Source: Candidatus Binatia bacterium (GTDB taxonomy: Bacteria; Desulfobacterota; Binatia; UBA12015). Taken from it: DNA of 64,000 nt. This document shows positions 1-64,000 of this stretch, in pieces. Position numbers and translations under genes: made by a program. The stretch is taken from positions 1 to 64,000 of the forward strand of contig JAQWRY010000037.1 of assembly GCA_029243485.1 (NCBI GenBank), given 5' to 3'. Each line of letters starts with the position of its first letter. Position 1 is the first letter of the stretch. The notes below the pieces were generated by a model. It saw nothing but the letters and a program-made list of their open reading frames with translations. It ran no database searches and was not told where the DNA came from.

Positions 1-91
1 CGTCTCTGAACCCGAACAAAGTGGTCACACGACGGTTCCGAGGCCGATCGGAATCAGGTCGACGACCCCGCAACCCCCCGATTTCACGAAC

Positions 92-165
92 TGCGCCAGG
101 AAGGACTTGAACCTTCGACCTACGGCTTAGAAGGCCGTTGCTCTATCCACCTGAGCTACTGGCGC
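92..165 (-). tRNA. tRNA-Arg (anticodon TCT)
   Basis: Reading the minus strand gives a full cloverleaf of 74 nt. It has a 7-bp acceptor stem (GCGCCAG with CTGGCGC) plus discriminator A, a D arm with AGCTCAGGTGGATAGAGC, an anticodon loop CTTCTAA with TCT, and a T loop GGTTCAAGTCC. The 3' CCA is not encoded. It lies 45 nt downstream of the tRNA-Pro on the same strand, so the two may be cotranscribed. Confidence 0.95.
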
Positions 166-210
166 GCATGATTTCGTCGGTCGGCCGCGGTGGCTCGAGC
201 ATTGTGTAAG

Positions 211-284
211 TCGGGGTGAGAGGATTTGAACCTCCGACATCCTGCTCCCAAAGCAGGCGCGCTACCAGGCTGCGCCACACCCCG
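211..284 (-). tRNA. tRNA-Pro (anticodon TGG)
   Basis: The minus strand folds as a 74-nt tRNA. The acceptor CGGGGTG pairs with CACCCCG and is followed by discriminator A. The first base pair C1-G72 is typical of bacterial tRNA-Pro. The anticodon loop is TTTGGGA with TGG and the T arm contains GGTTCAAATCC. CCA is not encoded. It precedes tRNA-Arg in transcription order. Confidence 0.95.
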
Positions 285-491
285 ATGCTCGTGTTTGCTA
301 CCGCGATTGCCGAGGCATCATTAGAAGGTTCACCACGTCGACTGTCAATGTTGCGGTCCGCTCAGGCCCCCATGGCCCCTCATGCGGGCCATCGGGGCCG
401 TTTCGAAGTCCCTCGACTGCTTCGTCCGGACACCCCTATTATGGTGGATGTTCTTGGGGCCGATACCCAGGACCCGGGGGAGATCCAAGCA

Positions 492-2213
492 TTGAGCAGA
501 ATTTCGCACCTTCTCACCTTTGCGTTGACGGTGGGGCTTCTCGTTTCCGCGTGCTCGTCGAGCGATCCCGAGCAGACGACGTCGGACGACCCCACTCCCC
601 GGGTCGAACCGACCGATCCCCCTACCCCGGCTGAGCCGACCGACCCACCGACGCCGGCCGACCCGGCGCCCCTCGACGTAACGACAGAAGGCGGCAAACT
701 CCGCGGGACGACCGACGGGGGCGTTCGGAGCTTCATGGGAATCCCCTACGCGGCACCTCCCGTGGAAGGCCTCCGCTGGAGATCTCCCGCCCCGGCGGCC
801 GCGTGGGAAAGCGTACGCGAGGCGAAGCTCGCCGGGCCTCCCTGTCCGCAGAACATCCCGGTCATGAACGCGCCCACGGGCTTCGAAGACTGCCTGTACT
901 TGAACGTCCTCACGCCGGATCCGCTTCCCGCCGGGCCCGCCCCGGTCATGGTCTGGATCCACGGCGGCGGCTTCACGTCCGGCGACGGTCGGCATTATAC
1001 CGGCGCGACCAATGGGCGGACCATCGCGGCCGAGACCGGCACGATTGTCGTGACCCTGAACTACCGACTGGGCCAGCTCGGCTTCCTCGCCCACCACGCG
1101 CTCACCAACGAAGACCCGTCCCGCCCGTCGTCGGGTAACTACGGCCTCGAGGACCAAGTCGCCGCACTCGAATGGATCGAGCGAAACATCGCCGCGTTCG
1201 GTGGCGACCCCGAGAACGTGACGATCTTCGGCGAATCCGCCGGCGGGATCAGTGTCTGTGCCCTGCTCGCCTCACCCCTCTCCGGTGGACTCTTCCACCG
1301 CGGCATCATCCAGAGCGGCCCCTGCACGACGAAATTCGCAACGCTGGCAGATGCCGAACGGCAAGGGGAACGCTTCGCCGAGCAGCTCGGCTGCGGCGAC
1401 GCGCTCGAGGTCCTCGAGTGCATGCGCAAAGCGCCCGCGGACCGCGTCGCGGCGGCCCTCCCTCCCGATCCCGCGTTCTTCTTCTCCGAAGGCGAGTTCG
1501 GGAGCTGGTTCCCGATCGTCGACGACTTCGTTCTGACCGAGAACATCGCGGACAGCTTCGCCTCCGGGAGCTTCCACCGAGTGCCGCTGCTCGTCGGTTC
1601 GAACGAGGATGAAGGGACGCTCTTCGTGGCGCTCTCGCACGATCATCTCGGCCGACCGCTCGAAGCGTCACAGTACCGGGACCGCATCGCTCTTCTGATC
1701 AGCGACGATGACGAGACGATCGACCGCGTCGAGGCACGGTATCCGCTCGACGCATTCGAAACGCCCGGGCTCGCGCTTTCCGAGTCCTTCGGCGACGCCG
1801 CGCTCGCGTGTCCGACGATTGAAACAGCCCGCCTCGCCGCCGATCACACGCCGACCTATCTCTATCAATTCGACTACCCCGATGCGGCGTTTCAGATCCC
1901 GCTGAACATCGAGATCGACCTGGGCGCGTTCCACTCCGCGGAAATCTCCTACGCCTTCGGCACGCCGGCGACGGACGCGCCTTTCAGCGACGTCGAGGAA
2001 CAGCTCGCAACGTCGATGGTCGGCTACTGGACGCGGTTCGCCGCGACGGGTGACCCCAACGGCCCCGGCGCCGTCGCATGGCCTCGTCTCGACGACAGCC
2101 GCCGCCACCTCATCCTCAGCACCGAGGTCCGCGAGGCCACCGGCGCGCGCGCCGACGCCTGCGCCTTCTGGCGCGAGCTCGGCCTCCGCGCACGCCTGAC
2201 CCCGGCCGACTAG
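492..2213 (+). CDS. Type B carboxylesterase lipoprotein
   Basis: This is a serine ester hydrolase of the carboxylesterase type B (cholinesterase-like) alpha/beta-hydrolase family, probably an envelope lipoprotein. From the TTG at 492 the protein is 573 aa. A GGGGGAG ribosome-binding site lies about 8 nt upstream. A signal peptide ends in the lipobox VSAC, followed by a Ser/Asp and Pro-Thr-rich linker (PTDPPTPAEP type repeats, about residues 25-55). The nucleophile elbow GESAGG puts the catalytic Ser near 249. NEDEGT and the late segment HSAEISYAFG, which carries the expected His, are also present. An ATG at 441 could start a longer form, but it would bury the signal peptide. The esterase at 2241 follows after 27 nt on the same strand. 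The physiological ester is unknown. Confidence 0.9.
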   Translation: MSRISHLLTFALTVGLLVSACSSSDPEQTTSDDPTPRVEPTDPPTPAEPTDPPTPADPAPLDVTTEGGKLRGTTDGGVRSFMGIPYAAPPVEGLRWRSPAPAAAWESVREAKLAGPPCPQNIPVMNAPTGFEDCLYLNVLTPDPLPAGPAPVMVWIHGGGFTSGDGRHYTGATNGRTIAAETGTIVVTLNYRLGQLGFLAHHALTNEDPSRPSSGNYGLEDQVAALEWIERNIAAFGGDPENVTIFGESAGGISVCALLASPLSGGLFHRGIIQSGPCTTKFATLADAERQGERFAEQLGCGDALEVLECMRKAPADRVAAALPPDPAFFFSEGEFGSWFPIVDDFVLTENIADSFASGSFHRVPLLVGSNEDEGTLFVALSHDHLGRPLEASQYRDRIALLISDDDETIDRVEARYPLDAFETPGLALSESFGDAALACPTIETARLAADHTPTYLYQFDYPDAAFQIPLNIEIDLGAFHSAEISYAFGTPATDAPFSDVEEQLATSMVGYWTRFAATGDPNGPGAVAWPRLDDSRRHLILSTEVREATGARADACAFWRELGLRARLTPAD

Positions 2214-2240
2214 ACGCAGAGTCCTCCAAGGAGACGAGCC

Positions 2241-3125
2241 ATGAGCCCGCGCGAAGAACAGGTCGAGCGATTCCAAACCGATCTCGCACCAGGTGGAGTG
2301 GAGTACGAGGTCGTCGCACCAGAAGATCGCAGTGCCGAGCCGCTCCCACTTCTACTCGCACTCCACGGAGGCAACGGTCACGCCGGCTTCGCCGCTCTCG
2401 TCCGGTGGCGCCTCGCGCCTCTTTGGAAGAGTGGAGAGGTCCCGCCCTTCGTCGCGATCGTTCCGCGCTCGGGGCGATCGTTCTGGCTGGACCGCGCCGA
2501 CGGCGCGGTTCGTTGGGAGAGCGTTCTCCAAGGCCCGTTGCTCGACCACTGCGCGACTGCACACGATGCCGACGCGAGTCCGGCCAAGACGCTCCTCTTC
2601 GGCATCTCGATGGGTGGAATGGGCGTCCTTCGCCTAGCGTTCCGTCACCCCGAACGCTTCGCGGGTGTCACAGCGCTCGAACCCGGCATCGAGCCGGCCC
2701 TGCGCTACGAGGACGTGCGCCCGGAGCACACGTTCTTTCGACCACAGGAACTCATCGAGAAGTTGCACGGCAACCCGGTCGACCCCGAGCATTGGGCAGC
2801 CAGCCATCCACCCGCCATCCTCGATGCGAACCCCGATCCCATTCGCCAGAGCGATCTCAAGATCTACCTCGAGGTCGGCAACCAGGACATGCTGAACCTC
2901 CACCACGGTGCGGAGTTCCTGCACAGACAGCTGTGGGACCTCGGCGTCGAGCACGAGTACCGGTTGATCGACGGTGCGGATCACATCGGCCGCACTCTCG
3001 CCGGTCGCGTCGACGATGCCTTCCGCTTTCTCGCGCGCGTGTTGAACCCGCCCGGGCCGGACCCCGAAGTCGAAGCAGTCAAGAAAGCCCTGACCGGCAA
3101 GGGCGGCTTCCTTCTGAACGAGTAG
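2241..3125 (+). CDS. Alpha/beta-hydrolase esterase (PHB-depolymerase/esterase-D-like)
   Basis: This is a 294-aa cytoplasmic-looking serine hydrolase with no signal peptide. It shows an oxyanion-type LALHGGNGH segment near residue 38 and a nucleophile elbow GISMGGMG with Ser near 123. A C-terminal DGADHIGRTL segment carries the likely catalytic His. The arrangement resembles polyhydroxybutyrate-depolymerase-like and S-formylglutathione-hydrolase-like esterases. An AAGGAG ribosome-binding site lies just upstream of the ATG. It follows the carboxylesterase closely and may share its transcript. It converges on rdgB with a 9-nt gap. The substrate cannot be read from the sequence. Confidence 0.8.
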   Translation: MSPREEQVERFQTDLAPGGVEYEVVAPEDRSAEPLPLLLALHGGNGHAGFAALVRWRLAPLWKSGEVPPFVAIVPRSGRSFWLDRADGAVRWESVLQGPLLDHCATAHDADASPAKTLLFGISMGGMGVLRLAFRHPERFAGVTALEPGIEPALRYEDVRPEHTFFRPQELIEKLHGNPVDPEHWAASHPPAILDANPDPIRQSDLKIYLEVGNQDMLNLHHGAEFLHRQLWDLGVEHEYRLIDGADHIGRTLAGRVDDAFRFLARVLNPPGPDPEVEAVKKALTGKGGFLLNE

Positions 3126-3134
3126 CCGTCCCGC

Positions 3135-3713
3135 TCAGCCCAGCTTCGGGAGCAGCGCGCGAAGCGCCGCCGCCCGGTGCGACACCTCGTTCTTCTTCGC
3201 GGGGTCGACCTCCGCGAGGGTCCGGCCGCCGAAGCACGACGCGAGGAACACCGGATCGTACCCGAAGCCGCCCGCGCCGCGCGGTGCCTGAGCGATCTCG
3301 CCCTCAATCACGCCCTCGGCGGAGATCCACTCGTCGCCGTGCGCCAGCACCAGGACGCAGCGGAAGCGCGCCCCGCGGTCGGCGGACTGCCCGATCTCCT
3401 CGAGAAGGTGGGCGGTTCGCCCGGCATCGTCGAGGCCCGCGCCGCCGTACCGGGCCGAGTACAGCCCCGGAGCGCCCCCCAAAACGTCGACTTCCAAGCC
3501 GGAGTCATCCGCCAACGCCGGGCCGCTGGTGAACCGCGAGATCGCCTGCGCCTTCTTGCGCGCGTTCTCCAGGTACGTCGCGCCGTCCTCGACGACCTCC
3601 GGCGCATCCGCCGGAAGCAATTCGAGCCGGAGCGCTCCGGCGGCCAGCGCCTCCAACTCGCGCCGCTTGCCCTCGTTGCGCGACGCAAGCGTGACGGGCC
3701 TCGCGAGCTTCAC
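3135..3713 (-). CDS. rdgB: XTP/dITP diphosphatase (RdgB/HAM1)
   Basis: This is the non-canonical purine NTP pyrophosphatase that hydrolyses dITP, XTP and ITP to monophosphates and so cleans the nucleotide pool. The HAM1 family motifs are present: TLASRNEGKRRELEAL at the N-terminus, then LADDSGLEVDVLGGAPGLYS with the catalytic acidic pair, then the C-terminal GGFGYDPVF and KNEVSHRAAAL segments. The length (192 aa) is normal. The GTG at 3713 was chosen because it overlaps the rph stop as GTGA, a usual sign of translational coupling. Longer readings would extend into rph. The rph-rdgB order is common in bacteria. Confidence 0.95.
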   Translation of the reverse strand: MKLARPVTLASRNEGKRRELEALAAGALRLELLPADAPEVVEDGATYLENARKKAQAISRFTSGPALADDSGLEVDVLGGAPGLYSARYGGAGLDDAGRTAHLLEEIGQSADRGARFRCVLVLAHGDEWISAEGVIEGEIAQAPRGAGGFGYDPVFLASCFGGRTLAEVDPAKKNEVSHRAAALRALLPKLG

Positions 3714-4513
3714 TTCTTTGCGCTGTTCTTCTTCACCCAGTCCGCGATCGCGCGCTCCTGGATCTTGTTGAAGCCACGAATCGCTGTCCATGCCGCGTCG
3801 AGCATCGCGTTGAGATCGTCTCGCTCGAACGTTCGTCCTTCGGCGGTTCCTTGCACCTCGACGAGACCGCCGGAGGCCGTCATGACGAAATTCGCGTCGA
3901 CCTCGGCACGGCTGTCCTCAGCGTACGCGAGGTCCGTGAGCACCTCACCATCGACGAGTCCCACGCTGATCGCACCCACCGGCTCGCGGAGCGGCGACTT
4001 CTTCAGCTCCCCGGAAGCCATCAGGGTCTCGATCGCCTGGGCGACCGCGGCGTAGGCGCCGTTGATCGAGGTGGTGCGCGTGCCACCGTCGGCCTGGATC
4101 ACGTCACAGTCCACATAGAGTGTGCGCTCTCCGAGCATGTTCAGGTCGAGCACTGCGCGCAGGCTACGGCCGATGAGACGTTGGATCTCGTGCGTTCGCC
4201 CTTTGATCTTGCCCTTGTTTGCCTCACGCGCACTGCGCGTATGCGTCGACCGAGGGAGCATCGAGTACTCCGCGGTGAGCCAACCCCGACCCGAACCGCG
4301 CAGGAAGTCCGGCACTCGATCCTCGAGGCTCACGGCGCACAACACGCGAGTTTCCCCAGCAGTTGCAAGGGCGGATCCCTCTGCGTGTGTCAGGTGACCG
4401 ACGTCCAGCTGCAGCTTTCGGGGCTCGCTGGCCGCGCGACCGTCGGAGTGTTCCCCCCGTCGGACTTTCGACGCCTTGGGGGCTTTCACCTGCTTCTTTT
4501 TCGCTCTAGGCAT
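3710..4513 (-). CDS. rph: Ribonuclease PH
   Basis: This phosphorolytic 3'-5' exoribonuclease trims tRNA 3' ends and acts as a hexameric ring. It is 267 aa from the ATG at 4513. RNase PH hallmarks include RVLCAVSLEDRVP, the GWLTAEYSMLPRSTHTR segment, GRTHEIQRLIGRSLRA and DCDVIQADGGTRTTSINGAY with its conserved acidic residues. The first 20 residues are lysine-rich (PRAKKKQVKAPKASK) and longer than in E. coli. A TTG at 4549 would add 12 more residues. It is the first gene of the rph-rdgB pair and diverges from the sigma-54 activator across about 130 bp of AT-richer DNA that should hold both promoters. Confidence 0.95.
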   Translation of the reverse strand: MPRAKKKQVKAPKASKVRRGEHSDGRAASEPRKLQLDVGHLTHAEGSALATAGETRVLCAVSLEDRVPDFLRGSGRGWLTAEYSMLPRSTHTRSAREANKGKIKGRTHEIQRLIGRSLRAVLDLNMLGERTLYVDCDVIQADGGTRTTSINGAYAAVAQAIETLMASGELKKSPLREPVGAISVGLVDGEVLTDLAYAEDSRAEVDANFVMTASGGLVEVQGTAEGRTFERDDLNAMLDAAWTAIRGFNKIQERAIADWVKKNSAKK

Positions 4514-4643
4514 GCTACGGGCGGTAGCAACCCCTGGTAAACACGGCAATTTTTCGGGCCGTCAGATAATTGTCGGAAAACGCTAAAGATTCGTCGGTTT
4601 TTGATCGAATTCTAGCCAGGATCAGGAATCGCCAGAGCAATCT

Positions 4644-5726
4644 ATGGCGACACCCCGCGACACTGTGACATATTCTGGATCACTATTCGCAGAACCGGCC
4701 TCTCCCCCGCCGGCAAAAGAGACGTACGTGCAGCAGAACGGAACCACACAGCTGATTGGGCAACACCCGCTCGTGCAACGAGTCCGTAATCTGATCAGGC
4801 GGGTGGCCGTTACGGATGCAACTTGCCTGATCCTCGGCGAGAGCGGGACCGGCAAAGAACTCGCTGCGCGCGAGATCCACGGTTGCAGTCTGCGCTCCGA
4901 GAAGCCGTTCATCCCGGTAAACTGCGGAGCCATCCCCGCCGACTTGCTCGAGTCCGAAATGTTCGGTCACGAGCGTGGGTCGTTCACGGGAGCGGTCGGG
5001 AGCCGAGCCGGCATGTTCCAGCTCGCGAGCGGCGGTACGATCTTCCTCGACGAAATCTCGGAGATGAGCCCCATCCTGCAGGTGAAGCTGCTGCGGGTGC
5101 TGCAGGATCATGAAGTCCGACCGGTCGGTTCCGACCGTCCGCGTCACGTCGACGTGCGCGTCATCGCCGCGACAAACAAAGATCTATCGCTCCAGATCGA
5201 GCGCGGCCTCTTCCGCGAAGATCTCTACTATCGACTCGAAGTCATTCCGGTGAACCTGCCGCCGATGCGGGAACGTCGCTCCGACATCCCGCTTCTCGTG
5301 CGTCACTTCCTGGACCGTCACAACCAGAAGCGGCCCGAGCTCGAGGTCACCATCACCGAAGAGGCGATGGTCCATCTCTGGGAGTACGACTGGCCCGGCA
5401 ACGTTCGCGAACTTGAGAACCTCCTCGAGCGACTCGTCATCCTCTCAGAAGACTCCGTCATCCGCGTCGAGAACCTGCCGGCCAATGTCCGCTCGTTCAT
5501 CTCCGAGAAGAAGATTCCTAAGCCGGTCATGTCGGAGGAAGGCCTCAACCTCGCGAACGCAGTCGAGGAGTTCGAAAACCGGCTGATCGACGAGGCGCTC
5601 CGCCGCACCAAAGGAAACAAACAGGCAGCCGCTCGCCTCCTCGGACTCAAGCGCACCACCCTCGTCGCCAAACTCCGTCGCCGCCGTGGCGCAGTCGTCG
5701 TCGAGAGTGGTATGACCGCGACATGA
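4644..5726 (+). CDS. Sigma-54-dependent AAA+ activator without a receiver domain
   Basis: This is an enhancer-binding protein that remodels sigma-54 RNA polymerase by ATP hydrolysis. Its 360 aa contain only about 35 residues before the AAA+ core. The Walker A GESGTGKE lies at about 65-72. The sigma-54 contact loop reads GSFTGA in place of the usual GAFTGA, followed by the Walker B segment GGTIFLDEI and the arginine-finger region FREDLYYRL. A C-terminal Fis-type helix-turn-helix (GNKQAAARLLGLKRTTL) follows. There is no N-terminal REC, GAF or PAS domain. Its stop overlaps the start of a stand-alone receiver protein (ATGA), so the two look like a split NtrC-type regulator. The target genes are unknown. 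Confidence 0.9.
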   Translation: MATPRDTVTYSGSLFAEPASPPPAKETYVQQNGTTQLIGQHPLVQRVRNLIRRVAVTDATCLILGESGTGKELAAREIHGCSLRSEKPFIPVNCGAIPADLLESEMFGHERGSFTGAVGSRAGMFQLASGGTIFLDEISEMSPILQVKLLRVLQDHEVRPVGSDRPRHVDVRVIAATNKDLSLQIERGLFREDLYYRLEVIPVNLPPMRERRSDIPLLVRHFLDRHNQKRPELEVTITEEAMVHLWEYDWPGNVRELENLLERLVILSEDSVIRVENLPANVRSFISEKKIPKPVMSEEGLNLANAVEEFENRLIDEALRRTKGNKQAAARLLGLKRTTLVAKLRRRRGAVVVESGMTAT

Positions 5727-6172
5727 AACCGGAAGAAACAGGGGATCAGATGCTCGGCAGCGTGCTGGTCGTCGACGACGACGAGGATTCCCGTCGTCTC
5801 CTCTCCCACCTTCTCGAGCGCCGCGGATACTCCGTCGTGGTCGCCGACGGTGGACAAGCTGCTCTCGACGTCCTGAGCAGCACCGACGTCGATGTGGTGC
5901 TGCTCGATGTGATGATGCCCGTCATGGACGGCTTCGCCGTCTGCCGGGAGCTGAAAAAGGCTCCCGCCACCGCAACGCTGCCCATCATTCTCCTAACCGC
6001 CCGCGACGACATGGAGACGCGCGCTACGGGAATGAACCTGGGTGTGAGCGAGTTCCTCGCCAAGCCGGTGAACAAAGAGGAGCTGTTCATGCGAGTGAAG
6101 ACGCAGGTCGAAGCGCGCCAACGCGGCCGCCAGCTCGACCAGGCCCAGCGTCGCGCCGACCAGATCTCCTGA
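5723..6172 (+). CDS. Stand-alone response-regulator receiver domain
   Basis: This CheY-like single REC domain is 149 aa long. It has the acidic pocket VVDDDED (residues 16-22), the phospho-acceptor Asp62 in VVLLDVMMP, the signalling Thr in LLTARDD and the conserved Lys in FLAKPVN. There is no output domain, only a charged, probably helical C-terminal tail (about residues 128-149). The ATG at 5723 overlaps the stop of the sigma-54 activator. An ATG at 5750, nine codons in and preceded by AGGGGA, is an equally good start. Coupling to a receiver-less activator suggests it controls that activator in trans or passes phosphate onward. No kinase is adjacent. Confidence 0.9.
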   Translation: MKPEETGDQMLGSVLVVDDDEDSRRLLSHLLERRGYSVVVADGGQAALDVLSSTDVDVVLLDVMMPVMDGFAVCRELKKAPATATLPIILLTARDDMETRATGMNLGVSEFLAKPVNKEELFMRVKTQVEARQRGRQLDQAQRRADQIS

Positions 6173-6247
6173 ATCGGCGGCCCACGCCTAACCCTGGAGT
6201 CAGCAGCCCGGTTGACACCGGAGCGCCTCGTGTGATGTGCCCGATGA

Positions 6248-7393
6248 ATGCCACAGGACCCCGCTCGATCATGGGTCGCCACCGGGCTTCTGCTCACGGC
6301 GGCAAGTCTGATTTCTTGTTCGGATGCGGACCTGAACGAATCGGTCCTCGTCTTCAGCGGTGAAGGCAACCGGCTGAACGCCTACGCACCCGACGCAGGC
6401 GACTTGAAGCAGACGGTCATCGAACGCAATTCGATCGACCCCGACGGATGGGACATCAACGCGCAGATTTGTTTCGACCCGCGCGCGCCCGCCGGGTCGA
6501 ACCGCTTCATCGCCGGGGAGGATACGGACCAACCGGACCCGCCCGCCGGATGGGGATACTTCGAGTTGCACGGCCGCGAGATCGGCGAGCTGTCCGCGAC
6601 GCGAATCGGGAAGCTGACACCGACGTATCAACCCGCGGGCAGCAGCCCTGAGAACTACGGCTGCGGGTTTCTATCGAACGGAACGCTCGTCACGACCGAT
6701 GTCGGCAACCAGGCTTCGGGCGACGGGACGGGGCAGCTCATGCTCTGGTTCCCGCCATTCGACTCGACCGATGTTTCGTATTGCAAACTCGACATTGAGA
6801 TTGGGACGGCGGGCGGAATCTACGTCGGACCGGGCGACGAGATCTACGTCGCGAGCGCTCGCGTGGCACCCGGCATCTGGCGCTACACGCCGCCCTACCC
6901 CACATCGAACGACGCGGCCGGCGGCTGCGGACGCGAAGACTCGACCGGCGCGCCCGTCGCCGATTCCATCACGAAGGGACTGTTCATCCCGTCCAGCGCC
7001 GAGACTCCGACGACGAGCGCCGTCTGGTCCAACGGGCGCGGCGGCTACTACGTGACGAGCGTATTGAACGGAGTGATCGCGGAGTTCGACCAAGACGGCC
7101 AGTTCCTTCGCCGCATCCTCGAGCCCCCCACCGGGGAAGGCCTCGGCCCAGTGCCCTACTCCACTGGATCGCCGTTCGGGATCGGTGTCGATTCGGGCGG
7201 GAACATCTACTACGCCGACATCGGGCTGGTCCTGCGCGACAACGGCAGCATCGGTCCGGGCTCGCAGGTCGGCACCGTGCGGCGTATCCAGTTCCGGGGC
7301 GACGAGCCACAGGCGCCGGAAACACTGGATTCCGGCCTCAGCTTTCCGGACGGAATCGGGATCCTCGAGTCGCGAGGGGAAGCAGGGGGGTAG
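6248..7393 (+). CDS. Predicted exported beta-propeller lipoprotein
   Basis: This is a 381-aa protein with an N-terminal hydrophobic stretch ending in the lipobox SLISC, so probably a lipoprotein. The mature part has repeated blade-like strands with FGIGVDSGGNIYYADIG and AGGIYVGPGDEIYVAS, the pattern of SMP-30/NHL-type propellers. There are six to seven cysteines, unusual for a cytoplasmic protein and consistent with export. No catalytic motif is recognisable. No strong ribosome-binding site precedes the ATG. It follows the receiver gene by 75 nt, but no functional link is evident. The function is unknown. Confidence 0.7.
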   Translation: MPQDPARSWVATGLLLTAASLISCSDADLNESVLVFSGEGNRLNAYAPDAGDLKQTVIERNSIDPDGWDINAQICFDPRAPAGSNRFIAGEDTDQPDPPAGWGYFELHGREIGELSATRIGKLTPTYQPAGSSPENYGCGFLSNGTLVTTDVGNQASGDGTGQLMLWFPPFDSTDVSYCKLDIEIGTAGGIYVGPGDEIYVASARVAPGIWRYTPPYPTSNDAAGGCGREDSTGAPVADSITKGLFIPSSAETPTTSAVWSNGRGGYYVTSVLNGVIAEFDQDGQFLRRILEPPTGEGLGPVPYSTGSPFGIGVDSGGNIYYADIGLVLRDNGSIGPGSQVGTVRRIQFRGDEPQAPETLDSGLSFPDGIGILESRGEAGG

Positions 7394-7594
7394 TGCCCCC
7401 GAGCGGCACCCTGCTTGCGCGCCACCCCGGTTGTTTTTCCCAATTGGGTTGAAATTGCCGTCGACTCGTAGAGTTTCGTCTGAGTAGGTATTTAGATTTG
7501 GTGCTTCCGTTGTACCGCTTCCCTATCGCAAGGACGATGTCCGCAGCGGCACGAGACCCGCAGAGGGTAAACCTCTGATTAGTCTAGGGCTTCA

Positions 7595-8092
7595 GTGAGA
7601 CCACCATTGGCCCCGACCATGGCGATACTGCATGAGATACCCTCGCGGTGCACACGAACAAGAATCAGACCCCATAGCCTGCTGCTTGCTGTGGCCCTTC
7701 TGTGCTTCGGGCTGCCGCCCAGCTCGGGCATCGCTCGGGCCCAGGAAGAAAGCGAGCTCGCCGAGCCTGAGGTGACGGCAGAGCCACGCCCTCAGATTCG
7801 GGTGCGCGGAGAGGTGGTGGAGACCGGTTGCTTCATCATCGGAGGGCGAAAGGGCCCCGACCACGAGCAGTGCGCCATCGCTTGCGCCCGCGCGGGTCAG
7901 GATCTCGGCGTGCTCGACGAGAAGACGAAGCAGCTCTACGTCGCCGTCGTCGACCGGCGGAGCGGCCCCTCCCAGAACCCGCTCATGCCGTTCATCGCCC
8001 ACCGCGTCGAGGTGCGGGGAGAACCGCTCGAGTACGGCGAGCTCCCGGCGTTGATCATCTCCGACGTCAAGAGTCTTTCGGGACCCCGCTGA
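7595..8092 (+). CDS. Exported hypothetical protein with two conserved Cys motifs
   Basis: The 165-aa reading from the GTG at 7595 is preceded by TAGGG. An ATG at 7619 is the alternative start. A hydrophobic segment ends at about residue 49 with the likely signal-peptidase site ARAQ. The mature domain has VETGCFI, then CAIACARAGQDLGVL, then a beta-rich end with HRVEVRGEPLEYG. The pattern resembles small periplasmic OB-fold-like proteins that often accompany metal or redox enzymes. I do not know a characterised member. It converges on trmJ with a 26-bp overlap of coding ends. Confidence 0.7.
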   Translation: MRPPLAPTMAILHEIPSRCTRTRIRPHSLLLAVALLCFGLPPSSGIARAQEESELAEPEVTAEPRPQIRVRGEVVETGCFIIGGRKGPDHEQCAIACARAGQDLGVLDEKTKQLYVAVVDRRSGPSQNPLMPFIAHRVEVRGEPLEYGELPALIISDVKSLSGPR

Positions 8093-8846
8093 TCTTCTTC
8101 GCGGCCCACGAGACCTGACGCGCGATCCCCCGCCACACGCGGATGTCGCGCTTCGTGAGCCCACCGCGCCCGAAGAGCGCGCGGATATCCCGCATGATGT
8201 GCGCGGGGTTTTGCGGCGAAAGAAAACCGATGCCGCCGAGCGCCGACTCGAGATGATCGAACATCGAGTCCCGCTCCTCTCCGGTCGCGGCGGCGGTGTC
8301 CGCTTCGCGCTCGGCGCGTCGCCGCGTCGTCGCCCCTCTCAAAGCCGGCGCCGCGCCTTCCTCCGCGAGGACCAGGTGCACCTCGTACGCACAGATCAGA
8401 ACGGCCTGGGCGAGATTGAGCGACGCGTACTCGTCGCCGGTCGGAATGCAGAGCAGGCGCTGACACTGGTCGAGGTCGGCGTTGGAGAGACCATGGTCCT
8501 CCGGGCCGAAAACGAGCGCGACGCGCCCCGCCTGCGCCTGCGCGACGATCTCCGGGGCCAGCGCGCGCGGGCTCTCGAGCCGTTGGCGCGGTGTCGTCTC
8601 GCGTCCGACCGTTCCGATGGCGAGCGTCGTATCCGCGAGTGCGGCGGCGAGGTCGGGGACGGTACGGCGTGCCTTCAGGACGTCACCAGCGTGCGCCGCC
8701 ATGTGCTGCGCCGTCGCGCCGACCGGCGTGCGCGGCGCGACCAGAACGAGGTCGTCGAGACCCATGTTCTTCATGGCCCGCGCGACCGACCCGACGTTCC
8801 CGCCGCGCCGGGGGCGCACCAACACCACGCGAATGCGACCTCGCAT
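8067..8846 (-). CDS. trmJ: tRNA (cytidine/uridine-2'-O-)-methyltransferase TrmJ-like (SpoU/SPOUT)
   Basis: This is an RNA 2'-O-ribose methyltransferase of the SPOUT class with the trefoil-knot SAM site. Motifs include RIRVVLVRPRRGGNVGSVARAMKNMGL at the N-terminus (the conserved Arg and Asn of motif 1), LVFGPEDHGLSNADLD (motif 2) and the motif 3 segment PTGDEYASLNLAQAV. The C-terminal extension (DSMFDHLESALGGIGFL ... RRIRVWRGIARQV type) matches TrmJ, which methylates position 32 of tRNA. The start is uncertain. The ATG at 8846 fits the family N-terminus. An ATG at 8873 preceded by GGAGG would add nine residues and collide with the divergent VOC start. Confidence 0.88.
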   Translation of the reverse strand: MRGRIRVVLVRPRRGGNVGSVARAMKNMGLDDLVLVAPRTPVGATAQHMAAHAGDVLKARRTVPDLAAALADTTLAIGTVGRETTPRQRLESPRALAPEIVAQAQAGRVALVFGPEDHGLSNADLDQCQRLLCIPTGDEYASLNLAQAVLICAYEVHLVLAEEGAAPALRGATTRRRAEREADTAAATGEERDSMFDHLESALGGIGFLSPQNPAHIMRDIRALFGRGGLTKRDIRVWRGIARQVSWAAKKISGVPKDS

Positions 8847-8871
8847 CCCCTTGGCTATAGCACTTCCTTCC

Positions 8872-9738
8872 ATGAACCTCCGAGTCGATCACTTCTCTAT
8901 CGCGGTGCACTCCATGGAGAAGGCGCTGGACTTCTTCTCTCGCTACCTCCCCGTCGAGATGAACTGGAAGCCGGCCGACGGCTATAACGACCAGTTCCGG
9001 TGGTGCGACTTCTGGGTTGGAAACGTGAAGTTCGAGCTCATCGAGAGTGCTCGGGCGGGCAGTTTCGTTGAGCAGTTCCTGCAAAAACGCGGAGAAGGCG
9101 TTCACCATCTTTCGCTTGAGACCGACGACCTCGAGGGAATCGTCGGCCCGATGGAACGAGACGGCCTGCGGATCGTCGATCGGTTCGAGTCAGACGACGG
9201 CGACAAGACCGCGTTCATCTCACCGCGCTCCGCCTTCGGTATGCTCGTGCAGTTCTGGCAGGTGAGCCACGGCGCACCACCTCCGCGCGACCGCATCGCC
9301 CCGATGCCGTTCGGCGACGTGCGGACGGCCTTCGATCATCTCTCCGTCGCCGTCGAGAGCCTCGACTCCGGGCTCGCCTTCTTCCAACGCTACTTCCCGA
9401 TCGACAACCTACGCGATCGGCACATGGGCTACGGCGGCGACTTCGAGCTGCTCCAGTTCGATCTTGCCGGCTACAAGATGGAACTCATCGCCGACGCGAG
9501 CGGATCGAGCTTCGTCACCAAGTTCCTCAAAAAGCGCGGACAGGGCTTCCACCACATCTCCATCGACGTCGACGATCTCGCCCCCGTCCTCGAACGCCTC
9601 CGCAAAGACGGCGTCCGCGTCGTAGACGAAGCCAACCTCGGCAAAGGCTACAAAACCGCCTTCATCTCCCCCCGCGACGCCCACGGCGTCCTAATCCAAT
9701 TCTGGCAAGTCCCGGACTTGGAAGGGGACGTTGGTTAG
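8872..9738 (+). CDS. Tandem VOC-fold protein (methylmalonyl-CoA-epimerase/dioxygenase-like)
   Basis: The 288-aa protein is made of two homologous glyoxalase/VOC domains (about 1-135 and 148-285). Each begins with a DHxS(I/V)AVxS strand followed by an FF.RY.P helix. Each has a GVHHLSLE or GFHHISID strand and an FISPR.A.G.L(V/I)QFWQ end. The His residues that bind metal in methylmalonyl-CoA epimerase are kept in both halves. The terminal ligand position, normally Glu, reads Gln in both. Substrate and reaction are unknown. The stop codon and the last few codons (GDVG) are made by the inverted repeat at 9724-9833. The start ATG overlaps the alternative trmJ start on the other strand in a CATG. 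Confidence 0.82.
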   Translation: MNLRVDHFSIAVHSMEKALDFFSRYLPVEMNWKPADGYNDQFRWCDFWVGNVKFELIESARAGSFVEQFLQKRGEGVHHLSLETDDLEGIVGPMERDGLRIVDRFESDDGDKTAFISPRSAFGMLVQFWQVSHGAPPPRDRIAPMPFGDVRTAFDHLSVAVESLDSGLAFFQRYFPIDNLRDRHMGYGGDFELLQFDLAGYKMELIADASGSSFVTKFLKKRGQGFHHISIDVDDLAPVLERLRKDGVRVVDEANLGKGYKTAFISPRDAHGVLIQFWQVPDLEGDVG

Positions 9739-9833
9739 TCTCGCTGATTTTGTTTAGTCGTCGCGAGCTTTCCGAGGCCGAAAGAGGGCTTCGCCACGAC
9801 TAAACAAAATTAGCGAGACTAACCAACGTCCCT
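9724..9833. repeat. Long imperfect inverted repeat (REP/BIME-like) between convergent genes
   Basis: The left arm, starting GGGGACGTTGGTTAGTCTCG at 9724, is repeated as its reverse complement ending at 9833. The arms are about 42 nt with only a few mismatches and are separated by about 25 nt that contain their own smaller hairpin (CTTTC and GAAAG). The left arm contains the TAG stop of the VOC gene. The right arm contains the TAG stop of the small minus-strand gene. A related single arm occurs at 49281-49322, which identifies a dispersed repeat. The structure could also terminate transcription from both sides, although no clear T tract is present. Confidence 0.85.
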
Positions 9834-10085
9834 ACCCCCATAAGTACGCGAGACTACGACTTCGATTTCGGAGTCTGTGGGGGCGCCGCGGTTGCGGATG
9901 TGGCTGGTCCATTCGGGGGTTTCGCGGAGGGCGTCGAAGACGGCGCGGACGATTCGGGGTTTGACGGCGCGCTCCCACTCGGCGCGCCAGGAGGCCTCGT
10001 CGAAGTCGTCGTCATCGAGCTGCTCGTCCGCGATCTCGACCTCGAGGCTGAAACGGAGCAGGAAACTGTCCTGTATCTTGTGCAT
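9819..10085 (-). CDS. Small acidic hypothetical protein
   Basis: This 88-aa protein has a good ribosome-binding site (GGGAGGATAG before the ATG). It begins MHKIQDSFLLRFSLEVEIADEQ, followed by an acidic run DEQLDDDDFDEASW and a helical RAEWERAVKPRIVRAVFDAL. It has no signal peptide. It may be a short regulatory or nucleic-acid-associated protein, but I do not recognise a family. Its last residues (GRDVG) and stop codon lie inside the right arm of the inverted repeat, mirroring the end of the VOC gene. It is divergent from the lipoprotein gene at 10151 with 65 bp between. Confidence 0.6.
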   Translation of the reverse strand: MHKIQDSFLLRFSLEVEIADEQLDDDDFDEASWRAEWERAVKPRIVRAVFDALRETPEWTSHIRNRGAPTDSEIEVVVSRTYGGRDVG

Positions 10086-10150
10086 CTATCCTCCCGTGGC
10101 TGGTTGCGTCATCTCGACAGCGCCATGCCCCTCCGATATACCCCGCCCGG

Positions 10151-11491
10151 ATGTCTCTGTCGCAGCTCCGGGCCAGTGGGCTCCTTCTGGTCGCCTGCCT
10201 GTTCACTCTGGGCTGCCCTAACGGGGAAAACCTCTACGTCCCGCCGCAGGCCACCGCCGCGCCGGGCGGTAGCAACGTTTTCATCTACGTCGCAGAGGCA
10301 CGAAACGCGGCTGTCGGAACCAACGGTGGCGCGGTCAGCGCCTACAGGCTGGGCGCCGATGGACTGCTCCAGGGCGGCCCGCCGCTCTCGACCGTAACGC
10401 TCGTGAACCCGCGTCGCCTGGCGGTTCACCCGGCATTGCCTGTGCTGTATGTCGCGACCCGTTCGCAGATCGTCGGGTTCGACATCTCCAACGGCTCGCT
10501 CAGGTCCCTATGCGGCGACGACAGGTTGCTCTCCCCCCCCTGCGCGACGAACCCCCGCGGCAACAACTCCCTGTTCGACATCGCGGTGGGCGCCGATGAA
10601 GACGGCACCTTTACCCTCTACGCGGCGGAAACCGGCCAAGCCGGCTCCACCAGCAACCGAAGCCGCCTCGCGGCCTATCCTCTGGGCGACAACGGTGAGC
10701 TTCCGGGCTTCGCCGGCTCACAGGGAATCGGTAACGACGTCGTCCAGTTCGAGGCACTCGCGGTCAGCTCCACGTTCGTTTGGGGAGCCGACACCGCCGT
10801 GCAGCGAATGTACCGCTTCCTGCGCGAGTCCGACGGCTCGCTGCCGGCCGAAGCTCCGACGCCGACGCCCATCAACTTCCCGACGCCAACGCCAACACCG
10901 ACTCCGAACGAAGACGGGCCGACGCCCACGCCGACAGCCGAGCCGACGCCCGGACCGGACTTCTTCCTCCTAAACTTCCCCGGCCGTGTCGAAGTCCGCG
11001 AGTACCCAAACCCGGAGCCGAACGGGGACCTCGGCATGCTCTACGCCGTCGAGGAAGGCGCACAACGTCTCGGCGCCTGGCCAATCGACGAATTCTACGA
11101 CCTGCCCAACATTCCGGCCAGCGAGTCGCCGGTCCGGGGCTTCTATCAGTCGATCGTGATCAAGCCCGACCAGACGCGGATCTACGGCGCACTCTTCCAG
11201 GACGGCACCGTCGCGTCGTACCGCCTGAACGAGAACGGTGGCATCATCGCATCGTCCGAGGCGATCACGCTACCCAACCCTGCATCCTACCCGACGGGTC
11301 TCGGCTACCTTGAGTTCACGCCGACGGGCAACGCACCATCCAAGACCGTCCTCGTGTCGCAGGGCGGCCTCGACCGTGTCGATGGTTTCCGTGTCCGAGA
11401 GGACGGAAGTCTCGACGAGAAGCCCTATACCTCGACCGTGCCGCGCACGGGCACCTTCCCGTCCGACATCGCGATCAAAGTCCTGCCCTGA
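10151..11491 (+). CDS. Lactonase-like beta-propeller lipoprotein with Pro-Thr linker
   Basis: The protein is 446 aa with a signal peptide ending at the lipobox FTLGC, so a probable lipoprotein. The mature region resembles seven-bladed 6-phosphogluconolactonase-like (YbhE/Pgl) propellers. Repeats of the form VFIYVAEARN...AVSAYRLG, LAVHPALPVLYVAT and GVFQDGTVASYRLNENG are seen across both halves. Two blades are separated by a low-complexity insert of PTP and TPT units (about residues 239-273) that probably forms an extended loop. No catalytic evidence exists for a lactonase. Binding or scaffold roles are equally possible. It is monocistronic. Confidence 0.75.
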   Translation: MSLSQLRASGLLLVACLFTLGCPNGENLYVPPQATAAPGGSNVFIYVAEARNAAVGTNGGAVSAYRLGADGLLQGGPPLSTVTLVNPRRLAVHPALPVLYVATRSQIVGFDISNGSLRSLCGDDRLLSPPCATNPRGNNSLFDIAVGADEDGTFTLYAAETGQAGSTSNRSRLAAYPLGDNGELPGFAGSQGIGNDVVQFEALAVSSTFVWGADTAVQRMYRFLRESDGSLPAEAPTPTPINFPTPTPTPTPNEDGPTPTPTAEPTPGPDFFLLNFPGRVEVREYPNPEPNGDLGMLYAVEEGAQRLGAWPIDEFYDLPNIPASESPVRGFYQSIVIKPDQTRIYGALFQDGTVASYRLNENGGIIASSEAITLPNPASYPTGLGYLEFTPTGNAPSKTVLVSQGGLDRVDGFRVREDGSLDEKPYTSTVPRTGTFPSDIAIKVLP

Positions 11492-11522
11492 GCGGGCCGG
11501 CCGCTTCAGCCTCGGCGCGACT

Positions 11523-13091
11523 TTAAAGCGGCGCGCCGAGACCGGCCGAGAGCTGGTCTGCGATTCGAAGCGCGAGCGCCATCACCGTGAGCTGCGGGTT
11601 TGGACCGGTCGAAGCCGGGAAAAGGCTCGCGTCCGCAACGTAGAGATCCCGCAGGCCGTGGAGCTTGCCGCCGGAATTGGTCGCGCCGCGCCGCGGGTCG
11701 TCGGACATACGCACCGTTCCAATCGGATGCCATCCGTCGAGAGCGAAGTCGCGCAGCGGCGTACGCGCCTCAGCGAGAGCACGCGCCTCATCGGGTGACG
11801 ACAGGCGCGGAACCGAACGCAGCGCCGGGTAGACTTCCTCGGCACCGGCCGCAAACGCCAACTCCGCAGTGACGCCGATCGCGCGAAGCAACCGCTTTCG
11901 ATCCGCCTCACGAAGCCGGTAACGCACCGAGCGCCGACCCCGTCGGCCCACGCGAACCATACCGGTCGACTCCTCGCGGATCGTCGCGGCAAACGAGCCG
12001 AGCCGCGTGACCCGACTCATGACTTCCTTGTGCACCTCCCCAAAGCCGGGAATGGACGGGGCAAGCTCCTCGGGACGCGGGAAGTGACTCCGGATCGAGA
12101 TTCCCTGCGACTCGAGCGAACGCACCGCAAAACCCTCGGGAACGCTGGCCCACCCGCGAACGTCTCCGCCAAAGCGCGCGGTGACACGCGCGGTGGGATG
12201 AAGGCGCAGGTGCTTCCCGAGATGTGGGCGTCCCCGACCAAGCCCGCTGCGCAACAACAGGTGCGGTGTCAGAAGCGCGCCACACGCGACGACCACTCGC
12301 TCCGCAACCACCCGCAACTTACGCCCCGTCGCACGACCCTCGGCCGACAGGAACTCCGCCGCCACCCCGAACGCCCGCCCCTGAGACACGAGAAGCTCCG
12401 AAGCCCTCGCTCGCGTGTAGAGCGCCGCGCCGGCCTCGATCGCCTGCGGCACGTAGCTCACGTGCATCGCCTGCTTCGCATCCTGGGGACACCCCTGCAG
12501 GCACACGCCCGAACCCAGACAGCCGTGCGCGCCCCGCCGAACGCGCTCTCCCGCGTACCCCGTATTCCGCGCACCGACTTCGAGGAGCTCCGCGTTCCGC
12601 CCGTACGTGATGTCGGGAACCGCGGCGATCTCGAGATCCTCGGTGATCCGCTCGAAGTACGGCCGCAACGCCGCCGCGTCGAGATCGGCGAGCCCGTGGT
12701 CGGCCGCCCAACCGTTCAAAACGTCGTCGGCCGGCTGCTCGTACGTCCCGGCGCCCAGCACGGTCGTCCCGCCGACGCAGCGACCGAGGCGCAGGCCGAT
12801 CGCCGTGCCGTACGCACTGCCGAGCTGAGCCACGTCGCGATCGAGCACTGCCGCGCCGGGCCTCGGCCCCATCTCTCCTCCGAGGTGGTACGCGCCCTCT
12901 TCCACCAGGATCACCGAGTGGCCGCCGCGAGCGAGCGACAACGCGACGGAGGCCCCGCCCGCACCGCTTCCGATGACGCAGACCTGCGCGCGGTCCGAGA
13001 CGTCGCGTTCGAACTCTGCGCCGTCGTGCACGCGTTCGGAATCACGCAGCGCACGAAGTCGTTCGGGCGTCGGCGTCAATGCGGCCCCCAC
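11523..13091 (-). CDS. GMC-family FAD-dependent oxidoreductase
   Basis: This 522-aa glucose-methanol-choline family flavoprotein would oxidise an alcohol or sterol-type substrate. The dinucleotide fold VCVIGSGAGGASVALSLARGG (GxGxxG at 41-46) is followed by the FAD-binding region GRCVGGTTVLGAG. A Cys-containing segment CLGSGVCLQGCPQDAK follows, typical of the cholesterol-oxidase/long-chain-alcohol-oxidase branch. The C-terminal signature DWHPIGT-like GWHPIGTVRM is present with the active-site His, and the end reads LYVADASLFPASTGPNPQLTVMA. There is no signal peptide. The GTG start lies 8 nt after the upstream gene's stop, so the two form an operon. The partner has a gluconate-dehydrogenase-subunit-3-like domain, suggesting a membrane-linked dehydrogenase rather than an oxidase. 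Confidence 0.88.
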   Translation of the reverse strand: MGAALTPTPERLRALRDSERVHDGAEFERDVSDRAQVCVIGSGAGGASVALSLARGGHSVILVEEGAYHLGGEMGPRPGAAVLDRDVAQLGSAYGTAIGLRLGRCVGGTTVLGAGTYEQPADDVLNGWAADHGLADLDAAALRPYFERITEDLEIAAVPDITYGRNAELLEVGARNTGYAGERVRRGAHGCLGSGVCLQGCPQDAKQAMHVSYVPQAIEAGAALYTRARASELLVSQGRAFGVAAEFLSAEGRATGRKLRVVAERVVVACGALLTPHLLLRSGLGRGRPHLGKHLRLHPTARVTARFGGDVRGWASVPEGFAVRSLESQGISIRSHFPRPEELAPSIPGFGEVHKEVMSRVTRLGSFAATIREESTGMVRVGRRGRRSVRYRLREADRKRLLRAIGVTAELAFAAGAEEVYPALRSVPRLSSPDEARALAEARTPLRDFALDGWHPIGTVRMSDDPRRGATNSGGKLHGLRDLYVADASLFPASTGPNPQLTVMALALRIADQLSAGLGAPL

Positions 13092-13098
13092 AGAGGAC

Positions 13099-14052
13099 TC
13101 ATTGCGAGGTCTGGCCTCCGGTACGAATCAGCCGCAGGACCGGAGTCCCGACTTCGGGCTGGCGAAGCACGCCTCGGTCCGACGCCTCACCCGCCGATTC
13201 CGCCTCGAGGCGAGCACGGTGGGCATCGCGGTTCGGCCCTTCGGCCAGTCGACGATCGAGATAGCGCCGATCGAAGCCGATCTCGCCCTGGACACGAGCA
13301 TCCGCATAGTACGCGGCGAGCGCCGCCGCGCGCCAAGCGAGAGCGATCCGCCGAAGAGCACCAACCCTCGAGCCACACAACCGGTTCAGGACTTCACTGC
13401 GGGTATCGGGCGATGCCTGAGTGAACGACTCGCGAGCGACCCATCGGCTCGCGAGATCCAACTGTCGCAACTCGAGGCGAATCCCGACCTCGGTCCGGCC
13501 GACACTCCGTCGCGCGAGAACGCGCTCCCGGACGCCCGATTCCGAGGCACCGATCTCGACCGCACCGCCCTCGGGGACCAGGGTCGAAAGCACGGCCTGG
13601 AGGAGCGCCTCGTCCCGCCGCTCGCGTGCCTCGCCGGGAAGGTCGGCGAACCACAGCCGCCCCCACGCACAGGCGCACAGGAGGGCGGACGCGAGCTCGA
13701 TGGCGGCCCCCGACCCGAGGACCCGGGCCTGCGGACCCGCCCCTGCGGAAGCCCACAGTCCGAGCGCGGTGAGGCCCGATGCCCCCAGCGCCCCGGCCAG
13801 AGCGAGCATCAAAAACGTCTGCCGGCGCGGCGCACGGGCGATCCGGCCGGCCACCAGTGCCGCCATCACGGCGTACGCAATCGCGAACGGAATCCAGGGG
13901 GATGCCTCCGGAGCGAAACCCAGGAGGTTCCCGGTCACCCCGAGCAGCGACAGCGCGAGCGTTCCGCCGAGCAACCCAAAGGCCGCCGCAGCGCTACCAA
14001 AGAGCCACCGGAGGCGCCGATCCAGGGGGTCGCGCACGCGCGTTTGTACCAC
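13099..14052 (-). CDS. Membrane protein with C-terminal gluconate-2-dehydrogenase-subunit-3-like domain
   Basis: This is a predicted partner of the GMC enzyme. The N-terminal half holds four hydrophobic segments (about residues 15-40, 48-70, 78-98 and 105-125 from the GTG at 14052). After them comes a helical domain beginning RRDEALLQAVLSTLVPEGG and ending AAYYADARVQGEIGFDRRY. That is the style of the small subunit of membrane GMC dehydrogenases. The start is weak: GTG at 14052 (317 aa) lacks a clear ribosome-binding site, and a TTG at 14130 would give 343 aa. It is directly upstream of the GMC gene. The fusion of membrane anchor and subunit-3 domain is inferred by eye. Confidence 0.6.
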   Translation of the reverse strand: MVQTRVRDPLDRRLRWLFGSAAAAFGLLGGTLALSLLGVTGNLLGFAPEASPWIPFAIAYAVMAALVAGRIARAPRRQTFLMLALAGALGASGLTALGLWASAGAGPQARVLGSGAAIELASALLCACAWGRLWFADLPGEARERRDEALLQAVLSTLVPEGGAVEIGASESGVRERVLARRSVGRTEVGIRLELRQLDLASRWVARESFTQASPDTRSEVLNRLCGSRVGALRRIALAWRAAALAAYYADARVQGEIGFDRRYLDRRLAEGPNRDAHRARLEAESAGEASDRGVLRQPEVGTPVLRLIRTGGQTSQ

Positions 14053-14141
14053 GACCGCGGGGGGCCTGACTACGAATCGGGCACCGACTCGGTTGACCGC
14101 AGCGCCTGCCGACCGTAAACCCGGGCGCAAAGGAGCGCATC

Positions 14142-14573
14142 ATGGAAACCGTAGGAACGTTGGCAGCAGACTCGGGCTTTCTCACCTTCGCCCGATTCTC
14201 GGTAATCGCATTCTTCGCAATCGTCTTCCTTCAGTCGGGCATCAACAAGGTCGTCGATTCCGAAGGGAACAAGGCCTACATGCAGGAGGCCTTCTCGCAG
14301 GCGCCCACCCTCCAGGGGATGATGGGCTCGCTGTTCTGGGCGCTCACCGCACTCGAGCTAGCCGCAGGGATTTTCTGCGGACTCAGCCTCGTCACGTTCA
14401 GCTTCATGTCCGGCGGCTTCCTCGCGCGTTGGGGCATGCGCTTCGCGACGATCTCGCTCCTCGCGCTCCTCTTCGGCCAACGCATGGCCAAGGACTACGC
14501 GGGTGCCGCGGTCGTGGCCGCGTACTTCGCGGTCGCATTGCTCGGCAACCTGGTCTTCGCGCTCGGGCGCTAG
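14142..14573 (+). CDS. DoxX-like four-helix membrane protein
   Basis: This 143-aa membrane protein is of the DoxX/DUF4149-like type. Four hydrophobic helices are predicted at about 15-37, 65-88, 92-112 and 118-140. The first contains FAIVFLQSGINKVVD, the usual DoxX signature around the first helix. The ribosome-binding site AAAGGAG lies 9 nt before the ATG. It is divergent from the GMC partner gene and convergent with the DUF2333 gene. Family members are linked to redox or sulfur metabolism in some bacteria, but no specific role is supported here. Confidence 0.8.
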   Translation: METVGTLAADSGFLTFARFSVIAFFAIVFLQSGINKVVDSEGNKAYMQEAFSQAPTLQGMMGSLFWALTALELAAGIFCGLSLVTFSFMSGGFLARWGMRFATISLLALLFGQRMAKDYAGAAVVAAYFAVALLGNLVFALGR

Positions 14574-14579
14574 CCCGAT

Positions 14580-15467
14580 TTACTTGTCGAGCTCCTCGCG
14601 GACCGAATAGAACTTCTGCCGCGCCTCGGTGACGAATCCGTCGAGGTTGCGGCGGTGGTTCGCGATAAAGCTCGTGTCGCCACCGTTCAACACGACGAGT
14701 GGCTTCATCGCGCCGCAGCGAGCGAGCGGCTCTTCGGCCTCATCGAAGAGCGTGACGAGGATCGGGCGCGAGTTGAGTTCGCGCGAGTACTCGATCTTGA
14801 TGGCTGGCATCATTTGGGCCATCACATGACAGTAACCGGTGGTTCGGTAGTAGACGTCGTCGACCTGGAACCACGGCACCTCGTCTCGCAGGAGGTCGGA
14901 GTGCGCCGAGCCGAGCAGATCACCCCATACCTGGATCAGGCGCATCAGTTCGACGTTCCTCGCGTTGATTTGACGCGAGGTTGCCGGGTCCTTCTGCAGC
15001 CCTTCGACGTAGGCCTCGAGGTGCTCGACGGCCGTGCGGTAGCGATCCTCGGCCGACGGGAACGCCCACTTCTCGGGGTCGTTGCGTAGCAGGTTGTCCG
15101 CCTGCACAAGGTTCTCGTCGTACTCGTCGCTGGAGATCTTGGTGAGGTGGTCCTTGAAGACCCGGACCGTCTCACGCAGGGCCTGCAGGATTCCCATCTG
15201 CCGGCTCGCATTATTGTCGGCCATGAGCGTCGGACCCCAGATGACCAGATCGTTCGGCCGCCACCCCGTCATCCCCCGCAGCTCCGTATCCATGATCGTC
15301 GCGGTCCCCGTGCCGAAGGCCACTCCGGGAAGCGACCCCTCGGGCACCGCCCCGATCCAGTCGATCTCCAACTCGTTGTGCGCCTTCTGACCGAAGTGCA
15401 GAACGAGCGGCGAGACGAGGAACACGAGGGCCATCAAGACCGCGAGGATAGGGACGAGACGTCGCAT
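14580..15467 (-). CDS. DUF2333-like inner-membrane protein
   Basis: The 295-aa protein has a single N-terminal membrane anchor (about residues 5-26) and a large extracytoplasmic domain. Segments such as GTGTATIMDTELRGMTGWRPNDL, MGILQALRETVRVFKDHLTKIS and YYRTTGYCHVMAQMMPAI resemble DUF2333 proteins, whose function is not established. Its ATG overlaps the stop of the CsgG-like gene (TGATG), so the two are translationally coupled and probably act together at the envelope. Confidence 0.7.
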   Translation of the reverse strand: MRRLVPILAVLMALVFLVSPLVLHFGQKAHNELEIDWIGAVPEGSLPGVAFGTGTATIMDTELRGMTGWRPNDLVIWGPTLMADNNASRQMGILQALRETVRVFKDHLTKISSDEYDENLVQADNLLRNDPEKWAFPSAEDRYRTAVEHLEAYVEGLQKDPATSRQINARNVELMRLIQVWGDLLGSAHSDLLRDEVPWFQVDDVYYRTTGYCHVMAQMMPAIKIEYSRELNSRPILVTLFDEAEEPLARCGAMKPLVVLNGGDTSFIANHRRNLDGFVTEARQKFYSVREELDK

Positions 15468-16375
15468 CAGCCAGTACGCTCCTTCAATCGATCGACGATC
15501 TGCACCGTCGCCGAATTCATCGCTGCGCGGGTCGCCTGGGCGAGCGCGCTTTCGGCCACCGCGGTGCTCGCGCTGCCGAAACCAAACAGAGAGAAACCAC
15601 TTGTAGCGTTCTCCGAGGTGAAACTCCCGTTGGCTACCGCAGTCCCAACTATGCGTCCATTTCGCGCGTCGACGATGTTCAGATCGACCCCGACCTGCCC
15701 CGTTCGGCGCGCGACCGACTCCTGGTAGCCCGGATTCGCAACCGCGAGCCCCAGCCCCGTGTACGCGGCGGGGCTGTTCCCCGCGATCGCGCCGGCGATC
15801 CCGAGCGCGACGCCGATCAAACCGAGGCTACTACCAGTGCCCGACTCGTCGGACTCCGATATCTCGTTGAACTCGGTCACCGCGCCGCGAAGCAGATAGG
15901 GACCGGCCTCGCCCTTGCCCACGAGACGATCGATGCGATCGCGGTTCTGCCAGTAGTAGTCGTAGTCGATGACGATCAGGTTGCCGACGTTCGAGAGCGC
16001 GCTCACGAGCTGCGTCTGAACGCTCTCCCCGACATGAGCAGAGAGCTGTTGCCGGGGCGGCGTCCAACCGATCGGCCGCGGACCGTGCGGGAGGACCCCC
16101 CAGCTGCCCGGGCCGTACACGATGCTCTGGACGGGCGGTCCGGCGACAGCAGAATCCGCCTGAAGAGCGAAGGGTTCGACGGCGACGACGAAGCGGGGAA
16201 ACCGCGGATCGTACGGCACCCGGACCAGCGGCACCTCGGCCGCCTCCGGAGCGTACGGCTCGGCCTGCACACCGGCCGCGTCCACCCTGGCGCGGGTACA
16301 GCCGCCGAGCGGCGCGAGGAAGAAGGCAGCCATCACGAGGCTGGCAAGGAATCGAGATCGTGCGGGGTTGCGCAT
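15467..16375 (-). CDS. CsgG/HfaB-like lipoprotein
   Basis: From the ATG at 16375 (ribosome-binding site AGAGGA) the protein is 302 aa, with a signal peptide and lipobox LGGC. The mature domain has the CsgG-like run VGESVQTQLVSALSNVGNLIVIDYDYY. It continues with PYLLRGAVTEFNE, a glycine/alanine-rich hydrophobic segment (SSLGLIGVALGIAGAIAG) and the strands VGVDLNIVDARNGRIVGTAVANG. CsgG proteins form the outer-membrane curli secretion pore, and related lipoproteins anchor other surface structures. No csgA-, csgE- or csgF-like genes are nearby. It is the first gene of a pair with the DUF2333-like gene. Confidence 0.78.
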   Translation of the reverse strand: MRNPARSRFLASLVMAAFFLAPLGGCTRARVDAAGVQAEPYAPEAAEVPLVRVPYDPRFPRFVVAVEPFALQADSAVAGPPVQSIVYGPGSWGVLPHGPRPIGWTPPRQQLSAHVGESVQTQLVSALSNVGNLIVIDYDYYWQNRDRIDRLVGKGEAGPYLLRGAVTEFNEISESDESGTGSSLGLIGVALGIAGAIAGNSPAAYTGLGLAVANPGYQESVARRTGQVGVDLNIVDARNGRIVGTAVANGSFTSENATSGFSLFGFGSASTAVAESALAQATRAAMNSATVQIVDRLKERTG

Positions 16376-16566
16376 CGGGGTCCTCTCCCGGGCGCTAGGC
16401 TCGAGCCCCGCACCCTGTTGAAGTCGCAAAGTCGCTGCGAAAGCGAACACGAGCCCCTGTGCGAGGTGACGGCACCCGGGTGAATTATTGCCTCGACCGA
16501 TGGATCAGGGGCGAGGCTTCGGTGGGGACGGGAGCTTTTCGTGATTTCGGCCGGATGCAGGAGCCA

Positions 16567-17475
16567 CTACCGGTGCAGGATCTCTGCGAGCGCGTCGCCG
16601 AGGCTGCGATAGCGAAAGCGATAGCCCGCGGCCTCAGCCCCCGCCGGTAGGACCCGCTGCCCGGTGAGCAGCATCTCGGCCATCTCTCCCAACGCCAGGC
16701 GCATGGCGAACGGCGGTACGGAGATCCACGAGGGGCGCCGCATCGCCGCGCCGAGGGCGCGCGAGAAATCGGCCATCGTCCGGGCATCGGGCGCCACGAC
16801 GTTGATCGGGCCCACCATCCGATCGTTCGTCAGCGAGTCGACCAAAAGCGCTACCACGTCCTGCTTGTGGACCCACGAGAGCCACTGCTTCCCGCTTCCG
16901 ATCGGGCCTCCGAGGAACATCTGAAACGGCACGATCATCCGCTCGACCGCTCCGCCGCCCTCCCCGAGAACCACGCCGATGCGCGGCAGAACGAGACGCA
17001 CACCCAGCTCCGAAACCTGCGCCGCCTCCGCCTCCCAGTCGACGCAAAGGCGAGCGAGGAAATCGTCTCCGGGTGGTGCGCTCTCGGCAAGCTTCTCGTT
17101 CCCACTCGGACCGTAGTAGCCCACCGCCGAAGCGCTCACGAAGACCGATGGCCGGTGCGCCACGAGCGCGCACGCATCGACGAGTGATCGGGTCGTCGCA
17201 ATCCTGCTTCGTCGCAGCGCGTGCTTGCGACCTGGCGTCCAACGGCCTTCGGCTATCGACTCTCCCGCGAGATTGATCACGGCATCACAACCATCCACGG
17301 CCTGTGCCCAACCCTCGGATGAGCCCGGGTGCACCAGTTGGACGATCGAGGGGAGTCGTCGCGCCGCGGCCTCCACGTCCCGTGTCGAGACGCGCACGTC
17401 ATGCCCAGCGCGCAGGAGCGCCGGGCAGAGCGCCCGGCCCACAAAGCCGGTCCCGCCGGAAACCAGGACCCTCAT
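16567..17475 (-). CDS. TIGR01777-family NAD(P)-dependent epimerase/SDR protein
   Basis: This 302-aa extended short-chain dehydrogenase is of the YfcH/TIGR01777 type. The N-terminal Rossmann motif VSGGTGFVGRALCPALL is followed by VINLAGESIAEGRWTPGRKHAL. SASAVGYYG carries the catalytic Tyr region, and the C-terminus ends GYRFRYRSLGDALAEIL as is typical of the family. There is no transmembrane segment. The reaction is unknown for this family. It is divergent from pfk across 64 bp. Confidence 0.88.
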   Translation of the reverse strand: MRVLVSGGTGFVGRALCPALLRAGHDVRVSTRDVEAAARRLPSIVQLVHPGSSEGWAQAVDGCDAVINLAGESIAEGRWTPGRKHALRRSRIATTRSLVDACALVAHRPSVFVSASAVGYYGPSGNEKLAESAPPGDDFLARLCVDWEAEAAQVSELGVRLVLPRIGVVLGEGGGAVERMIVPFQMFLGGPIGSGKQWLSWVHKQDVVALLVDSLTNDRMVGPINVVAPDARTMADFSRALGAAMRRPSWISVPPFAMRLALGEMAEMLLTGQRVLPAGAEAAGYRFRYRSLGDALAEILHR

Positions 17476-17539
17476 CTAGCCGACTTCCACCGCGAGGATT
17501 CTGCCCGATCCCGCCACAGGTGCAATCACTCTGCGGGTA

Positions 17540-18865
17540 GTGTTACCGGCGTTTGCAGTGAAAGTGCCACCAGCAGCAGATCTCGGTGTCCGGCGCATCG
17601 ACCCCGCGGACAAGCCGTCGCCGCTCCACAGCGCGTTTCTGCGCGACGACCTGGCCGTCGTCATCGCGACCGACCCCGAGGAGATTGCGGCCCAACTCGC
17701 CGGTGGGCAGATCGCCGCCTTCCGGCAGGCCGGACCCCGCGAGCACCTCGCCTTCGACGCAGCCCATACCACGATCGGGATCGTCACGTGCGGAGGCCTC
17801 TGCCCCGGCTTGAACGACGTCATTCGCGCGGTCACCCGAACCGCGCTGCGCCGGTACGGCGTAAAGAGGGTCCTCGGCTTTCGATACGGCTACTCGGGCC
17901 TCGTCTCGGAGTGGGGCCACGAGCCCTGGGACCTCTCTCTGGACGACGTCGCTCTCGTCCATCGCAGCGGCGGATCGATGCTCGGCGTCTCGCGCGGACA
18001 TCAAAAGCCGGACGCGATGGTCGATGGCCTTCTCAAACACGGCGTGGACACTCTGATCGCGATCGGTGGAGACGGCACGCTGCGTGGCGTGCACGAACTC
18101 TGCGGGGAGATCGAGCAGCGTGACGCGCGCATCAACGTCGTCGGCGTGCCGAAGACGATCGACAACGACGTCGGCTGGGTCCAGCGAAGCTTCGGACTCG
18201 ACACCGCCGTCGCCGTGGCGAGCGAAGCACTGAGCGTCGCGTCGACCGAGGCCCGCAGCGCCTGGGGTGGCGTCGGACTCGTTCGGCTGATGGGTCGCGA
18301 GTCGGGGTTCATCACCGCATTCGCGTCGCTGGCGAGCGGAGTCGTGGACTTCTGCCTCATCCCCGAGTCTCCATTCGAGATCGAAGGGAAAGACGGACTA
18401 CTCGACGCGCTCGAAGCGAAGCTCAACCGCAGTCACGCCGCGGTCATTGCGGTCGCGGAAGGCGCGGGCAGAGATGTGCTCGGAGTCGCGAGCGTCGATG
18501 AGTCGGGGAACGAGATCCCGCACGACATCGGCCTTCACCTGCGCGACCGGATCCGGAAAGAGATGGCGGCCCGAGGGGTCACTGTCGACATGAAGTACAT
18601 CGACCCGAGCTACACGGTGCGCGGTGTGCCAGCGACTGCCAACGACTCGGTCTTCTGCGCGCGACTCGGCCAACATGCCGTCCATGCGGCCATGGCCGGT
18701 TTCACCGACATCGTCATCGGCCACTGGAACGAGCACTTCACTTTGGTCCCGACGACGATCGCGACCGCCGAACGTCAGAGAGTACATCTCGACTCGTCGT
18801 TGTGGCGCAGCGTGCTGCAGCTCACCGGCCAGAAGCTCGGAAGCAGTCGATCAGGCTCTGCATGA
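17540..18865 (+). CDS. pfkA: 6-phosphofructokinase (long, GGDGT/PKTIDND type)
   Basis: This glycolytic enzyme phosphorylates fructose 6-phosphate. It is 441 aa, with an N-terminal extension of about 80 residues before IGIVTCGGLCPGLNDVIRA. The donor-site motif is GGDGT at 176-180 and the substrate motif is PKTIDND at 204-210. Gly after GGD points to ATP rather than pyrophosphate as donor. The Lys in PKTIDND is shared with pyrophosphate enzymes and with the ATP-using long forms of plants and trypanosomes, so ATP use is inferred rather than certain. GRESGFITA and PEIPFEIEG-like substrate segments are present. The GTG at 17540 is a weak start. A GTG at 17558 is an alternative. Confidence 0.88.
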   Translation: MLPAFAVKVPPAADLGVRRIDPADKPSPLHSAFLRDDLAVVIATDPEEIAAQLAGGQIAAFRQAGPREHLAFDAAHTTIGIVTCGGLCPGLNDVIRAVTRTALRRYGVKRVLGFRYGYSGLVSEWGHEPWDLSLDDVALVHRSGGSMLGVSRGHQKPDAMVDGLLKHGVDTLIAIGGDGTLRGVHELCGEIEQRDARINVVGVPKTIDNDVGWVQRSFGLDTAVAVASEALSVASTEARSAWGGVGLVRLMGRESGFITAFASLASGVVDFCLIPESPFEIEGKDGLLDALEAKLNRSHAAVIAVAEGAGRDVLGVASVDESGNEIPHDIGLHLRDRIRKEMAARGVTVDMKYIDPSYTVRGVPATANDSVFCARLGQHAVHAAMAGFTDIVIGHWNEHFTLVPTTIATAERQRVHLDSSLWRSVLQLTGQKLGSSRSGSA

Positions 18866-19440
18866 AGGCCTCGAGCCCCGCGTCCCCACTCCCGCCTGCC
18901 GCTTCCTGCGCGAGCCGCGCGACGAGATTGCTGGTCCCGCTCGAGTAGTGGAACACCGAGCCCGGATCGTGAGCGAGAGGAGCCCGCACCGCGTATCCGT
19001 AGCAACTGATCGAGCGTGATCGCGTCTCGCGCGGTTCGGATCGGCCCACTCGGGAACGGCCGCACGCGCGTCCACGTGGAGCTTCCCCTGCCACACCAGG
19101 ACACCGACCATCGCGTGCAGCCAGCTCTTGGCCAATGACCACGAACGATGGGTCGCCGTCGCAACCAAAACCGAGGCGTAGCGCTCCGCGACGATCTCGC
19201 CGCATTGGATGACGAGGACGGCCCGGGTCCGACCAAGCTCCGGCGAATCCTCAAAGGCGGCGTCGGGAAAACGTGTCAGGCCAGCTTGGTCCACCTCGGG
19301 CTCCGGTACCGATCGCGGCCAGGCAGCGTCCGGCCACGGGGCATCGGGCGGCTGGCGGGCAAGCGGAGTCAGATCGTGGCGGACCTCGGGCATCCCTGGT
19401 CGTCCGAGATGCCGAGCCGGAATCCGAGAGGGCTGGCCGC
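18822..19440 (-). pseudogene. Broken serine hydrolase (beta-lactamase/6-aminohexanoate hydrolase family)
   Basis: On the minus strand a serine beta-lactamase-like hydrolase can be read only by changing frame twice. Frame one gives GRTRAVLVIQCGEIVAERY and the SxxK active-site motif in THRSWSLAKSW. Frame two gives AITLDQLLRI. Frame three gives PLAHDPGSVFHYSSGTSNL with the Tyr motif, ending SLIDCFRASGR. About 25-30 residues usually found between the second and third pieces are missing. The C-terminal half is also missing, because the sequence runs into the 3' end of pfk. No intact start is clear; an ATG at 19393 is possible. This is a dead gene. Confidence 0.85.
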
Positions 19441-19508
19441 GTGCGCGGGGCCAGGCTATATCCCGAGCGAACCGGGCTGCGCGTCGCGGCCCTCTCAGGA
19501 GAGACTCA

Positions 19509-21227
19509 ATGAAAGCCGATCTGGTCATCCGCGGCGGCACGATCGTCGACGGCAGCGGAAATCCTTCGTTCACGGGCGACGTCGTCATCGAGGGCGACCG
19601 CATCGCAGCGATCGGCAAGCACAGCGGCCCCGCCGCCGAGGAAATCGACGCCCGCGGCAAGATCGTCACCCCGGGCTTCGTCGACATCCACACCCACCTC
19701 GACGCGCAGATCACCTGGGACCCCCTCGGATCTCCTTCGAACATGCACGGCGTCACGTCGGCCATCGTCGGCAACTGCGGCGTCGGCTTCGCGCCGTGTC
19801 GCCCGAAGGATCGCGACTACCTGATGTTCCTGATGGAGGGTGTCGAGGACATCCCCCAGGCCGCGATGAAGGCCGGCGTCGAATGGGAGTGGGAAACGTT
19901 CTCGGAGTACCTCGGCGCACTCTCGCGCCGCCCGCTCGGCATCAACATCGGCGCCCACATCAGCCATGCGCCGTTGCGCGTCTTTGCGATGGGCGAGAAG
20001 GGAGCGACAGATGCGGCTGCGTCAGACGAGGAACTCGCGATCATGCGCGAGAGCATCCTCGACGGCATGCGCGCCGGCGCACTCGGCATCGCGAGCGGGC
20101 GCACGACGGTTCACCGCACGCCCGCGGGAGACCCGGTCCCAGGTACGTTCGCCGACCGACGCGAGCTCGACACCCTCGCCGGCGCCCTGAAGGACTTCGG
20201 CGCAGGCGTCTTCGAGCTCGTGACGCTCGGCGCAGGTGGTGAGGACGCGACGGGCTTTGATCGCGACCACGAATGGATGGTTCCAGTCGCCCTCGAGAGC
20301 GGGCGCCCCATGAGCTTCGGACTCATCCAGTGTCTCGCGTACCCGGACGTCTGGCGGGACATCCTCGCGAAGGTCGAGGAGGCGAGCCGCCAGGGCGCGC
20401 GCCTGATACCGCAGGTTGCGGCACGCGGCGTCGGCCTATTGATGGGCTTCGGCATTTCCGTTTCTCCCCTTTGGATCTTCCCCGCCGCCGCCGAACTGTC
20501 GACGAAGTCGGTCGACGAGCAGCGCACCGCCCTGCGGGACCCCGCGCTACGCGCGCAGCTTCTCGAGAGCGTGAAGAACGAGAACGGCGACATCCTCGGC
20601 GGCATGGCCACGGTCAACCACGTGTTCTGTTTGGAGGGCGACGGCATTATGGCGTACGACCTCCAGCCCGAGCGGAGCGTCGCCGCGATCGCCAAGCGCG
20701 AAGGCAAGCACTGGGGCGAGGTCATGCTCGACTTCATCGCCGAGACCGACTCGAAGGGCTTCTTCATCGTGCCCCTCTTCAACCCCGATCTCGACGCCGT
20801 CGGCGAGATGCTCGCGCATCCGAACACGCACATCGGCCTCGGTGATTCGGGCGCGCACACGAGCCAGACGTGCGATGCCAGCTATGCGACCTTCGTGCTC
20901 GCGTACTGGGTTCGCCACAAGGGCAAGCTCACGGTGGAGCAAGCGGTTCGCAAGCTCTCGTTCGACCCCGCACTCGCGTGGGGCCTCCACGGACGCGGGA
21001 TCCTACATCGTGGGAGCTACGCCGACTTGAATGTCATCGATCTCGAACGTCTGGATCTGGAGCTCCCCGAACTCAGGCACGACTTCCCCACGGGCGCGCC
21101 ACACCTGAGCCAGAAGTCGGTCGGCTACGACGCGACGATCGTAAACGGGAAGGTGATGATGCGCGAGGGCCAGCACACTGGCGCGCTCCCCGGCACGCTG
21201 CTTCGAAACGAGCGCGCCGTCGACTAG
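19509..21227 (+). CDS. N-acyl-D-amino-acid deacylase-type amidohydrolase
   Basis: This 572-aa metal-dependent amidohydrolase is of the D-aminoacylase (amidohydrolase 3) group. It has the N-terminal beta-sandwich MKADLVIRGGTIVDGSG and the metal motif PGFVDIHTHLDAQ. The family segment HGVTSAIVGNCGVGFAP contains the conserved Cys. A late HIGLGDSGAHTSQ carries the catalytic Asp, and the sandwich closes with YDATIVNGKVMMREG. The ribosome-binding site AGGAGAG lies 7 nt before the ATG. Longer upstream readings cross the broken hydrolase and are not real. The natural substrate (N-acyl-D-amino acid or other amide) is not determinable. Confidence 0.88.
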   Translation: MKADLVIRGGTIVDGSGNPSFTGDVVIEGDRIAAIGKHSGPAAEEIDARGKIVTPGFVDIHTHLDAQITWDPLGSPSNMHGVTSAIVGNCGVGFAPCRPKDRDYLMFLMEGVEDIPQAAMKAGVEWEWETFSEYLGALSRRPLGINIGAHISHAPLRVFAMGEKGATDAAASDEELAIMRESILDGMRAGALGIASGRTTVHRTPAGDPVPGTFADRRELDTLAGALKDFGAGVFELVTLGAGGEDATGFDRDHEWMVPVALESGRPMSFGLIQCLAYPDVWRDILAKVEEASRQGARLIPQVAARGVGLLMGFGISVSPLWIFPAAAELSTKSVDEQRTALRDPALRAQLLESVKNENGDILGGMATVNHVFCLEGDGIMAYDLQPERSVAAIAKREGKHWGEVMLDFIAETDSKGFFIVPLFNPDLDAVGEMLAHPNTHIGLGDSGAHTSQTCDASYATFVLAYWVRHKGKLTVEQAVRKLSFDPALAWGLHGRGILHRGSYADLNVIDLERLDLELPELRHDFPTGAPHLSQKSVGYDATIVNGKVMMREGQHTGALPGTLLRNERAVD

Positions 21228-21369
21228 AATACCTTCCATCGCCCGACTTACAATCGCCGCGCTGCCGGTATGGCTCGCGCTAGTAGGGCCTCTGTGGGGT
21301 CTCCCCGTCAGTTGGTCGGGACTCGACACACTCCGCTTTGCGGGACTCGACGCCGGGCTCGCCCTCGCG

Positions 21370-22971
21370 ATGGTTGGCGCGATGGGGCTCGCCGCGACAC
21401 TCGGCCGCGTACCGAAGTTTGGTGCCGCGCTCGCGGTGGGCGGCATCCTCGCGTGGAACCTCCGCGAAGTAACGCGATGGCCGGAACATCCCCCCGAGGC
21501 CGTAGCGGCGACCGTGGTGATCGGGGCAGCCTTCGCCGCCTGGTTCGGATGGATCGCCACCCGCATCCGCGGCGGCCCGAGCGCAGCCGCACTCGCCGCA
21601 GGCCTCGGTTGCGTCGCAGGAATCCTCGCCCTCTCCTATCCGGGCTCCGAGACGTTTCGGCATCACCTGCTGCGTCACCACACGCTGATCGGGACGCCAA
21701 TCTATTACGTGTTCGAAACCCCGCTCGAGGACGTCTACCGAACAGCCAGGTCACCCGCCGCGACGACCCGCGCGCCGAGCGACGGTACCCCCGCCGAGAA
21801 GAGGCACGCAGTTGCCGGTGGCGATCTCGTCTTCGTCCTCGTCGACACCCTGCGTGCCGACCAACTCGACCGCGGGATGCCGCGAACCGCCGCCTGGGCC
21901 GAGTCGGGCTTTCGCTTCGACGACGTCGTCGCCAACACCAGTTGGACCAGGCCTTCGGTCGCCAGCATGTTCACCGGCCTTGCCCCCGAGGAACACGGCG
22001 CGACCGGCCAGGCCGATGGCCTCCCCGAGAACAGGCCCACGCTTGCCGAGCGACTGCAGCGGCGCGGCTACGAAACGGCCGCGTTCGTGTCGAACTACGG
22101 AGCGATCAGCCGTGAAGCCGGCTTCGCACGCGGGTTCGACACGTTCGTCGAGGTTCAGGCCGGGGACGATCACGCGACGCCGCGCGCCGAAGTCGTGAAT
22201 GCAGCCGTCGAGAACTGGCTCGGGAAGCGAAGGGCGCGTGCCGGGTCCCGCCCGCTGTTCCTGTACGTCCACTACCTGGACCCTCACGAGCCGTACTTCG
22301 GCTTCGAACCGTCCCAACAATTCGCAGAACTCCGCGCCGCCTACGACACCGGCGTCGAGTATTTCGACGAGCAATTCGAGCGATTCCGGGAGACGATCGA
22401 GCGGGACGTCGGCCACGATACGACCTTCCTGTTCACCGCCGACCACGGTGAGGCGCTCGGAGAGCACGGCATCCACGGCCACGGCAACGCCCTATACCCC
22501 GAGCAGATCGACATCCCGCTGGTCCTTCACGGTCCGGGCCTCGCCGCGGGACGCTCGAACGCCCGGCTCGAGGGGCGCGACGTTTTCGGACTCGCGCTCC
22601 GGCTCGCCGACCCGGGGGATCAGCCCATCGGCGATTGGGCCGAGTCCGAAGACCGGCCGACGCGGTTCATGTCGGTGTACACGCGGCTGCCGGGAGCGGC
22701 GCACCGTCCGTTCTTCCAGATCACCGCAAGCCGCCGCCTCGACGACGGCGACGACGTACTCATCTGGTCCGGATACGGGAATACCTACGAGTTGTTCGAC
22801 CGCGCCGCCGATCCGGAGTTCCGGCACAACCTCGCAGACGAGCGCCCGGATGCGATCGCCCGGCTCCGCCCGGAACTCGAGAGACGCGGCCTCGTGCGAG
22901 CCGAAGGCTCCGCCGTGCGAAACTCAAACCAAACACGCGAGCAACTGCGCGCTCTCGGCTACATCGAGTAG
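21370..22971 (+). CDS. Membrane-anchored sulfatase-fold hydrolase lacking the FGly cysteine
   Basis: This alkaline-phosphatase-superfamily protein (533 aa from the ATG at 21370) has three or four N-terminal membrane segments and a catalytic domain from about residue 150. Metal-site motifs include VLVDTLRADQL, then TADHGEALGEHGIHGHG. At the nucleophile position it reads TSWTRPSVASMFTG, with Thr/Ser where true sulfatases have Cys or Ser-x-Pro-x-Arg. It is therefore more like phospho- or phosphoglycerol-transferase-type members. The open frame continues upstream to at least 21229 with a hydrophobic stretch (LPVWLALVGPLWGLP) but no ATG, GTG or TTG, so the real start may be non-standard. It is convergent with the nuclease gene. 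Confidence 0.75.
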   Translation: MVGAMGLAATLGRVPKFGAALAVGGILAWNLREVTRWPEHPPEAVAATVVIGAAFAAWFGWIATRIRGGPSAAALAAGLGCVAGILALSYPGSETFRHHLLRHHTLIGTPIYYVFETPLEDVYRTARSPAATTRAPSDGTPAEKRHAVAGGDLVFVLVDTLRADQLDRGMPRTAAWAESGFRFDDVVANTSWTRPSVASMFTGLAPEEHGATGQADGLPENRPTLAERLQRRGYETAAFVSNYGAISREAGFARGFDTFVEVQAGDDHATPRAEVVNAAVENWLGKRRARAGSRPLFLYVHYLDPHEPYFGFEPSQQFAELRAAYDTGVEYFDEQFERFRETIERDVGHDTTFLFTADHGEALGEHGIHGHGNALYPEQIDIPLVLHGPGLAAGRSNARLEGRDVFGLALRLADPGDQPIGDWAESEDRPTRFMSVYTRLPGAAHRPFFQITASRRLDDGDDVLIWSGYGNTYELFDRAADPEFRHNLADERPDAIARLRPELERRGLVRAEGSAVRNSNQTREQLRALGYIE

Positions 22972-22975
22972 TCGA

Positions 22976-23497
22976 TCAGCGCCGGGGTTTGCGCCGCCGA
23001 TATTTCCAGGGCGGCTCGGGGTCCTTGTCGTGCCACAGCCCCCGCCCGGCACTCTTCGCCTCACGCTCGAGCGCGGCAACCTCGGCATCCTTCGAGTAGC
23101 GACGAAACTGCCACGCGAGCCCCTCGCCGACGATCACGTGTGCATAGTTCCTCCCATCGGGGAGAAACACCTCACCGACGACGCGACCGTACACATCGCT
23201 CGGCGTCGTCACTCGCACCACGACCTCCGTGCCTTCGAGCAACTCCTTCGATCGGGAGCGAGCTTTCTTGGAGAACGGCTGACCCTTCTCCGGCGCATCG
23301 ATACCGAAGATGCGCACGTTCACCTTGCGACCGTCGCTCATCATCACGAACGAGTCGCCATCGAACGCGTGCTTTACTCGCCCATGAATCCCGTCAATCT
23401 TCCGCGCGGACGGGGTAGTCTCTTCTCCCTGCGCACACGCCGGCAGGAAGAGGGCCCACAGAAGGATCCAGACACGATGGGGCTTGATCATCATCAC
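22976..23497 (-). CDS. Thermonuclease-family (SNase-like) exported protein
   Basis: This 173-aa protein has a signal peptide that could be a lipoprotein type (LFLPAC). The SNase-like OB-fold follows: VKHAFDGDSFVMMSDGRKVNVRIFGIDAPE with the conserved Asp and Arg. KARSRSKELLEGTEV and a YGRVVGEVFLPDGRNYAHVIVGEGLAW segment with the second Arg come next. The end (GRGLWHDKDPEPPWKYRR) is typical of bacterial homologues. It probably acts outside the inner membrane. It ends 4 nt from the convergent sulfatase-fold gene. The next gene upstream on the same strand is the methyltransferase. Confidence 0.88.
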   Translation of the reverse strand: MMMIKPHRVWILLWALFLPACAQGEETTPSARKIDGIHGRVKHAFDGDSFVMMSDGRKVNVRIFGIDAPEKGQPFSKKARSRSKELLEGTEVVVRVTTPSDVYGRVVGEVFLPDGRNYAHVIVGEGLAWQFRRYSKDAEVAALEREAKSAGRGLWHDKDPEPPWKYRRRKPRR

Positions 23498-23519
23498 GTT
23501 GCTTCTCCCCTCTCCCGCC

Positions 23520-24278
23520 CTACGCCGGCGGATAGTTCGTATCGAGAAGGTCGCCGGGGGTCAGGTCCCAGCGAAGGCCCTCCGCCGCTGGACCAGTCTT
23601 TCGCGCGAGAGCCGCAACCGCGAGGGAGCACGCCGTGCGGTGAAGGCCGCGCACCGGCATCGTCCGGGTGAGCGCGAGCATGCGGCCCGGCTCGCCTTCG
23701 CCGAGGCGAAGGATCTCGAAACCCGTCTCGGCATTCAGCAGAACGCGCATTGCCTCCGAACTGAACCGCCAGAAGTCCCACGGCTGCTCGTGCGGTGGCC
23801 AAGCGGGATGCGTCGCGATCAAGACGAGGCCGCCCGGCTTCAACACGCGATTGATCTCGAGCACGACCTTCCAGGGCATCGCCAGGTGTTCGAAGACGGA
23901 AATCGCGAACACGGCATCGAAGGACTCGGCCGGGAGGCTCGCGGAGAGCGCGTGCGCGTCGCCGACCACATCCACATCCTGCCCGGCGCGGACGTCGAGG
24001 CCGACGAGATCCACGTGCGGCGCGAGGTCGTTCCGGTGGCGAACGCCGGTCACGTTCCGCGAGCCGAGTTCCAGAACCCGCGGCGCCTGCTGCGCGTTCA
24101 CGCGGGTGGTGAAGTCCTGCACGATCTCGTAGTAGGCCTGCCCGTCGGCGCGCCTCCGAAACGGAGCCAACAGGAGCGAGGCCAGTTCCAGGGCCACGTA
24201 GAGCCCTGCATCGTAGGCGAGCCGGCGGCTCCCCCGCTCCCGCCACAACGCTGCAACTCGTTGCCACCGCGTCCCCAT
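23520..24278 (-). CDS. Class I SAM-dependent methyltransferase
   Basis: The protein is 252 aa from the ATG at 24278 (GGAAG ribosome-binding site). The SAM-binding core has PRVLELGSRNVTG (motif I), VDLVGLDVRAGQDVDVVGDAHAL and FDAVFAISVFEHLAMPWKV. LKPGGLVLIATHPAWP completes the Methyltransf_11/25 pattern. An N-terminal hydrophobic helix (YVALELASLLLAPF) may give peripheral membrane contact. It is divergent from manC, and proteins of this type near manC often modify sugars or lipids of surface glycans, but the acceptor is unknown. Confidence 0.8.
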   Translation of the reverse strand: MGTRWQRVAALWRERGSRRLAYDAGLYVALELASLLLAPFRRRADGQAYYEIVQDFTTRVNAQQAPRVLELGSRNVTGVRHRNDLAPHVDLVGLDVRAGQDVDVVGDAHALSASLPAESFDAVFAISVFEHLAMPWKVVLEINRVLKPGGLVLIATHPAWPPHEQPWDFWRFSSEAMRVLLNAETGFEILRLGEGEPGRMLALTRTMPVRGLHRTACSLAVAALARKTGPAAEGLRWDLTPGDLLDTNYPPA

Positions 24279-24362
24279 CGTTCTTCCGCGGATAGCGCAC
24301 GAGAGACCGCGCCGCGAACGCTGGGACTTGCGACCACCAACACCAATCGCGAGAAAAGGGGC

Positions 24363-25478
24363 ATGCAACGTTTTGCGGTGGTCATGGCCGGCGGCTCCGG
24401 CGAACGGTTCTGGCCGGCCAGTCGGCGGGCGCGGCCCAAGCAGCTCCTGCGCCTCACCGACCCGGATCGCTCCATGCTCGAAGAGGCGATCGACCGGATC
24501 GCACCACTGATCCCCCGGGAAAACGTCCTCATCGCAACCAGCGAGCTCCTACAGGGCCCGATCCGGGACGGAATCCCGAATCTCCCTCCCGAAAACGTGA
24601 TCGGCGAGCCGGCGAAGCGAAATACCGCGGCGTGCCTCGCGCTTGCGGCGGCGCATCTCGAGCAGCGCTTCGGCGACCCGCGCGAGCTTTCCATGGCGGT
24701 GCTGACGGCGGACCATCTCATCGGCAATCCCGACGAGTTCCGGTCGACGGTGTCTGCCGCACTCGACTTCTCGACCGCGAACGACGCGCTCGTGACGATC
24801 GGCGTGCATCCCACCCGCCCCGACACCGGGTACGGCTACATCGAAGTCGAGGAAGCCGTCGCGGAAGCCGAGCTCCGCAGCGGCGCTCGTCCGGCGATCC
24901 GACCGGTCCTGCACTTCCGCGAAAAGCCCGACAGGCCGACGGCCGAAGAGTACGCCTCCTCCGGACGACATCTCTGGAACGCCGGCATGTTCTTCTGGCG
25001 GGTCTCCACGTTCCTCGACGGTCTTGCCACCTCGATGCCCGCGCTGCGAACCGCCACCACCGGGATCGTCGACGCTCTCGGCGAAGGCGACGCGGGCGCA
25101 CCGCGCGTCGCGGAACTTTTCGGCGCCCTCGAGGACATCTCTGTCGATTACGGCCTCATGGAACGCGCGAACAACGTTTACGTGATCCCCGCCACATTTC
25201 CCTGGGACGACGTCGGGTCGTGGGACTCCCTCACGCGCACGCGAGAGACCGACGCCGACGGAAACATCACGACCGGTGAGCCCGTCCTAATCGATTCCAA
25301 GAATTGTGTGGTCTACGACGAAACCGGAAGCGGCACCGCCGTTGCCGTCGTCGGCCTGAGCGACGTCATCGTCGCCACAACGCCCGACGGAATCCTGATT
25401 TGCCGCAAGGACAATGCGCAGGACGTGAAAAAGGCCGTGGCGGAGCTCCGGCGGCGGGGGCGCGAGGGCTTGACCTGA
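24363..25478 (+). CDS. manC: Mannose-1-phosphate guanylyltransferase
   Basis: This enzyme makes GDP-mannose from mannose 1-phosphate and GTP. It is 371 aa, so the nucleotidyltransferase domain alone, without the C-terminal isomerase domain of bifunctional enzymes. The signature VVMAGGSGERFWPASRRARPKQLL is at the N-terminus. LTADHLIGN, GYGYIEVEE, HFREKPDRPTAEEY, WNAGMFFWRV and the late segment FPWDDVGSWDSL follow. The ribosome-binding site AAGGGG precedes the ATG. Longer upstream readings belong to the opposite-strand methyltransferase region. The product would feed mannose- or fucose-containing surface glycans. Confidence 0.93.
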   Translation: MQRFAVVMAGGSGERFWPASRRARPKQLLRLTDPDRSMLEEAIDRIAPLIPRENVLIATSELLQGPIRDGIPNLPPENVIGEPAKRNTAACLALAAAHLEQRFGDPRELSMAVLTADHLIGNPDEFRSTVSAALDFSTANDALVTIGVHPTRPDTGYGYIEVEEAVAEAELRSGARPAIRPVLHFREKPDRPTAEEYASSGRHLWNAGMFFWRVSTFLDGLATSMPALRTATTGIVDALGEGDAGAPRVAELFGALEDISVDYGLMERANNVYVIPATFPWDDVGSWDSLTRTRETDADGNITTGEPVLIDSKNCVVYDETGSGTAVAVVGLSDVIVATTPDGILICRKDNAQDVKKAVAELRRRGREGLT

Positions 25479-25579
25479 TTCACAACTCCGGCCGACCGCG
25501 AACCCTTGCGGGAGAACGGTGGAACGGCCGCTCGGGGGCCTCTTTTGGCCTCGCCGGATCCGCAGGCTAGGCTGAACCC

Positions 25580-26851
25580 ATGGGCAGTCCGCGGTCGGTA
25601 AAGCAGGTAGCAGGGACGATCCGACTGCGCGCAGCCGAGGTCTTCGAGAAGCAGCGCGAGAAGATGCGCCGCAACCTCGGAACCGCGATCGACGGCCGAG
25701 ACCCCGAAGGAGTCCACGACATGCGCGTGGCCTCGCGTCGTCTGCGCGCGGCGCTCGCCCTGTTCGCGCCTTGGCTCGAGAAGCGCGAAGTCCAACGGAC
25801 CGGCAAGCTGTTGCGACGGCTCACTCGCGCACTCGGCAGCGTACGCGAGCTCGATGTTCTGCGGATGCGCTTCGAGGATCTGGCCTCGAAGGCGAGTCCC
25901 GAGCGGAAGCTCGCAATCGAGATCATCGACAGTCGCATCGCGCGAGCACGCGTTCGTGCGCGAGGCCGAATGATCAAGTCGTTCGCCTCCATCGACCTGG
26001 ACGAGGTGGATACACGCCTGCGTTCGCTCGCGGGCGCCCCGCCGGCTTGGGCCATCGAAGGCGCCGAGGAGAGCGGGCTGGACGCGGGCATCCCCTGGGA
26101 TCCTCCGAGCCTCGACACGACTCCCGACGAGCCCATCGAGACCCTGATGCAGCGACTTGGCCCGCAGGTAAGCGACGCGGCGCGACGCATCGTGGAAACA
26201 AAAGTGCCCGGAGAGAGCGGCAGTCGAGAGGCCTCGAAGGCTCTCCACGAGATTCGCATCTACGCGAAGAAGCTTCGCTACCAACTCGAGATCATCGCAC
26301 CCCATAGCGGTGCCGCAGCGGCCCATCTCGTCGACACGCTCAAGGGGCTGCAGGAACACCTGGGCGAGTTCCACGACGACTCCGTCCTCGACGAGATCCT
26401 CGCAGACAACATCTCGCGACAAGCGGCCCGCGCTCGCCCTCTGCTCGTCCACGAACTACGCCGGCTTCGAACGGCGCGACGCGCCGCGCTCCGTCGTGAC
26501 GAACGCGAGTGTCGGAGCTCGCTCGACACCCTGCGCCTCGGCGGCTTCGCCCGTGCAGTCGCGGAGCTGTTCGTGCCGATCGAAGTGCCGGCCGTCGCAA
26601 CCGCCCCCGAAGTGGCGACGCCTGGTCTCACTCCCACCGCGGCTCCCGCTGCCCCACCCGCGGACGCTCCTGCCCCGAGGGCCGCAGCCAAACCGCTCCC
26701 CGTCGACTCGAAGCGACGCAGCGCCCCGGCCGCGGGATACGCCGGCGAGCCGGGCCTCGAAGGCCTCGCGCAGGCACGACCCGACACCTCGGCTCCGGCC
26801 CGGGCGGCGGGCGCGGCGCCCAACGGCGCCGGACTCCCCGCGAAGAACTGA
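25580..26851 (+). CDS. CHAD domain protein
   Basis: This 423-aa alpha-helical protein has the conserved histidine-helical CHAD (PF05235-type) pattern. The hallmarks are EGVHDMRVASRRLRAALALF near residue 48, LTRALGSVRELDVL, and a second half with ALHEIRIYAKKLRYQLE and GLQEHLGEFHDDSV. The C-terminal 90 residues are low-complexity Ala/Pro/Thr and probably disordered. CHAD domains bind inorganic polyphosphate in characterised cases, and no CYTH triphosphatase domain is fused or adjacent. It is convergent with the HAD hydrolase gene. Confidence 0.88.
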   Translation: MGSPRSVKQVAGTIRLRAAEVFEKQREKMRRNLGTAIDGRDPEGVHDMRVASRRLRAALALFAPWLEKREVQRTGKLLRRLTRALGSVRELDVLRMRFEDLASKASPERKLAIEIIDSRIARARVRARGRMIKSFASIDLDEVDTRLRSLAGAPPAWAIEGAEESGLDAGIPWDPPSLDTTPDEPIETLMQRLGPQVSDAARRIVETKVPGESGSREASKALHEIRIYAKKLRYQLEIIAPHSGAAAAHLVDTLKGLQEHLGEFHDDSVLDEILADNISRQAARARPLLVHELRRLRTARRAALRRDERECRSSLDTLRLGGFARAVAELFVPIEVPAVATAPEVATPGLTPTAAPAAPPADAPAPRAAAKPLPVDSKRRSAPAAGYAGEPGLEGLAQARPDTSAPARAAGAAPNGAGLPAKN

Positions 26852-26859
26852 GGCTCCGC

Positions 26860-27468
26860 TCAGCCCAGGAGGCCGTACTCGCCGAGCACCCCTCGCACGG
26901 CATCTGGCCCCTTCACCACACGGGCGTGTAGACCCGCAGCGACCGCCCCATCCACGTTGATCTGGTTGTCGTCGAGGAAGAGGACGCGGTCGGGCACACA
27001 ACCGAGCTTCGACACCACCAGGTCGAAGACTTCGCGATCCGGCTTGAGAGCACCAAGCTCGTGAGACGAGAAGCACTCGTCGAAGGCGTCGTGGAGCCTC
27101 ATCTCGTGCAGGAATCGGGGCCAGTGCAGCTCGTTGCAGTTGCTGAGGCAGCCCACGCGGACCCGGCTTCGGGCCTCGGCGATCATCTCTCGAACCCCGG
27201 GATAGACCCCCTTGGGCCAGCTCGTGAACTCCCGAACGAACTCGTCGGGACCGATCGCGAGTCCGAACTCCGCGACGATCTCGCGGGCGAACTCGGCCGC
27301 TCCCGCCCGGCCGCTTTCGAACCTCCGCACGGCCGTGGACCGCAGCCAGCGCTCCCAAACCTCGGCCTCGTCGCCGGCTCCCGTCCAGCTTTGCCAGATG
27401 GGGACACCGGAAAGCTCGATCACCACTCCGCCAAGGTCGAACAGAACAACTTCGTATGGATTTGCCAT
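26860..27468 (-). CDS. HAD-superfamily hydrolase
   Basis: This 202-aa phosphatase-type HAD protein starts at the ATG at 27468. Motif I is VVLFDLGGVVIE with the nucleophile Asp, followed by a helical cap containing WERWLRSTAVRRFESG. Motif II is GCLSNCNE, motif III the Lys in GALKPDREVFDLV, and motif IV VLFLDDNQINVDGA. The pattern resembles YihX-like alpha-glucose-1-phosphatase and epoxide-hydrolase N-terminal phosphatases. The substrate is unknown. It is divergent from the cytochrome c gene. Confidence 0.85.
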   Translation of the reverse strand: MANPYEVVLFDLGGVVIELSGVPIWQSWTGAGDEAEVWERWLRSTAVRRFESGRAGAAEFAREIVAEFGLAIGPDEFVREFTSWPKGVYPGVREMIAEARSRVRVGCLSNCNELHWPRFLHEMRLHDAFDECFSSHELGALKPDREVFDLVVSKLGCVPDRVLFLDDNQINVDGAVAAGLHARVVKGPDAVRGVLGEYGLLG

Positions 27469-27555
27469 GGGCTTGCTAGCGCATCTCGGATTCTGGTGTA
27501 GAAACCCTATCAGGAGCAGCGGCCTGCCGCTGCGGACCATCGAATAGGAGAATCC

Positions 27556-28008
27556 ATGAACCTAGCGCGCTCGCTCATCGCTGTCCTCGTCGCCGGATCG
27601 ATCGGGTCGACCGCTTCCCTCGCCGCTGCGGAGGAAGCCCTCTCCCCAACGGCCGAGGCCGGCCGCCAGGAGTTCAACATCTACTGCGTCCCCTGCCACG
27701 GTGAGAGCGCCACCGGGAACGGCGTCGCCGCGGCCGCTCTGAAGGACCCTCCCGCCGATCTCACCATGATCGCCGCGCGCAACGGCGGCACGTTCGATTC
27801 CGCGAAGGTCGCCGAGATCATCGACGGCCGCGAACAGATGCCGGCGCACGGCTCGCGCGAAATGCCGATCTGGGGCGACCACCTCGACGACGACGCGGAC
27901 GAAGCAGGCGACAGGGAGTCACTGGTCCAAGGGCGTGTCGCACTACTCGTCGCGTACCTCGAGACGATCCAGGCGAAGGCACCCGCCAAGAAGAAGGAAG
28001 GCTCCTGA
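27556..28008 (+). CDS. Periplasmic class I cytochrome c
   Basis: This 150-aa exported monohaem cytochrome c has a signal peptide with likely cleavage after ASLAAA. The haem site C44-V-P-C-H48 lies in FNIYCVPCHGESATGNG. A distal Met in REQMPAHGSREMPIWG would be the axial ligand. The C-terminus is Lys-rich. The ribosome-binding site AGGAG precedes the ATG. The NTF2-like gene starts 2 nt after its stop, so they are cotranscribed. It probably carries electrons for a periplasmic oxidase or dehydrogenase not in this window. Confidence 0.9.
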   Translation: MNLARSLIAVLVAGSIGSTASLAAAEEALSPTAEAGRQEFNIYCVPCHGESATGNGVAAAALKDPPADLTMIAARNGGTFDSAKVAEIIDGREQMPAHGSREMPIWGDHLDDDADEAGDRESLVQGRVALLVAYLETIQAKAPAKKKEGS

Positions 28009-28010
28009 GA

Positions 28011-28550
28011 ATGAGCTTTCCGCGCGAGGAAATCGCCGCCGCAGCGAACCGCTTTGCGAATGCCAACGTGAAGGCGGAAGAGGAGCGCAACTGGGCACCC
28101 CTCGCCGACTTCTATACGGACGACGCGGTCTACTCGTATGTCGGTCTCACCTCGGGCGGCGCCGTCGCTGCGCACGGCAAGGCAGAGATCCGCAAGATCG
28201 TCATGGGCCGCGACATGGAGGACTACGCGGGTTGGACGTTCCCGTTCCAGTGGATCGCGATCGACGGCGCGCGAGTCATCACGCGCTGGTCGAACCGAGC
28301 GCCGGAGCGACGCGACGACGGCTCGGTGATCGAGTGTCCGGGCATGTCCGTTCTCGAGTACGCAGGCGACGGCAAGTTCAAGAGCCAGTTCGACCTATAC
28401 GATCGCCTCTCGGTGAAGGCGGTGATCGACGAGGCCATCGCGACGCGCGGTGGTGGTGCGGCGCCAGTCGCCGAGAAGAAAAAAAACAAGAAGTCGAAGA
28501 ACAAGAAGAACAAGAACAAGAAGAAGTCCGGCAAGGGCAAGAAGAATTGA
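28011..28550 (+). CDS. SnoaL/NTF2-like protein with lysine-asparagine tail
   Basis: The protein is 179 aa. Residues 1-145 form a SnoaL-like fold: helices AANRFANANVKAEEERNW, then strands FYTDDAVYSYVGLTSGG, AEIRKIVMGRDMEDYAGWTFP and VIECPGMSVLEYAGDGKF. The last 30 residues are almost only Lys, Asn, Gly and Ser (KKNKKSKNKKNKNKKKSGKG type), a strongly basic tail that could bind nucleic acid or membrane phosphate. Catalytic residues are not obvious. It sits between the cytochrome c and an amidohydrolase in one transcription direction. Confidence 0.75.
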   Translation: MSFPREEIAAAANRFANANVKAEEERNWAPLADFYTDDAVYSYVGLTSGGAVAAHGKAEIRKIVMGRDMEDYAGWTFPFQWIAIDGARVITRWSNRAPERRDDGSVIECPGMSVLEYAGDGKFKSQFDLYDRLSVKAVIDEAIATRGGGAAPVAEKKKNKKSKNKKNKNKKKSGKGKKN

Positions 28551-28572
28551 GCCGCCTGCCCGGAGCCGCGGT

Positions 28573-30012
28573 ATGACCACGGCGAGCGGCGTCGCAGCGA
28601 TCAAACGCCAACTCGACCACCCCGTCATCGACTCGGACGGGCACTACATCGAGTTTCTGCCCGAAGTGAAGGAACGCCTCCGCTCGATCGCGGGGAACGA
28701 AGCCGTCGAGGGCTTCGAGCAGATCATCTACGCGTCCCGCCTGTCCGAATCGCTCGATGCGGCGCAGCGACGCCAACTCGCACTCACCCGCATTCCGTTC
28801 TGGGCCCTACCCGCGCGGCAAACCGTCGACCGCGCCACGTCGATGATGCCCAAGCTCCTGCACGAGCGCCTCGACGAGTTCGGACTCGACTTCGCGGTGC
28901 TCTATCCGACCTACGGCCTCGTCGGAGTTCATCTCGTGGTCGCCGAACAACGCCAGGCGCTGTGCCGGGCCTTCAACGAGTGGGCGGCGGACGCCTTCGC
29001 TCCGCACGGAGACCGGCTGACGCCGGTGGCATCGATCCCGATGCATTCGCCCGAAGAAGCAATCGCCGAACTCGATCACGCGGTCGGCACGTTGGGCATG
29101 CGGGCCGTTATGATGGCCGGCTTCGCGATGCGCCCCTTCGAGGGTGAGAACCTGCCGCGGGGTGCGACGTGGCTCGATACGTTCGGGCTCGACTCGCCGT
29201 ACGACTACGACCCGGTGTGGAAACGCTGCGAGGAACTCGGAATCTCCCCGACGTTCCACTCGACGGGCATGGGCTGGGGCACGCGCGTCTCGACCACGAA
29301 CTACGTCGCGAACCACGTGGGTAGCTTCGCCGCCGCGCAAGATGGGATCTGCCGCGCGCTGTTCATGGGCGGGGTGCCGTGGCGATTCCCGAAGCTCCGG
29401 TTCGCGTTCCTCGAGGGCGGCGTGAACTGGGCGCGCGGTCTGTACTCCGACCTCATCGGACACTGGAGCAAGCGCAACAAGAAGTTCCTGCCCCACTACG
29501 ACCCGGCGAATCTCGACCGCGGCGAGTTCGAGAAGCTGCTCGACCAGTACGGCAGCGAGTCGATGCGCGCCCACCGCGGCCGACTGGACGAAGCGCTGTG
29601 CTTCCTCTCGGACCCGGAGACGAGCCCGGAGACCACCGACGACTTCGCGCGCTGCGCGGTCGAGCGCGCCGAGGACATTCGCGACGTGTTCGTCCATCGC
29701 TTCCACTTCGGGTGTGAAGCCGACGACCCCATGAACGCGGGTGCGTTCGACACCCGACTCAACCCCCTCGGTGCTCGGATGAAGGCCTTCTTCAGCTCCG
29801 ATATCGGCCACTGGGATGTACCCGACATGAGCGGCGTCCTCGGCGAAGCATACGAGATGGTGGAGCACGGATTCTTCGACATCGAAGACTTCCGCGACTT
29901 CGTGTTCTCGAATCCGGTGTCGCTGTGGTGCGGGACGAACCCCGACTTCTTCCGGGGGACACGGGTGGAGAGTGCCGTCGAGCATGAACTCGCGCGCAGC
30001 GGGCCCGACTAG
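28573..30012 (+). CDS. Amidohydrolase-2 family metal-dependent hydrolase/decarboxylase
   Basis: This 479-aa protein belongs to the amidohydrolase-2 (ACMSD-related) group. The N-terminal HPVIDSDGHYIEF replaces the usual DxHxH with D-G-H. A mid-protein PTFHSTGMGWGTR carries the conserved His region, and FAFLEGGVNWARGLYSDL and FFSSDIGHWDVPDM follow, the latter with the catalytic Asp. Close relatives by eye are the large uncharacterised amidohydrolases of soil and marine proteobacteria. The ATG at 28573 was chosen because it starts the family N-terminus. Upstream readings overlap the NTF2-like gene. Confidence 0.85.
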   Translation: MTTASGVAAIKRQLDHPVIDSDGHYIEFLPEVKERLRSIAGNEAVEGFEQIIYASRLSESLDAAQRRQLALTRIPFWALPARQTVDRATSMMPKLLHERLDEFGLDFAVLYPTYGLVGVHLVVAEQRQALCRAFNEWAADAFAPHGDRLTPVASIPMHSPEEAIAELDHAVGTLGMRAVMMAGFAMRPFEGENLPRGATWLDTFGLDSPYDYDPVWKRCEELGISPTFHSTGMGWGTRVSTTNYVANHVGSFAAAQDGICRALFMGGVPWRFPKLRFAFLEGGVNWARGLYSDLIGHWSKRNKKFLPHYDPANLDRGEFEKLLDQYGSESMRAHRGRLDEALCFLSDPETSPETTDDFARCAVERAEDIRDVFVHRFHFGCEADDPMNAGAFDTRLNPLGARMKAFFSSDIGHWDVPDMSGVLGEAYEMVEHGFFDIEDFRDFVFSNPVSLWCGTNPDFFRGTRVESAVEHELARSGPD

Positions 30013-30147
30013 GACTCGCCGCGGCCCAGCACCTGCCCCAAGCTCCGACGACCGTCGAATCCCGGTTTTCCGTTGGATTTCCGAGGCCCCCGTCCCGAGA
30101 TCCAGTTGCCGGCGTCGGGGCCATCCGGTACGGAAATCGAGTCCCTT

Positions 30148-30220
<73 letters not shown>

Positions 30221-30777
30221 CTTTGGAAGTCAAGTATTATCAATGACTTCCGGGACCGGACGAAGGCGGCGATCAACGTCCTGACCAGTCTTGTGTGACA
30301 GGGGTGTGCCAACTTTCTGCATCCTCTTCTGCACCCCGTGAATCACCGTGGTCGAGCGATGAGCACGGTAGGATTCAGCGGCCCGTGACGGCGTTCCGAG
30401 ACCTTCGGTGAGCCGCGCTTATCGCCGTCGTCGTCGATGGGCAGCCAGGACTCCCGCTGCCAGATGTGAGTTCCCTCCACCGCGGGACAACCCAGTTGCA
30501 CTCAAACTGCTCCGGGATCACCCCGGACCCACTGAGTCGACGCGGCGTCCCGAGAAACAATCAGCCACGGGCGATGAATCGCATCGCTTCACGAGCGCGT
30601 AGCAAGTCGTAAAGGACAGCCGGCCGATCCGGGGAGGCATCTGGAATTGCAGCCAGGTCTGCTCATCGCCCACGACCGGCACGGATCGCGCTCTGCTCGG
30701 CACGCTGCGCCGCCGCGCCAACCGAAAAGCACCAAAAGACGGATCTCGAGCCCACGCAGGGTGAACCGTCGTTGTCG
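30221..30777. other. Gene-poor interval after tRNA-Thr
   Basis: No convincing gene is present in these 557 bases. At 30225-30251 a perfect 8-bp inverted repeat (GGAAGTCA and TGACTTCC around a short AT-rich loop) could be a processing or terminator hairpin. Readable stretches on either strand are short, lack ribosome-binding sites and match nothing I know. The position directly 3' of a tRNA gene is where integrative elements insert, but no integrase or second copy of the tRNA end is visible. Confidence 0.5.
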
Positions 30778-32292
30778 CTACCGTCGAACGGCCGCCGACG
30801 TCGCCGGTCCTCGTCGGATCGCCCGCAGCGAGCCCAGTCCGGCCAGAACCAGGGCCAACACGGCAAGCACGTCGCCGTGCTGGTTGTAGAACGTCCGGCC
30901 GGTCCGCGCCTCCACGACACCGAAGAGCGTGTCCTGCGCACCGTACTCGCTGCTCACGAGGACGCGCCCGTCGGGCCCGATCAGCGCAGATTTTCCGGAC
31001 CCCGTCGCTCGCAACAGATACCGCCGGTTCTCAATCGCGCGTAGCGCGGTGCTGCGGAGCTGCATCCGAGCCGCCGCTCGTGTCCCGAGCCAACTGTCGT
31101 TGGACAGGTTGGCCAGCACGGTGGCTCCGTTCGCCGTCACGCGGCGGGCCATCCCCGGCCGGAGTCCCTCCGAGCACAGGAAGATACCGACGGGGATGTC
31201 ACTCGTCGCGATCGGGGAGGCCTTTCGTCCGGGGGTGAACTGGGTGCGATCGGACGTCACCCACGCCGGCAACGGGCTTCGCTCTGCGAACGGCAGGAGC
31301 TCGTTCTTGTCATATCGTCCCGCGAGCTTTCCGTCGTGGAGAAGGAACGCGGAGTTCTGCAGGATCAGCGGAGACAGCCCGCGGTGGTACGGAGCGCCGA
31401 AGAGGAGGTCCGGTCCTCCGTTCGCCGTCACGTCGAAGAGTCGGGCCCGCTCCTCGGAGCGAGGCCGCAGGTTGAACGCGATCGCGTACTCCGGCCACAC
31501 GACGAGGTCGGGTTCGAAGAGCTCGGTCTCCTCGGTGAGATCGAGGTAGTGATCGAGGTCTTCCCCGGCGCCCTCGGGTTGCCAGCGGGCCTCGTGCGGG
31601 ATGCCGCCCTGCACGATCGCGACGCGGAGCCCGTCCTCGGATACAGGCTCGGCCGGCCGCACGACCCCACCGTACGCGAGCGCGGCGATCACTGTCAGTC
31701 CGATGCCTACGTTCCAGGCGCCTCTCCGATGGGGTAGGAGCGACGGCGAGAACCAGGACGCGATTGCGAATGCAGAGGCCGTGAGCACCATCCCCGGGAG
31801 GTACGCTCCGCCGATGTCAGCGGATTGCAGCACGACGGAGCCCGGTGTCTGCGTGTGCGCCGCGAGTGCCCAGCCGAAGATCGAGCCGGCGCTCGTCCGG
31901 GCCCACTCCACCGTACCGAGACCCGCGGCGGCGAGCAGGGGGTTGGCGGCACCGCGTCCGGCGAGCCAGGAAATCCAGGCCGCGTAGCACCCGTACAGCG
32001 GCCCGAACGCGATCGTGAGTCCGAGGAACGCGGCCGCCCCGACGGCCCAGGGGACGTCGAAGTACGTCGAGATGAGATGCGGCATCGCGCTCGCGAACCC
32101 GAACGAGCCCACGAGGAACCACAGCATCCCGAGTCCGAACGCCCGGCCCGGTCGCACCGCCGCCACGGCCACGAACAGCGGCGCGAACGCGACCCACCCG
32201 AGGGCGTCCACGCCGAGCGGGGGAAGAGCGATTGCGTACAACGCGCCGGAGAGCGCCGCGAGGAGGGACGGGGCCGTCCGCCTCCGGTCCAT
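30778..32292 (-). CDS. lnt: Apolipoprotein N-acyltransferase
   Basis: This inner-membrane enzyme adds the third acyl chain to outer-membrane lipoproteins. It is 504 aa with about seven hydrophobic N-terminal helices, then a nitrilase-like periplasmic domain and one C-terminal helix. The catalytic triad can be read: Glu268 in VVWPEYA, Lys329 in YDKNELLPFAE and Cys373 in FLCSEG. These correspond to E. coli Glu267, Lys335 and Cys387. NLSNDSW and ALRAIENRRYLLRATGSGKS are further Lnt hallmarks. It matches the many lipobox proteins in this window. Confidence 0.95.
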   Translation of the reverse strand: MDRRRTAPSLLAALSGALYAIALPPLGVDALGWVAFAPLFVAVAAVRPGRAFGLGMLWFLVGSFGFASAMPHLISTYFDVPWAVGAAAFLGLTIAFGPLYGCYAAWISWLAGRGAANPLLAAAGLGTVEWARTSAGSIFGWALAAHTQTPGSVVLQSADIGGAYLPGMVLTASAFAIASWFSPSLLPHRRGAWNVGIGLTVIAALAYGGVVRPAEPVSEDGLRVAIVQGGIPHEARWQPEGAGEDLDHYLDLTEETELFEPDLVVWPEYAIAFNLRPRSEERARLFDVTANGGPDLLFGAPYHRGLSPLILQNSAFLLHDGKLAGRYDKNELLPFAERSPLPAWVTSDRTQFTPGRKASPIATSDIPVGIFLCSEGLRPGMARRVTANGATVLANLSNDSWLGTRAAARMQLRSTALRAIENRRYLLRATGSGKSALIGPDGRVLVSSEYGAQDTLFGVVEARTGRTFYNQHGDVLAVLALVLAGLGSLRAIRRGPATSAAVRR

Positions 32293-32300
32293 CTACTCCA

Positions 32301-33447
32301 TCATCCCGAGAGGCCGTTTTTCTTCAGGAGGCCCTGGTACGTGATCCCGAGCTCGCGCGCAGCGCGCGCCTTCTTCCCCTCGTTCCGGTCGAGGGTGGCT
32401 TGGATCTCTTTGCGCTCGAACGCATCTGTCCGGTCGCGCAGACCGCCCCCGTCTTCCTCGCCTCCGGTCGGCGGGGAGGTCGTCGTCGACGCGAGCGCCG
32501 GATCGTTCAGGAAGAACTCGGAGAGCGATGCGGCGGAGATCGGCCCTCCAGGATCCGACAGAAGGACCGCGCTCCATCTCATTCTCGAGCTCTCGCACAT
32601 TGCCCGGGTACGGGTAGTTCGTGAGAACCTTCATGGCCTCCGGCTCGATACCAGCGACCCGCTTGCCGAGGCGTGCGGCGTGCTTCTCGATGAAGTGGTC
32701 TACGAGGTCCGGAATGTCCTCCGAGCGCTCGCGCAGAGGCGGAACCCGGACCGGGACGACGCGCAGTCGGCAGTAGAGGTCTTCGCGGAAGCGGCCTTCG
32801 GCGACCTCGGTCTCGAGGTTCCGGCTCGTCGAGGCAACGACGCGCGTGTCGATCTTGCGCGGGCGCGTCTCTCCCACCGGCGTGATCTCGTTCTCCTGCA
32901 GGACGCCTAGAAGCTTGGCCATCGGTTCGCCGCTGCTGACGAGGCCGCATGGGTGATCGCGCGTTCCGCGATCGCGCCGGTACGCGTTCTCGCCGGAGAG
33001 TCGCTCGTTTGCCTGCGCGAGTTCGGCGACGAGCCGCGCGCTTTCGTGCTCCAGGCCGAACGTCTCGATCGCACGTCGGAGTGTGATCTGGAGCTCCTTC
33101 GGATCCCAAGGCTTGGTGATGTAGCGGTAGATCCGGCTCGAATTGATCGCTTCGACGAGCGTGTCGATGTCGGTGTAGCCCGTGAGAATGATGCGGACGA
33201 GATCGGGCCGCGCGTCCATCGTCTTCTGCAGGAACTCGAGACCGTTCATGTCGGGCATCCGTTGGTCCGCAACGACGACCGCGGTCGGTTCCTTCTCGAG
33301 GATCTCGAGGCCCGCCGCTCCGCCCGCGGCGCAGTACACCGTGAACTCGCGACGGAAGGCGAGCCGGAACGACGCGAGGATGTCCGGCTCGTCGCCCACG
33401 ACGAGGGTCGGGAATTTCCGGTAGTCCAACTCGGAACTCGAGCCCAT
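32301..33447 (-). pseudogene. Decayed NtrC-type sigma-54 response regulator
   Basis: The N-terminal receiver is readable, with phospho-acceptor Asp in VVVADQRMPDMNG and Lys in ITKPWDPKEL. The first acidic pair is damaged: VVGDEPD stands in place of VVDDEPD. After the receiver about 115 residues of AAA+ domain are missing, including Walker A, the GAFTGA loop and Walker B. The sequence jumps from SSGEPMAKLL to GVLQENEITPVGE. The AAA+ C-terminal part (FREDLYCRLRVVPVRVPPLRER, YPGNVRELENE) follows. A frameshift near 32590 then moves the Fis-type HTH (KKARAARELGITYQGLLKK) to another frame. It cannot be a working activator. Confidence 0.9.
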
Positions 33448-33480
33448 ACGAAGTGAGTTGTCGCCTTTGCCGGACTCTTG

Positions 33481-33900
33481 TCAAACGGCCTCGGCGGGCG
33501 GGGTGTCGCCTTTCGCCAGGAGGATCACCCCAAGGGTCGTTCCGCGGCCCGGCTTACTGTCGACCTCGATCCGGCCGTCGTGCGCGGTGATGATCTCGTG
33601 CACGGTAGCGAGCCCGCGTCCGAGCCCGCGCCGATGTCTTTCGTGGTGTAGAACGGCTCGAAGATTCGCTCGGCTTACTCGGGCGGCATCCCGCGCCCGT
33701 CATCGCGGACCTCGATGCGGACCTCGCCGTTCGCGGACTTCGCGGTGACCCAGATGTTCCCTTTTTCCTCGATCGCGTCACAGGCGTTCGCGAGGAGGTT
33801 CATGAAGACCTGATTCATCTGCCCGGCATCTCACTCGACCAACGCAAGCTCCCCGTAGTCGCGATGAATCGTGATCCGCTCGCGCCAGCGCGTTTCGAAG
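33481..33900 (-). pseudogene. Decayed histidine kinase (HATPase_c end only)
   Basis: On the minus strand the C-terminal ATPase part of a sensor kinase is recognisable. It includes RERITIHRDYGE, the N box MNQVFMNLLANACDAIEEKG, the G1 box VRDDGRGMPPE, then AERIFEPFYTTKDIG, and the G2 region GLATVHEIITAHDGRIEVDS. In-frame stops interrupt it after ELALVE and after GMPPE, and a frameshift lies in the G2 region. The sensor, HAMP and HisKA parts are absent, because the sequence meets an insertion-sequence remnant at about 33,900. It lies beside the decayed NtrC-type regulator and was presumably its cognate kinase. Confidence 0.88.
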
Positions 33901-33924
33901 AGAGCATTGCGGCTCCTGGGCGAC

Positions 33925-34421
33925 ACGAAGCGCGAGGCGAGCGTCCCCGAGGTGAAGGGCCTGCGCGACGAGAACGACCGCTTGACGCGCGCTCTGGCCG
34001 ATCCTGAGAAGTCGCCCAGGGAGCTGGCGTGGCAGGAGACGGACCGGACGGGCCATTTCATCTCGGAATCCAGCGTGTACCGCATCCTGAAGGCGCACGA
34101 CCTGATCACGAGCCCGGCCTACGTCTTGATCCGCGCTGGGGGTTGCTTCCAGCATCCAACGAGGCGACCGAATGAGCTTTGGCAGACGGACTTCACGTAT
34201 CTGCGCGTCGTGAGCTGGGGCTGGTACTACCTCTCGACCTTGCGCGAGCGAGGGCGAAGGCGGGAGTCGACGAGGTGCGGGGCGTGCACCGACCTCGACT
34301 GCGGAGCGACAACGGCCCCTGCTACGTCTCGGGCGATCTGACGACCTACCTCGGTCGCCACGGGATGCAACACACGCCAGGAGCGCCGTACCATCCGCAG
34401 ACGCAGGGAAAGATCGAGCGC
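33925..34421 (+). mobile_element. Degenerate IS3-family transposase remnant
   Basis: The plus strand encodes pieces of an IS3-family transposase. They are VPEVKGLRDENDRL from the orfA leucine zipper, SPRELAWQETDRTG and SVYRILKAHDLITSPAYV from the orfB N-terminus. ELWQTDFTYLRVVSWGWYYLST carries the first Asp of the DDE integrase core. After a frameshift and a loss of about 30 residues come RLRSDNGPCYVSGDL, with the second Asp, and GAPYHPQTQGKIER, with the Glu. The orfA N-terminus, the region between zipper and orfB, and the C-terminus are missing, and no terminal inverted repeats are clear. It abuts the broken histidine kinase and is non-functional. Confidence 0.85.
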
Positions 34422-34429
34422 GACCGCCG

Positions 34430-36091
34430 CTACGACCGAGGCTCGGAAGCGGGGGCCGGCCCCTTCCGCTCTTTGCGAGGCTGACGACGTGCGAAGAGTT
34501 CGAAACCGATCTCTCCCTGCGTGAAGGAACTGCTGAGCAAAGGGTCCAGACTCGTGTACAGGCCGCTCGAGAAGAAGTCCGACCGATACGTCCCGACGAG
34601 ATCGTACCCCGCACGGCCCGAACGCAGTCCGTCTAGATCCTCCTCGAAGCGGGCGAGCCCGCGCGAGTACACCGAGTTCGAAACGATGTCCGGCAACACG
34701 AAGTAATCCGGATCCGACGAGAGCCAGTCGCCGGGCTCTCGCAACTCGAGCGGCAACTCGAAGAAGGCGAAGGGAACCTGCAGCCCGATCCATGCAGCGT
34801 AGTAAGACGGCGTCGCGATCGTCGCCCCCTCGACCCGCGCCTCCGAACGCTGAACCGCGTCCGCCACCTGCCACTGTTGGTCGACCGAGAACCTCGACAC
34901 CTGAGAGAACGAGACGGCCGCCGAGTACACCAACGCAATGCTCACGAGTCCGGCCGCAAGCCGTTTCGCCGGAATATCCGCCAGGAACATCGCCGCGAAC
35001 AACACGAAGAGCGGCACGAACGGAAGCAGGTATCGAACCTCGAAGCTGTTCGAGAGCCCCGCGCTCAGGAGGTAGACGGAAACGGTCACCAGCAGCAGCT
35101 GGTCCGCCACGGTCCGCCGCCGAACCGCCCAGACGACACCACCCAGCCCGAGCAGATAGATCGCCCAGCCGCACGCGTACGGAAACGCGACGGCGAGTTG
35201 ATACACGTACGGATGCCCCAGTCTGCCAAGCCCCGGAGCGAGATTCTTCTGCCACCAGAGCACGTTCTCCCAAGACGTAATCTCTCCGTAGAACGCGAGG
35301 ATCTCCGCGACGTAATCCGCGTGCCACACACACAGCGGACACGAGACGAGGACGCCGACACAGAGGCCAAGGAGACTCCACGCAGTGAGCAAAACGAACG
35401 TCGCGACACTTCGCCTCTCGAACGCGACGCGGGAAATCGCCCACGCAACGGCGACGGCAGCGAGCAAGCCGGAGTACTTCGTACCGAACGCGAGACCCGC
35501 CAGGGCCCCGGCGCCGAATGAGATTCGAGCCTCGCCCCGGATCGCGAGCTCGTAGGATGCCCACACGATCGCGGTCATCCAGAAGACCACGAGTGGATCC
35601 GTCGAGATGTAGTGCGCCTGCATCACCGACAACGGCGCGACCGCCATCAGCCCGGCGGCGAAGAGGCCCGCGCGCACCGAGTGGAGTCGGGTCGCGAAGA
35701 GACCGACGAGGCCAACCACCAGGACCGAGAACGACGCGGCGACCACTCTGCCGACGAGGAGCCCCGACTTCTGCACCTCCCACGGAGAGGGGATCCAGCC
35801 CATGAGCGTCGAGAACCAGGTCGAGAGACCCAGCGCGTACCCCATCCCTGTAGGATAGAGGTATGCCGATGCGCGGTCGGGCCGAGCAAACGAGTTCAGA
35901 CGGAGAGGAACGAAGTCGCCGGTGTACCGCCGCCAGAGCTGCAGCTCATCGGAGAAGGCCATGCCCTCGTCGATGCCCCAGTGGAGCCGCCAGAACCGGG
36001 CCGCGCCGGCAACCGCGAGAATCCCGGCGCAGGCGAGCCCGAGGGAGATCCAGCCGAACGGGAGGGTCGGGTCACGCTCCTCGGCCGTCAT
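34430..36091 (-). CDS. Membrane glycosyltransferase (ArnT/PMT-like, GT-C)
   Basis: This 553-aa integral membrane protein starts at the ATG at 36091. About eleven hydrophobic helices form a GT-C type enzyme that would use a polyprenyl-phosphate sugar. The first periplasmic loop has WGIDEGMAFSDELQLWRRYTGDF with the conserved acidic residues. ALAGLAFGTKYSGLLA and FEVRYLLPFVPLFV are typical of PMT_2/ArnT-like members. The last 20 residues (RRQPRKERKGPAPASEPRS) are basic, Pro-rich and end right beside the IS remnant, so the original C-terminus may have been altered. Acceptor and sugar are unknown. Confidence 0.8.
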   Translation of the reverse strand: MTAEERDPTLPFGWISLGLACAGILAVAGAARFWRLHWGIDEGMAFSDELQLWRRYTGDFVPLRLNSFARPDRASAYLYPTGMGYALGLSTWFSTLMGWIPSPWEVQKSGLLVGRVVAASFSVLVVGLVGLFATRLHSVRAGLFAAGLMAVAPLSVMQAHYISTDPLVVFWMTAIVWASYELAIRGEARISFGAGALAGLAFGTKYSGLLAAVAVAWAISRVAFERRSVATFVLLTAWSLLGLCVGVLVSCPLCVWHADYVAEILAFYGEITSWENVLWWQKNLAPGLGRLGHPYVYQLAVAFPYACGWAIYLLGLGGVVWAVRRRTVADQLLLVTVSVYLLSAGLSNSFEVRYLLPFVPLFVLFAAMFLADIPAKRLAAGLVSIALVYSAAVSFSQVSRFSVDQQWQVADAVQRSEARVEGATIATPSYYAAWIGLQVPFAFFELPLELREPGDWLSSDPDYFVLPDIVSNSVYSRGLARFEEDLDGLRSGRAGYDLVGTYRSDFFSSGLYTSLDPLLSSSFTQGEIGFELFARRQPRKERKGPAPASEPRS

Positions 36092-36420
36092 GGCGCTCGC
36101 ATTCCGGATTTCGTCCCACGCATCAGAGTTTACGGGCCGCGGAGGGCCGTAATCCGCTCGAATCCATAGGCGGACTGCCAGACGCACGCAACCGACGGGC
36201 GGAAGAGCACCCGGCGAGCCGGCACGCCGGCCTGCAGCCCAAATAGTCCCGCGCAGCGGGAGACCGCCCCCGTAGCTCCACGCAGATCGACCGGCAGCCG
36301 CCCCGGGCTTTACCGTACTGCCCGTTCGCTGCCGGGATAGCCCTATGAATCATTGGGATAGTCCGGCCAACCTGAGGAGCCCGCCCAGGAGACCTCGCCC
36401 GGTCCTGTCCGTCCCAGCTC
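36092..36420. other. Non-coding interval with GC-rich hairpins
   Basis: These 329 bases lie upstream of the glycosyltransferase. They contain several GC-rich inverted repeats, such as GCCGGCACGCCGGC near 36216 and CCCGCGCAGCGGG near 36248, but no gene with a start and ribosome-binding site. I looked for a tmRNA because smpB is near, and saw no tmRNA acceptor or T arm. No other RNA family is recognisable. Confidence 0.4.
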
Positions 36421-36786
36421 TCGCCCTCGTCGTCCCCTTCGGCGGTCGATGTCCCCGTCCCCGGCCGCTCCGGTCGTGTCCGCTGTGACAAGAACACCGG
36501 CGACCTGAAAGTCAGCGAGTCCAGGTCGAAGGCGCTCTCCGGCGCGACCTTCCTGATGCCGATGGCCGGTGGACCGGACGATCCCCGAATCGTCGGCTTG
36601 ATTCGCTACTGCAACCAGTTCGACCCGCCGTACCAGAAGGACGGCGCCGTCGATGCGATCTGGGAGGCCAAGGTCAAAGGGTCGGAAGCGACCGCACCGG
36701 CCGTCTGCCCCGAGCCCCGACCGCCGCTACCGTACAGCTCGGCTTCCGCCGCCTTCGTGACGACGACCTCGAGCTTGCGGCGCTGA
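36421..36786 (+). pseudogene. Possible 5'-truncated gene fragment
   Basis: The frame is open from about 36376 to the stop at 36786. It gives CDKNTGDLKVSESRSKAL, then FLMPMAGGPDDPRIVGLI, YCNQFDPPYQKDGAVDAIW and a Pro-rich end. The stretch looks like real protein (balanced composition, two Cys) but has no start codon before the ATG at 36556, which has no ribosome-binding site. It may be the C-terminal piece of a lost exported protein. I do not recognise the family. Confidence 0.3.
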
Positions 36787-36888
36787 GTCGCGCCGCCTGA
36801 GAACTCTCCGCTTCCTCGGCGGACGAAGACGCGAACGGATCGCAAGGTTCGGGCGCATTTTCGTTTGCGGAGCCGGCGCCTGGCGAAG

Positions 36889-37362
36889 TCAACGTCCGCG
36901 GTTCGCAGATTTCATCGCGCGATCGATCTCGCGCTTGCTCTCCGCTTTCTTGATGTCGTCGCGCTTGTCGTGGTGCTCTTTGCCCTTGGCCAGGCCGAGC
37001 TCGATCTTCACTCTACCACCCTTGAAGTACAGCCGGGTGGGCACGACCGTGAAGCCCTTCTCGCGGATCTTGCCGGCCAGCCGGTCGATCTCCCGCCTGT
37101 GCATCAGGAGCTTTCGGGGCCGATCCGGGTCGGGGGCCTCCTTGCCGGCATGACCGTAAGGGGAGATGTGGACGCCGACGAGAACCATCTCGCCGCGGCG
37201 CGAGATCCGCGCGTAGGAATCGCGGAGATTGACCTTCCCCTCCCGCAGAGACTTCACCTCGGCACCCAGCAGCGACAGGCCCGCCTCGAACTTCTCCTCG
37301 ATGAAGTAGTCGTGGCGCGCCTTTCGATTGACGCTAATGTTCTTTTCGCCCGCCTCGGCCAT
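36889..37362 (-). CDS. smpB: SsrA-binding protein SmpB
   Basis: This partner of tmRNA in trans-translation is 157 aa from the ATG at 37362. It is a compact OB-fold protein with ISVNRKARHDYFIEEKFEAGLSLLGAEVKSLREGKVNL at the start. GVHISPYGHAGKEAPDPDRPRKLLMHRREI follows, and then GFTVVPTRLYFKGGRVKIELGLAKGK. The C-terminal tail KRDDIKKAESKREIDRAMKSANRGR is the part that enters the decoding centre. Longer upstream readings run into the divergent promoter region. The ssrA gene itself is not in this window as far as I can see. Confidence 0.95.
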   Translation of the reverse strand: MAEAGEKNISVNRKARHDYFIEEKFEAGLSLLGAEVKSLREGKVNLRDSYARISRRGEMVLVGVHISPYGHAGKEAPDPDRPRKLLMHRREIDRLAGKIREKGFTVVPTRLYFKGGRVKIELGLAKGKEHHDKRDDIKKAESKREIDRAMKSANRGR

Positions 37363-37456
37363 CGCGGGACCAGAGGTAGCAGACGACCGGAGACCCGGAT
37401 AGCGGCTCCCCTCCAGGCGTTTTCCGACGGGCGTACAAACGCTAAGGGTAAGGACT

Positions 37457-37804
37457 GTGAGTCTCCTCGTGACAGCCACTCTAGCCAGTGCCCTCGCCGC
37501 CGTGTTCGGCGGCATCCTGCTGGTCCGCCGGGCCGATGCCCGCAGCGCCTCGCCCGCGGGGGCCGCGGACCCGGCCCCCGCCGATCCGACCACTCCCCTC
37601 GGACGACTCAAGGGGGTGATTCAATCCGGCGACTGGGGAGCCGCCCTTCCGTCCCTCCTCGCCCTCGGCGGCATCCTCGGTGTCATGCTCTTCGGCGCAC
37701 TGGCTCTGATCTTCGCACTCGACCAGGCGCGCAGCGGCTGGCCGATGCTCATCCTGGCCATCCTCACGGCCGGATGGGCCCTCCGAGAGTACCTCCGGGC
37801 CTAG
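37457..37804 (+). CDS. Small membrane protein, three predicted helices
   Basis: This 115-aa protein has a hydrophobic N-terminal helix (about 2-23), an Ala/Pro-rich linker (about 27-48) and two adjacent helices (about 65-88 and 93-110). No cofactor or catalytic motif is seen. It starts with GTG, and the sulfotransferase gene begins 9 nt after its stop on the same strand, so they are probably cotranscribed. The function is unknown. Confidence 0.65.
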   Translation: MSLLVTATLASALAAVFGGILLVRRADARSASPAGAADPAPADPTTPLGRLKGVIQSGDWGAALPSLLALGGILGVMLFGALALIFALDQARSGWPMLILAILTAGWALREYLRA

Positions 37805-37813
37805 GACGCAACC

Positions 37814-39058
37814 ATGCGTTGGCAGCCACCGCCGCGAGCACCGTGGGTCGACCAACTAAACGCACTCGGCGAGAACCTCGACGGTGGAGGTCGCTCCTTG
37901 GTCTCGCTCGACGCGGCCGGGCTCCTGCGCGATGCGGCGGCCGGGACCGGCCTCGACGATTTCGGCGACGATTGGTTTCGGGAACCGCTAGGCGTCCTGC
38001 TGCGCTCGTTCGAGGAGGAGGCCAAGCTCACACTCGTCGGCCGCCTCATCGCGCGCGCCGACGTTCAGCGACTTCTCTCGAACCGTCTGCGGATCGAAGA
38101 CCACGTGAAGCGACACCCCGAGATCGGCGACCAGAAGATCGAGGCGCCCATCGTCGTCACCGGTCTCGGCCGCGCCGGCACGACCTTCCTTCACGAATTG
38201 CTCGCGCAGGATCCGGACAACCGTGTCCCAATGCTCTGGGAGATGATGTACTCAGTCCCGCCGCCCGAGACCGCGACGTACGAGACAGACCCGCGCATCC
38301 TCGCCTCGCACCGCGAGATCTCGCTGATGGACGAAGTCGTACCGGCCTTCCAGAGCATGCAGGAAGTCGCGGGCGACCTCCCAAACGAGTGCATCTTCCT
38401 CGTCGCCCATCAGCTCTCGACCGACAAGTTCATCGGGGAGTTCGACATTCCGAGCTACATGGGGTGGACGAGTTTCAACGACCAGCGCCCGGCGTACGAG
38501 TACCACCAGAAAATCCTCCGCCTTCTCCAATCCCGACACCGGGGCACGCGGTGGGCGCTGAAGGCACCGAGCCACCTCCACCTGCTTCCCACCCTGTTCG
38601 CCACCTACCCCGACGCCCGCGTCGTCATTCCCCACCGAGACCCGCTCCGCGTCCTCGGCTCGCTCTCGAACTTGATGGCGTCCCTGCGCTGGATGCGAAG
38701 CAACGAGGTCGACTACGATGGCATCGTCGCGGCCATGAACTTCGGCGCGCAGTACCAGATGGACAACCTCTCGCAGCAGCGCGACGACGGCACGGTCCCG
38801 ACAGATCAAATCCTCGACATCCGCTACGTGGACCTGGTCGCCGACCCCATCGCGACCATGAAGCGCATCTACGCCTACTTCGAAATCACGTTCAGCACGG
38901 CGTTCGAAACCCGACTGCAGGCGAGGCTCGGGTCACGTCCCCGCGGGGACCGCGCGGCACACGAGTACACCTTCGACGATACGGGACTCGACCTCGCCAA
39001 AGAGCGCGCGAAGCACGCCGGGTATCAGGAGCGCTACGACGTTCCGTCGGAACTCTGA
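37814..39058 (+). CDS. Sulfotransferase-family protein
   Basis: The 414-aa protein is of the Sulfotransfer_3 type and would transfer sulfate from PAPS. The 5'-phosphosulfate loop reads PIVVTGLGRAGTTFLHELLAQDPDN at about 115-139. Later RWALKAPSHLHLLPTLFATYPDARVVIPHRDP carries the 3'-phosphate-binding Arg and Ser region. DILDIRYVDLVADPIATMKRIYAYF resembles the dimer/KxxFTVxxxE region. There is no signal peptide. Many soil and marine proteobacteria encode several of these with unknown acceptors (lipids, sterols or carbohydrates). Confidence 0.85.
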   Translation: MRWQPPPRAPWVDQLNALGENLDGGGRSLVSLDAAGLLRDAAAGTGLDDFGDDWFREPLGVLLRSFEEEAKLTLVGRLIARADVQRLLSNRLRIEDHVKRHPEIGDQKIEAPIVVTGLGRAGTTFLHELLAQDPDNRVPMLWEMMYSVPPPETATYETDPRILASHREISLMDEVVPAFQSMQEVAGDLPNECIFLVAHQLSTDKFIGEFDIPSYMGWTSFNDQRPAYEYHQKILRLLQSRHRGTRWALKAPSHLHLLPTLFATYPDARVVIPHRDPLRVLGSLSNLMASLRWMRSNEVDYDGIVAAMNFGAQYQMDNLSQQRDDGTVPTDQILDIRYVDLVADPIATMKRIYAYFEITFSTAFETRLQARLGSRPRGDRAAHEYTFDDTGLDLAKERAKHAGYQERYDVPSEL

Positions 39059-39089
39059 TGCGACCCCGTCGACGGCGGTACGGTCGTCG

Positions 39090-40010
39090 TCAGGAACCGA
39101 GACCGGTCGCCTCGGCGCTGATCTCCCACAACCGGTCCTGTACAGATTCCTTGGCCGCGAGCTTCGGAGCGCGCGTCGGCTTGCAGTCTGCGAGGTACTC
39201 CCCGCCCGTCTCTGCGTACTCCGGTGCGGTCGCCGCGTAGACGCTCGTCGCCGCGCCGCCGCCGACCTTCTTCATCCACGGCCACATGAAGAGGCCGAGA
39301 ACGATGAACGGACCGGATTGCGACCGCGCGAGTTCGGTCCGCACGATTCCTGGATGCAACGCGTTCGAGGTGATGCCCTCGGCCGCGTAGCGCCGCTGGA
39401 AGGTCCGCGTGAACATCAAGTTCATCAGCTTGGAACTTCCGTACGCCTTCCAGCCACTCCACTTCTTTCGTTCCCAGTTGAGGTCGTCGAGCTCGGTCGT
39501 GAGGCCCGACATCTGCATCGCCTCGGAGGCGACGTTGACGACCCGGGCCGAGCCGGCGGCACGCAGGGGATCGAGCAGCAGGTTCGTGAGTAGGAAGTGG
39601 CCCAGATGATTGGTCCCATAGTGCGCTTCGAAGCCATCCGAGGTCTCGCGCCGATCCGGAAGCATGACACCCGCATTGTTCAGGAGGAGATGAATCGGGC
39701 GGTTCTCGTCCTTGAGGTCGCTTGCAAATGAGCGGATGGACGCCAGAGATGCCAGGTCGAGTTCGCGCAACTCGAAGGACTCGGGCGACAGAGCACCTTC
39801 GGACTCACGCACAATCGTCTTGCGCGCCTTGGTCGCCTTACCGATATCGCGGCAGGCCATTACGACGCGGGCTCCGCGAAGCGCCAACACCCGAGCGGTC
39901 TCGAGGCCGATCCCTGCATTCGCGCCGGTGACGATCGCGGTCTTCCCAGCGAGATCGACTCCGGCCGAGACCTCTTCCGCGGTGGACTTCCGATTCGGCT
40001 TGGACATCAT
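39090..40010 (-). CDS. Short-chain dehydrogenase (retinol-dehydrogenase-like)
   Basis: This 306-aa NAD(P)-dependent SDR has the cofactor motif TGANAGIGLETARVLALRGARVVMACRD, with the Arg favouring NADP. HLLLNNAGVMLP, the Ser segment RVVNVASEAMQ, and the catalytic Tyr-Lys in KAYGSSKLMNLMF follow. NALHPGIVRTEL completes the classical SDR set. It resembles retinol-dehydrogenase/WW-oxidoreductase-like bacterial SDRs. The substrate is unknown. It converges on the sulfotransferase and diverges from the lipoprotein gene at 40104. Confidence 0.9.
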   Translation of the reverse strand: MMSKPNRKSTAEEVSAGVDLAGKTAIVTGANAGIGLETARVLALRGARVVMACRDIGKATKARKTIVRESEGALSPESFELRELDLASLASIRSFASDLKDENRPIHLLLNNAGVMLPDRRETSDGFEAHYGTNHLGHFLLTNLLLDPLRAAGSARVVNVASEAMQMSGLTTELDDLNWERKKWSGWKAYGSSKLMNLMFTRTFQRRYAAEGITSNALHPGIVRTELARSQSGPFIVLGLFMWPWMKKVGGGAATSVYAATAPEYAETGGEYLADCKPTRAPKLAAKESVQDRLWEISAEATGLGS

Positions 40011-40103
40011 CCACTGCCTACCATGCCGCGACCGGCCCCCGCAGCGGTTAGGCTCGCCGTGGGACTCATGCTAACCCTCGCCGCCATGAAAGAGAAGAGA
40101 GCC

Positions 40104-40697
40104 ATGTTCAAGAGCAAGTGTTTTATCAGCCTCGTGGGTGCGACCTGCGCCCTGACGCTCGTCGCCTGCGCGCCCAAGCGGAAAGTCGACGACACGGGCA
40201 CGGTTCAAGCGGCCACCGTCGAGGAGGCGGTCGTCGAGGGGCACGCCACGGTCACCAAGGTCGACAAGAAGAACCGTAAGGTCACGGTCAAGCGAACCGA
40301 CGGCCACTCGGTGACGCTCGACCTCGGCCCGGAGGTTCAGAACCTCGACCAGATCGACCCCGGCGACGACGTGAAAGTCGCCTACTACGAGTCGGTCGCC
40401 TTCGATGTGAAGGTCCCCGGCAAGGCAACGCCCGGCGTCACGATGGTCGGCGGCGCAGACGTCGCCGAGAAGGGCAAGAAGCCCGGCGCCATGGGTGCAC
40501 GGATAGTGACCGTGACGTCCACGATCGAAGCGATCGGCGACGACCCGCCGTCGGTTACCTTGAAGGGCCCCGAGGGCGGCACCCGCAAGATCAAGGTCGA
40601 GAACCCCAAGTACCTGGAGAACGTCGAGGTCGGTGATCTCGTCGAGATGATGTACACCCAAGCGGTCGCGATCAGCGTCGAGGAAACGACCAAGTAA
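40104..40697 (+). CDS. Lipoprotein of unknown function
   Basis: From the ATG at 40104 (AGAAGAGAG just upstream) the protein is 197 aa. A second ATG at 40086 would add six residues. The signal peptide ends at lipobox LVAC. The mature protein has two similar halves of short beta strands: TVTKVDKKNRKVTVKRTDGHSVTLDLG with GDDVKVAYYESVAFDV, and TSTIEAIGDDPPSVTLKGPEGG with GDLVEMMYTQAVAISV. This suggests a duplicated OB- or barrel-like fold. No enzyme motif is seen. Confidence 0.75.
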   Translation: MFKSKCFISLVGATCALTLVACAPKRKVDDTGTVQAATVEEAVVEGHATVTKVDKKNRKVTVKRTDGHSVTLDLGPEVQNLDQIDPGDDVKVAYYESVAFDVKVPGKATPGVTMVGGADVAEKGKKPGAMGARIVTVTSTIEAIGDDPPSVTLKGPEGGTRKIKVENPKYLENVEVGDLVEMMYTQAVAISVEETTK

Positions 40698-40726
40698 GTC
40701 GCAACGTTCAACGGCGAGAGTGCGCG

Positions 40727-41725
40727 GGGCGGGGCTCCCTGCTCTGCGCACTCCTCCCGATCTCCCCTGCGGGGCACGCCGGATTGATCCCCGACGTCCT
40801 GCCCGAGCGTCTGCGCGTGACGCTCGAGTAGGCCGCCGAGAACATCGGCAAGTGGAGCTTCACGTGGGACGAAGGCCTGTATCTCGACTCACCCGAACAG
40901 TACGGGACCTTCAAGCTCGGAGGGCGACTCCAAACCGACGCGGGCGTCGTCATCCCCCGTGCGGCGATAGACCAAGAATTCGGCATGGGAGGCTCCGCTG
41001 CGCGCGCCGTCGTCCGCCGCGCTCGCTTCTACGTGTGCGGCACCACGGGCAAGCACGTCGCCTGGAAGCTCCAATACGACTTCGCGAATCAGCTGTTCGC
41101 CGACATCTACCTCGCGCTCCGCGAGATCGGCCCGGTCGACCTCGTTTTGCTGGGCCACTTCAAGGAACCGTTCTCCCTCGAAGAGTTGGTGAGCAGCAAT
41201 CAGACCGTGCTCATGGAACGCGGCCTTCCAAACGCGCTTCTCACCGGCAAAAAGACGGGAGCATCCGCGTTGCAGGCGTTCCTCGACAACCGCCTCACCT
41301 TCCAGATCAGCATGTTCGCCGACACGTCCAACGTCGAGCAACTCGGCGACACCTTCAGTCAGACGGGTTCCGGCTTCGGAGTCGAGGTCGCTTACACCGC
41401 GGGTCGGCTCTACACGCAGAAGGCGGGGATTCTGACCAAGGCGGCGGTCGTGGACCAGGGAACGCGGACGTTTCACGGCCTCTACGTGCTGGCCGCCTGG
41501 CTCCTCACCCACGACCACCGACTGTTCGAGGGACAGCGCGGGATCTGGGGACGTGTCACGCCGCGGTGCGATGCGTTCACTTCCGGTTGCTGAGGAGTCT
41601 GGGAGGTCGCCGCACGCTTTTCACGTCTCGACCACGAGAGCGGCGCGTCCCGCGGTGGGATCCTGAACGACACCACGCTCGGACTCAATTGGTACCTCAC
41701 GGACACGACGACCTGCCGCCGATCA
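40727..41725 (+). pseudogene. Dead phosphate-selective porin (OprO/OprP-like)
   Basis: One frame reads as an outer-membrane porin: a signal-like LLCALLPISPAGHA, then YGTFKLGGRLQTDAGV and FYVCGTTGKHVAWKLQYDFAN. LGHFKEPFSLEELVSSNQTVLMERGLPNAL is the phosphate-porin signature region. TFHGLYVLAAWLLTHDHR and GVWEVAARFSRLDHES close it, ending LGLNWYLTDTT. In-frame stops occur at 40829 (TAG) and 41591 (TGA). The start is lost and the last strands are missing where panD begins. The protein cannot be made full length. Confidence 0.88.
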
Positions 41726-41750
41726 ATCTTGGGTCAGGCCCCAGCGCCGA

Positions 41751-42158
41751 TCAGACGGCGACGACCGCGCCTACTGCACTCTGGTGTTTGATCCGGTTCT
41801 CGTCGTCGACCATTACGATCATCGGCTTGTGGGCGCGCGCGGCGTCTTCTTCGATCCACGTGAACGCACCGATGATCAAGAGATCTCCCTCGGAGACCTT
41901 CCTGGCGGCCGCTCCGTTGACGCAAATTACGCCGGAGTCTGGCTCGCCTTCGAGCGCGTACGTCTCGAAGCGCTCACCGTTGGTGACGTTCCAGATCTGA
42001 ACGGCCTCCCACTCGAGGAGGTCCATTCCTTCCATCAGCGTCTTGTCGACAGTGATGGACCCCTCGTAGTGCAGGTCGGCGCCGGTGACGGAGGCGCGGT
42101 GGATCTTGCCTCGCAGGACTTTGCGCATGGGCTGAGTCTTGGCCATGACGATGCTCAT
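41751..42158 (-). CDS. panD: Aspartate 1-decarboxylase
   Basis: This makes beta-alanine from aspartate for pantothenate. The 135-aa pro-enzyme contains LRGKIHRASVTGADLHYEGSITVD, where self-cleavage between Gly33 and Ser34 gives the pyruvoyl group. The later segments NGERFETYALEGEPDSGVICVNGAAAR and GDLLIIGAFTW are typical. The first ATG overlaps the panBC stop as TGATG. An internal ATG (residue 11) matches the usual family start, so the N-terminal ten residues are an extension or untranslated. It is the last gene of the pan operon. Confidence 0.95.
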   Translation of the reverse strand: MSIVMAKTQPMRKVLRGKIHRASVTGADLHYEGSITVDKTLMEGMDLLEWEAVQIWNVTNGERFETYALEGEPDSGVICVNGAAARKVSEGDLLIIGAFTWIEEDAARAHKPMIVMVDDENRIKHQSAVGAVVAV

Positions 42159-43942
42159 CAGCGTCCGGACGACTTCGCGTAGAGCGCGGCCGTCGGGACC
42201 TGGTGCGAACCCGACACCCGGTCGGTGTCGGAAGATTTCGTGATGAGGTCCGGGCTCACATCTGAAGGGTCGACCCGGACGTTGTCGATGAGGCGGACGC
42301 CGCCCAACCAGATCGCCACCGCAAGCTGAACGGGCCGCTCGAGATTCGAGACGGCTTCGAGGGAGTCGACGTCGACGATCCGGGCATACTCCACGGTCGC
42401 CCGCGGCTCAGCGGCGAGAGACGTGCGCACCACGCTCTCTACGCCGGCCGAATCGCGCTCACCATCGGCGACCGCCAACCGCGCGGCGTCGAGTGCCTGC
42501 GGCACGCAGATCGCGGCCATGCGCGATTCCGTATCGAGTCGAGCGTTGCGGCTCGACAGAGCGAGGCCGTCCTTTTCTCGGACGGTCTCTCCGCCAACGA
42601 CGTCGATCCCGAAATCGAGATCGCGAACCATCCGTCGGACGACGGCGAGCTGCTGATAGTCCTTCAATCCGAAAACGGCGACGTCCGGCTGAACCGCGTG
42701 GAACAGCTTGCTGACGACCGTCGTGACGCCGCGGAAATGTCCGGCGCGATGTGCGCCACACAGATCATCCGTGAGCCGCTCGACATCGACCGTCGTGACG
42801 AAATCATCGGAGTACATCTGTCGCGGATCCGGCGTGAACAGAACGTCGACGCCTTCCTCTGCGAGCAGGCGACGATCGCGTTCGAGGTCGCGGGGATACG
42901 AGACCAGGTCGTCTTCGCGGTCGAACTGAATCGGATTCACGAAGATCGAGACGACCACACGGTCGCCGCGCTCGCGCGCCTGGCGAACCAAAGAGAGATG
43001 CCCCTCGTGGAGATAGCCCATCGTCGGCACGAAGGAGACGGTGAGACCGGCGCCGCGCTGACGCGCGGACCAGGTGCGCATCTCTTCGATCTTCGATATC
43101 TGCTGGAGTCGATCTCCGGCACGCTCTGCGCTGCCCTTCACGTGGTAGCACTCATCGTCGCTCGGGAAGGCGCCGGTGTTCACCTCGTCGACGTAGGTTT
43201 CGACGGCCTCGGTGATCTGGCGACCCAGGTTCGCGTACCGGCGAACGAAGCGAGGCACCTTGCGCTCGCCCGTGTCGATTCCGAGCAGGTCGTGCATGAC
43301 GAGCACCTGGCCGTCGCAGTGCGGGCCGGCACCGATGCCGATCGTCGGGATGTCGACGGTTTCCGTGATCTGTCGCGCGAGGTCGAGAGGCACGCCCTCG
43401 ATCACCATCGCGAAGGCTCCCGCCTCGGCGACCGCGCGGGCATCCTCGAGCACCTTCTGCCGGCTCGCGTTGTCGCGCCCCTGCACGCGGTGTCCTCCCA
43501 TGCGGTGCATGGCTTGCGGAGTGAGGCCCACGTGGCCGAAGACCGGAATCTCCGCATCGACGAGCGCGCGGATCTTTTCGGCCTGAGCGACTCCGCCTTC
43601 GAGCTTCACGGCACCCGCACCGGCCTTTAGGAACTTGCCGGCGTTCACGAGCGCGTCGTTCGTGGTCAGGTACGACCCGAACGGCATGTCGCCGAGCACC
43701 ATGGCTCGCGTGTTCGCCCGAGCGACCAGCCGGGTGTGATAGACCATCTCTTCGAGGGTGACCGGCAAGGTCGACCCTTCCCCCTGGACGACCATGGCGA
43801 GGCTGTCGCCCACGAGAAGAATGTCGACGCCGGCGCGATCGATGAGGCTCGCGAACGTACAATCGTACGCGGTAACCATCGTCAGGCGGCGTTCCGACCC
43901 TTTCGAAGAGAGAATTTCCGGAACAGTGATTGGTGCGCTCAC
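42158..43942 (-). CDS. panBC: PanB-PanC fusion: ketopantoate hydroxymethyltransferase / pantothenate synthetase
   Basis: A single 594-aa frame carries two pantothenate enzymes. Residues 1 to about 265 are PanB (3-methyl-2-oxobutanoate hydroxymethyltransferase): LTMVTAYDCTFASLIDRAGVDILLVGDS, VLGDMPFGSY, AVKLEGG, VFGHVGLTPQ and IGIGAGPHCDGQVLVMHDLLG. After a linker of about 15 residues, PanC (pantoate-beta-alanine ligase) runs from about 280: VPTMGYLHEGHLSLV (Met308), FVNPIQF, VFGLKDYQQLAVVRRMV and LSSRNARL. Both sets of active-site residues look intact. GTG start with GGGAGG ribosome-binding site. A GTG within the linker (YHVKG) could allow separate PanC. panD is coupled downstream. Confidence 0.93.
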   Translation of the reverse strand: MSAPITVPEILSSKGSERRLTMVTAYDCTFASLIDRAGVDILLVGDSLAMVVQGEGSTLPVTLEEMVYHTRLVARANTRAMVLGDMPFGSYLTTNDALVNAGKFLKAGAGAVKLEGGVAQAEKIRALVDAEIPVFGHVGLTPQAMHRMGGHRVQGRDNASRQKVLEDARAVAEAGAFAMVIEGVPLDLARQITETVDIPTIGIGAGPHCDGQVLVMHDLLGIDTGERKVPRFVRRYANLGRQITEAVETYVDEVNTGAFPSDDECYHVKGSAERAGDRLQQISKIEEMRTWSARQRGAGLTVSFVPTMGYLHEGHLSLVRQARERGDRVVVSIFVNPIQFDREDDLVSYPRDLERDRRLLAEEGVDVLFTPDPRQMYSDDFVTTVDVERLTDDLCGAHRAGHFRGVTTVVSKLFHAVQPDVAVFGLKDYQQLAVVRRMVRDLDFGIDVVGGETVREKDGLALSSRNARLDTESRMAAICVPQALDAARLAVADGERDSAGVESVVRTSLAAEPRATVEYARIVDVDSLEAVSNLERPVQLAVAIWLGGVRLIDNVRVDPSDVSPDLITKSSDTDRVSGSHQVPTAALYAKSSGR

Positions 43943-44094
43943 GACCTAGACCTCCCGGACCGAAGCGGAAGGCGGTGAGCGTCGGCGGAAGTTAGCCCGA
44001 CTGTTTCACCCGGAACCACCGTGCAGGCTCTGCAGCGGGGCTCTCTATTCTCCGTCCCGGTCCAGCTATCCGTCGCTCTTTACGAGTCGACGGG

Positions 44095-44799
44095 CTATCT
44101 GGATCCCAGCGGTATGTAATGCTGCACACCTCTTCGCGCGCTCCGGATCTCCCGAATCAGGTCGACGCGTTCGTCGCCATTTTCGAGAAAATCGATCGCG
44201 GAACAATTCACGACTAGAAGAGGTGCTTCCTCATACGAGTGGAAATACGTCCTGTACGCTTCCGAAAGTGATTCCAGGTATTTTGGCGAAATGTGACGCT
44301 CAAAATCCCGGTTTCGTTTTCTCAGTCGCGCTTGCAGAACTTCGTAGCTGGCCTCGAGGTAGACTACGAGGTCCGGCTTTCGGAACTGACTATCATCGTT
44401 TTGCGCCAACGCACCAGAGAGTTCGCGGTACAAAGCAAACTCCATCTCCGCCAGTGTGAGGCGTGCGAATATCTCATCCTTTGCGAGAAGATAGTCACTG
44501 ATCACCGGCCGGGCAAGGGCCTGATTCTCGGCCCCGAGAGCCTTTATTCTGGACTGCTGGGTTCGCCTTAGGGTCAGGAATTTCAGCTGTGCAGCAAGCG
44601 CCCACCTGGCCTGCTCCCCGTAGAACGAACGCAGGAACGGGTTCCGGTCGGCGGGGTCGAGTTCCTCCTGGGCACCGAACTCGAGAGACAGGATCTTTGC
44701 GAGCGAGGTCTTGCCGACCGCGATCGGTCCCTCGACCACGATGTAGGGGGATCCCCCGAGCAGCGAATCTTCGGGTGCCACGGGCGCGGACGCTACCAC
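44095..44799 (-). CDS. Deoxynucleoside kinase
   Basis: This 234-aa P-loop kinase of the dCK/dGK family phosphorylates deoxynucleosides for salvage. Motifs are the Walker A GPIAVGKTSLAKIL, the substrate region SDYLLAKDEIFARLTL (DRS-like position reads DY) and the lid/Arg region QARLRKRNRDFERHISPKYLE. YRTYFHSYEEAPLLVVNCS completes the fold. GTG start. It lies 152 nt upstream of panBC on the same strand. Similar kinases sit beside pan genes in other proteobacterial genomes to my knowledge. The preferred base is not evident. Confidence 0.88.
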   Translation of the reverse strand: MVASAPVAPEDSLLGGSPYIVVEGPIAVGKTSLAKILSLEFGAQEELDPADRNPFLRSFYGEQARWALAAQLKFLTLRRTQQSRIKALGAENQALARPVISDYLLAKDEIFARLTLAEMEFALYRELSGALAQNDDSQFRKPDLVVYLEASYEVLQARLRKRNRDFERHISPKYLESLSEAYRTYFHSYEEAPLLVVNCSAIDFLENGDERVDLIREIRSARRGVQHYIPLGSR

Positions 44800-44841
44800 A
44801 GCCTTCGGAAGATCCGAACCGGTCGCGTCGCCGGGCGTCGC

Positions 44842-45241
44842 CTACGACTTCTCAACGATCCCGTCGAGCGTCGGCGGGATGACGGTGTCTCGCTTGGGCT
44901 CGAAACGCAGCGCGCACTTCTCACAGCCGAGGCCGATCGTCTCGGTCGCGTCGATCCCCATCCCCATGAGGCGACTGTAGGTCACGTCGACGAAGTTGCA
45001 GTAGGGTTTCAGATCGGCGGCGTCCTGCGCGGCGTACCACTTGTTGACCGCGCACTCGTCGAACACGAGCGAAACCTCGCCGTCATCACCACGCTCGACG
45101 TGCCAGACGAAGTCGTCTGCGAACTCGCGCTTTTGCGAACGCCTTGCCTGGGACTCGAGGTAGAGGCGACTCGGCGCCGTGAAGACGAGCGAGGGTCGGA
45201 TGCGCCTTGCGCAAGAAGTACTCGAACGCCCGATTCGTCAT
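44842..45241 (-). pseudogene. Frameshifted L-2-amino-thiazoline-4-carboxylate-hydrolase-like gene
   Basis: The ATG at 45241, preceded by GGGGAGGAG, starts MTNRAFEYFLRKAHPTL. A one-base shift near 45190 is then needed to continue as LVFTAPSRLYLESQARRSQKREFADDFVW. The second frame continues to the stop with FDECAVNKWYAAQDAADLKPYCNFVDV and GLGCEKCALRF, the conserved Cys-containing end of ATC-hydrolase-like proteins. The joined protein would be about 132 aa, shorter than the usual 150-250. The downstream sequence is well preserved, so either recent decay or a single-base sequence error is possible. Confidence 0.7.
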
Positions 45242-45280
45242 GCCGCAGGCTCCTCCCCGGCCACCTGGGGCCGGACCTCC

Positions 45281-46219
45281 TCATACCTCTCCGTCCCCGA
45301 ACGCCGCGCCGACCGACAGACCGAGTCGCTGCGCCGCCTCGGCGGCCGGGAGCTTTTCCTTCCCCACCCGCATCTTGGCGATGGTCAGAGTGCCCGCGTC
45401 CGCCCCGGAGCCAACCGCCACGGTGAGGCCGCCGTCCCCGACGCTCACCACCGTGCCCGCCGGTACCGCGGAATCCGGCGCCGGCCCCCGCTTCGCGCCA
45501 TACAAGCGGCTCTGCTCCCCACCCGCCCGGGCATGCGCACCCGGCTGAGGGTCACAGCCGCGAATCAGGTCGTAGACCTTCTTGGTCGGCTGGTTCCAGT
45601 GGATGCAGCCGTGCTCGTCCCTGCAGAGGGGCTCGTAGGTGGCCTCGGACTCGTCCTGGGCGACCCGCGGCGCCTTGCCCGCGGCGATGAGATCCACGGA
45701 CTCGACCATACCCGCGATGCCGGGCTCGAAGATCTTGTCGAAATACAGCGAGGCTCCGGTGTCGTCAGGCGAGATCTCGATCTCCTCCTGGAGCAGGATC
45801 GGCCCGGTATCGATGCCCGGATCGGTCCAGAACACCGTGAAACCGCCTCGGGTCTCCCCCGTGATGAGCTGCCACGCGAGCGCGCTGCCGCCCCGGTAGC
45901 GGGGCAAAAGCGAGGGGTGAAAGCAGATCGACCCGTGCTTCGGCGCGTCGATGACCGCCTGGGGGATGATCTTGGTGACGAAGGCCAGGACACCGACGTC
46001 GGCCTCCGCCGCCTTCACCTGCGCCTCGACCTCCGGTGTCTTGTAGCTCGGGGGGGTGTGGAGCGGGACGCCGGCCTTTTCCGCCTCGGCGGCGAGCGGG
46101 TCGGCCCGGTCACCCCTGGGAGCGGGCGCGTAGACCGCCGCAATGTCGTGACCACAATCCCGGAGTCCGACCAGCACTCGCTGGCCGAAGGCGGCTTGCC
46201 CGAAGAGCACGATTCGCAT
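45281..46219 (-). CDS. Formyltransferase-family protein resembling the 10-formyl-THF dehydrogenase hydrolase domain
   Basis: The 312-aa protein has the Fmt-type catalytic region SICFHPSLLPRYRGGSALAW, followed by WTDPGIDTGPILLQEEIEI with the catalytic Asp. The C-terminal OB-like domain has ATYEPLCRDEHGCIHWNQPTKKVYDLIRGCDPQPGAH. This combination matches the N-terminal hydrolase domain of ALDH1L-type 10-formyltetrahydrofolate dehydrogenase more than Met-tRNA formyltransferase. It probably uses 10-formyl-THF or a related C1 carrier. The aldehyde dehydrogenase part is absent and no def/fmt pair is adjacent. Divergent from the PKD lipoprotein gene. Confidence 0.82.
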   Translation of the reverse strand: MRIVLFGQAAFGQRVLVGLRDCGHDIAAVYAPAPRGDRADPLAAEAEKAGVPLHTPPSYKTPEVEAQVKAAEADVGVLAFVTKIIPQAVIDAPKHGSICFHPSLLPRYRGGSALAWQLITGETRGGFTVFWTDPGIDTGPILLQEEIEISPDDTGASLYFDKIFEPGIAGMVESVDLIAAGKAPRVAQDESEATYEPLCRDEHGCIHWNQPTKKVYDLIRGCDPQPGAHARAGGEQSRLYGAKRGPAPDSAVPAGTVVSVGDGGLTVAVGSGADAGTLTIAKMRVGKEKLPAAEAAQRLGLSVGAAFGDGEV

Positions 46220-46346
46220 GACCCAAAGAGCTACCACGGCGAGGCTTTCTGTTTCCAAGGCTCGGAGGCGGTGGTACATCTGGGAAGATCGGCGGGCAGC
46301 TGTGGCCCGCATCCCAAGAATTGATTCCCGGAGGAACAAGCACAAG

Positions 46347-46784
46347 ATGAGAGCGTTGCGATCGTGGAGCATCACCCTGGCCGGATGCATCGCCGGCACC
46401 ACCCTTCTCCTCGCCGGCTGCACCCAGCCCGACACCGCCGACACACCGACGCCGGCGGCCGAGGCACCTGCCGCGACGGAACCTGCCGCCGCCAAGGCGA
46501 GTGCCGTTCCGATCATCATCGACGAACTCTACGTCGACGCGGAGGCCGAGCCCGATGAAGGGACCCCGCCGCTGATCGTGATGTTCACGTCAATCGTGGA
46601 GGACCACACCGGCGACTTCACCTGCGAGTGGGACTTTGGGGACGGCACACCCAAGTCGAGCGAGCTGAACCCGAAGCACACCTACAAGAAAGAGGGCGAC
46701 TTCATCGTGACCCTCGTCTGCAAGGACACGAAGGGCGTCGAGGGCGAGACCGAGATCGACGTCACTGTCTACGAGTACGAGTAA
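46347..46784 (+). CDS. PKD-domain lipoprotein
   Basis: This 145-aa lipoprotein has a signal peptide with lipobox LLAGC, an Ala/Pro/Thr linker (about 28-50) and one PKD domain. In the domain, GTPPLIVMFTSIVEDHTGDFTCEWDFGDGTPKSSELNPKHTYKKEGDFIVTL shows the typical WDFGDG and HTY signatures. PKD domains mediate binding to polysaccharide or protein at the surface. The ribosome-binding site GGAGGA lies about 12 nt upstream of the ATG. A strong terminator follows. Confidence 0.85.
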   Translation: MRALRSWSITLAGCIAGTTLLLAGCTQPDTADTPTPAAEAPAATEPAAAKASAVPIIIDELYVDAEAEPDEGTPPLIVMFTSIVEDHTGDFTCEWDFGDGTPKSSELNPKHTYKKEGDFIVTLVCKDTKGVEGETEIDVTVYEYE

Positions 46785-46811
46785 CGCTCGTCCGCTCTAC
46801 GGCGGATGTGA

Positions 46812-46847
46812 ACGGCCCGCCGCGCACTGCACGGCGGGCCGTTTTTC
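46812..46847. terminator. Bidirectional rho-independent terminator
   Basis: An 11-bp perfect GC-rich stem (ACGGCCCGCCG and CGGCGGGCCGT) with a 9-nt loop is followed by a T-rich run (TTTTT) on the plus strand. It lies between the ends of the PKD lipoprotein and the convergent N-formylglutamate amidohydrolase gene and can serve both, though the minus strand lacks a long T run. Confidence 0.9.
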
Positions 46848-46849
46848 TC

Positions 46850-47584
46850 TCAGTCCAACGCGTCGAGGGCAGCGGCGAGTTCTGCCGCGACGCTTCGGCA
46901 GGCCTCGTCGGTGCGGATGAGGGCGTTGTTGATCTCGAGTTCGACGTAACCGATGCCGTGCGCCCGCCCATGGCGACGCGCGGCATAGATGAGTCCGTCG
47001 AGACCCGAGTAAGGCTGGTTGTACCTCACGATGAAGCCTCGGCCCTTGAGCGCCAAGCCCAAACCGCGCGCCAGCGGCTCGTGGTCGTCGAAGAGAACAC
47101 CCATGTCGAGCCGGCGCGTCCGACCGTCCATCGCCGGCGTGAAGCTATGGAGGGAAAGGAGCCGGACCGTGCGCCCGTCCGCCTCGCGGCGCGCGCGCGC
47201 GACCATCCGGTCCACCCGGTCGTGGTACGGCTCGTGGTAGAGCGCCAGTCGCCGGCGTCGTTCGACCTTCGTGACCTTGGCGTTGGCCGGGATCATCCGG
47301 CCGTCACTCCTCTGCGGGATCAGCGACGCTTCGTCGGGCGTCCGATTGCAGTCGACGAGGAGCCGCGAGTACTTCGACGCCACGCTCGGCGCCCCGAGCT
47401 GCTCCGCCACCGCCTTCATCACAGCCGCCGCTCCGACGTCCCAGCCGATGTGGTCGCGCAAATCCGCGCGTGCGAGGCCGAGCGTGCCGTATTCCCGCGG
47501 CACGGCGCAACCGCCGTGCTCGCACGTGAAGACCCAACTCGACTCGCGCGCATCACCCCCTGCCCGCCCACGCGACACCGTCAC
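46850..47584 (-). CDS. N-formylglutamate amidohydrolase-family protein
   Basis: This 244-aa metal-dependent amidase-like protein has FTCEHGGCAVP with the conserved Glu-His metal site, SRLLVDCNRTPDE, and RLLSLHSFTPAMDG. YVELEINNALIRTDE near the C-terminus completes the family pattern (HutG-like/PF05013). The GTG at 47584 was chosen because it overlaps the stop of the upstream dienelactone-hydrolase-like gene as GTGA. A GTG at 47626 would add 14 residues. No other histidine-degradation gene is nearby, so a role in histidine catabolism is unproven. Confidence 0.85.
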   Translation of the reverse strand: MTVSRGRAGGDARESSWVFTCEHGGCAVPREYGTLGLARADLRDHIGWDVGAAAVMKAVAEQLGAPSVASKYSRLLVDCNRTPDEASLIPQRSDGRMIPANAKVTKVERRRRLALYHEPYHDRVDRMVARARREADGRTVRLLSLHSFTPAMDGRTRRLDMGVLFDDHEPLARGLGLALKGRGFIVRYNQPYSGLDGLIYAARRHGRAHGIGYVELEINNALIRTDEACRSVAAELAAALDALD

Positions 47585-48260
47585 GTGGCCAGATGGTCCT
47601 GGAGGAGAGCCGGGAGCTTCTGCCACGCGTCTGCCGCAGCGGCCTCCTGATAGGAAGGACGCTCGTCACAGAAGAATCCGCGAGCGCCACCGTCGTACAG
47701 AACGCCCTCGGCCGAGCCCGGCACCTCGGCGAACTTCGCCTTCACGGCATCCACCTCGTCGAGCGGGATGAAGCCGCCCTTCTCCCCGAACAATGCGACG
47801 ATCGGGCACGAGAGGTCCCCCGCCTGATCGAGGAGCCCGCCGATGCCGCCGCCGTAGAACGTCGCGGCCGCCTGGAGCCGGAGATTGCAGTCCGTGAGGA
47901 AAGTCATCCTGCCGCCCATGCAGAAGCCGGGCATTCCGATGCGATCGCCGCGGACGGCGAAGCATCGACCTCCGAGAGGATGCCTTCGTCGGCCAGAGTG
48001 CTCATCAGGCCGATCGCCTTCGGAAGATCCGAATACTCGGCCAAGCCGTCTTCCGAGCGGTAGTAGAAATCGGGTGCGATCCGGACACAGCCCTCCGCCG
48101 CAATCCGATCCGCGACGCTTTTCATCTGCCTGTTCAGGCCAAAGGCCTCCATCGCGACCGAAACGCCAGGAAACGGCCCGGATCCGGCCGGAGAGGCCAC
48201 GTGAGCGGCCATCGAACCGTCCTTCGTGGCGATCCGGATGTCCTCGGTTTTGATCTCCAT
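47581..48260 (-). pseudogene. Dead dienelactone-hydrolase-like gene
   Basis: The first part (ATG at 48260) reads MEIKTEDIRIATKDGSM and VSVAMEAFGLNRQMKSVADRIAAEG. Near 47960 a frameshift is needed to continue as FAVRGDRIGMPGFCMGGRMTFLT, with the nucleophile Cys. Two further catalytic positions are lost. The Asp segment reads GEKGGFIP (Gly in place of Asp), and the His segment reads GARGFFCDERPSY (Arg in place of His). A few residues before VRGDRIG also appear deleted. The stop still overlaps the downstream GTG start. It is inactive as a hydrolase. Confidence 0.85.
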
Positions 48261-48287
48261 CACTCTACCCCCCGTCTTCTCTAATGA

Positions 48288-48360
48288 TTTTAAAACAGGG
48301 CCCCAAGAGGCCGACCCACTTCGTTTGACACACCCCGACTCCGAGCTTACCTTAAAACAG
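48288..48360 (+). promoter_or_regulatory. Promoter and candidate IclR operators upstream of the iclR-type gene
   Basis: A TTGACA at 48325-48330 is followed after 17 nt by TACCTT at 48348-48353, a plausible sigma-70 promoter. The 9-mer TTAAAACAG occurs at 48290-48298 and again at 48352-48360, overlapping the -10 element. Direct repetition 62 nt apart and this placement suggest an autoregulatory operator. The interval also lies upstream of the opposite-strand dienelactone-hydrolase relic. Confidence 0.45.
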
Positions 48361-48401
48361 CTTTATGGAAGGGCCTTGCCGGCCCGTCGGAGCGCCCTAA
48401 C

Positions 48402-49181
48402 ATGGTTCGCCGCGAGAAGACCAATTACGTCATTCAATCCGTCGCGCACGCGCTCGACGTACTCGAACAATTCAGCGGCGATGTCGATGAATTAGGCGTC
48501 ACCGATCTCTCGAAACGACTCAAGCTCCACAAGAACAACGTCTTCCGATTGCTCGCAACACTCGAGTCGCGTGGTTACATCGAGCAAAACAAGGCTACGG
48601 AAAACTACCGTTTAGGCATTCGCTGCCTGCAGATCGGCCACACCTACCTCGGGCAGATGGGTTTGCTTCGCCAGGCGCTGCCGATCATGGAGAGCGTCGC
48701 GAAGGATTGCGAGGAGACGATCTACCTCTCGCAATTACGACGAGGCGCGGTCGTTCCCGTACAAGCCGTCGAAGCGGATCAGCCGGTTCGAACAGTGTCT
48801 CTACTCGGACAGTCGCTTCCGCTGCACTCGACTGCTGCGGGCAAGGTTCACCTCGCGTTCGAGTCCGAAGAGGAGATCAAGAACTCTCTTCCAGAGACGC
48901 TGACGAAGCACACCGACCGCACGATCACACGGCGTGTCGAATTGATCGCCGACCTGCGCGCGGTCGCCGAACGCGGGTACGCCCTCGACTCGGGCGAATA
49001 CCTCGCCGACCTCGGATCGATCGCCGTTCCGATCCGCGATTACACCCGCGCGGTCGTCGGCAGCCTCTCGATCATTGCCCCCGAGTACCGTCTGACCGCG
49101 AAACGCGTCGAGCAGGAAGTGGCGCCGGCGGCTCTCCGAGCCGGGAAAGACCTCTCCAGCCGCCTCGGCTACAACCCCTGA
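48402..49181 (+). CDS. IclR-family transcriptional regulator
   Basis: This 259-aa regulator has an N-terminal winged HTH (SVAHALDVLEQFSG, GVTDLSKRLKLHKNNVFRLLATLESRGYIEQ). The C-terminal effector domain contains SLLGQSLPLHSTAAGKVHLAF and GYALDSGEYLADLGSIAVPIRDYTRAVVGSLSIIAP, the IclR signature. The ribosome-binding site is GGAGCG. It is divergent from a decayed hydrolase gene and precedes the etfBA operon by 265 bp with a repeat in between, so it may regulate either neighbour or only itself. The effector is unknown. Confidence 0.93.
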   Translation: MVRREKTNYVIQSVAHALDVLEQFSGDVDELGVTDLSKRLKLHKNNVFRLLATLESRGYIEQNKATENYRLGIRCLQIGHTYLGQMGLLRQALPIMESVAKDCEETIYLSQLRRGAVVPVQAVEADQPVRTVSLLGQSLPLHSTAAGKVHLAFESEEEIKNSLPETLTKHTDRTITRRVELIADLRAVAERGYALDSGEYLADLGSIAVPIRDYTRAVVGSLSIIAPEYRLTAKRVEQEVAPAALRAGKDLSSRLGYNP

Positions 49182-49251
49182 CCGCCCCGCCCCGCCCCGC
49201 CGGCCCGACGCCGACACGCGGGCTGCTGCGCACGATCGGGGCGTGGGAGTC

Positions 49252-49327
49252 ACTGCCGGGTCGGCCGAAACCGGCAAAAAGTGACGACTAAAGAAACCGC
49301 GGAGATTAAAGAACGTCCCCACTTTGG
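49252..49327. repeat. Second copy of the dispersed repeat, with adjacent hairpin
   Basis: The reverse complement of 49281-49322 reads GGGGACGTTCTTTAATCTCC, continues CGCGGTTTC and ends TTTAGTCGTCAC. It aligns with the arms at 9724-9766 over about 40 nt with seven or eight differences and one indel. Only one arm is present here. Next to it, 49252-49274 forms a small hairpin (TGCCGG and CCGGCA). It lies between the iclR-type gene and etfB. The arrangement resembles REP-type elements mobilised by RAYT transposases, but no transposase gene is present. Confidence 0.7.
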
Positions 49328-49446
49328 GAACTCACCTCTGCCGCGCTGCGTTGACAGGCGGGGGCAGATTGCTACCAGACGGGGGAACACCTCGGGTAAG
49401 TTTTTCTTTCCCCCCGAGGGTATTTCCATAAGGAGGAAGCGTCGGC

Positions 49447-50196
49447 GTGAAGATTCTGGTCCCCATAAAGCGGGTTCCTGACCCGCAGACCAACATCGTC
49501 GTAAAGCCCGATGGAACGGGCATCGTCGAGGACAATGTAAAGTTCGTCATCAACCCTTTTTGTGAGATCGCTCTCGAAGAAGCGCTCCGCATCAAGGAGG
49601 CTCAAGGAGAGGGTGAAGTCGTGCTCATCTCCATTGGGTCGACGGACTCGACCGAGCAGCTCCGCACGGCGCTCGCGATGGGCGCCGACCGCGCGATCCT
49701 CGTGATCACCGACGGCAAGCTCGACCCGGCCCGCGCGGCCGAGGTGCTCGCGAAGCTCGTCGAGCAGGAGTCGCCTGAGCTCGTGGTCCTCGGCAAGCAG
49801 TCCATCGACGACGATGCCAACCAGACCGGCCAGCTTCTGGCCGCCGCGCTCGATTGGCCTCAGGCCACGTTCGCGTCGAAGGTCGACATCGAAGGCCAAG
49901 ACGTCACGGTCATCCGTGAAGTCGACGGCGGTCTCGAGACGATCGCGTTCACGCTGCCCGGCATCGTGACGTCCGATCTGCGTCTGAACGAGCCGCGCTA
50001 CGCCTCGCTCCCGGGCATCATGAAGGCCCGAAAGAAGGAGCTGAAGGAGATCCCCCTAGCCGACCTCGGCGTTTCGGCGGATCCCAAGGTGAAGCAGCTC
50101 AAGGTCGAGTCTCCTTCGAAGCGCGAGGCGGGCAAGACCGTCGAGACCGTGCAGGAGCTCGTCGAGCTTCTCCACACTGAAGCCAAGCTCATCTGA
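49447..50196 (+). CDS. etfB: Electron transfer flavoprotein, beta subunit
   Basis: This 249-aa EtfB subunit (AMP/FAD-binding) has [17 protein letters not shown] at the start and [16 protein letters not shown] in the middle. [15 protein letters not shown] and [35 protein letters not shown] follow, the latter with the signature of the EtfB family. The GTG start is preceded by AAGGAGG. etfA follows after 19 nt. It forms a heterodimer with EtfA to take electrons from acyl-CoA dehydrogenases and pass them to the downstream membrane Fe-S protein. Confidence 0.96.
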
Positions 50197-50215
50197 CGGC
50201 GGGAGAACGAGTTCC

Positions 50216-51175
50216 ATGAGCAAGAATCTGGTTTACATCGAACACGCCCACGGCAAGGTCCAAAAGGCCTCGGCGGTCGCATTGGCCGCCGCCAACAAGT
50301 CAGGCGGAGACACAGTCGCCCTCGTCCTCGGACAGGGAGTCGACGAGGTCGCCGCTCAGGCTGCAAAGCTCGGCGTCTCAAAGGTCATCGTCGTCGACGA
50401 TGCCCGGCTCGAGAACTACCTGGCCGACATCCACGCGAAAGCGGTCGCCCAGGTCGCCAAGGCCGAGGGATCCGAAAACGTCGTAGCGGGTGCCACCGCG
50501 ATCGGGAAGGACCTCTTCCCCCGCGTTGCCCACCTCCTCGAGGCCGGAATGGCCAGCGAGATCACTGACGTGAACGACGACGGTTCACTCGTTCGTCCCA
50601 CCTACGCCGGCAACGCCATGGCGACGGTGACGATCGAGACGCCCACCAAGGTCGTCACCGTTCGCGGTACCGCCTTCGAGGCGGTCGAGGCGGGCGGCAG
50701 CGACGCCCCGGTCGAAAAGGCCGAACTCGCAGCCGACGTGGCCAGCAAGATGCGCTTCGTCGAGTTCGCCGAGACGAAGAGCGACCGTCCGCAGCTCACG
50801 GAGGCCACGATCGTCGTCTCCGGCGGCCGCGGGCTCAAGTCGGGCGAGAACTTCACCGAGGTTCTCGAGCCGCTGGTCGACGCCATGGGCGCCGCCATGG
50901 GCGCCTCGCGCGCCGCGGTGGACGCGGGCTTCGTGCCCAACGATCTCCAGGTCGGCCAGACCGGCAAGGTGGTCGCCCCCCAGCTTTACGTCGCCGTCGG
51001 CATTTCCGGCGCGATCCAGCACCTCGCTGGCATGAAGGACTCCAAGGTGATCGTCGCGATCAACAAGGATCCCGACGCCCCTATCTTCTCCATTACCGAC
51101 TACGGCCTCGTGGCAGATCTGTTCAAGGCCGTGCCGGAGATGACGGAAGAAGTGAAAAAGCTAAAAGCCGGCTGA
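50216..51175 (+). CDS. etfA: Electron transfer flavoprotein, alpha subunit
   Basis: This 319-aa EtfA subunit has an N-terminal domain beginning [24 protein letters not shown]. The C-terminal FAD domain has [14 protein letters not shown] and [56 protein letters not shown], the EtfA signature. There is no N-terminal ferredoxin domain of the bifurcating type. It is second in the operon. A hairpin separates it from the membrane subunit. Confidence 0.96.
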
Positions 51176-51203
51176 TTTTTCCGCTATAACGCGCGGCTCC
51201 AGC

Positions 51204-51240
51204 GCAGGCTGCCGGATCCCTCGGCAGCCTGCCTGCTTTT
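51204..51240 (+). terminator. Hairpin/attenuator between etfA and the membrane Fe-S gene
   Basis: A perfect 11-bp stem (GCAGGCTGCCG and CGGCAGCCTGC) with a 7-nt loop is followed by CTGCTTTT. It has the form of a rho-independent terminator with a short T run, placed 16 nt before the next start codon. It could make expression of the membrane subunit lower than that of EtfBA or protect the etfBA mRNA 3' end. Confidence 0.7.
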
Positions 51241-51256
51241 CTGAGGGGGAGGCACC

Positions 51257-53479
51257 ATGGAGGACCTGCAGGACCTGAACCGGGGTGAGACGCGCGAGAT
51301 CTTCTGGAACGCACCAGAGATCTTCAAGGAGCACTTTGTCGAGCTCTTCGACTTCATCGTGCTCGGCCTGCCCTTCGTACTGTTCGGCCTCTGGGGCGCC
51401 ACGATCATCTACCCGCTGTACCGGTGGTACGCGATCGTGCAGAAGGGCCAACCCGAGAACCGGTTCGACCAACTCGGGATCCGATTTCAACGGATGCTCT
51501 TCGAGGGCGTCGGTCAGGGTCGCGTCGTTCGAGAGCCCTCCGGCATCGCCCATCAGGTTCTGTTCGTCTCGTTCTTGATCAGCTTCCTCGGCACGTCGCT
51601 CATCACGGTCGAAGCGGACACGACGCTCGACTTCTACTTCGGCGCTTTCTACGGCGTCTACAAGTTCATGATGGATCTGGCCGGCGTCGGCCTGATCGGC
51701 AGCTCGGGGTACTTCCTGTACCGCCGCTACGCCGCGCCCACCCGCGCGCTCGAGCAACCGAAGCAGATGGTCGACAACTTCGAGAACGAGTCGGGGTACG
51801 GCTTCCCCCTGACGATGTTGTTCCTGATCGGGATCACGGGCTTCATGCTCGAGTCTTCGCGCATCGTCGCCGAGCCGAACAGCGCCGTCGGCCTCGCCTT
51901 CGTTGGTGGCCCTTTGGCCGAAGTGTTCCGCGCGATGGGGACCGGCGAGGCGTTCCACCACTGGGTGTGGATCGTGCACATGATCATCGTGCTCTCGTTC
52001 CTTTACTCCCTCACGTCGACGAAGCTGCGGCACATGTTCATCGCGCCGGTGAACATCTTCTTCAAACGCCTCGGCCCCGGCTATCGCGCGACCCCCGTCA
52101 CCGACTTCGAGAACGCCGAGACCTTCGGCGTCGAAAAGGTCGAAGAGTACAGTTGGAAACAGTTGCTCGACATGGCGGCCTGCCTCGAGTGCGGCCGTTG
52201 CACCCTCAACTGCCCCACCGTAAACACGAACAAGGCGCTGAATCCCAAGCACCTCGTGATGCGACAGCGCGAGCAGCTCGTCGCGCGGCACGGCATCTCG
52301 TTCCTGTCCGCACAGATGGCCAAGTTCACGGCCAGGGACGCGGGCGGTGCCGATGACGCCGACACCGGAGGCGAAGGCGGCGACATCGCCCTTCGCGAAA
52401 TCGGCAGCGGCAAGCCTCTCATGGGCGGCGAAGACGGCCAGGACGATGCATGGCTCGCCCAGGCCGACATGATCAACGACGTCGCCACCGAAGACGTCGT
52501 CTGGGGCTGCACGACGTGCGGCTGGTGCGAGGAAGGCTGCCCGGTCGCGATCGAGCACATCCAGCGCATCGTCGACATGCGGCGCAACGGCGTCCTCATG
52601 CGCGCAGAGTTCCCGCAGGATCTCGCGAAGTCCTTCAAGGGCACCGAGAACCAGTCGAACCCGTGGGGCATCGCCGCCGACCAGCGGGCCGCATGGGCGA
52701 CCGAGATGAACGTCCCGCAGATGGCCGAGATCGGCGAGGACGAGAAAGTCGACGTTCTGTACTGGGTCGGCTGCGCCGGTTCGTTCGACGAGCGCAACCA
52801 GAAGACATCGAAGGCCCTGGTCAAGATCTTCCGCCAGGCGAACATGAAGTTCGGCATTCTCGGGATGGAAGAGAACTGCACCGGCGAGCCCGCTCGTCGC
52901 CTCGGCAACGAGTACCTGTACTTCTCTCTCGCCTCGATCAACGTCGAGACGCTGAACCGATACAAGTTCGACACGATCGTCACGCAGTGCCCGCACTGCT
53001 TCAACACGATCAAGAACGAGTACCCGGACATCGGCGGCAACTTCAAAGTGATGCACACGACCGAGTTCATCGAGAGCCTCCTCGAGCAGGGCAAGATCAA
53101 GCTCGAGAAGGACTTCATGCAGAAGCGCCTCACGATGCACGACCCGTGCTACCTCGGGCGCCACAACAACATTCACGAAGCGCCGCGCAAGATTCTCGAT
53201 CAGATCCCCGGGATGGTTCGCGAGGACGTCGAGAACTCTGGCCGCAAGACCTTCTGCTGCGGCGCCGGCGGTGGGCAGTTCTGGAAGGAAGAAGAACACG
53301 GCACTGCGCGCATCAACGAGACGCGCCTCGATCAGCTGATGGAAGCGAAGCCGGATACCGTCGCCGTCGCGTGCCCGTTCTGCACGACGATGATCACCGA
53401 TGCGACCAAGGCAAAGGGCATCGAAGAATCGGTTCAGGTCAAAGACGTCGTCGAGATCGTCGCCGACTCTCTTGAATAG
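51257..53479 (+). CDS. Membrane Fe-S oxidoreductase (EtfAB:menaquinone oxidoreductase type, DUF224/HdrD-like)
   Basis: This 740-aa protein would move electrons from EtfAB to the quinone pool. The N-terminal part has about five to six membrane helices with spaced His residues, of the NarI/HdrE b-haem type. Residues about 309-320 give CLECGRCTLNCP and about 418-429 give CTTCGWCEEGCP, two [4Fe-4S] motifs. Two CCG-type domains follow: VLYWVGCAGS with EENCTGEPARR (first Cys pair degenerate), and HDPCYLGRHN with FCCGAGGG (Cys667-Cys668). The same arrangement next to etfBA has been assigned to EtfAB:(methyl)menaquinone oxidoreductase. The ribosome-binding site is GGGGGAGG. Confidence 0.9.
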   Translation: MEDLQDLNRGETREIFWNAPEIFKEHFVELFDFIVLGLPFVLFGLWGATIIYPLYRWYAIVQKGQPENRFDQLGIRFQRMLFEGVGQGRVVREPSGIAHQVLFVSFLISFLGTSLITVEADTTLDFYFGAFYGVYKFMMDLAGVGLIGSSGYFLYRRYAAPTRALEQPKQMVDNFENESGYGFPLTMLFLIGITGFMLESSRIVAEPNSAVGLAFVGGPLAEVFRAMGTGEAFHHWVWIVHMIIVLSFLYSLTSTKLRHMFIAPVNIFFKRLGPGYRATPVTDFENAETFGVEKVEEYSWKQLLDMAACLECGRCTLNCPTVNTNKALNPKHLVMRQREQLVARHGISFLSAQMAKFTARDAGGADDADTGGEGGDIALREIGSGKPLMGGEDGQDDAWLAQADMINDVATEDVVWGCTTCGWCEEGCPVAIEHIQRIVDMRRNGVLMRAEFPQDLAKSFKGTENQSNPWGIAADQRAAWATEMNVPQMAEIGEDEKVDVLYWVGCAGSFDERNQKTSKALVKIFRQANMKFGILGMEENCTGEPARRLGNEYLYFSLASINVETLNRYKFDTIVTQCPHCFNTIKNEYPDIGGNFKVMHTTEFIESLLEQGKIKLEKDFMQKRLTMHDPCYLGRHNNIHEAPRKILDQIPGMVREDVENSGRKTFCCGAGGGQFWKEEEHGTARINETRLDQLMEAKPDTVAVACPFCTTMITDATKAKGIEESVQVKDVVEIVADSLE

Positions 53480-53978
53480 CTCCGCCCGAGCACCGCGAAG
53501 CGCGCGCCCTGCCCTCTTCGGGTACGGGCGCGTGCTCGCGGTTCTCGCGATCGCGATCGCGCTCCTTGCGAGCTGCCGACCCACGGCCGGCGATCACGTC
53601 GTCCTCGAACCCAAGAGTGGCGATCCGGTCACCGTCACAGTCGAAGTCGTCGCGACTCCCCAGGCCCGCCAGCTGGGCCTCATGTATCGCGATGAGCTCG
53701 GCCCGAACTCCGGGATGCTCTTTCTCTTCCCGGCCGCGCAGCCGCTGTCGTTCTGGATGCGCAATACGAAGATTCCGCTCGACATCCTCTACCTCGCGGA
53801 CGACGGCCGGATTCTGAACATCCACGAGCGCACGACGCCGTTCTCGGAGAAAGGCCTGCCCAGCGCGGGGCCGTCACGGATCGTCCTCGAGGTCGATGGC
53901 GGCTTCTGCGCCGAGCATGAGATCGCCGCCGGAGACTACGTTCGGCTCGGGGACCTCGACTCGCGGGCCGTTCGCTAA
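53472..53978 (+). CDS. DUF192 lipoprotein/exported protein
   Basis: This is a DUF192 protein with the family core VEVVATPQARQLGLMYRDELGPNSGMLFLFP, then LSFWMRNTKIPLDILYLADDGRI and a C-terminal GGFCAEHEIAAGDYV. The N-terminal segment VLAVLAIAIALLASC is a signal peptide with lipobox. The TTG at 53472 overlaps the end of the preceding gene and gives 168 aa. A GTG at 53532 starts right at the hydrophobic core and is an alternative. The function of the family is unknown. Confidence 0.82.
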   Translation: MNSSARAPRSARPALFGYGRVLAVLAIAIALLASCRPTAGDHVVLEPKSGDPVTVTVEVVATPQARQLGLMYRDELGPNSGMLFLFPAAQPLSFWMRNTKIPLDILYLADDGRILNIHERTTPFSEKGLPSAGPSRIVLEVDGGFCAEHEIAAGDYVRLGDLDSRAVR

Positions 53979-54010
53979 CCTCCGAACCGATTGCGTACCG
54001 GCCGCCGGAT

Positions 54011-55186
54011 ATGGTCCCCTCCTGTACCTTGATGACCTTCGTGCAAACCCTGTGGTTCTGGGGCAAGATCGTCCTGGTCCTACTCCTGATCGACATCCTG
54101 CTGTTTCGCGTCGGGTGGTTCTGGGAGTTCAAACGCGAGCACCTGGCCGGCGCCGGCCTCGGGCAGACGGAGTACCTCCACGGCGTTACCGGTCGACTGG
54201 CCACTCATAATCCTGCGCGGCCCCTGGCCGTGGCGATCGGGAACTCCGTCGTTCGGATGACGGCGGCCGAGGGGACGATCAACCGGGCCCTCAGACGGTC
54301 GAAGGCGGGGACGAAGTTCCTGAACCTCGGCGTCGACTCGAGCCATACCGACGACGCCGCCCTGATGCTGAACGTGGCACGCGAGGCGGAGCCGTGGCTC
54401 GTGATCTACGGCTTGGCCTATCGCGACTTCATGCCTCGCACGAAGAAGTCCCTCGTCCGGCACAGCTTGATCGACTCGACGTTCGATGTCCCGACGATGA
54501 AACCCGCATCGATCGACGAGCGGCTCTCCCGTTTCGTCCGCTCACACTGGCGGCTCTACCACCACCGGGAGTTCGTACGCGCGATTCTCGCGCAGGAGTG
54601 GGCGACGCTGACCGGCTCGTTTCCGGCAGCCGCCTGGGCCGCAGAACATCCGCGCGCGCTCGGAGCCGCCGGTGCAGCCTTTCCACCCCAGTTCCTGGCG
54701 TCTGCATCCTGGCCGGCCTGGCAGCGCTGGAACCAGTCCCGGTCGTTCGCAGACTACGAGGCCTATCTCGCCACGCGCGGCCGACTCGCCACCGTCTACA
54801 AGAAGCGTCGGGCAAAACCGTTCGACCTCGAATCCAGCCCTCAACTCGCGGCCCTCGAGTGGATGCTCCGCCGAACAAAGGAAACAGGCGCGCGGATGAT
54901 CCTCGCGTACTTCCCGGAGAACCCTGTATTTCGCGATCCGGAGGCAGCCGCGTACTTCAACCCGGAACTCTCGGATCGGCTCGCGGCCCTCCTCGAGCGT
55001 GAGGCCGCGCGCTTCGGAGCCCAATTCGTCGACCTACGGGCCCTACTCCCGGCAGAGGACTTCGTGGACCTTCAGCATACGAACCTCCGCGGGAGCCTAA
55101 AGATCAACCGGACCCTGACTCGCCTCGTCGACCAAGAGGCGCGAGCCGCGGCGTCTTCGGAAGCGATAACCGGGTCCGTGCGGTGA
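54011..55186 (+). CDS. SGNH-like protein partnered with an MBOAT acetyltransferase
   Basis: The 391-aa protein has one N-terminal membrane anchor (about residues 14-34) and a large extracytoplasmic domain. Block-I-like AVAIGNSVVRM is found near residue 74, and KFLNLGVDSSHTDDAALMLN and late DLQHTNLRGSLKINR, with Asp and His, complete an SGNH/AlgX-J-like outline. The first Ser block reads GNS instead of GDS. Its TGA overlaps the GTG start of the MBOAT gene. Such pairs finish O-acetylation of polysaccharide outside the membrane. The start is uncertain (ATG 54011 or 54032; neither has a clear ribosome-binding site). Confidence 0.75.
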   Translation: MVPSCTLMTFVQTLWFWGKIVLVLLLIDILLFRVGWFWEFKREHLAGAGLGQTEYLHGVTGRLATHNPARPLAVAIGNSVVRMTAAEGTINRALRRSKAGTKFLNLGVDSSHTDDAALMLNVAREAEPWLVIYGLAYRDFMPRTKKSLVRHSLIDSTFDVPTMKPASIDERLSRFVRSHWRLYHHREFVRAILAQEWATLTGSFPAAAWAAEHPRALGAAGAAFPPQFLASASWPAWQRWNQSRSFADYEAYLATRGRLATVYKKRRAKPFDLESSPQLAALEWMLRRTKETGARMILAYFPENPVFRDPEAAAYFNPELSDRLAALLEREAARFGAQFVDLRALLPAEDFVDLQHTNLRGSLKINRTLTRLVDQEARAAASSEAITGSVR

Positions 55187-56391
55187 CGTTCAACAGCTGG
55201 AGCTATGCCGCGTTCCTCCTGACCGCGGTCGTACTGCGCTTCATCGTTCCGCGCGCACTGGTCGGCCCGCTCCTCCTCGCGCTCAGCTTCGGCTTCTACG
55301 CGTGGGGCGCACCGGGCGACCTGCTGGTCCTTCTGCCCCTTGTCGGCGCGGTGCACTTCATCGCGAGACAAGCGGCCCCCGGACGCCCGAGTGGTGGACG
55401 TTGGCTCGCCGCCGGTGTCACGCTCTCCGTCGGGCTTCTCGCCTACTACAAGTACCAAGGCCTCGCGGTCGAGAGCGCGAACTACGTGAGTGCGCTCCTC
55501 GGGACGCCACTGGCGTGGCTGCCACCACAGACGATCGCGCCACTCGGCATCTCGTTCTTCGTCTTCCTGCTCATTCATTACCTCGTCGAGGTCCACCGGG
55601 GGAACGTGGCGCCGCTCGCCGCTCGCGATGAAGCGCTGTTCGTCCTGTTCTTCCCCACCGTCGTATCGGGGCCGCTAAAACGCGCCGAGGACTTCGCGCC
55701 ACAGACGCAAGACCCGGCGCGACCGCAGGCGAGCGACCTACACGAGGGTCTCTCGCGGATCGTCGTCGGCCTCGCGAAGAAGACGCTCGTCGCGGACCAG
55801 ATCGCGCCCCTTACCGCACCCGTGTTCTCGCACCCGGCCGGACACGATTGGGGCGATCTCTGGCTCGCCGCCTACGGCTACGCCGTCCAGATCTACTTCG
55901 ACTTCTCGGCGTACTCTGACATGGCCATCGGCAGCGCACGGATGCTCCGCATCCGAGTTCCGGAGAATTTCGACTACCCCTACTTCCGAACCAACATCGT
56001 TCAGTTCTGGCGGCACTGGCACATGACCCTCACAGGCTGGATCACGCAGTACGTCTACTTCCCGCTCGGCGGGAACCGTCGGGGCCAGACACGCGCGTAC
56101 GCGAACCGCTTCATCGCAATGGCACTCTGCGGGCTGTGGCACGGCTCGGCCTTCCACTTCGCTGTGTGGGGCGCGTACCATGGGCTCTTGCTGAACCTGT
56201 TCCACATCTATCAGAAGGTGCGCGCTCGCCTCCTTCCCGGCCGTCCCGACGGCTTCGACCACCCCGTCGCCCGCTTCACGAGCGGGCTGTTCACCTTTCA
56301 CCTGGTTACGATCGGTTGGGTCTTCTTCGCCGCTGACCTCGCGCCGGCGATCCAGATCGTCGGGCGAATGCTCCTCCTCATGGAAGGATGA
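55183..56391 (+). CDS. MBOAT-family membrane O-acyltransferase (AlgI-like)
   Basis: This 402-aa polytopic protein has about ten helices and would pass acetyl groups across the inner membrane. AlgI/DltB-type motifs are PLGISFFVFLLIHYLVEV, VVSGPLKRAEDF, DFSAYSDMAIGSARMLRIRVPENFDYPYF, FWRHWHMTLTGWI, and the catalytic His in LCGLWHGSAFHFAVWGAYHG. It is shorter than AlgI (about 470-520 aa). The GTG start overlaps the SGNH gene stop and its TGA overlaps the ATG of a 45-aa protein, so three genes form a tightly coupled operon. Confidence 0.92.
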   Translation: MTFNSWSYAAFLLTAVVLRFIVPRALVGPLLLALSFGFYAWGAPGDLLVLLPLVGAVHFIARQAAPGRPSGGRWLAAGVTLSVGLLAYYKYQGLAVESANYVSALLGTPLAWLPPQTIAPLGISFFVFLLIHYLVEVHRGNVAPLAARDEALFVLFFPTVVSGPLKRAEDFAPQTQDPARPQASDLHEGLSRIVVGLAKKTLVADQIAPLTAPVFSHPAGHDWGDLWLAAYGYAVQIYFDFSAYSDMAIGSARMLRIRVPENFDYPYFRTNIVQFWRHWHMTLTGWITQYVYFPLGGNRRGQTRAYANRFIAMALCGLWHGSAFHFAVWGAYHGLLLNLFHIYQKVRARLLPGRPDGFDHPVARFTSGLFTFHLVTIGWVFFAADLAPAIQIVGRMLLLMEG

Positions 56392-56525
56392 TGGGTTCCG
56401 TGCGAAAGCGCATTCGAGCCGGCCTGGCGGAGAACGGACTGGTCGTGGTCTACGCGGTGCTCGTTGCGCTGTGCGCGGTCTACGCCCCGCTGAAGGTAAT
56501 CCGCTTCATCTACGCGGAATTCTAG
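56388..56525 (+). CDS. 45-aa single-helix membrane protein in the MBOAT operon
   Basis: This short frame starts at an ATG that overlaps the MBOAT stop (ATGATG) and ends with TAG at 56525. It encodes a basic N-terminus (MMGSVRKRIRAGLAENG), one hydrophobic helix (LVVVYAVLVALCAVYAPL) and a short tail ending IRFIYAEF. The perfect overlap and protein-like composition suggest a real gene. Mini-proteins with a single helix accompany DltB-type MBOATs in other systems (DltX), so this could be an analogous partner. The assignment is inference. Confidence 0.6.
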   Translation: MMGSVRKRIRAGLAENGLVVVYAVLVALCAVYAPLKVIRFIYAEF

Positions 56526-56598
56526 CGGGCACGGGCAAGGCCCGCTGCCACCACTGCCCGGCGTGCGACGCAAAGCGTAGATTGCTAAAAAATGCAGC

Positions 56599-57735
56599 GT
56601 GATCATCATCCTCAAGCCCGACGTGCGCCGCGATTCTCCCGCGATTCAAGAGGTGTTGGACCTCGCCGCGCGCTACCCCGGCGTGACCGCCCGAGTCCAT
56701 GTCGTCGAGGGTTCGATCCGCTCGCTGATGGAGATCTATCTGATCGGCTCCACGCAGGAAGTTCCTCTCGAGCCGTTCCAGGATCTCTCGGCCGTCGAGC
56801 GCGTCGTCCGCATCTCGGAGAAGTACCGCATCATCGGTCGTCACAAGGGTCAGATCGAGTCCGAGGGATTCCAGTACCAGGGCATCACGTTCGACCAGGA
56901 GACGCTGCACGTGGCGCCGGGCCTCTGCGCCGTCGACACGCGCGAGCACGTGGACCAGATGTTCGCCGCACTGCAGGAACTCGGCATCCAGACGTCCCGC
57001 ATGGGCGCCTACAAACCGCGCACCAGCCCGTACGACTTCCAGGGACTCGGTAAGAACTGCCTCCCCTACGTCTTCGAGAGCGCCGGCAAGCACGACATCA
57101 AAGTGATCGCGATGGAGATCACGCACGAGTCGAACATCGACGAGATCAACGCGGCGCTCGACGAGGCCGGCAGCCCAACCGGCGTGATGGTCCAGATCGG
57201 TACGCGCAACGCCCAGAACTTCGAGTTGCTGAAGTTCGTCGGTCGCCAGCAACGCTTTCCCGTTCTGTTCAAGCGCGGAATGGGAATCACGCTCGAGGAA
57301 TCGCTCAACGCCTGCGAGTACGTCGCGAGCGAGGGTAACAGCCGCATCATCCTCTGCCTGCGCGGCATGAAGACCAATCTCGGCGACCCGCACCGCAACT
57401 TCGTCGACTTCGCGCACGTACCGACCGTGAAGCGCCTCACGCGAATGCCCGTCTGCGTCGACCCGTCTCACTCCGTCGGGTCACGTGCCGCCGGGCAAGA
57501 CGGACTGACGGACATCCACCACGCGACCGCACAGGGCGTCGTGGCGGGCGCCAACCTCGTTCTGGTCGACTTCCATCCGGCGCCGACAAAGGCACTGTGT
57601 GACGGCCCTCAGGCCCTCACGCTGGACGAGTTGAAACCCTACCTCGAGGACATCGCGATCGTCCGGGAAGCCTACGAGAAGCGTCGCGACCTGGCGAAAA
57701 AGACGGCCACTGCCGCCCGCGGCGCCGGCGCCTGA
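56599..57735 (+). CDS. aroF: DAHP synthase, type I beta with N-terminal ferredoxin-like domain
   Basis: This condenses phosphoenolpyruvate and erythrose 4-phosphate, the first step of aromatic amino acid synthesis. The 378-aa protein has an N-terminal domain of about 70 residues (MIIILKPDVRRDSPAIQEVLDL ... EIYLIGS) like the regulatory ferredoxin-like domain of Thermotoga-type enzymes. The TIM barrel follows with GAYKPRTSPYDFQGLG, IQIGTRNAQNFELL, VLFKRGMGITLEE, ILCLRGMKTN and VCVDPSHSVGSR, which carry substrate- and metal-binding residues. GTG start. Feedback inhibition through the N-domain is expected but the effector is not readable. Confidence 0.93.
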   Translation: MIIILKPDVRRDSPAIQEVLDLAARYPGVTARVHVVEGSIRSLMEIYLIGSTQEVPLEPFQDLSAVERVVRISEKYRIIGRHKGQIESEGFQYQGITFDQETLHVAPGLCAVDTREHVDQMFAALQELGIQTSRMGAYKPRTSPYDFQGLGKNCLPYVFESAGKHDIKVIAMEITHESNIDEINAALDEAGSPTGVMVQIGTRNAQNFELLKFVGRQQRFPVLFKRGMGITLEESLNACEYVASEGNSRIILCLRGMKTNLGDPHRNFVDFAHVPTVKRLTRMPVCVDPSHSVGSRAAGQDGLTDIHHATAQGVVAGANLVLVDFHPAPTKALCDGPQALTLDELKPYLEDIAIVREAYEKRRDLAKKTATAARGAGA

Positions 57736-57835
57736 GCCCGGCCCCTCGGGGCGCTAAACCATTGCCGTCCGCACTGCGTTCCTGCCCTGCCGCCCCTGGG
57801 CGGCAATCCGCCAACCCGATGTCGACGCCGGTGCC

Positions 57836-58918
57836 CTAGAGCCCGCCTGCGCAGGCCTGAGCGGCTTTCGCCAACTGCGGTACGAACTCGCCGAGCGCCT
57901 TGAAGCGCTCGTCCTGCGTCTGACCCTTCACGAACCGGACGTAGATCTGTTCGAGGACGACGGCCGTCTTGAACAAGGCGAACGTCTCGAACCAAGGGAG
58001 ATGCTGAAGGTTCGTGCCGGTCCGCGCCGCATACCGTTCGGCGACTTCCGCTCTCGATGGGAATCCCGGAAGCATCGTCACGCTGCCGCCCGTTCCGCGC
58101 GGCGTCTCGTCCGCGGCTTCGGACCAGTAACCGAGGAGAGTCCCGAGATCGACCAGCGGATCGCCCAGACTCGTCATGTCCCAATCGAAGATCGCGACGA
58201 GGCGGCCCGGATCCTCGAGCGAGAACATCGCGTTGTCGAGCTTGTAGTCGTTGTGCAGAACGCTCACGCGCTCCGGCGCGGGGATCCGCCCGGCGAGCCA
58301 CGTTGCAAGCTCGTCCATGAGCGGGATGTCGCGGGTCCGCGCACGGTCCCAACGTCCGTGCCAGCCCTTCACCTGTCGCTCGACGAAACCTTCGGGGCGA
58401 CCCAACGCCGCGATCTCGGGACGAGCGGTATCGACGCTGTGCAGGTCTGCCAGCGCGTCGACGAGCGACTCGGCCATCCGACGTCGCAGGGCCGGCTCCT
58501 CGCCGAGCGCTTCCGGCCACGTCTGGCGAACCACGATCCCCCGCGACCTCTCCATCACGAAGAAGATCGCGCCGATGACGCTCTCGTCCTCGCACAGCAC
58601 GACGGGACGCGGCGAGTGCTCGAAGAGCGGGGCCAGCGCTGCGAGTGCCTTGTACTCCCGCCGCATGTCGTGCGACTTCGGCGCCACCGGACCGAGGGGC
58701 GGCCGGCGCAAGACCATTTCGCGGTGTCCGAACCGGAGATCGTACGTCAGGTTCGCGTGCCCACCGTGGAACTGTCGAACCTCCATCTTCCCGCTCAGAT
58801 CGGGGACCTGCGCGCGAAGGAATTCCTCCAGTCGAGCCTCGTCGAGACGTTCGTCAGGACGGACGTCGCCCGAAGCGTCGAGAAGATCGGTGTCGCCAGC
58901 GAGGGGATTCGTAGCCAT
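57836..58918 (-). CDS. Phosphotransferase-family (APH/ACAD10-like) protein
   Basis: This 360-aa protein kinase-like phosphotransferase has a glycine-rich start (VRQFHGGHANLTYDLRFG), the Lys/Arg-containing LRRPPLGPVAPKSHDMRREY, and FFVMERSRGIVV. The catalytic loop is VLHNDYKLDNAMF and the metal-binding Asp is in AIFDWDMTSLGDPLVDLG. It resembles the acyl-CoA-dehydrogenase-associated APH proteins of proteobacteria, which may phosphorylate hydroxy-acyl-CoA substrates. No acyl-CoA dehydrogenase is adjacent. The SGNH hydrolase gene lies 33 nt upstream on the same strand. Confidence 0.88.
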   Translation of the reverse strand: MATNPLAGDTDLLDASGDVRPDERLDEARLEEFLRAQVPDLSGKMEVRQFHGGHANLTYDLRFGHREMVLRRPPLGPVAPKSHDMRREYKALAALAPLFEHSPRPVVLCEDESVIGAIFFVMERSRGIVVRQTWPEALGEEPALRRRMAESLVDALADLHSVDTARPEIAALGRPEGFVERQVKGWHGRWDRARTRDIPLMDELATWLAGRIPAPERVSVLHNDYKLDNAMFSLEDPGRLVAIFDWDMTSLGDPLVDLGTLLGYWSEAADETPRGTGGSVTMLPGFPSRAEVAERYAARTGTNLQHLPWFETFALFKTAVVLEQIYVRFVKGQTQDERFKALGEFVPQLAKAAQACAGGL

Positions 58919-58951
58919 GTTTGGCTTGCTAACAGCGGCCCGCGCGGGCCG

Positions 58952-59794
58952 TCAATCACCGCGTGCCGCGTCCGCGGCGGGCTTCGGCTCGGGCTCCGGC
59001 TCGGGATTCGGCAGCCCCCAGTGCCCTTCGGACCACCGAACGGCCCGGACACCGGCCCGCGGGCCCGTCACGCCCCCCAGCGCGGCCACACCCCGGTGCG
59101 CCTCCGACGCGCGGAGTGCCTGACCCGCCGCATTCATGTGCAGGTCGTCCATGAAGTGCTGCGGCCCCATCTCCAGCTCGAAGTCCAGGACGAACCGCGG
59201 AGCGAAGATGTCGTCGATGCGCGCATTCGTCTCGGCAATGGCGGCGAGCGATCGGCGGATCTCGCCCGTGCGGGGGTGCGGGAAGACCGTCGGCGTCACG
59301 ATGACGAAACCGAGTAGGCCGCGCGACCGCACGATTCGCCAGAGACGGTTGTAGTTGTCCACGATCTCTTCGGGCACGCCATTCTGATCCGCGAGGACGT
59401 CGTTGGTGCCGAAGGCCAAGATGACGACGTCCACCGGGTCGGTGCTCAGGACCGATTCGAGTTGCCCCACGCCCGAGAAGAAGACCCGGTCCGCCGGCAC
59501 ATCCGATACGATATTCGGGCTGACCGTCGCACCACCCACGCCCATGTTCAGGATCCGGACGCGAGGATCCTCGAGGCGAGCCAGGAGCTGCTCGCACCAC
59601 CCGAGCTCGGGCTCGAACCCACCGGGCTTCACCCCCTGCCAGGTCGAAGCCGTATTCGAATCGCCCAGACACGCGATCACGATCTCGCCGTCGCCGTTCC
59701 GGTCAACCGAGTCCGGCAGCGGCTGGGCCGTCGCCGGCGCAACAACCGCGACCAGGATCCCCGTGAGGAGCACCCGTAGGAGGCGTAGACGCAT
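58952..59794 (-). CDS. Exported SGNH/GDSL hydrolase
   Basis: The 280-aa protein has a signal peptide (MRLRLLRVLLTGILVAVVAPATAQ). Then come block I VIACLGDSNTASTW with nucleophile Ser, Gly block NMGVGGATVSPNI, Asn block ILAFGTNDVLADQ and block V MDDLHMNAAGQ with Asp and His. This is a complete catalytic set for a periplasmic esterase. The C-terminal tail alternates Pro and Glu (NPEPEPEPKPA). It starts at the ATG at 59794, where GGAGGA sits very close to the codon. It is divergent from the peptide-binding lipoprotein. Confidence 0.88.
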   Translation of the reverse strand: MRLRLLRVLLTGILVAVVAPATAQPLPDSVDRNGDGEIVIACLGDSNTASTWQGVKPGGFEPELGWCEQLLARLEDPRVRILNMGVGGATVSPNIVSDVPADRVFFSGVGQLESVLSTDPVDVVILAFGTNDVLADQNGVPEEIVDNYNRLWRIVRSRGLLGFVIVTPTVFPHPRTGEIRRSLAAIAETNARIDDIFAPRFVLDFELEMGPQHFMDDLHMNAAGQALRASEAHRGVAALGGVTGPRAGVRAVRWSEGHWGLPNPEPEPEPKPAADAARGD

Positions 59795-59889
59795 TCCTCC
59801 AAGGCTAAACGCCGTACGGGCGCCGCCGTCAAATCCGCCGTGCCGGGAAGCCCTTGCGACCACGAGCCCGGGCGGCAACAATCGCCCGG

Positions 59890-61896
59890 ATGACGCGCTC
59901 CTGCCCTTCCGTTCTCATCGCCTTCGCCCTCGCGACCGGCCTCTGCCTCAGCGGCTGCCCAAGCGCCGGTGAGGACCCCGAATCGGCCGCACCTCCTGCG
60001 AGCGAGCCCGTCGCCGCCGCCCCGAAAGCGGACAAGGGGCCGCCGGCACCACCGCCGCCGCCCGCCGCACCGATTTCCTACGAGATCCCCGTCGCGACCT
60101 GGGATTGGGACGTCGACGCCGGCGACACGAGCGTTCCAGCCAACCAGGGCGGCCCCGGCTTCACCGGAGTGGGATGGGGGACCCGCAACGAAGGACCGGT
60201 GCTCGGCAGCCCCGAGGCCGTCCGCGGCGGCACCGCCCGGCTGTACCTTCCCGACTGGCCCCCCACCCTGCGGCAGGCCGGCGAGAACTGGAATACCTCC
60301 TTCAACTACATGGCCGGCGCGCTCTTGTACGAGAGCCTGCTGAGCATGAACCCCTTCACGCTTCAGCCGACGCCGGCGCTCGCGACGCACTGGTGGGTCT
60401 CCGAAGACAAGACGACCTACCGCTTCCGATTGAACCCGATGGCGCGGTTCAGCAACGGAGAAGAAGTCACCGCGAACGACGTCGTGGCGTCGTGGAAGCT
60501 GCGCGTCGACCCGGGGCTCCGCGAGCCGTCATCGGTCATGACTTTCGGCAAGCTGCACGAGCCGACGGTGCTCTCGAAATACATCGTCGAAGTGAAGGTC
60601 AAAGAAGAGAGCTGGCGAAACTTCTTGTACTTCTCCGGCATGACGGTCTTCCCGGCGAGTTCGATCGGCGACATCACGGGAGAAGAGTACCTCGACCGTT
60701 ATCAGTTCGACTACGTACCCGGCTCCGGCCCGTACATCATCCACAAGGCCGACATCGACCAGGGGAAGTCGATCACCCTCCGGCGACGCGACGACTACTG
60801 GGACGAGAACAACCCCACGCGCCGTGGCACGTACAACATCGAAAACTACGAGTACGCGATCGTGAAGGACCCGGGCCTCGCCTTCGAGAAGGTGAAGAAG
60901 GGGGAGCTCGACATCTACACGGTGTCCAAGGCGCAATGGTGGGCCGAAGAGGTTCCCAAGATCGACGCCGTGAAACGCGGGATGTTGCAGCCCCGCAAGA
61001 TCTGGAACGACCGGCCCATGGGCACCTCGGGAATCGCGATCAACATGCAGAAGCTCGGGCTCTCGGATTTGCGGGTGCGGCGCGCGCTCCAGTTTCTCTA
61101 CAACCGCGAGCTGATGATCGAGAAGCTGTTCTTCGGCGAATACTCTCCTCTCGACAGCTACTACCAGGGCGGCGTCTACCAGAACCCGGACAACCCCCAC
61201 ATGCCGTACGACCCCCTCGCGGCGGTCGAGCTCCTCGAAGAGGCCGGGTGGACCGAGATCAACCCGGCCGGCTACCGGGTGAAGGACGGTCAGGAACTGC
61301 GATTCAACCTCGTCTACTCGAGCTCGCAGCTCGAGCCGAGTCTCACCCTGTTCCAGGAAGATGCCAAGCAGGCAGGCTTCGCCATCGACCTCCAGCTCCT
61401 TACGCCGGCGGCACTCTGGAAGGCACTCCAACAAAAGGAGTACCAGCTCTCGTCCATCGCCTGGGGCGCGCTCGTGTTCCCGAATCCCGAGACCTCGTTC
61501 TCGAGTGACCTCGCCGACAAGCACGGCAACAACAACATCACTGCGTTCAAGAACGACCGGGTCGATGCGCTCTGCGAAGAGTACGACACCGAGTACGATG
61601 TGGCCCGACGAATCGAGATCATCCGCGAGGTCGACGGGCTCGTGTACGAACAGCAGCCATACATCCTCGGCTGGTACCTCGCACCGCTCCGACTCCTGTA
61701 CTCGAACAAGTTCAAGATGCCCGCGTGGGGGATCGGTCCGCTGACCGACGGGAGCGAAGAACATTACCTGTGGTGGATCGACCCTGAGCAGGAAAAGCTC
61801 GTAGACGAAGCGCGGCGCGACACGAGCAAGTCTCTGCCTCTCCTCCCCGTCGAGAACCGCTACTGGCAGGAGTGGCACAAGCACCAGGACGGCTGA
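59890..61896 (+). CDS. Peptide ABC transporter substrate-binding lipoprotein (SBP family 5)
   Basis: This 668-aa extracytoplasmic solute-binding lipoprotein has a signal peptide with lipobox SGC23 and a Pro/Ala-rich linker (about 30-65). The family 5 domain follows, with NWNTSFNYMAGALLYESLLSMNPFTLQPTPALATHWWVSEDKTTYRFRLNPMARFSNGEEVTANDVV. It continues with GSGPYIIHK and a C-terminal region typical of DppA/YejA-like proteins. It is larger than OppA (about 540), as in the YejA branch. Two permease genes follow with 4-nt and overlapping junctions. The ligand is a peptide by family, not proven. Confidence 0.9.
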   Translation: MTRSCPSVLIAFALATGLCLSGCPSAGEDPESAAPPASEPVAAAPKADKGPPAPPPPPAAPISYEIPVATWDWDVDAGDTSVPANQGGPGFTGVGWGTRNEGPVLGSPEAVRGGTARLYLPDWPPTLRQAGENWNTSFNYMAGALLYESLLSMNPFTLQPTPALATHWWVSEDKTTYRFRLNPMARFSNGEEVTANDVVASWKLRVDPGLREPSSVMTFGKLHEPTVLSKYIVEVKVKEESWRNFLYFSGMTVFPASSIGDITGEEYLDRYQFDYVPGSGPYIIHKADIDQGKSITLRRRDDYWDENNPTRRGTYNIENYEYAIVKDPGLAFEKVKKGELDIYTVSKAQWWAEEVPKIDAVKRGMLQPRKIWNDRPMGTSGIAINMQKLGLSDLRVRRALQFLYNRELMIEKLFFGEYSPLDSYYQGGVYQNPDNPHMPYDPLAAVELLEEAGWTEINPAGYRVKDGQELRFNLVYSSSQLEPSLTLFQEDAKQAGFAIDLQLLTPAALWKALQQKEYQLSSIAWGALVFPNPETSFSSDLADKHGNNNITAFKNDRVDALCEEYDTEYDVARRIEIIREVDGLVYEQQPYILGWYLAPLRLLYSNKFKMPAWGIGPLTDGSEEHYLWWIDPEQEKLVDEARRDTSKSLPLLPVENRYWQEWHKHQDG

Positions 61897-61900
61897 CCCG

Positions 61901-62932
61901 ATGGCCGCCTACTTCGCTCGCCGCTTTCTGCTGATGATCCCGACGTTCCTCGGGATCACACTTCTGGTCTTCGCGATCACCCGTATGGTTCCCGGTGGGC
62001 CGATCGAGCAGATGATCCTGAAGACGCAGATGGCCGCGACCCAAGAGGGCGGCAGCAGTGGCACCTCGACCGGATCCGGATCCGGGATCCCGCAAGAAGT
62101 GCTCGAGCAACTGAAGGCGCACTACCACTTCGACAAGCCCATCCTCGTTGCCTACGGCTTGTGGCTGAAGGATCTTCTGACCCTCAACCTCGGGAAGTCG
62201 TACAAGTACAACACACCGGTTCTCGAGACGATCACCGGGCGCTTTCGCGTCAGCATGTACTTCGGGTTGATCGGCTTCTTCCTCGCTTATCTGATCTGCA
62301 TCCCACTCGGGATCCGGAAAGCGATCAAGCACGGCGGGATCTTCGACGTCACCAGTAGCGTCGTCGTCTTCATGGGGTACTCGATCCCCGGATGGGCGTT
62401 GGGCGCCGTTCTCCTGGTGCTACTGGGCGGCGGGAGCTTCTGGGACGTCTTCCCCCTCGGCGGGTTCGAGTCCAGCGACTACGCGGACCTGAGCCTCTGG
62501 GGGAAGGTGAAGGATCGGGCGTACCACACCGTCCTTCCGGTGATGGCTTACATGGTCGGCAGCTTCGCCACGCTCACGATCCTGATGAAGAACTCCCTCA
62601 TGGAGAACCTCGGACAGGACTACGTCCGGACGGCGTTCGCCAAGGGACTCTCCGAGCAGCGAGTGATCTTCGTGCATGCCTTCCGGAACTCACTGATTCC
62701 CCTGTGCACCGGGCTCGGGCATGCCGTCGGGCTCGTGATGGCGGGGAGCTACCTCATCGAGAAGGTCTTCAACATCGATGGCCTCGGCTACCTAGGCTAC
62801 ACGTCCGTCATCGACCGAGACTACGCGGTCGTGATGGGCGTACTCGTCTTCAATACGTTCCTCGTCCTGCTCGGGAACATTCTGTCCGACGTGTTGTACG
62901 TGCTCGTGGATCCGAGGATCCGCTTCAACTGA
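61901..62932 (+). CDS. Peptide ABC transporter permease (YejB/DppB-like)
   Basis: The 343-aa inner-membrane permease has six predicted helices. The first is followed by FAITRMVPGGPIEQM, a typical DppB/OppB N-terminus, and a Gly/Ser/Thr-rich loop (about 48-62). The EAA-type cytoplasmic loop reads ENLGQDYVRTAFAKGLSEQRVIFVHAFRNSLIPL. A C-terminal GVLVFNTFLVLLGNILSDVLYVLVDPRIRF closes it. The loop and the partner's size resemble YejB. The stop overlaps the next permease start (TGATG). Confidence 0.93.
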   Translation: MAAYFARRFLLMIPTFLGITLLVFAITRMVPGGPIEQMILKTQMAATQEGGSSGTSTGSGSGIPQEVLEQLKAHYHFDKPILVAYGLWLKDLLTLNLGKSYKYNTPVLETITGRFRVSMYFGLIGFFLAYLICIPLGIRKAIKHGGIFDVTSSVVVFMGYSIPGWALGAVLLVLLGGGSFWDVFPLGGFESSDYADLSLWGKVKDRAYHTVLPVMAYMVGSFATLTILMKNSLMENLGQDYVRTAFAKGLSEQRVIFVHAFRNSLIPLCTGLGHAVGLVMAGSYLIEKVFNIDGLGYLGYTSVIDRDYAVVMGVLVFNTFLVLLGNILSDVLYVLVDPRIRFN

Positions 62933-64000
62933 TGCCGACCGACGTCGACACGCAACCGCAGTCGGTGTCGGTCTTCCGCCGACGGTGGCAGAAGTTCCGC
63001 ACACTCAGGCGTGGCTGGTACAGCTTCGTGGTCCTGCTGACCTGCTACGTGACGACGTTCTTTCTGTTCCTCCTCGTGAACAACCAGGCGATCGCGGTCC
63101 ACTACGACGGCGAAACCTACTTCCCGGCCTTCGCGGCCGCGTTCGAGGGCAAGGTGTACCAGGCGAAGGACTTCGGCCAACGCGCGATTGGCGAAACGAA
63201 GTACCGAAGACTGGCGAAGGAGTTCTCGGAGGACGCGGCGTCGGGCAACTGGGTCGTGATGCCGCCGTACCCGTACTCGCCGATCGAAAGCCTGCTGCGG
63301 GACCTACCCGGGAACCCTCCGCACGCGCCGAGCCTCGAGCACTGGTGTGGAACGGACGACCGTGGCCGCGACGTGTTCGCGCGCCTGACCTACGGGTTCC
63401 GAATCTCGATCTCGTTCGCGCTCGGCGTCACCCTACTCTCGTACCTGGTGGGGATGACCGTCGGCGCGTGCTTCGGGTACTTCGGCGGCCGCGTCGACAT
63501 CCTGGGCCAGAGATTCGTCGAGATCTGGGCCGCCCTACCCTTCCTCTATACGATCATCATCATCAGCTCGATCATCCGCCCGAACGTGTGGCTCCTGATC
63601 GCACTGCTCTCGGCGTTCGGCTGGATCAGCATCAGCTTCTACATGCGCGGTGAATTCTATCGGGAGAAGGCCAAGGACTACGTTGCAGCAGCCATCGCCC
63701 AGGGAGAGTCGAACTTCTCGATCCTCTTCCGGCACATCCTCCCGAACTCCCTCACCCCGATCATCAGCTTCGCGCCGTTCGCGATCGTCGGCAGCATCAG
63801 CTCGCTCGTGTCGCTCGACTTTCTCGGCTTCGGGTTGCCCCCGCCGACACCCAGCTGGGGAGAGCTCGTCGGCCAGGGGCTCGCAAACATCCAGAAGTGG
63901 CATCTCGTCCTCTTCCCTCTGGGCGCGCTCTTCGGAACCTTGCTGATGGTCGTCTTCATCGGCGAAGCGGTCCGGGAGGCGTTCGATCCCAAGGTCTACT
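62932..64000 (+). CDS. Peptide ABC transporter permease (YejE/DppC-like), 3' end outside window
   Basis: The reading frame begins at the ATG overlapping the previous stop and remains open at the window edge (356 codons). Features are an N-terminal helix after RRGWYSFVVLLTCYVTTFF and an unusually long periplasmic loop (about 45-135) as in YejE. HWCGTDDRGRDVFARLTYGFRISISFALG is the DppC signature, and the EAA loop reads YVAAAIAQGESNFSILFRHILPNSLTPI. Further helices follow and the end DPKVY is near the normal C-terminus. ATP-binding subunits probably lie just downstream. Confidence 0.93.
   Translation, partial: MPTDVDTQPQSVSVFRRRWQKFRTLRRGWYSFVVLLTCYVTTFFLFLLVNNQAIAVHYDGETYFPAFAAAFEGKVYQAKDFGQRAIGETKYRRLAKEFSEDAASGNWVVMPPYPYSPIESLLRDLPGNPPHAPSLEHWCGTDDRGRDVFARLTYGFRISISFALGVTLLSYLVGMTVGACFGYFGGRVDILGQRFVEIWAALPFLYTIIIISSIIRPNVWLLIALLSAFGWISISFYMRGEFYREKAKDYVAAAIAQGESNFSILFRHILPNSLTPIISFAPFAIVGSISSLVSLDFLGFGLPPPTPSWGELVGQGLANIQKWHLVLFPLGALFGTLLMVVFIGEAVREAFDPKVY

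Follow-up and report, generated by a model that had tools for sequence, protein, structure and literature searches.

Ketopantoate reductase acts between the step catalysed by PanB (ketopantoate hydroxymethyltransferase) and that catalysed by PanC (pantothenate synthetase). Fusions of enzymes in and around this pathway have been described in several settings. The closest is panBC of the whitefly Bemisia tabaci, a fused gene gained by horizontal transfer (PMC5157087, PMC10530615, PMC9972918, PMC6167482, PMC10357772). It carries PanB and PanC in one gene, in an order suggested by the gene name, it goes back to bacterial panB and panC genes that lay side by side, and the middle step is left to a separate enzyme. 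As described there, the whitefly gene is eukaryotic, contains introns and is allied with Pseudomonas genes after transfer (PMC5157087), and the symbiont ilvC supplies the middle step. Other fusions are found in alveolates, with KPHMT-KPR in Toxoplasma and a KPHMT-KPR-PBAL frame in Vitrella and Chromera (PMC8717973, PMC8764084). Pantothenate-pathway enzymes, PanB included, are joined here too, but the joined steps are consecutive (PanB plus the reductase) or comprise all three, whereas the chain reported below has no reductase. PanC is also joined to another enzyme in the PanC/(d)CMP kinase family PRK13477 (NF010004), although there the partner is a kinase; the present protein reaches 289.8 bits with this profile, whose cut-off is 524, and its match covers no more than positions 3-280 of 514, leaving the kinase half unmatched. 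CoaBC (PPCS/PPCDC) is a stable two-enzyme fusion of the CoA pathway that is multimeric, forming a dodecamer in mycobacteria (PMC7770189), but it joins consecutive steps and is present in most bacteria (PMC12570885). No description of a bacterial PanB-PanC fusion was found among the papers listed by searches of the open-licence PubMed Central literature. The gene described here is a new native bacterial instance of this known fusion type, common to all sampled members of one family; unlike the whitefly gene, it is native to a bacterium and is followed by panD.

The gene lies on contig JAQWRY010000037.1 of a Candidatus Binatia bacterium (GCA_029243485.1), within the 64,000-nucleotide stretch that was analysed, hereafter the window. 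It is laid out as follows.

42158..43942, minus strand: fused panBC gene of 594 aa, starting at GTG and ending in TGA, with GGGAGG 8 nt 5' of the start
43160..43930, minus strand: PanB (ketopantoate hydroxymethyltransferase) domain, residues 5-261, PF02548
43100..43141, minus strand: linker, residues 268-281, between the native C-terminus of PanB (..DECYH267) and the PanC domain, from junction comparison
42278..43099, minus strand: PanC (pantothenate synthetase) domain, residues 282-555, PF02569
42161..42277, minus strand: C-terminal tail, residues 556-594, with conservation weak toward the end and model confidence low from 570

Reading of the ORF on the minus strand gave no internal stops over the 594 codons. 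Both halves are well above their Pfam cut-offs (PF02548, 359.1-361.7 bits against 28.7; PF02569, 336.2-338.7 bits against 20.7) and are also recognised by the NCBIfam equivalogs for panB (TIGR00222, 319 bits against 207.55, residues 9-267) and panC (TIGR00018, 307.3 bits against 212.75, residues 280-557). The initial annotation, of two complete enzymes of non-consecutive steps in one uninterrupted frame with a linker of about 15 residues, is thus borne out, 14 residues separating the native end of PanB at H267 from the PanC domain at 282. panBC encodes a genuine PanB-PanC fusion. In a profile search of the whole genome (a draft of 88 contigs, 6.5 Mb, 97.5% complete), the fused protein is the single match to PF02548 and likewise to PF02569.

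Active-site motif sets are present in both halves, as had been claimed from the sequence. The PanB half carries GDSL, GDMPFG, VKLEGG, HVGLTPQ and VIEGVP; GDSL, GDMPFG, VKLEGG and VIEGVP, which we take to hold the metal and substrate residues, align with their counterparts in Burkholderia PanB structure sequences. The PanC half carries PTMGYLHEGH, FVNPIQF, GLKDYQQL and SSRN. The active site of Mycobacterium tuberculosis PanC is given as His44, His47, Asn69, Gln72, Lys160 and Gln164 (PMC5772511), and by motif and spacing the counterparts of these are H312, H315, N336, Q339, K427 and Q431. The spacings agree apart from a single-residue difference between H315 and N336 (21 against 22 in M. tuberculosis), and all six residues are invariant in an alignment of the 14 fused rows. 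An AlphaFold model built from that 14-row alignment is only moderate in confidence (mean pLDDT 76.1, pTM 0.53) and is silent on oligomers. It has two folded parts, and pLDDT falls below 50 at the linker (257-277), from residue 570 onward in the tail, and in some loops. The best Foldseek match of the PanC half is 2ejc (TM 0.93 by target), and the PanB half has a looser match to 3vav_B (TM 0.84 by target, rmsd 6.7).

In whole-genome protein searches, a stop-free PanB-PanC frame is found in all 14 sampled genomes of the family, spanning six genera; in two of these (G006 and G010) the frame meets a contig end within PanC, with the C-terminal part unseen in the same frame. The fused protein has a match in 55 of 58 relatives searched. 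Across the class, joined matches at E 1e-112 come from 39 of 148 genomes, of which 14 are stop-free and correspond exactly to the family, and 25 contain at least one stop. These last are all outside the family (25 of 134 genomes), with the joined match in the same frame interrupted by one or more stops. The fused frame is absent from all 110 class genomes outside the family that were read frame by frame (42 in the first rounds and 68 added later), panB and panC being separate or broken by stops; the remaining outside genomes comprise 13 without a match at E 1e-30 and 11 that matched and were left unread. The 13 genomes of 148 without a PanB or PanC match at that threshold, G021, G052 and G056 among them, may have lost pantothenate synthesis, be incomplete or carry divergent genes. 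In one family member a second, more distant PanB-like match (G012:C219:1129-1842) has 45% identity and could be either a paralogue or a contaminant.

By locus, the first frame reading gave 19 fused and 93 split out of 112, the 19 being made up of three readings of the window, 13 relatives, and three of these repeated under public names. In the second reading all 31 loci with both genes were split, and the remaining two were reductase loci. Among the best 80 loci of a larger number in named genomes, three are fused and 77 split, and the three fused loci appear identical to three genus relatives already counted. Several candidates for a wider distribution were rejected. In family f6, equal open-frame lengths hinted at a further fused lineage (G018, G024, G050), but a stop lies between the genes, and G114, G118, G120, G129 and G142, which had long open-frame values, are all split on frame reading. 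A scan of plasmids returned 671 records with a match, of which one was looked into: H16, a single unbroken tblastn piece on a Mesorhizobium plasmid, has two stops between the domains. On this plasmid (L168, NZ_AP023244.1), panB is followed by an in-frame, unlisted panC-like stretch, with the second of the two stops just before the PanC core; the stretch may be a decayed panC.

Four phylum-level samples were also searched. In the sample of the phylum to which the window belongs (395 genomes, among them its own and some from the class), only the window's match is stop-free out of 38 joined matches. Every joined match contains stops in the phyla of Thalassotalea (43 matches, 398 genomes), of a Spirochaetes MAG (5 matches, 296 genomes) and of a Deferribacteraceae MAG (13 matches, 50 genomes). 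In these four samples frames were looked at only where the match was joined, so a fusion that aligns in several pieces would be missed, and Bacillota, Actinomycetota and Bacteroidota lie outside the phyla sampled. The initial annotation had called a PanB-PanC chain uncommon, and had named as grounds for refutation a search showing the fusion to be common and already characterised. It holds to the extent that none is found outside one family in these samples, and the bacterial samples do not show the fusion as common; those grounds apply in part, however, since whitefly panBC is a published example of this fusion type (PMC5157087).

To place the fusion, PanB and PanC trees were made from 97 rows, 14 of them fused, taking in 20 of the 80 named loci, dropping six duplicate loci and leaving out the 68 later loci. 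In both trees the fused rows all fall on one side of one branch (SH-aLRT 99 in each). Both were built by a quick method that gives no bootstrap values, long branches are flagged among the outside rows, and in the two of them the fusion has a single origin. Among the bacterial rows sampled, the fused ones make up a separate clade; by the clades, with whitefly panBC published as allied with Pseudomonas, the fusion is probably an event independent of the whitefly one.

The junction suggests how the fusion came about. In many unfused relatives PanB ends in FPxxEHSFH* or a close variant, and panC starts from 0 to some tens of bases after panB, often in the same frame. In the fused rows the PanB end reads FPSDxExYH or similar and is followed, in most, by 14-25 extra residues leading into PanC; in the window it reads ..FPSDDECYH-VKG.., continuing beyond the native end of PanB. 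As the chain runs on past the point where the relatives stop, the fusion is best read as having arisen by loss of the panB stop and read-through of the spacer. The exact ancestral junction is a reconstruction, as many class members have longer PanB tails unlike EHSFH. The linker is poorly conserved, and its length varies among fused rows by whole codons. Junction dN/dS is about 0.16, and within the window's genus (four genomes, six pairs) pN/pS is 0.19 for PanB, 0.20 for PanC, 0.285 for a 20-codon junction and 0.65 for the C-terminal tail. Thus, the junction evolves as translated sequence, and the tail is loose. A mixed alignment (A2, 67 rows, fused and single-domain) was set aside because its junction was badly aligned.

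Taken as a whole, panBC very probably encodes a bifunctional PanB-PanC enzyme that originated once, in the family ancestor, by panB stop loss and spacer read-through into panC, and has been kept since. In the proposed sequence of events, the stop codon of panB would have been lost in that ancestor, allowing translation to continue in frame across a short spacer and on into the neighbouring panC, and the fusion would have been retained thereafter, being in this organism the sole source of both enzymes. The product would most likely behave as a pair of catalytic modules that work independently and are joined by a flexible tether. The PanB module would make ketopantoate, a separate and unlinked PanE (or IlvC) would reduce this to pantoate, which the PanC module would join to beta-alanine, supplied by PanD from the next gene. 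Any benefit would then come from fixed 1:1 production and co-assembly, not from direct channelling. In the genome, one PanE is over the cut-off, on a separate contig (G000:C88) and with ApbA and ApbA_C domains, and there is one IlvC (G000:C62). With PanE present but unlinked, direct channelling is without support and is presumably absent. With the reductase step in between, PanE and IlvC encoded elsewhere and two folded parts in the model, two tethered enzymes in a fixed ratio are favoured. We infer that both activities are present, that the chain takes an oligomeric form, and that it is probably intact in the cell, although proteolysis or an internal start that has escaped recognition could yield two enzymes.

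A selected metabolon is one alternative. PanC is a dimer. For M. tuberculosis and E. coli, PanB is reported to be decameric (PMC7770189), so a particle shared with PanC dimers is possible, in which a PanB decamer would carry PanC dimers on short tethers and recruit free PanE, with ketopantoate and pantoate passing within one particle. Retention across the whole family fits such a benefit, but would be expected anyway once two needed genes share one chain. PanE, which would have to act between the two steps, is nonetheless encoded on another contig, and the variable, poorly conserved linker has no sign of an interaction site. This arrangement is therefore unlikely; if true, it would be a bacterial pantothenate metabolon whose chain leaves out its own middle enzyme, and fusion of the first and last steps would have been favoured because it recaptures an intermediate set free between them.

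That the long frame gives two products, with free PanC arising from an internal start in the linker (GTG at V268) or by proteolysis, is quite unlikely. The linker region is of low confidence in the AlphaFold model, and the GTG, put forward in the initial annotation as a possible PanC start, is present in the window and its three genus relatives. However, these are only four of the 14 fused rows, the other ten having an aligned Ala, and no GGAGG-like Shine-Dalgarno sequence precedes the GTG, unlike the main start with its GGGAGG. Free PanC from this codon was rejected on the grounds of its poor conservation and absent ribosome-binding site. An ATG common to 12 listed loci near the junction falls within the PanC fold, and most unfused PanCs have the same ATG. 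Finally, loss of a stop or frameshift between panB and panC through an assembly or sequencing artefact, conceivable for a draft in 88 contigs, has a negligible probability and is refuted by the stop-free frame in all 14 family genomes, as well as being contrary to linker lengths that differ by whole codons and junction substitutions of coding type.

The single tethered chain thus preferred is encoded between the following genes.

41751..42158, minus strand: panD (aspartate 1-decarboxylase), TIGR00223 153.6 bits
44095..44799, minus strand: deoxynucleoside kinase-family gene, upstream, 152 nt from panBC, PF01712 122.2 bits

Of the family loci, 12 extend past panBC, and panD comes next in 11 of these, including that of the window; in the other (L014) there is no panD within 1.4 kb downstream, and two further family loci end at a contig edge. 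Translational coupling of panD through a TGATG overlap had been proposed. The close spacing behind panBC stands, but the overlap is specific to the window and was rejected as a conserved coupling site: the three genus relatives have TGAGGAG at the panBC stop, with panD starting 10-11 nt after it. The TGATG of the window is therefore probably a one-base change inside an old Shine-Dalgarno site. As the window retains an ATG with first base 42146 (MAKTQ..) at the position matching the panD start of the relatives, this codon, rather than the overlapping ATG at 42158, is probably the conserved start. The deoxynucleoside kinase-family gene is upstream in eight of the 14 family loci, with some of the other six having short flanks. 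Promoter and terminator scans gave counts near those of shuffles.

Further upstream, the strand of the pan genes also encodes a formyl transferase-like protein (45281-46519, minus strand, PF00551 plus PF02911) and a protein resembling N-formylglutamate amidohydrolase (46850-47626, minus strand, PF05013). PanB takes its one-carbon unit from a folate donor. On the other side, a 202-aa ORF (40985-41593, plus strand), considered together with the bases after it to about 41730, is convergent with panD. It matches Porin_O_P (PF07396, 64.6 bits), with the best stretch spanning only profile positions 26-146 of 370, and may be a shortened or frameshifted porin.

For annotation, one gene can hold both panB and panC, and organisms of this kind should not be misread as being without one of them. 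For the family, panBC is a clean natural case of fusion between two non-consecutive pathway enzymes, apparently through loss of a stop codon, that has persisted in the members sampled, with the unfused relatives showing the likely before-state. It offers a ready test case of whether fusion of this kind gives a kinetic advantage or is simply tolerated.
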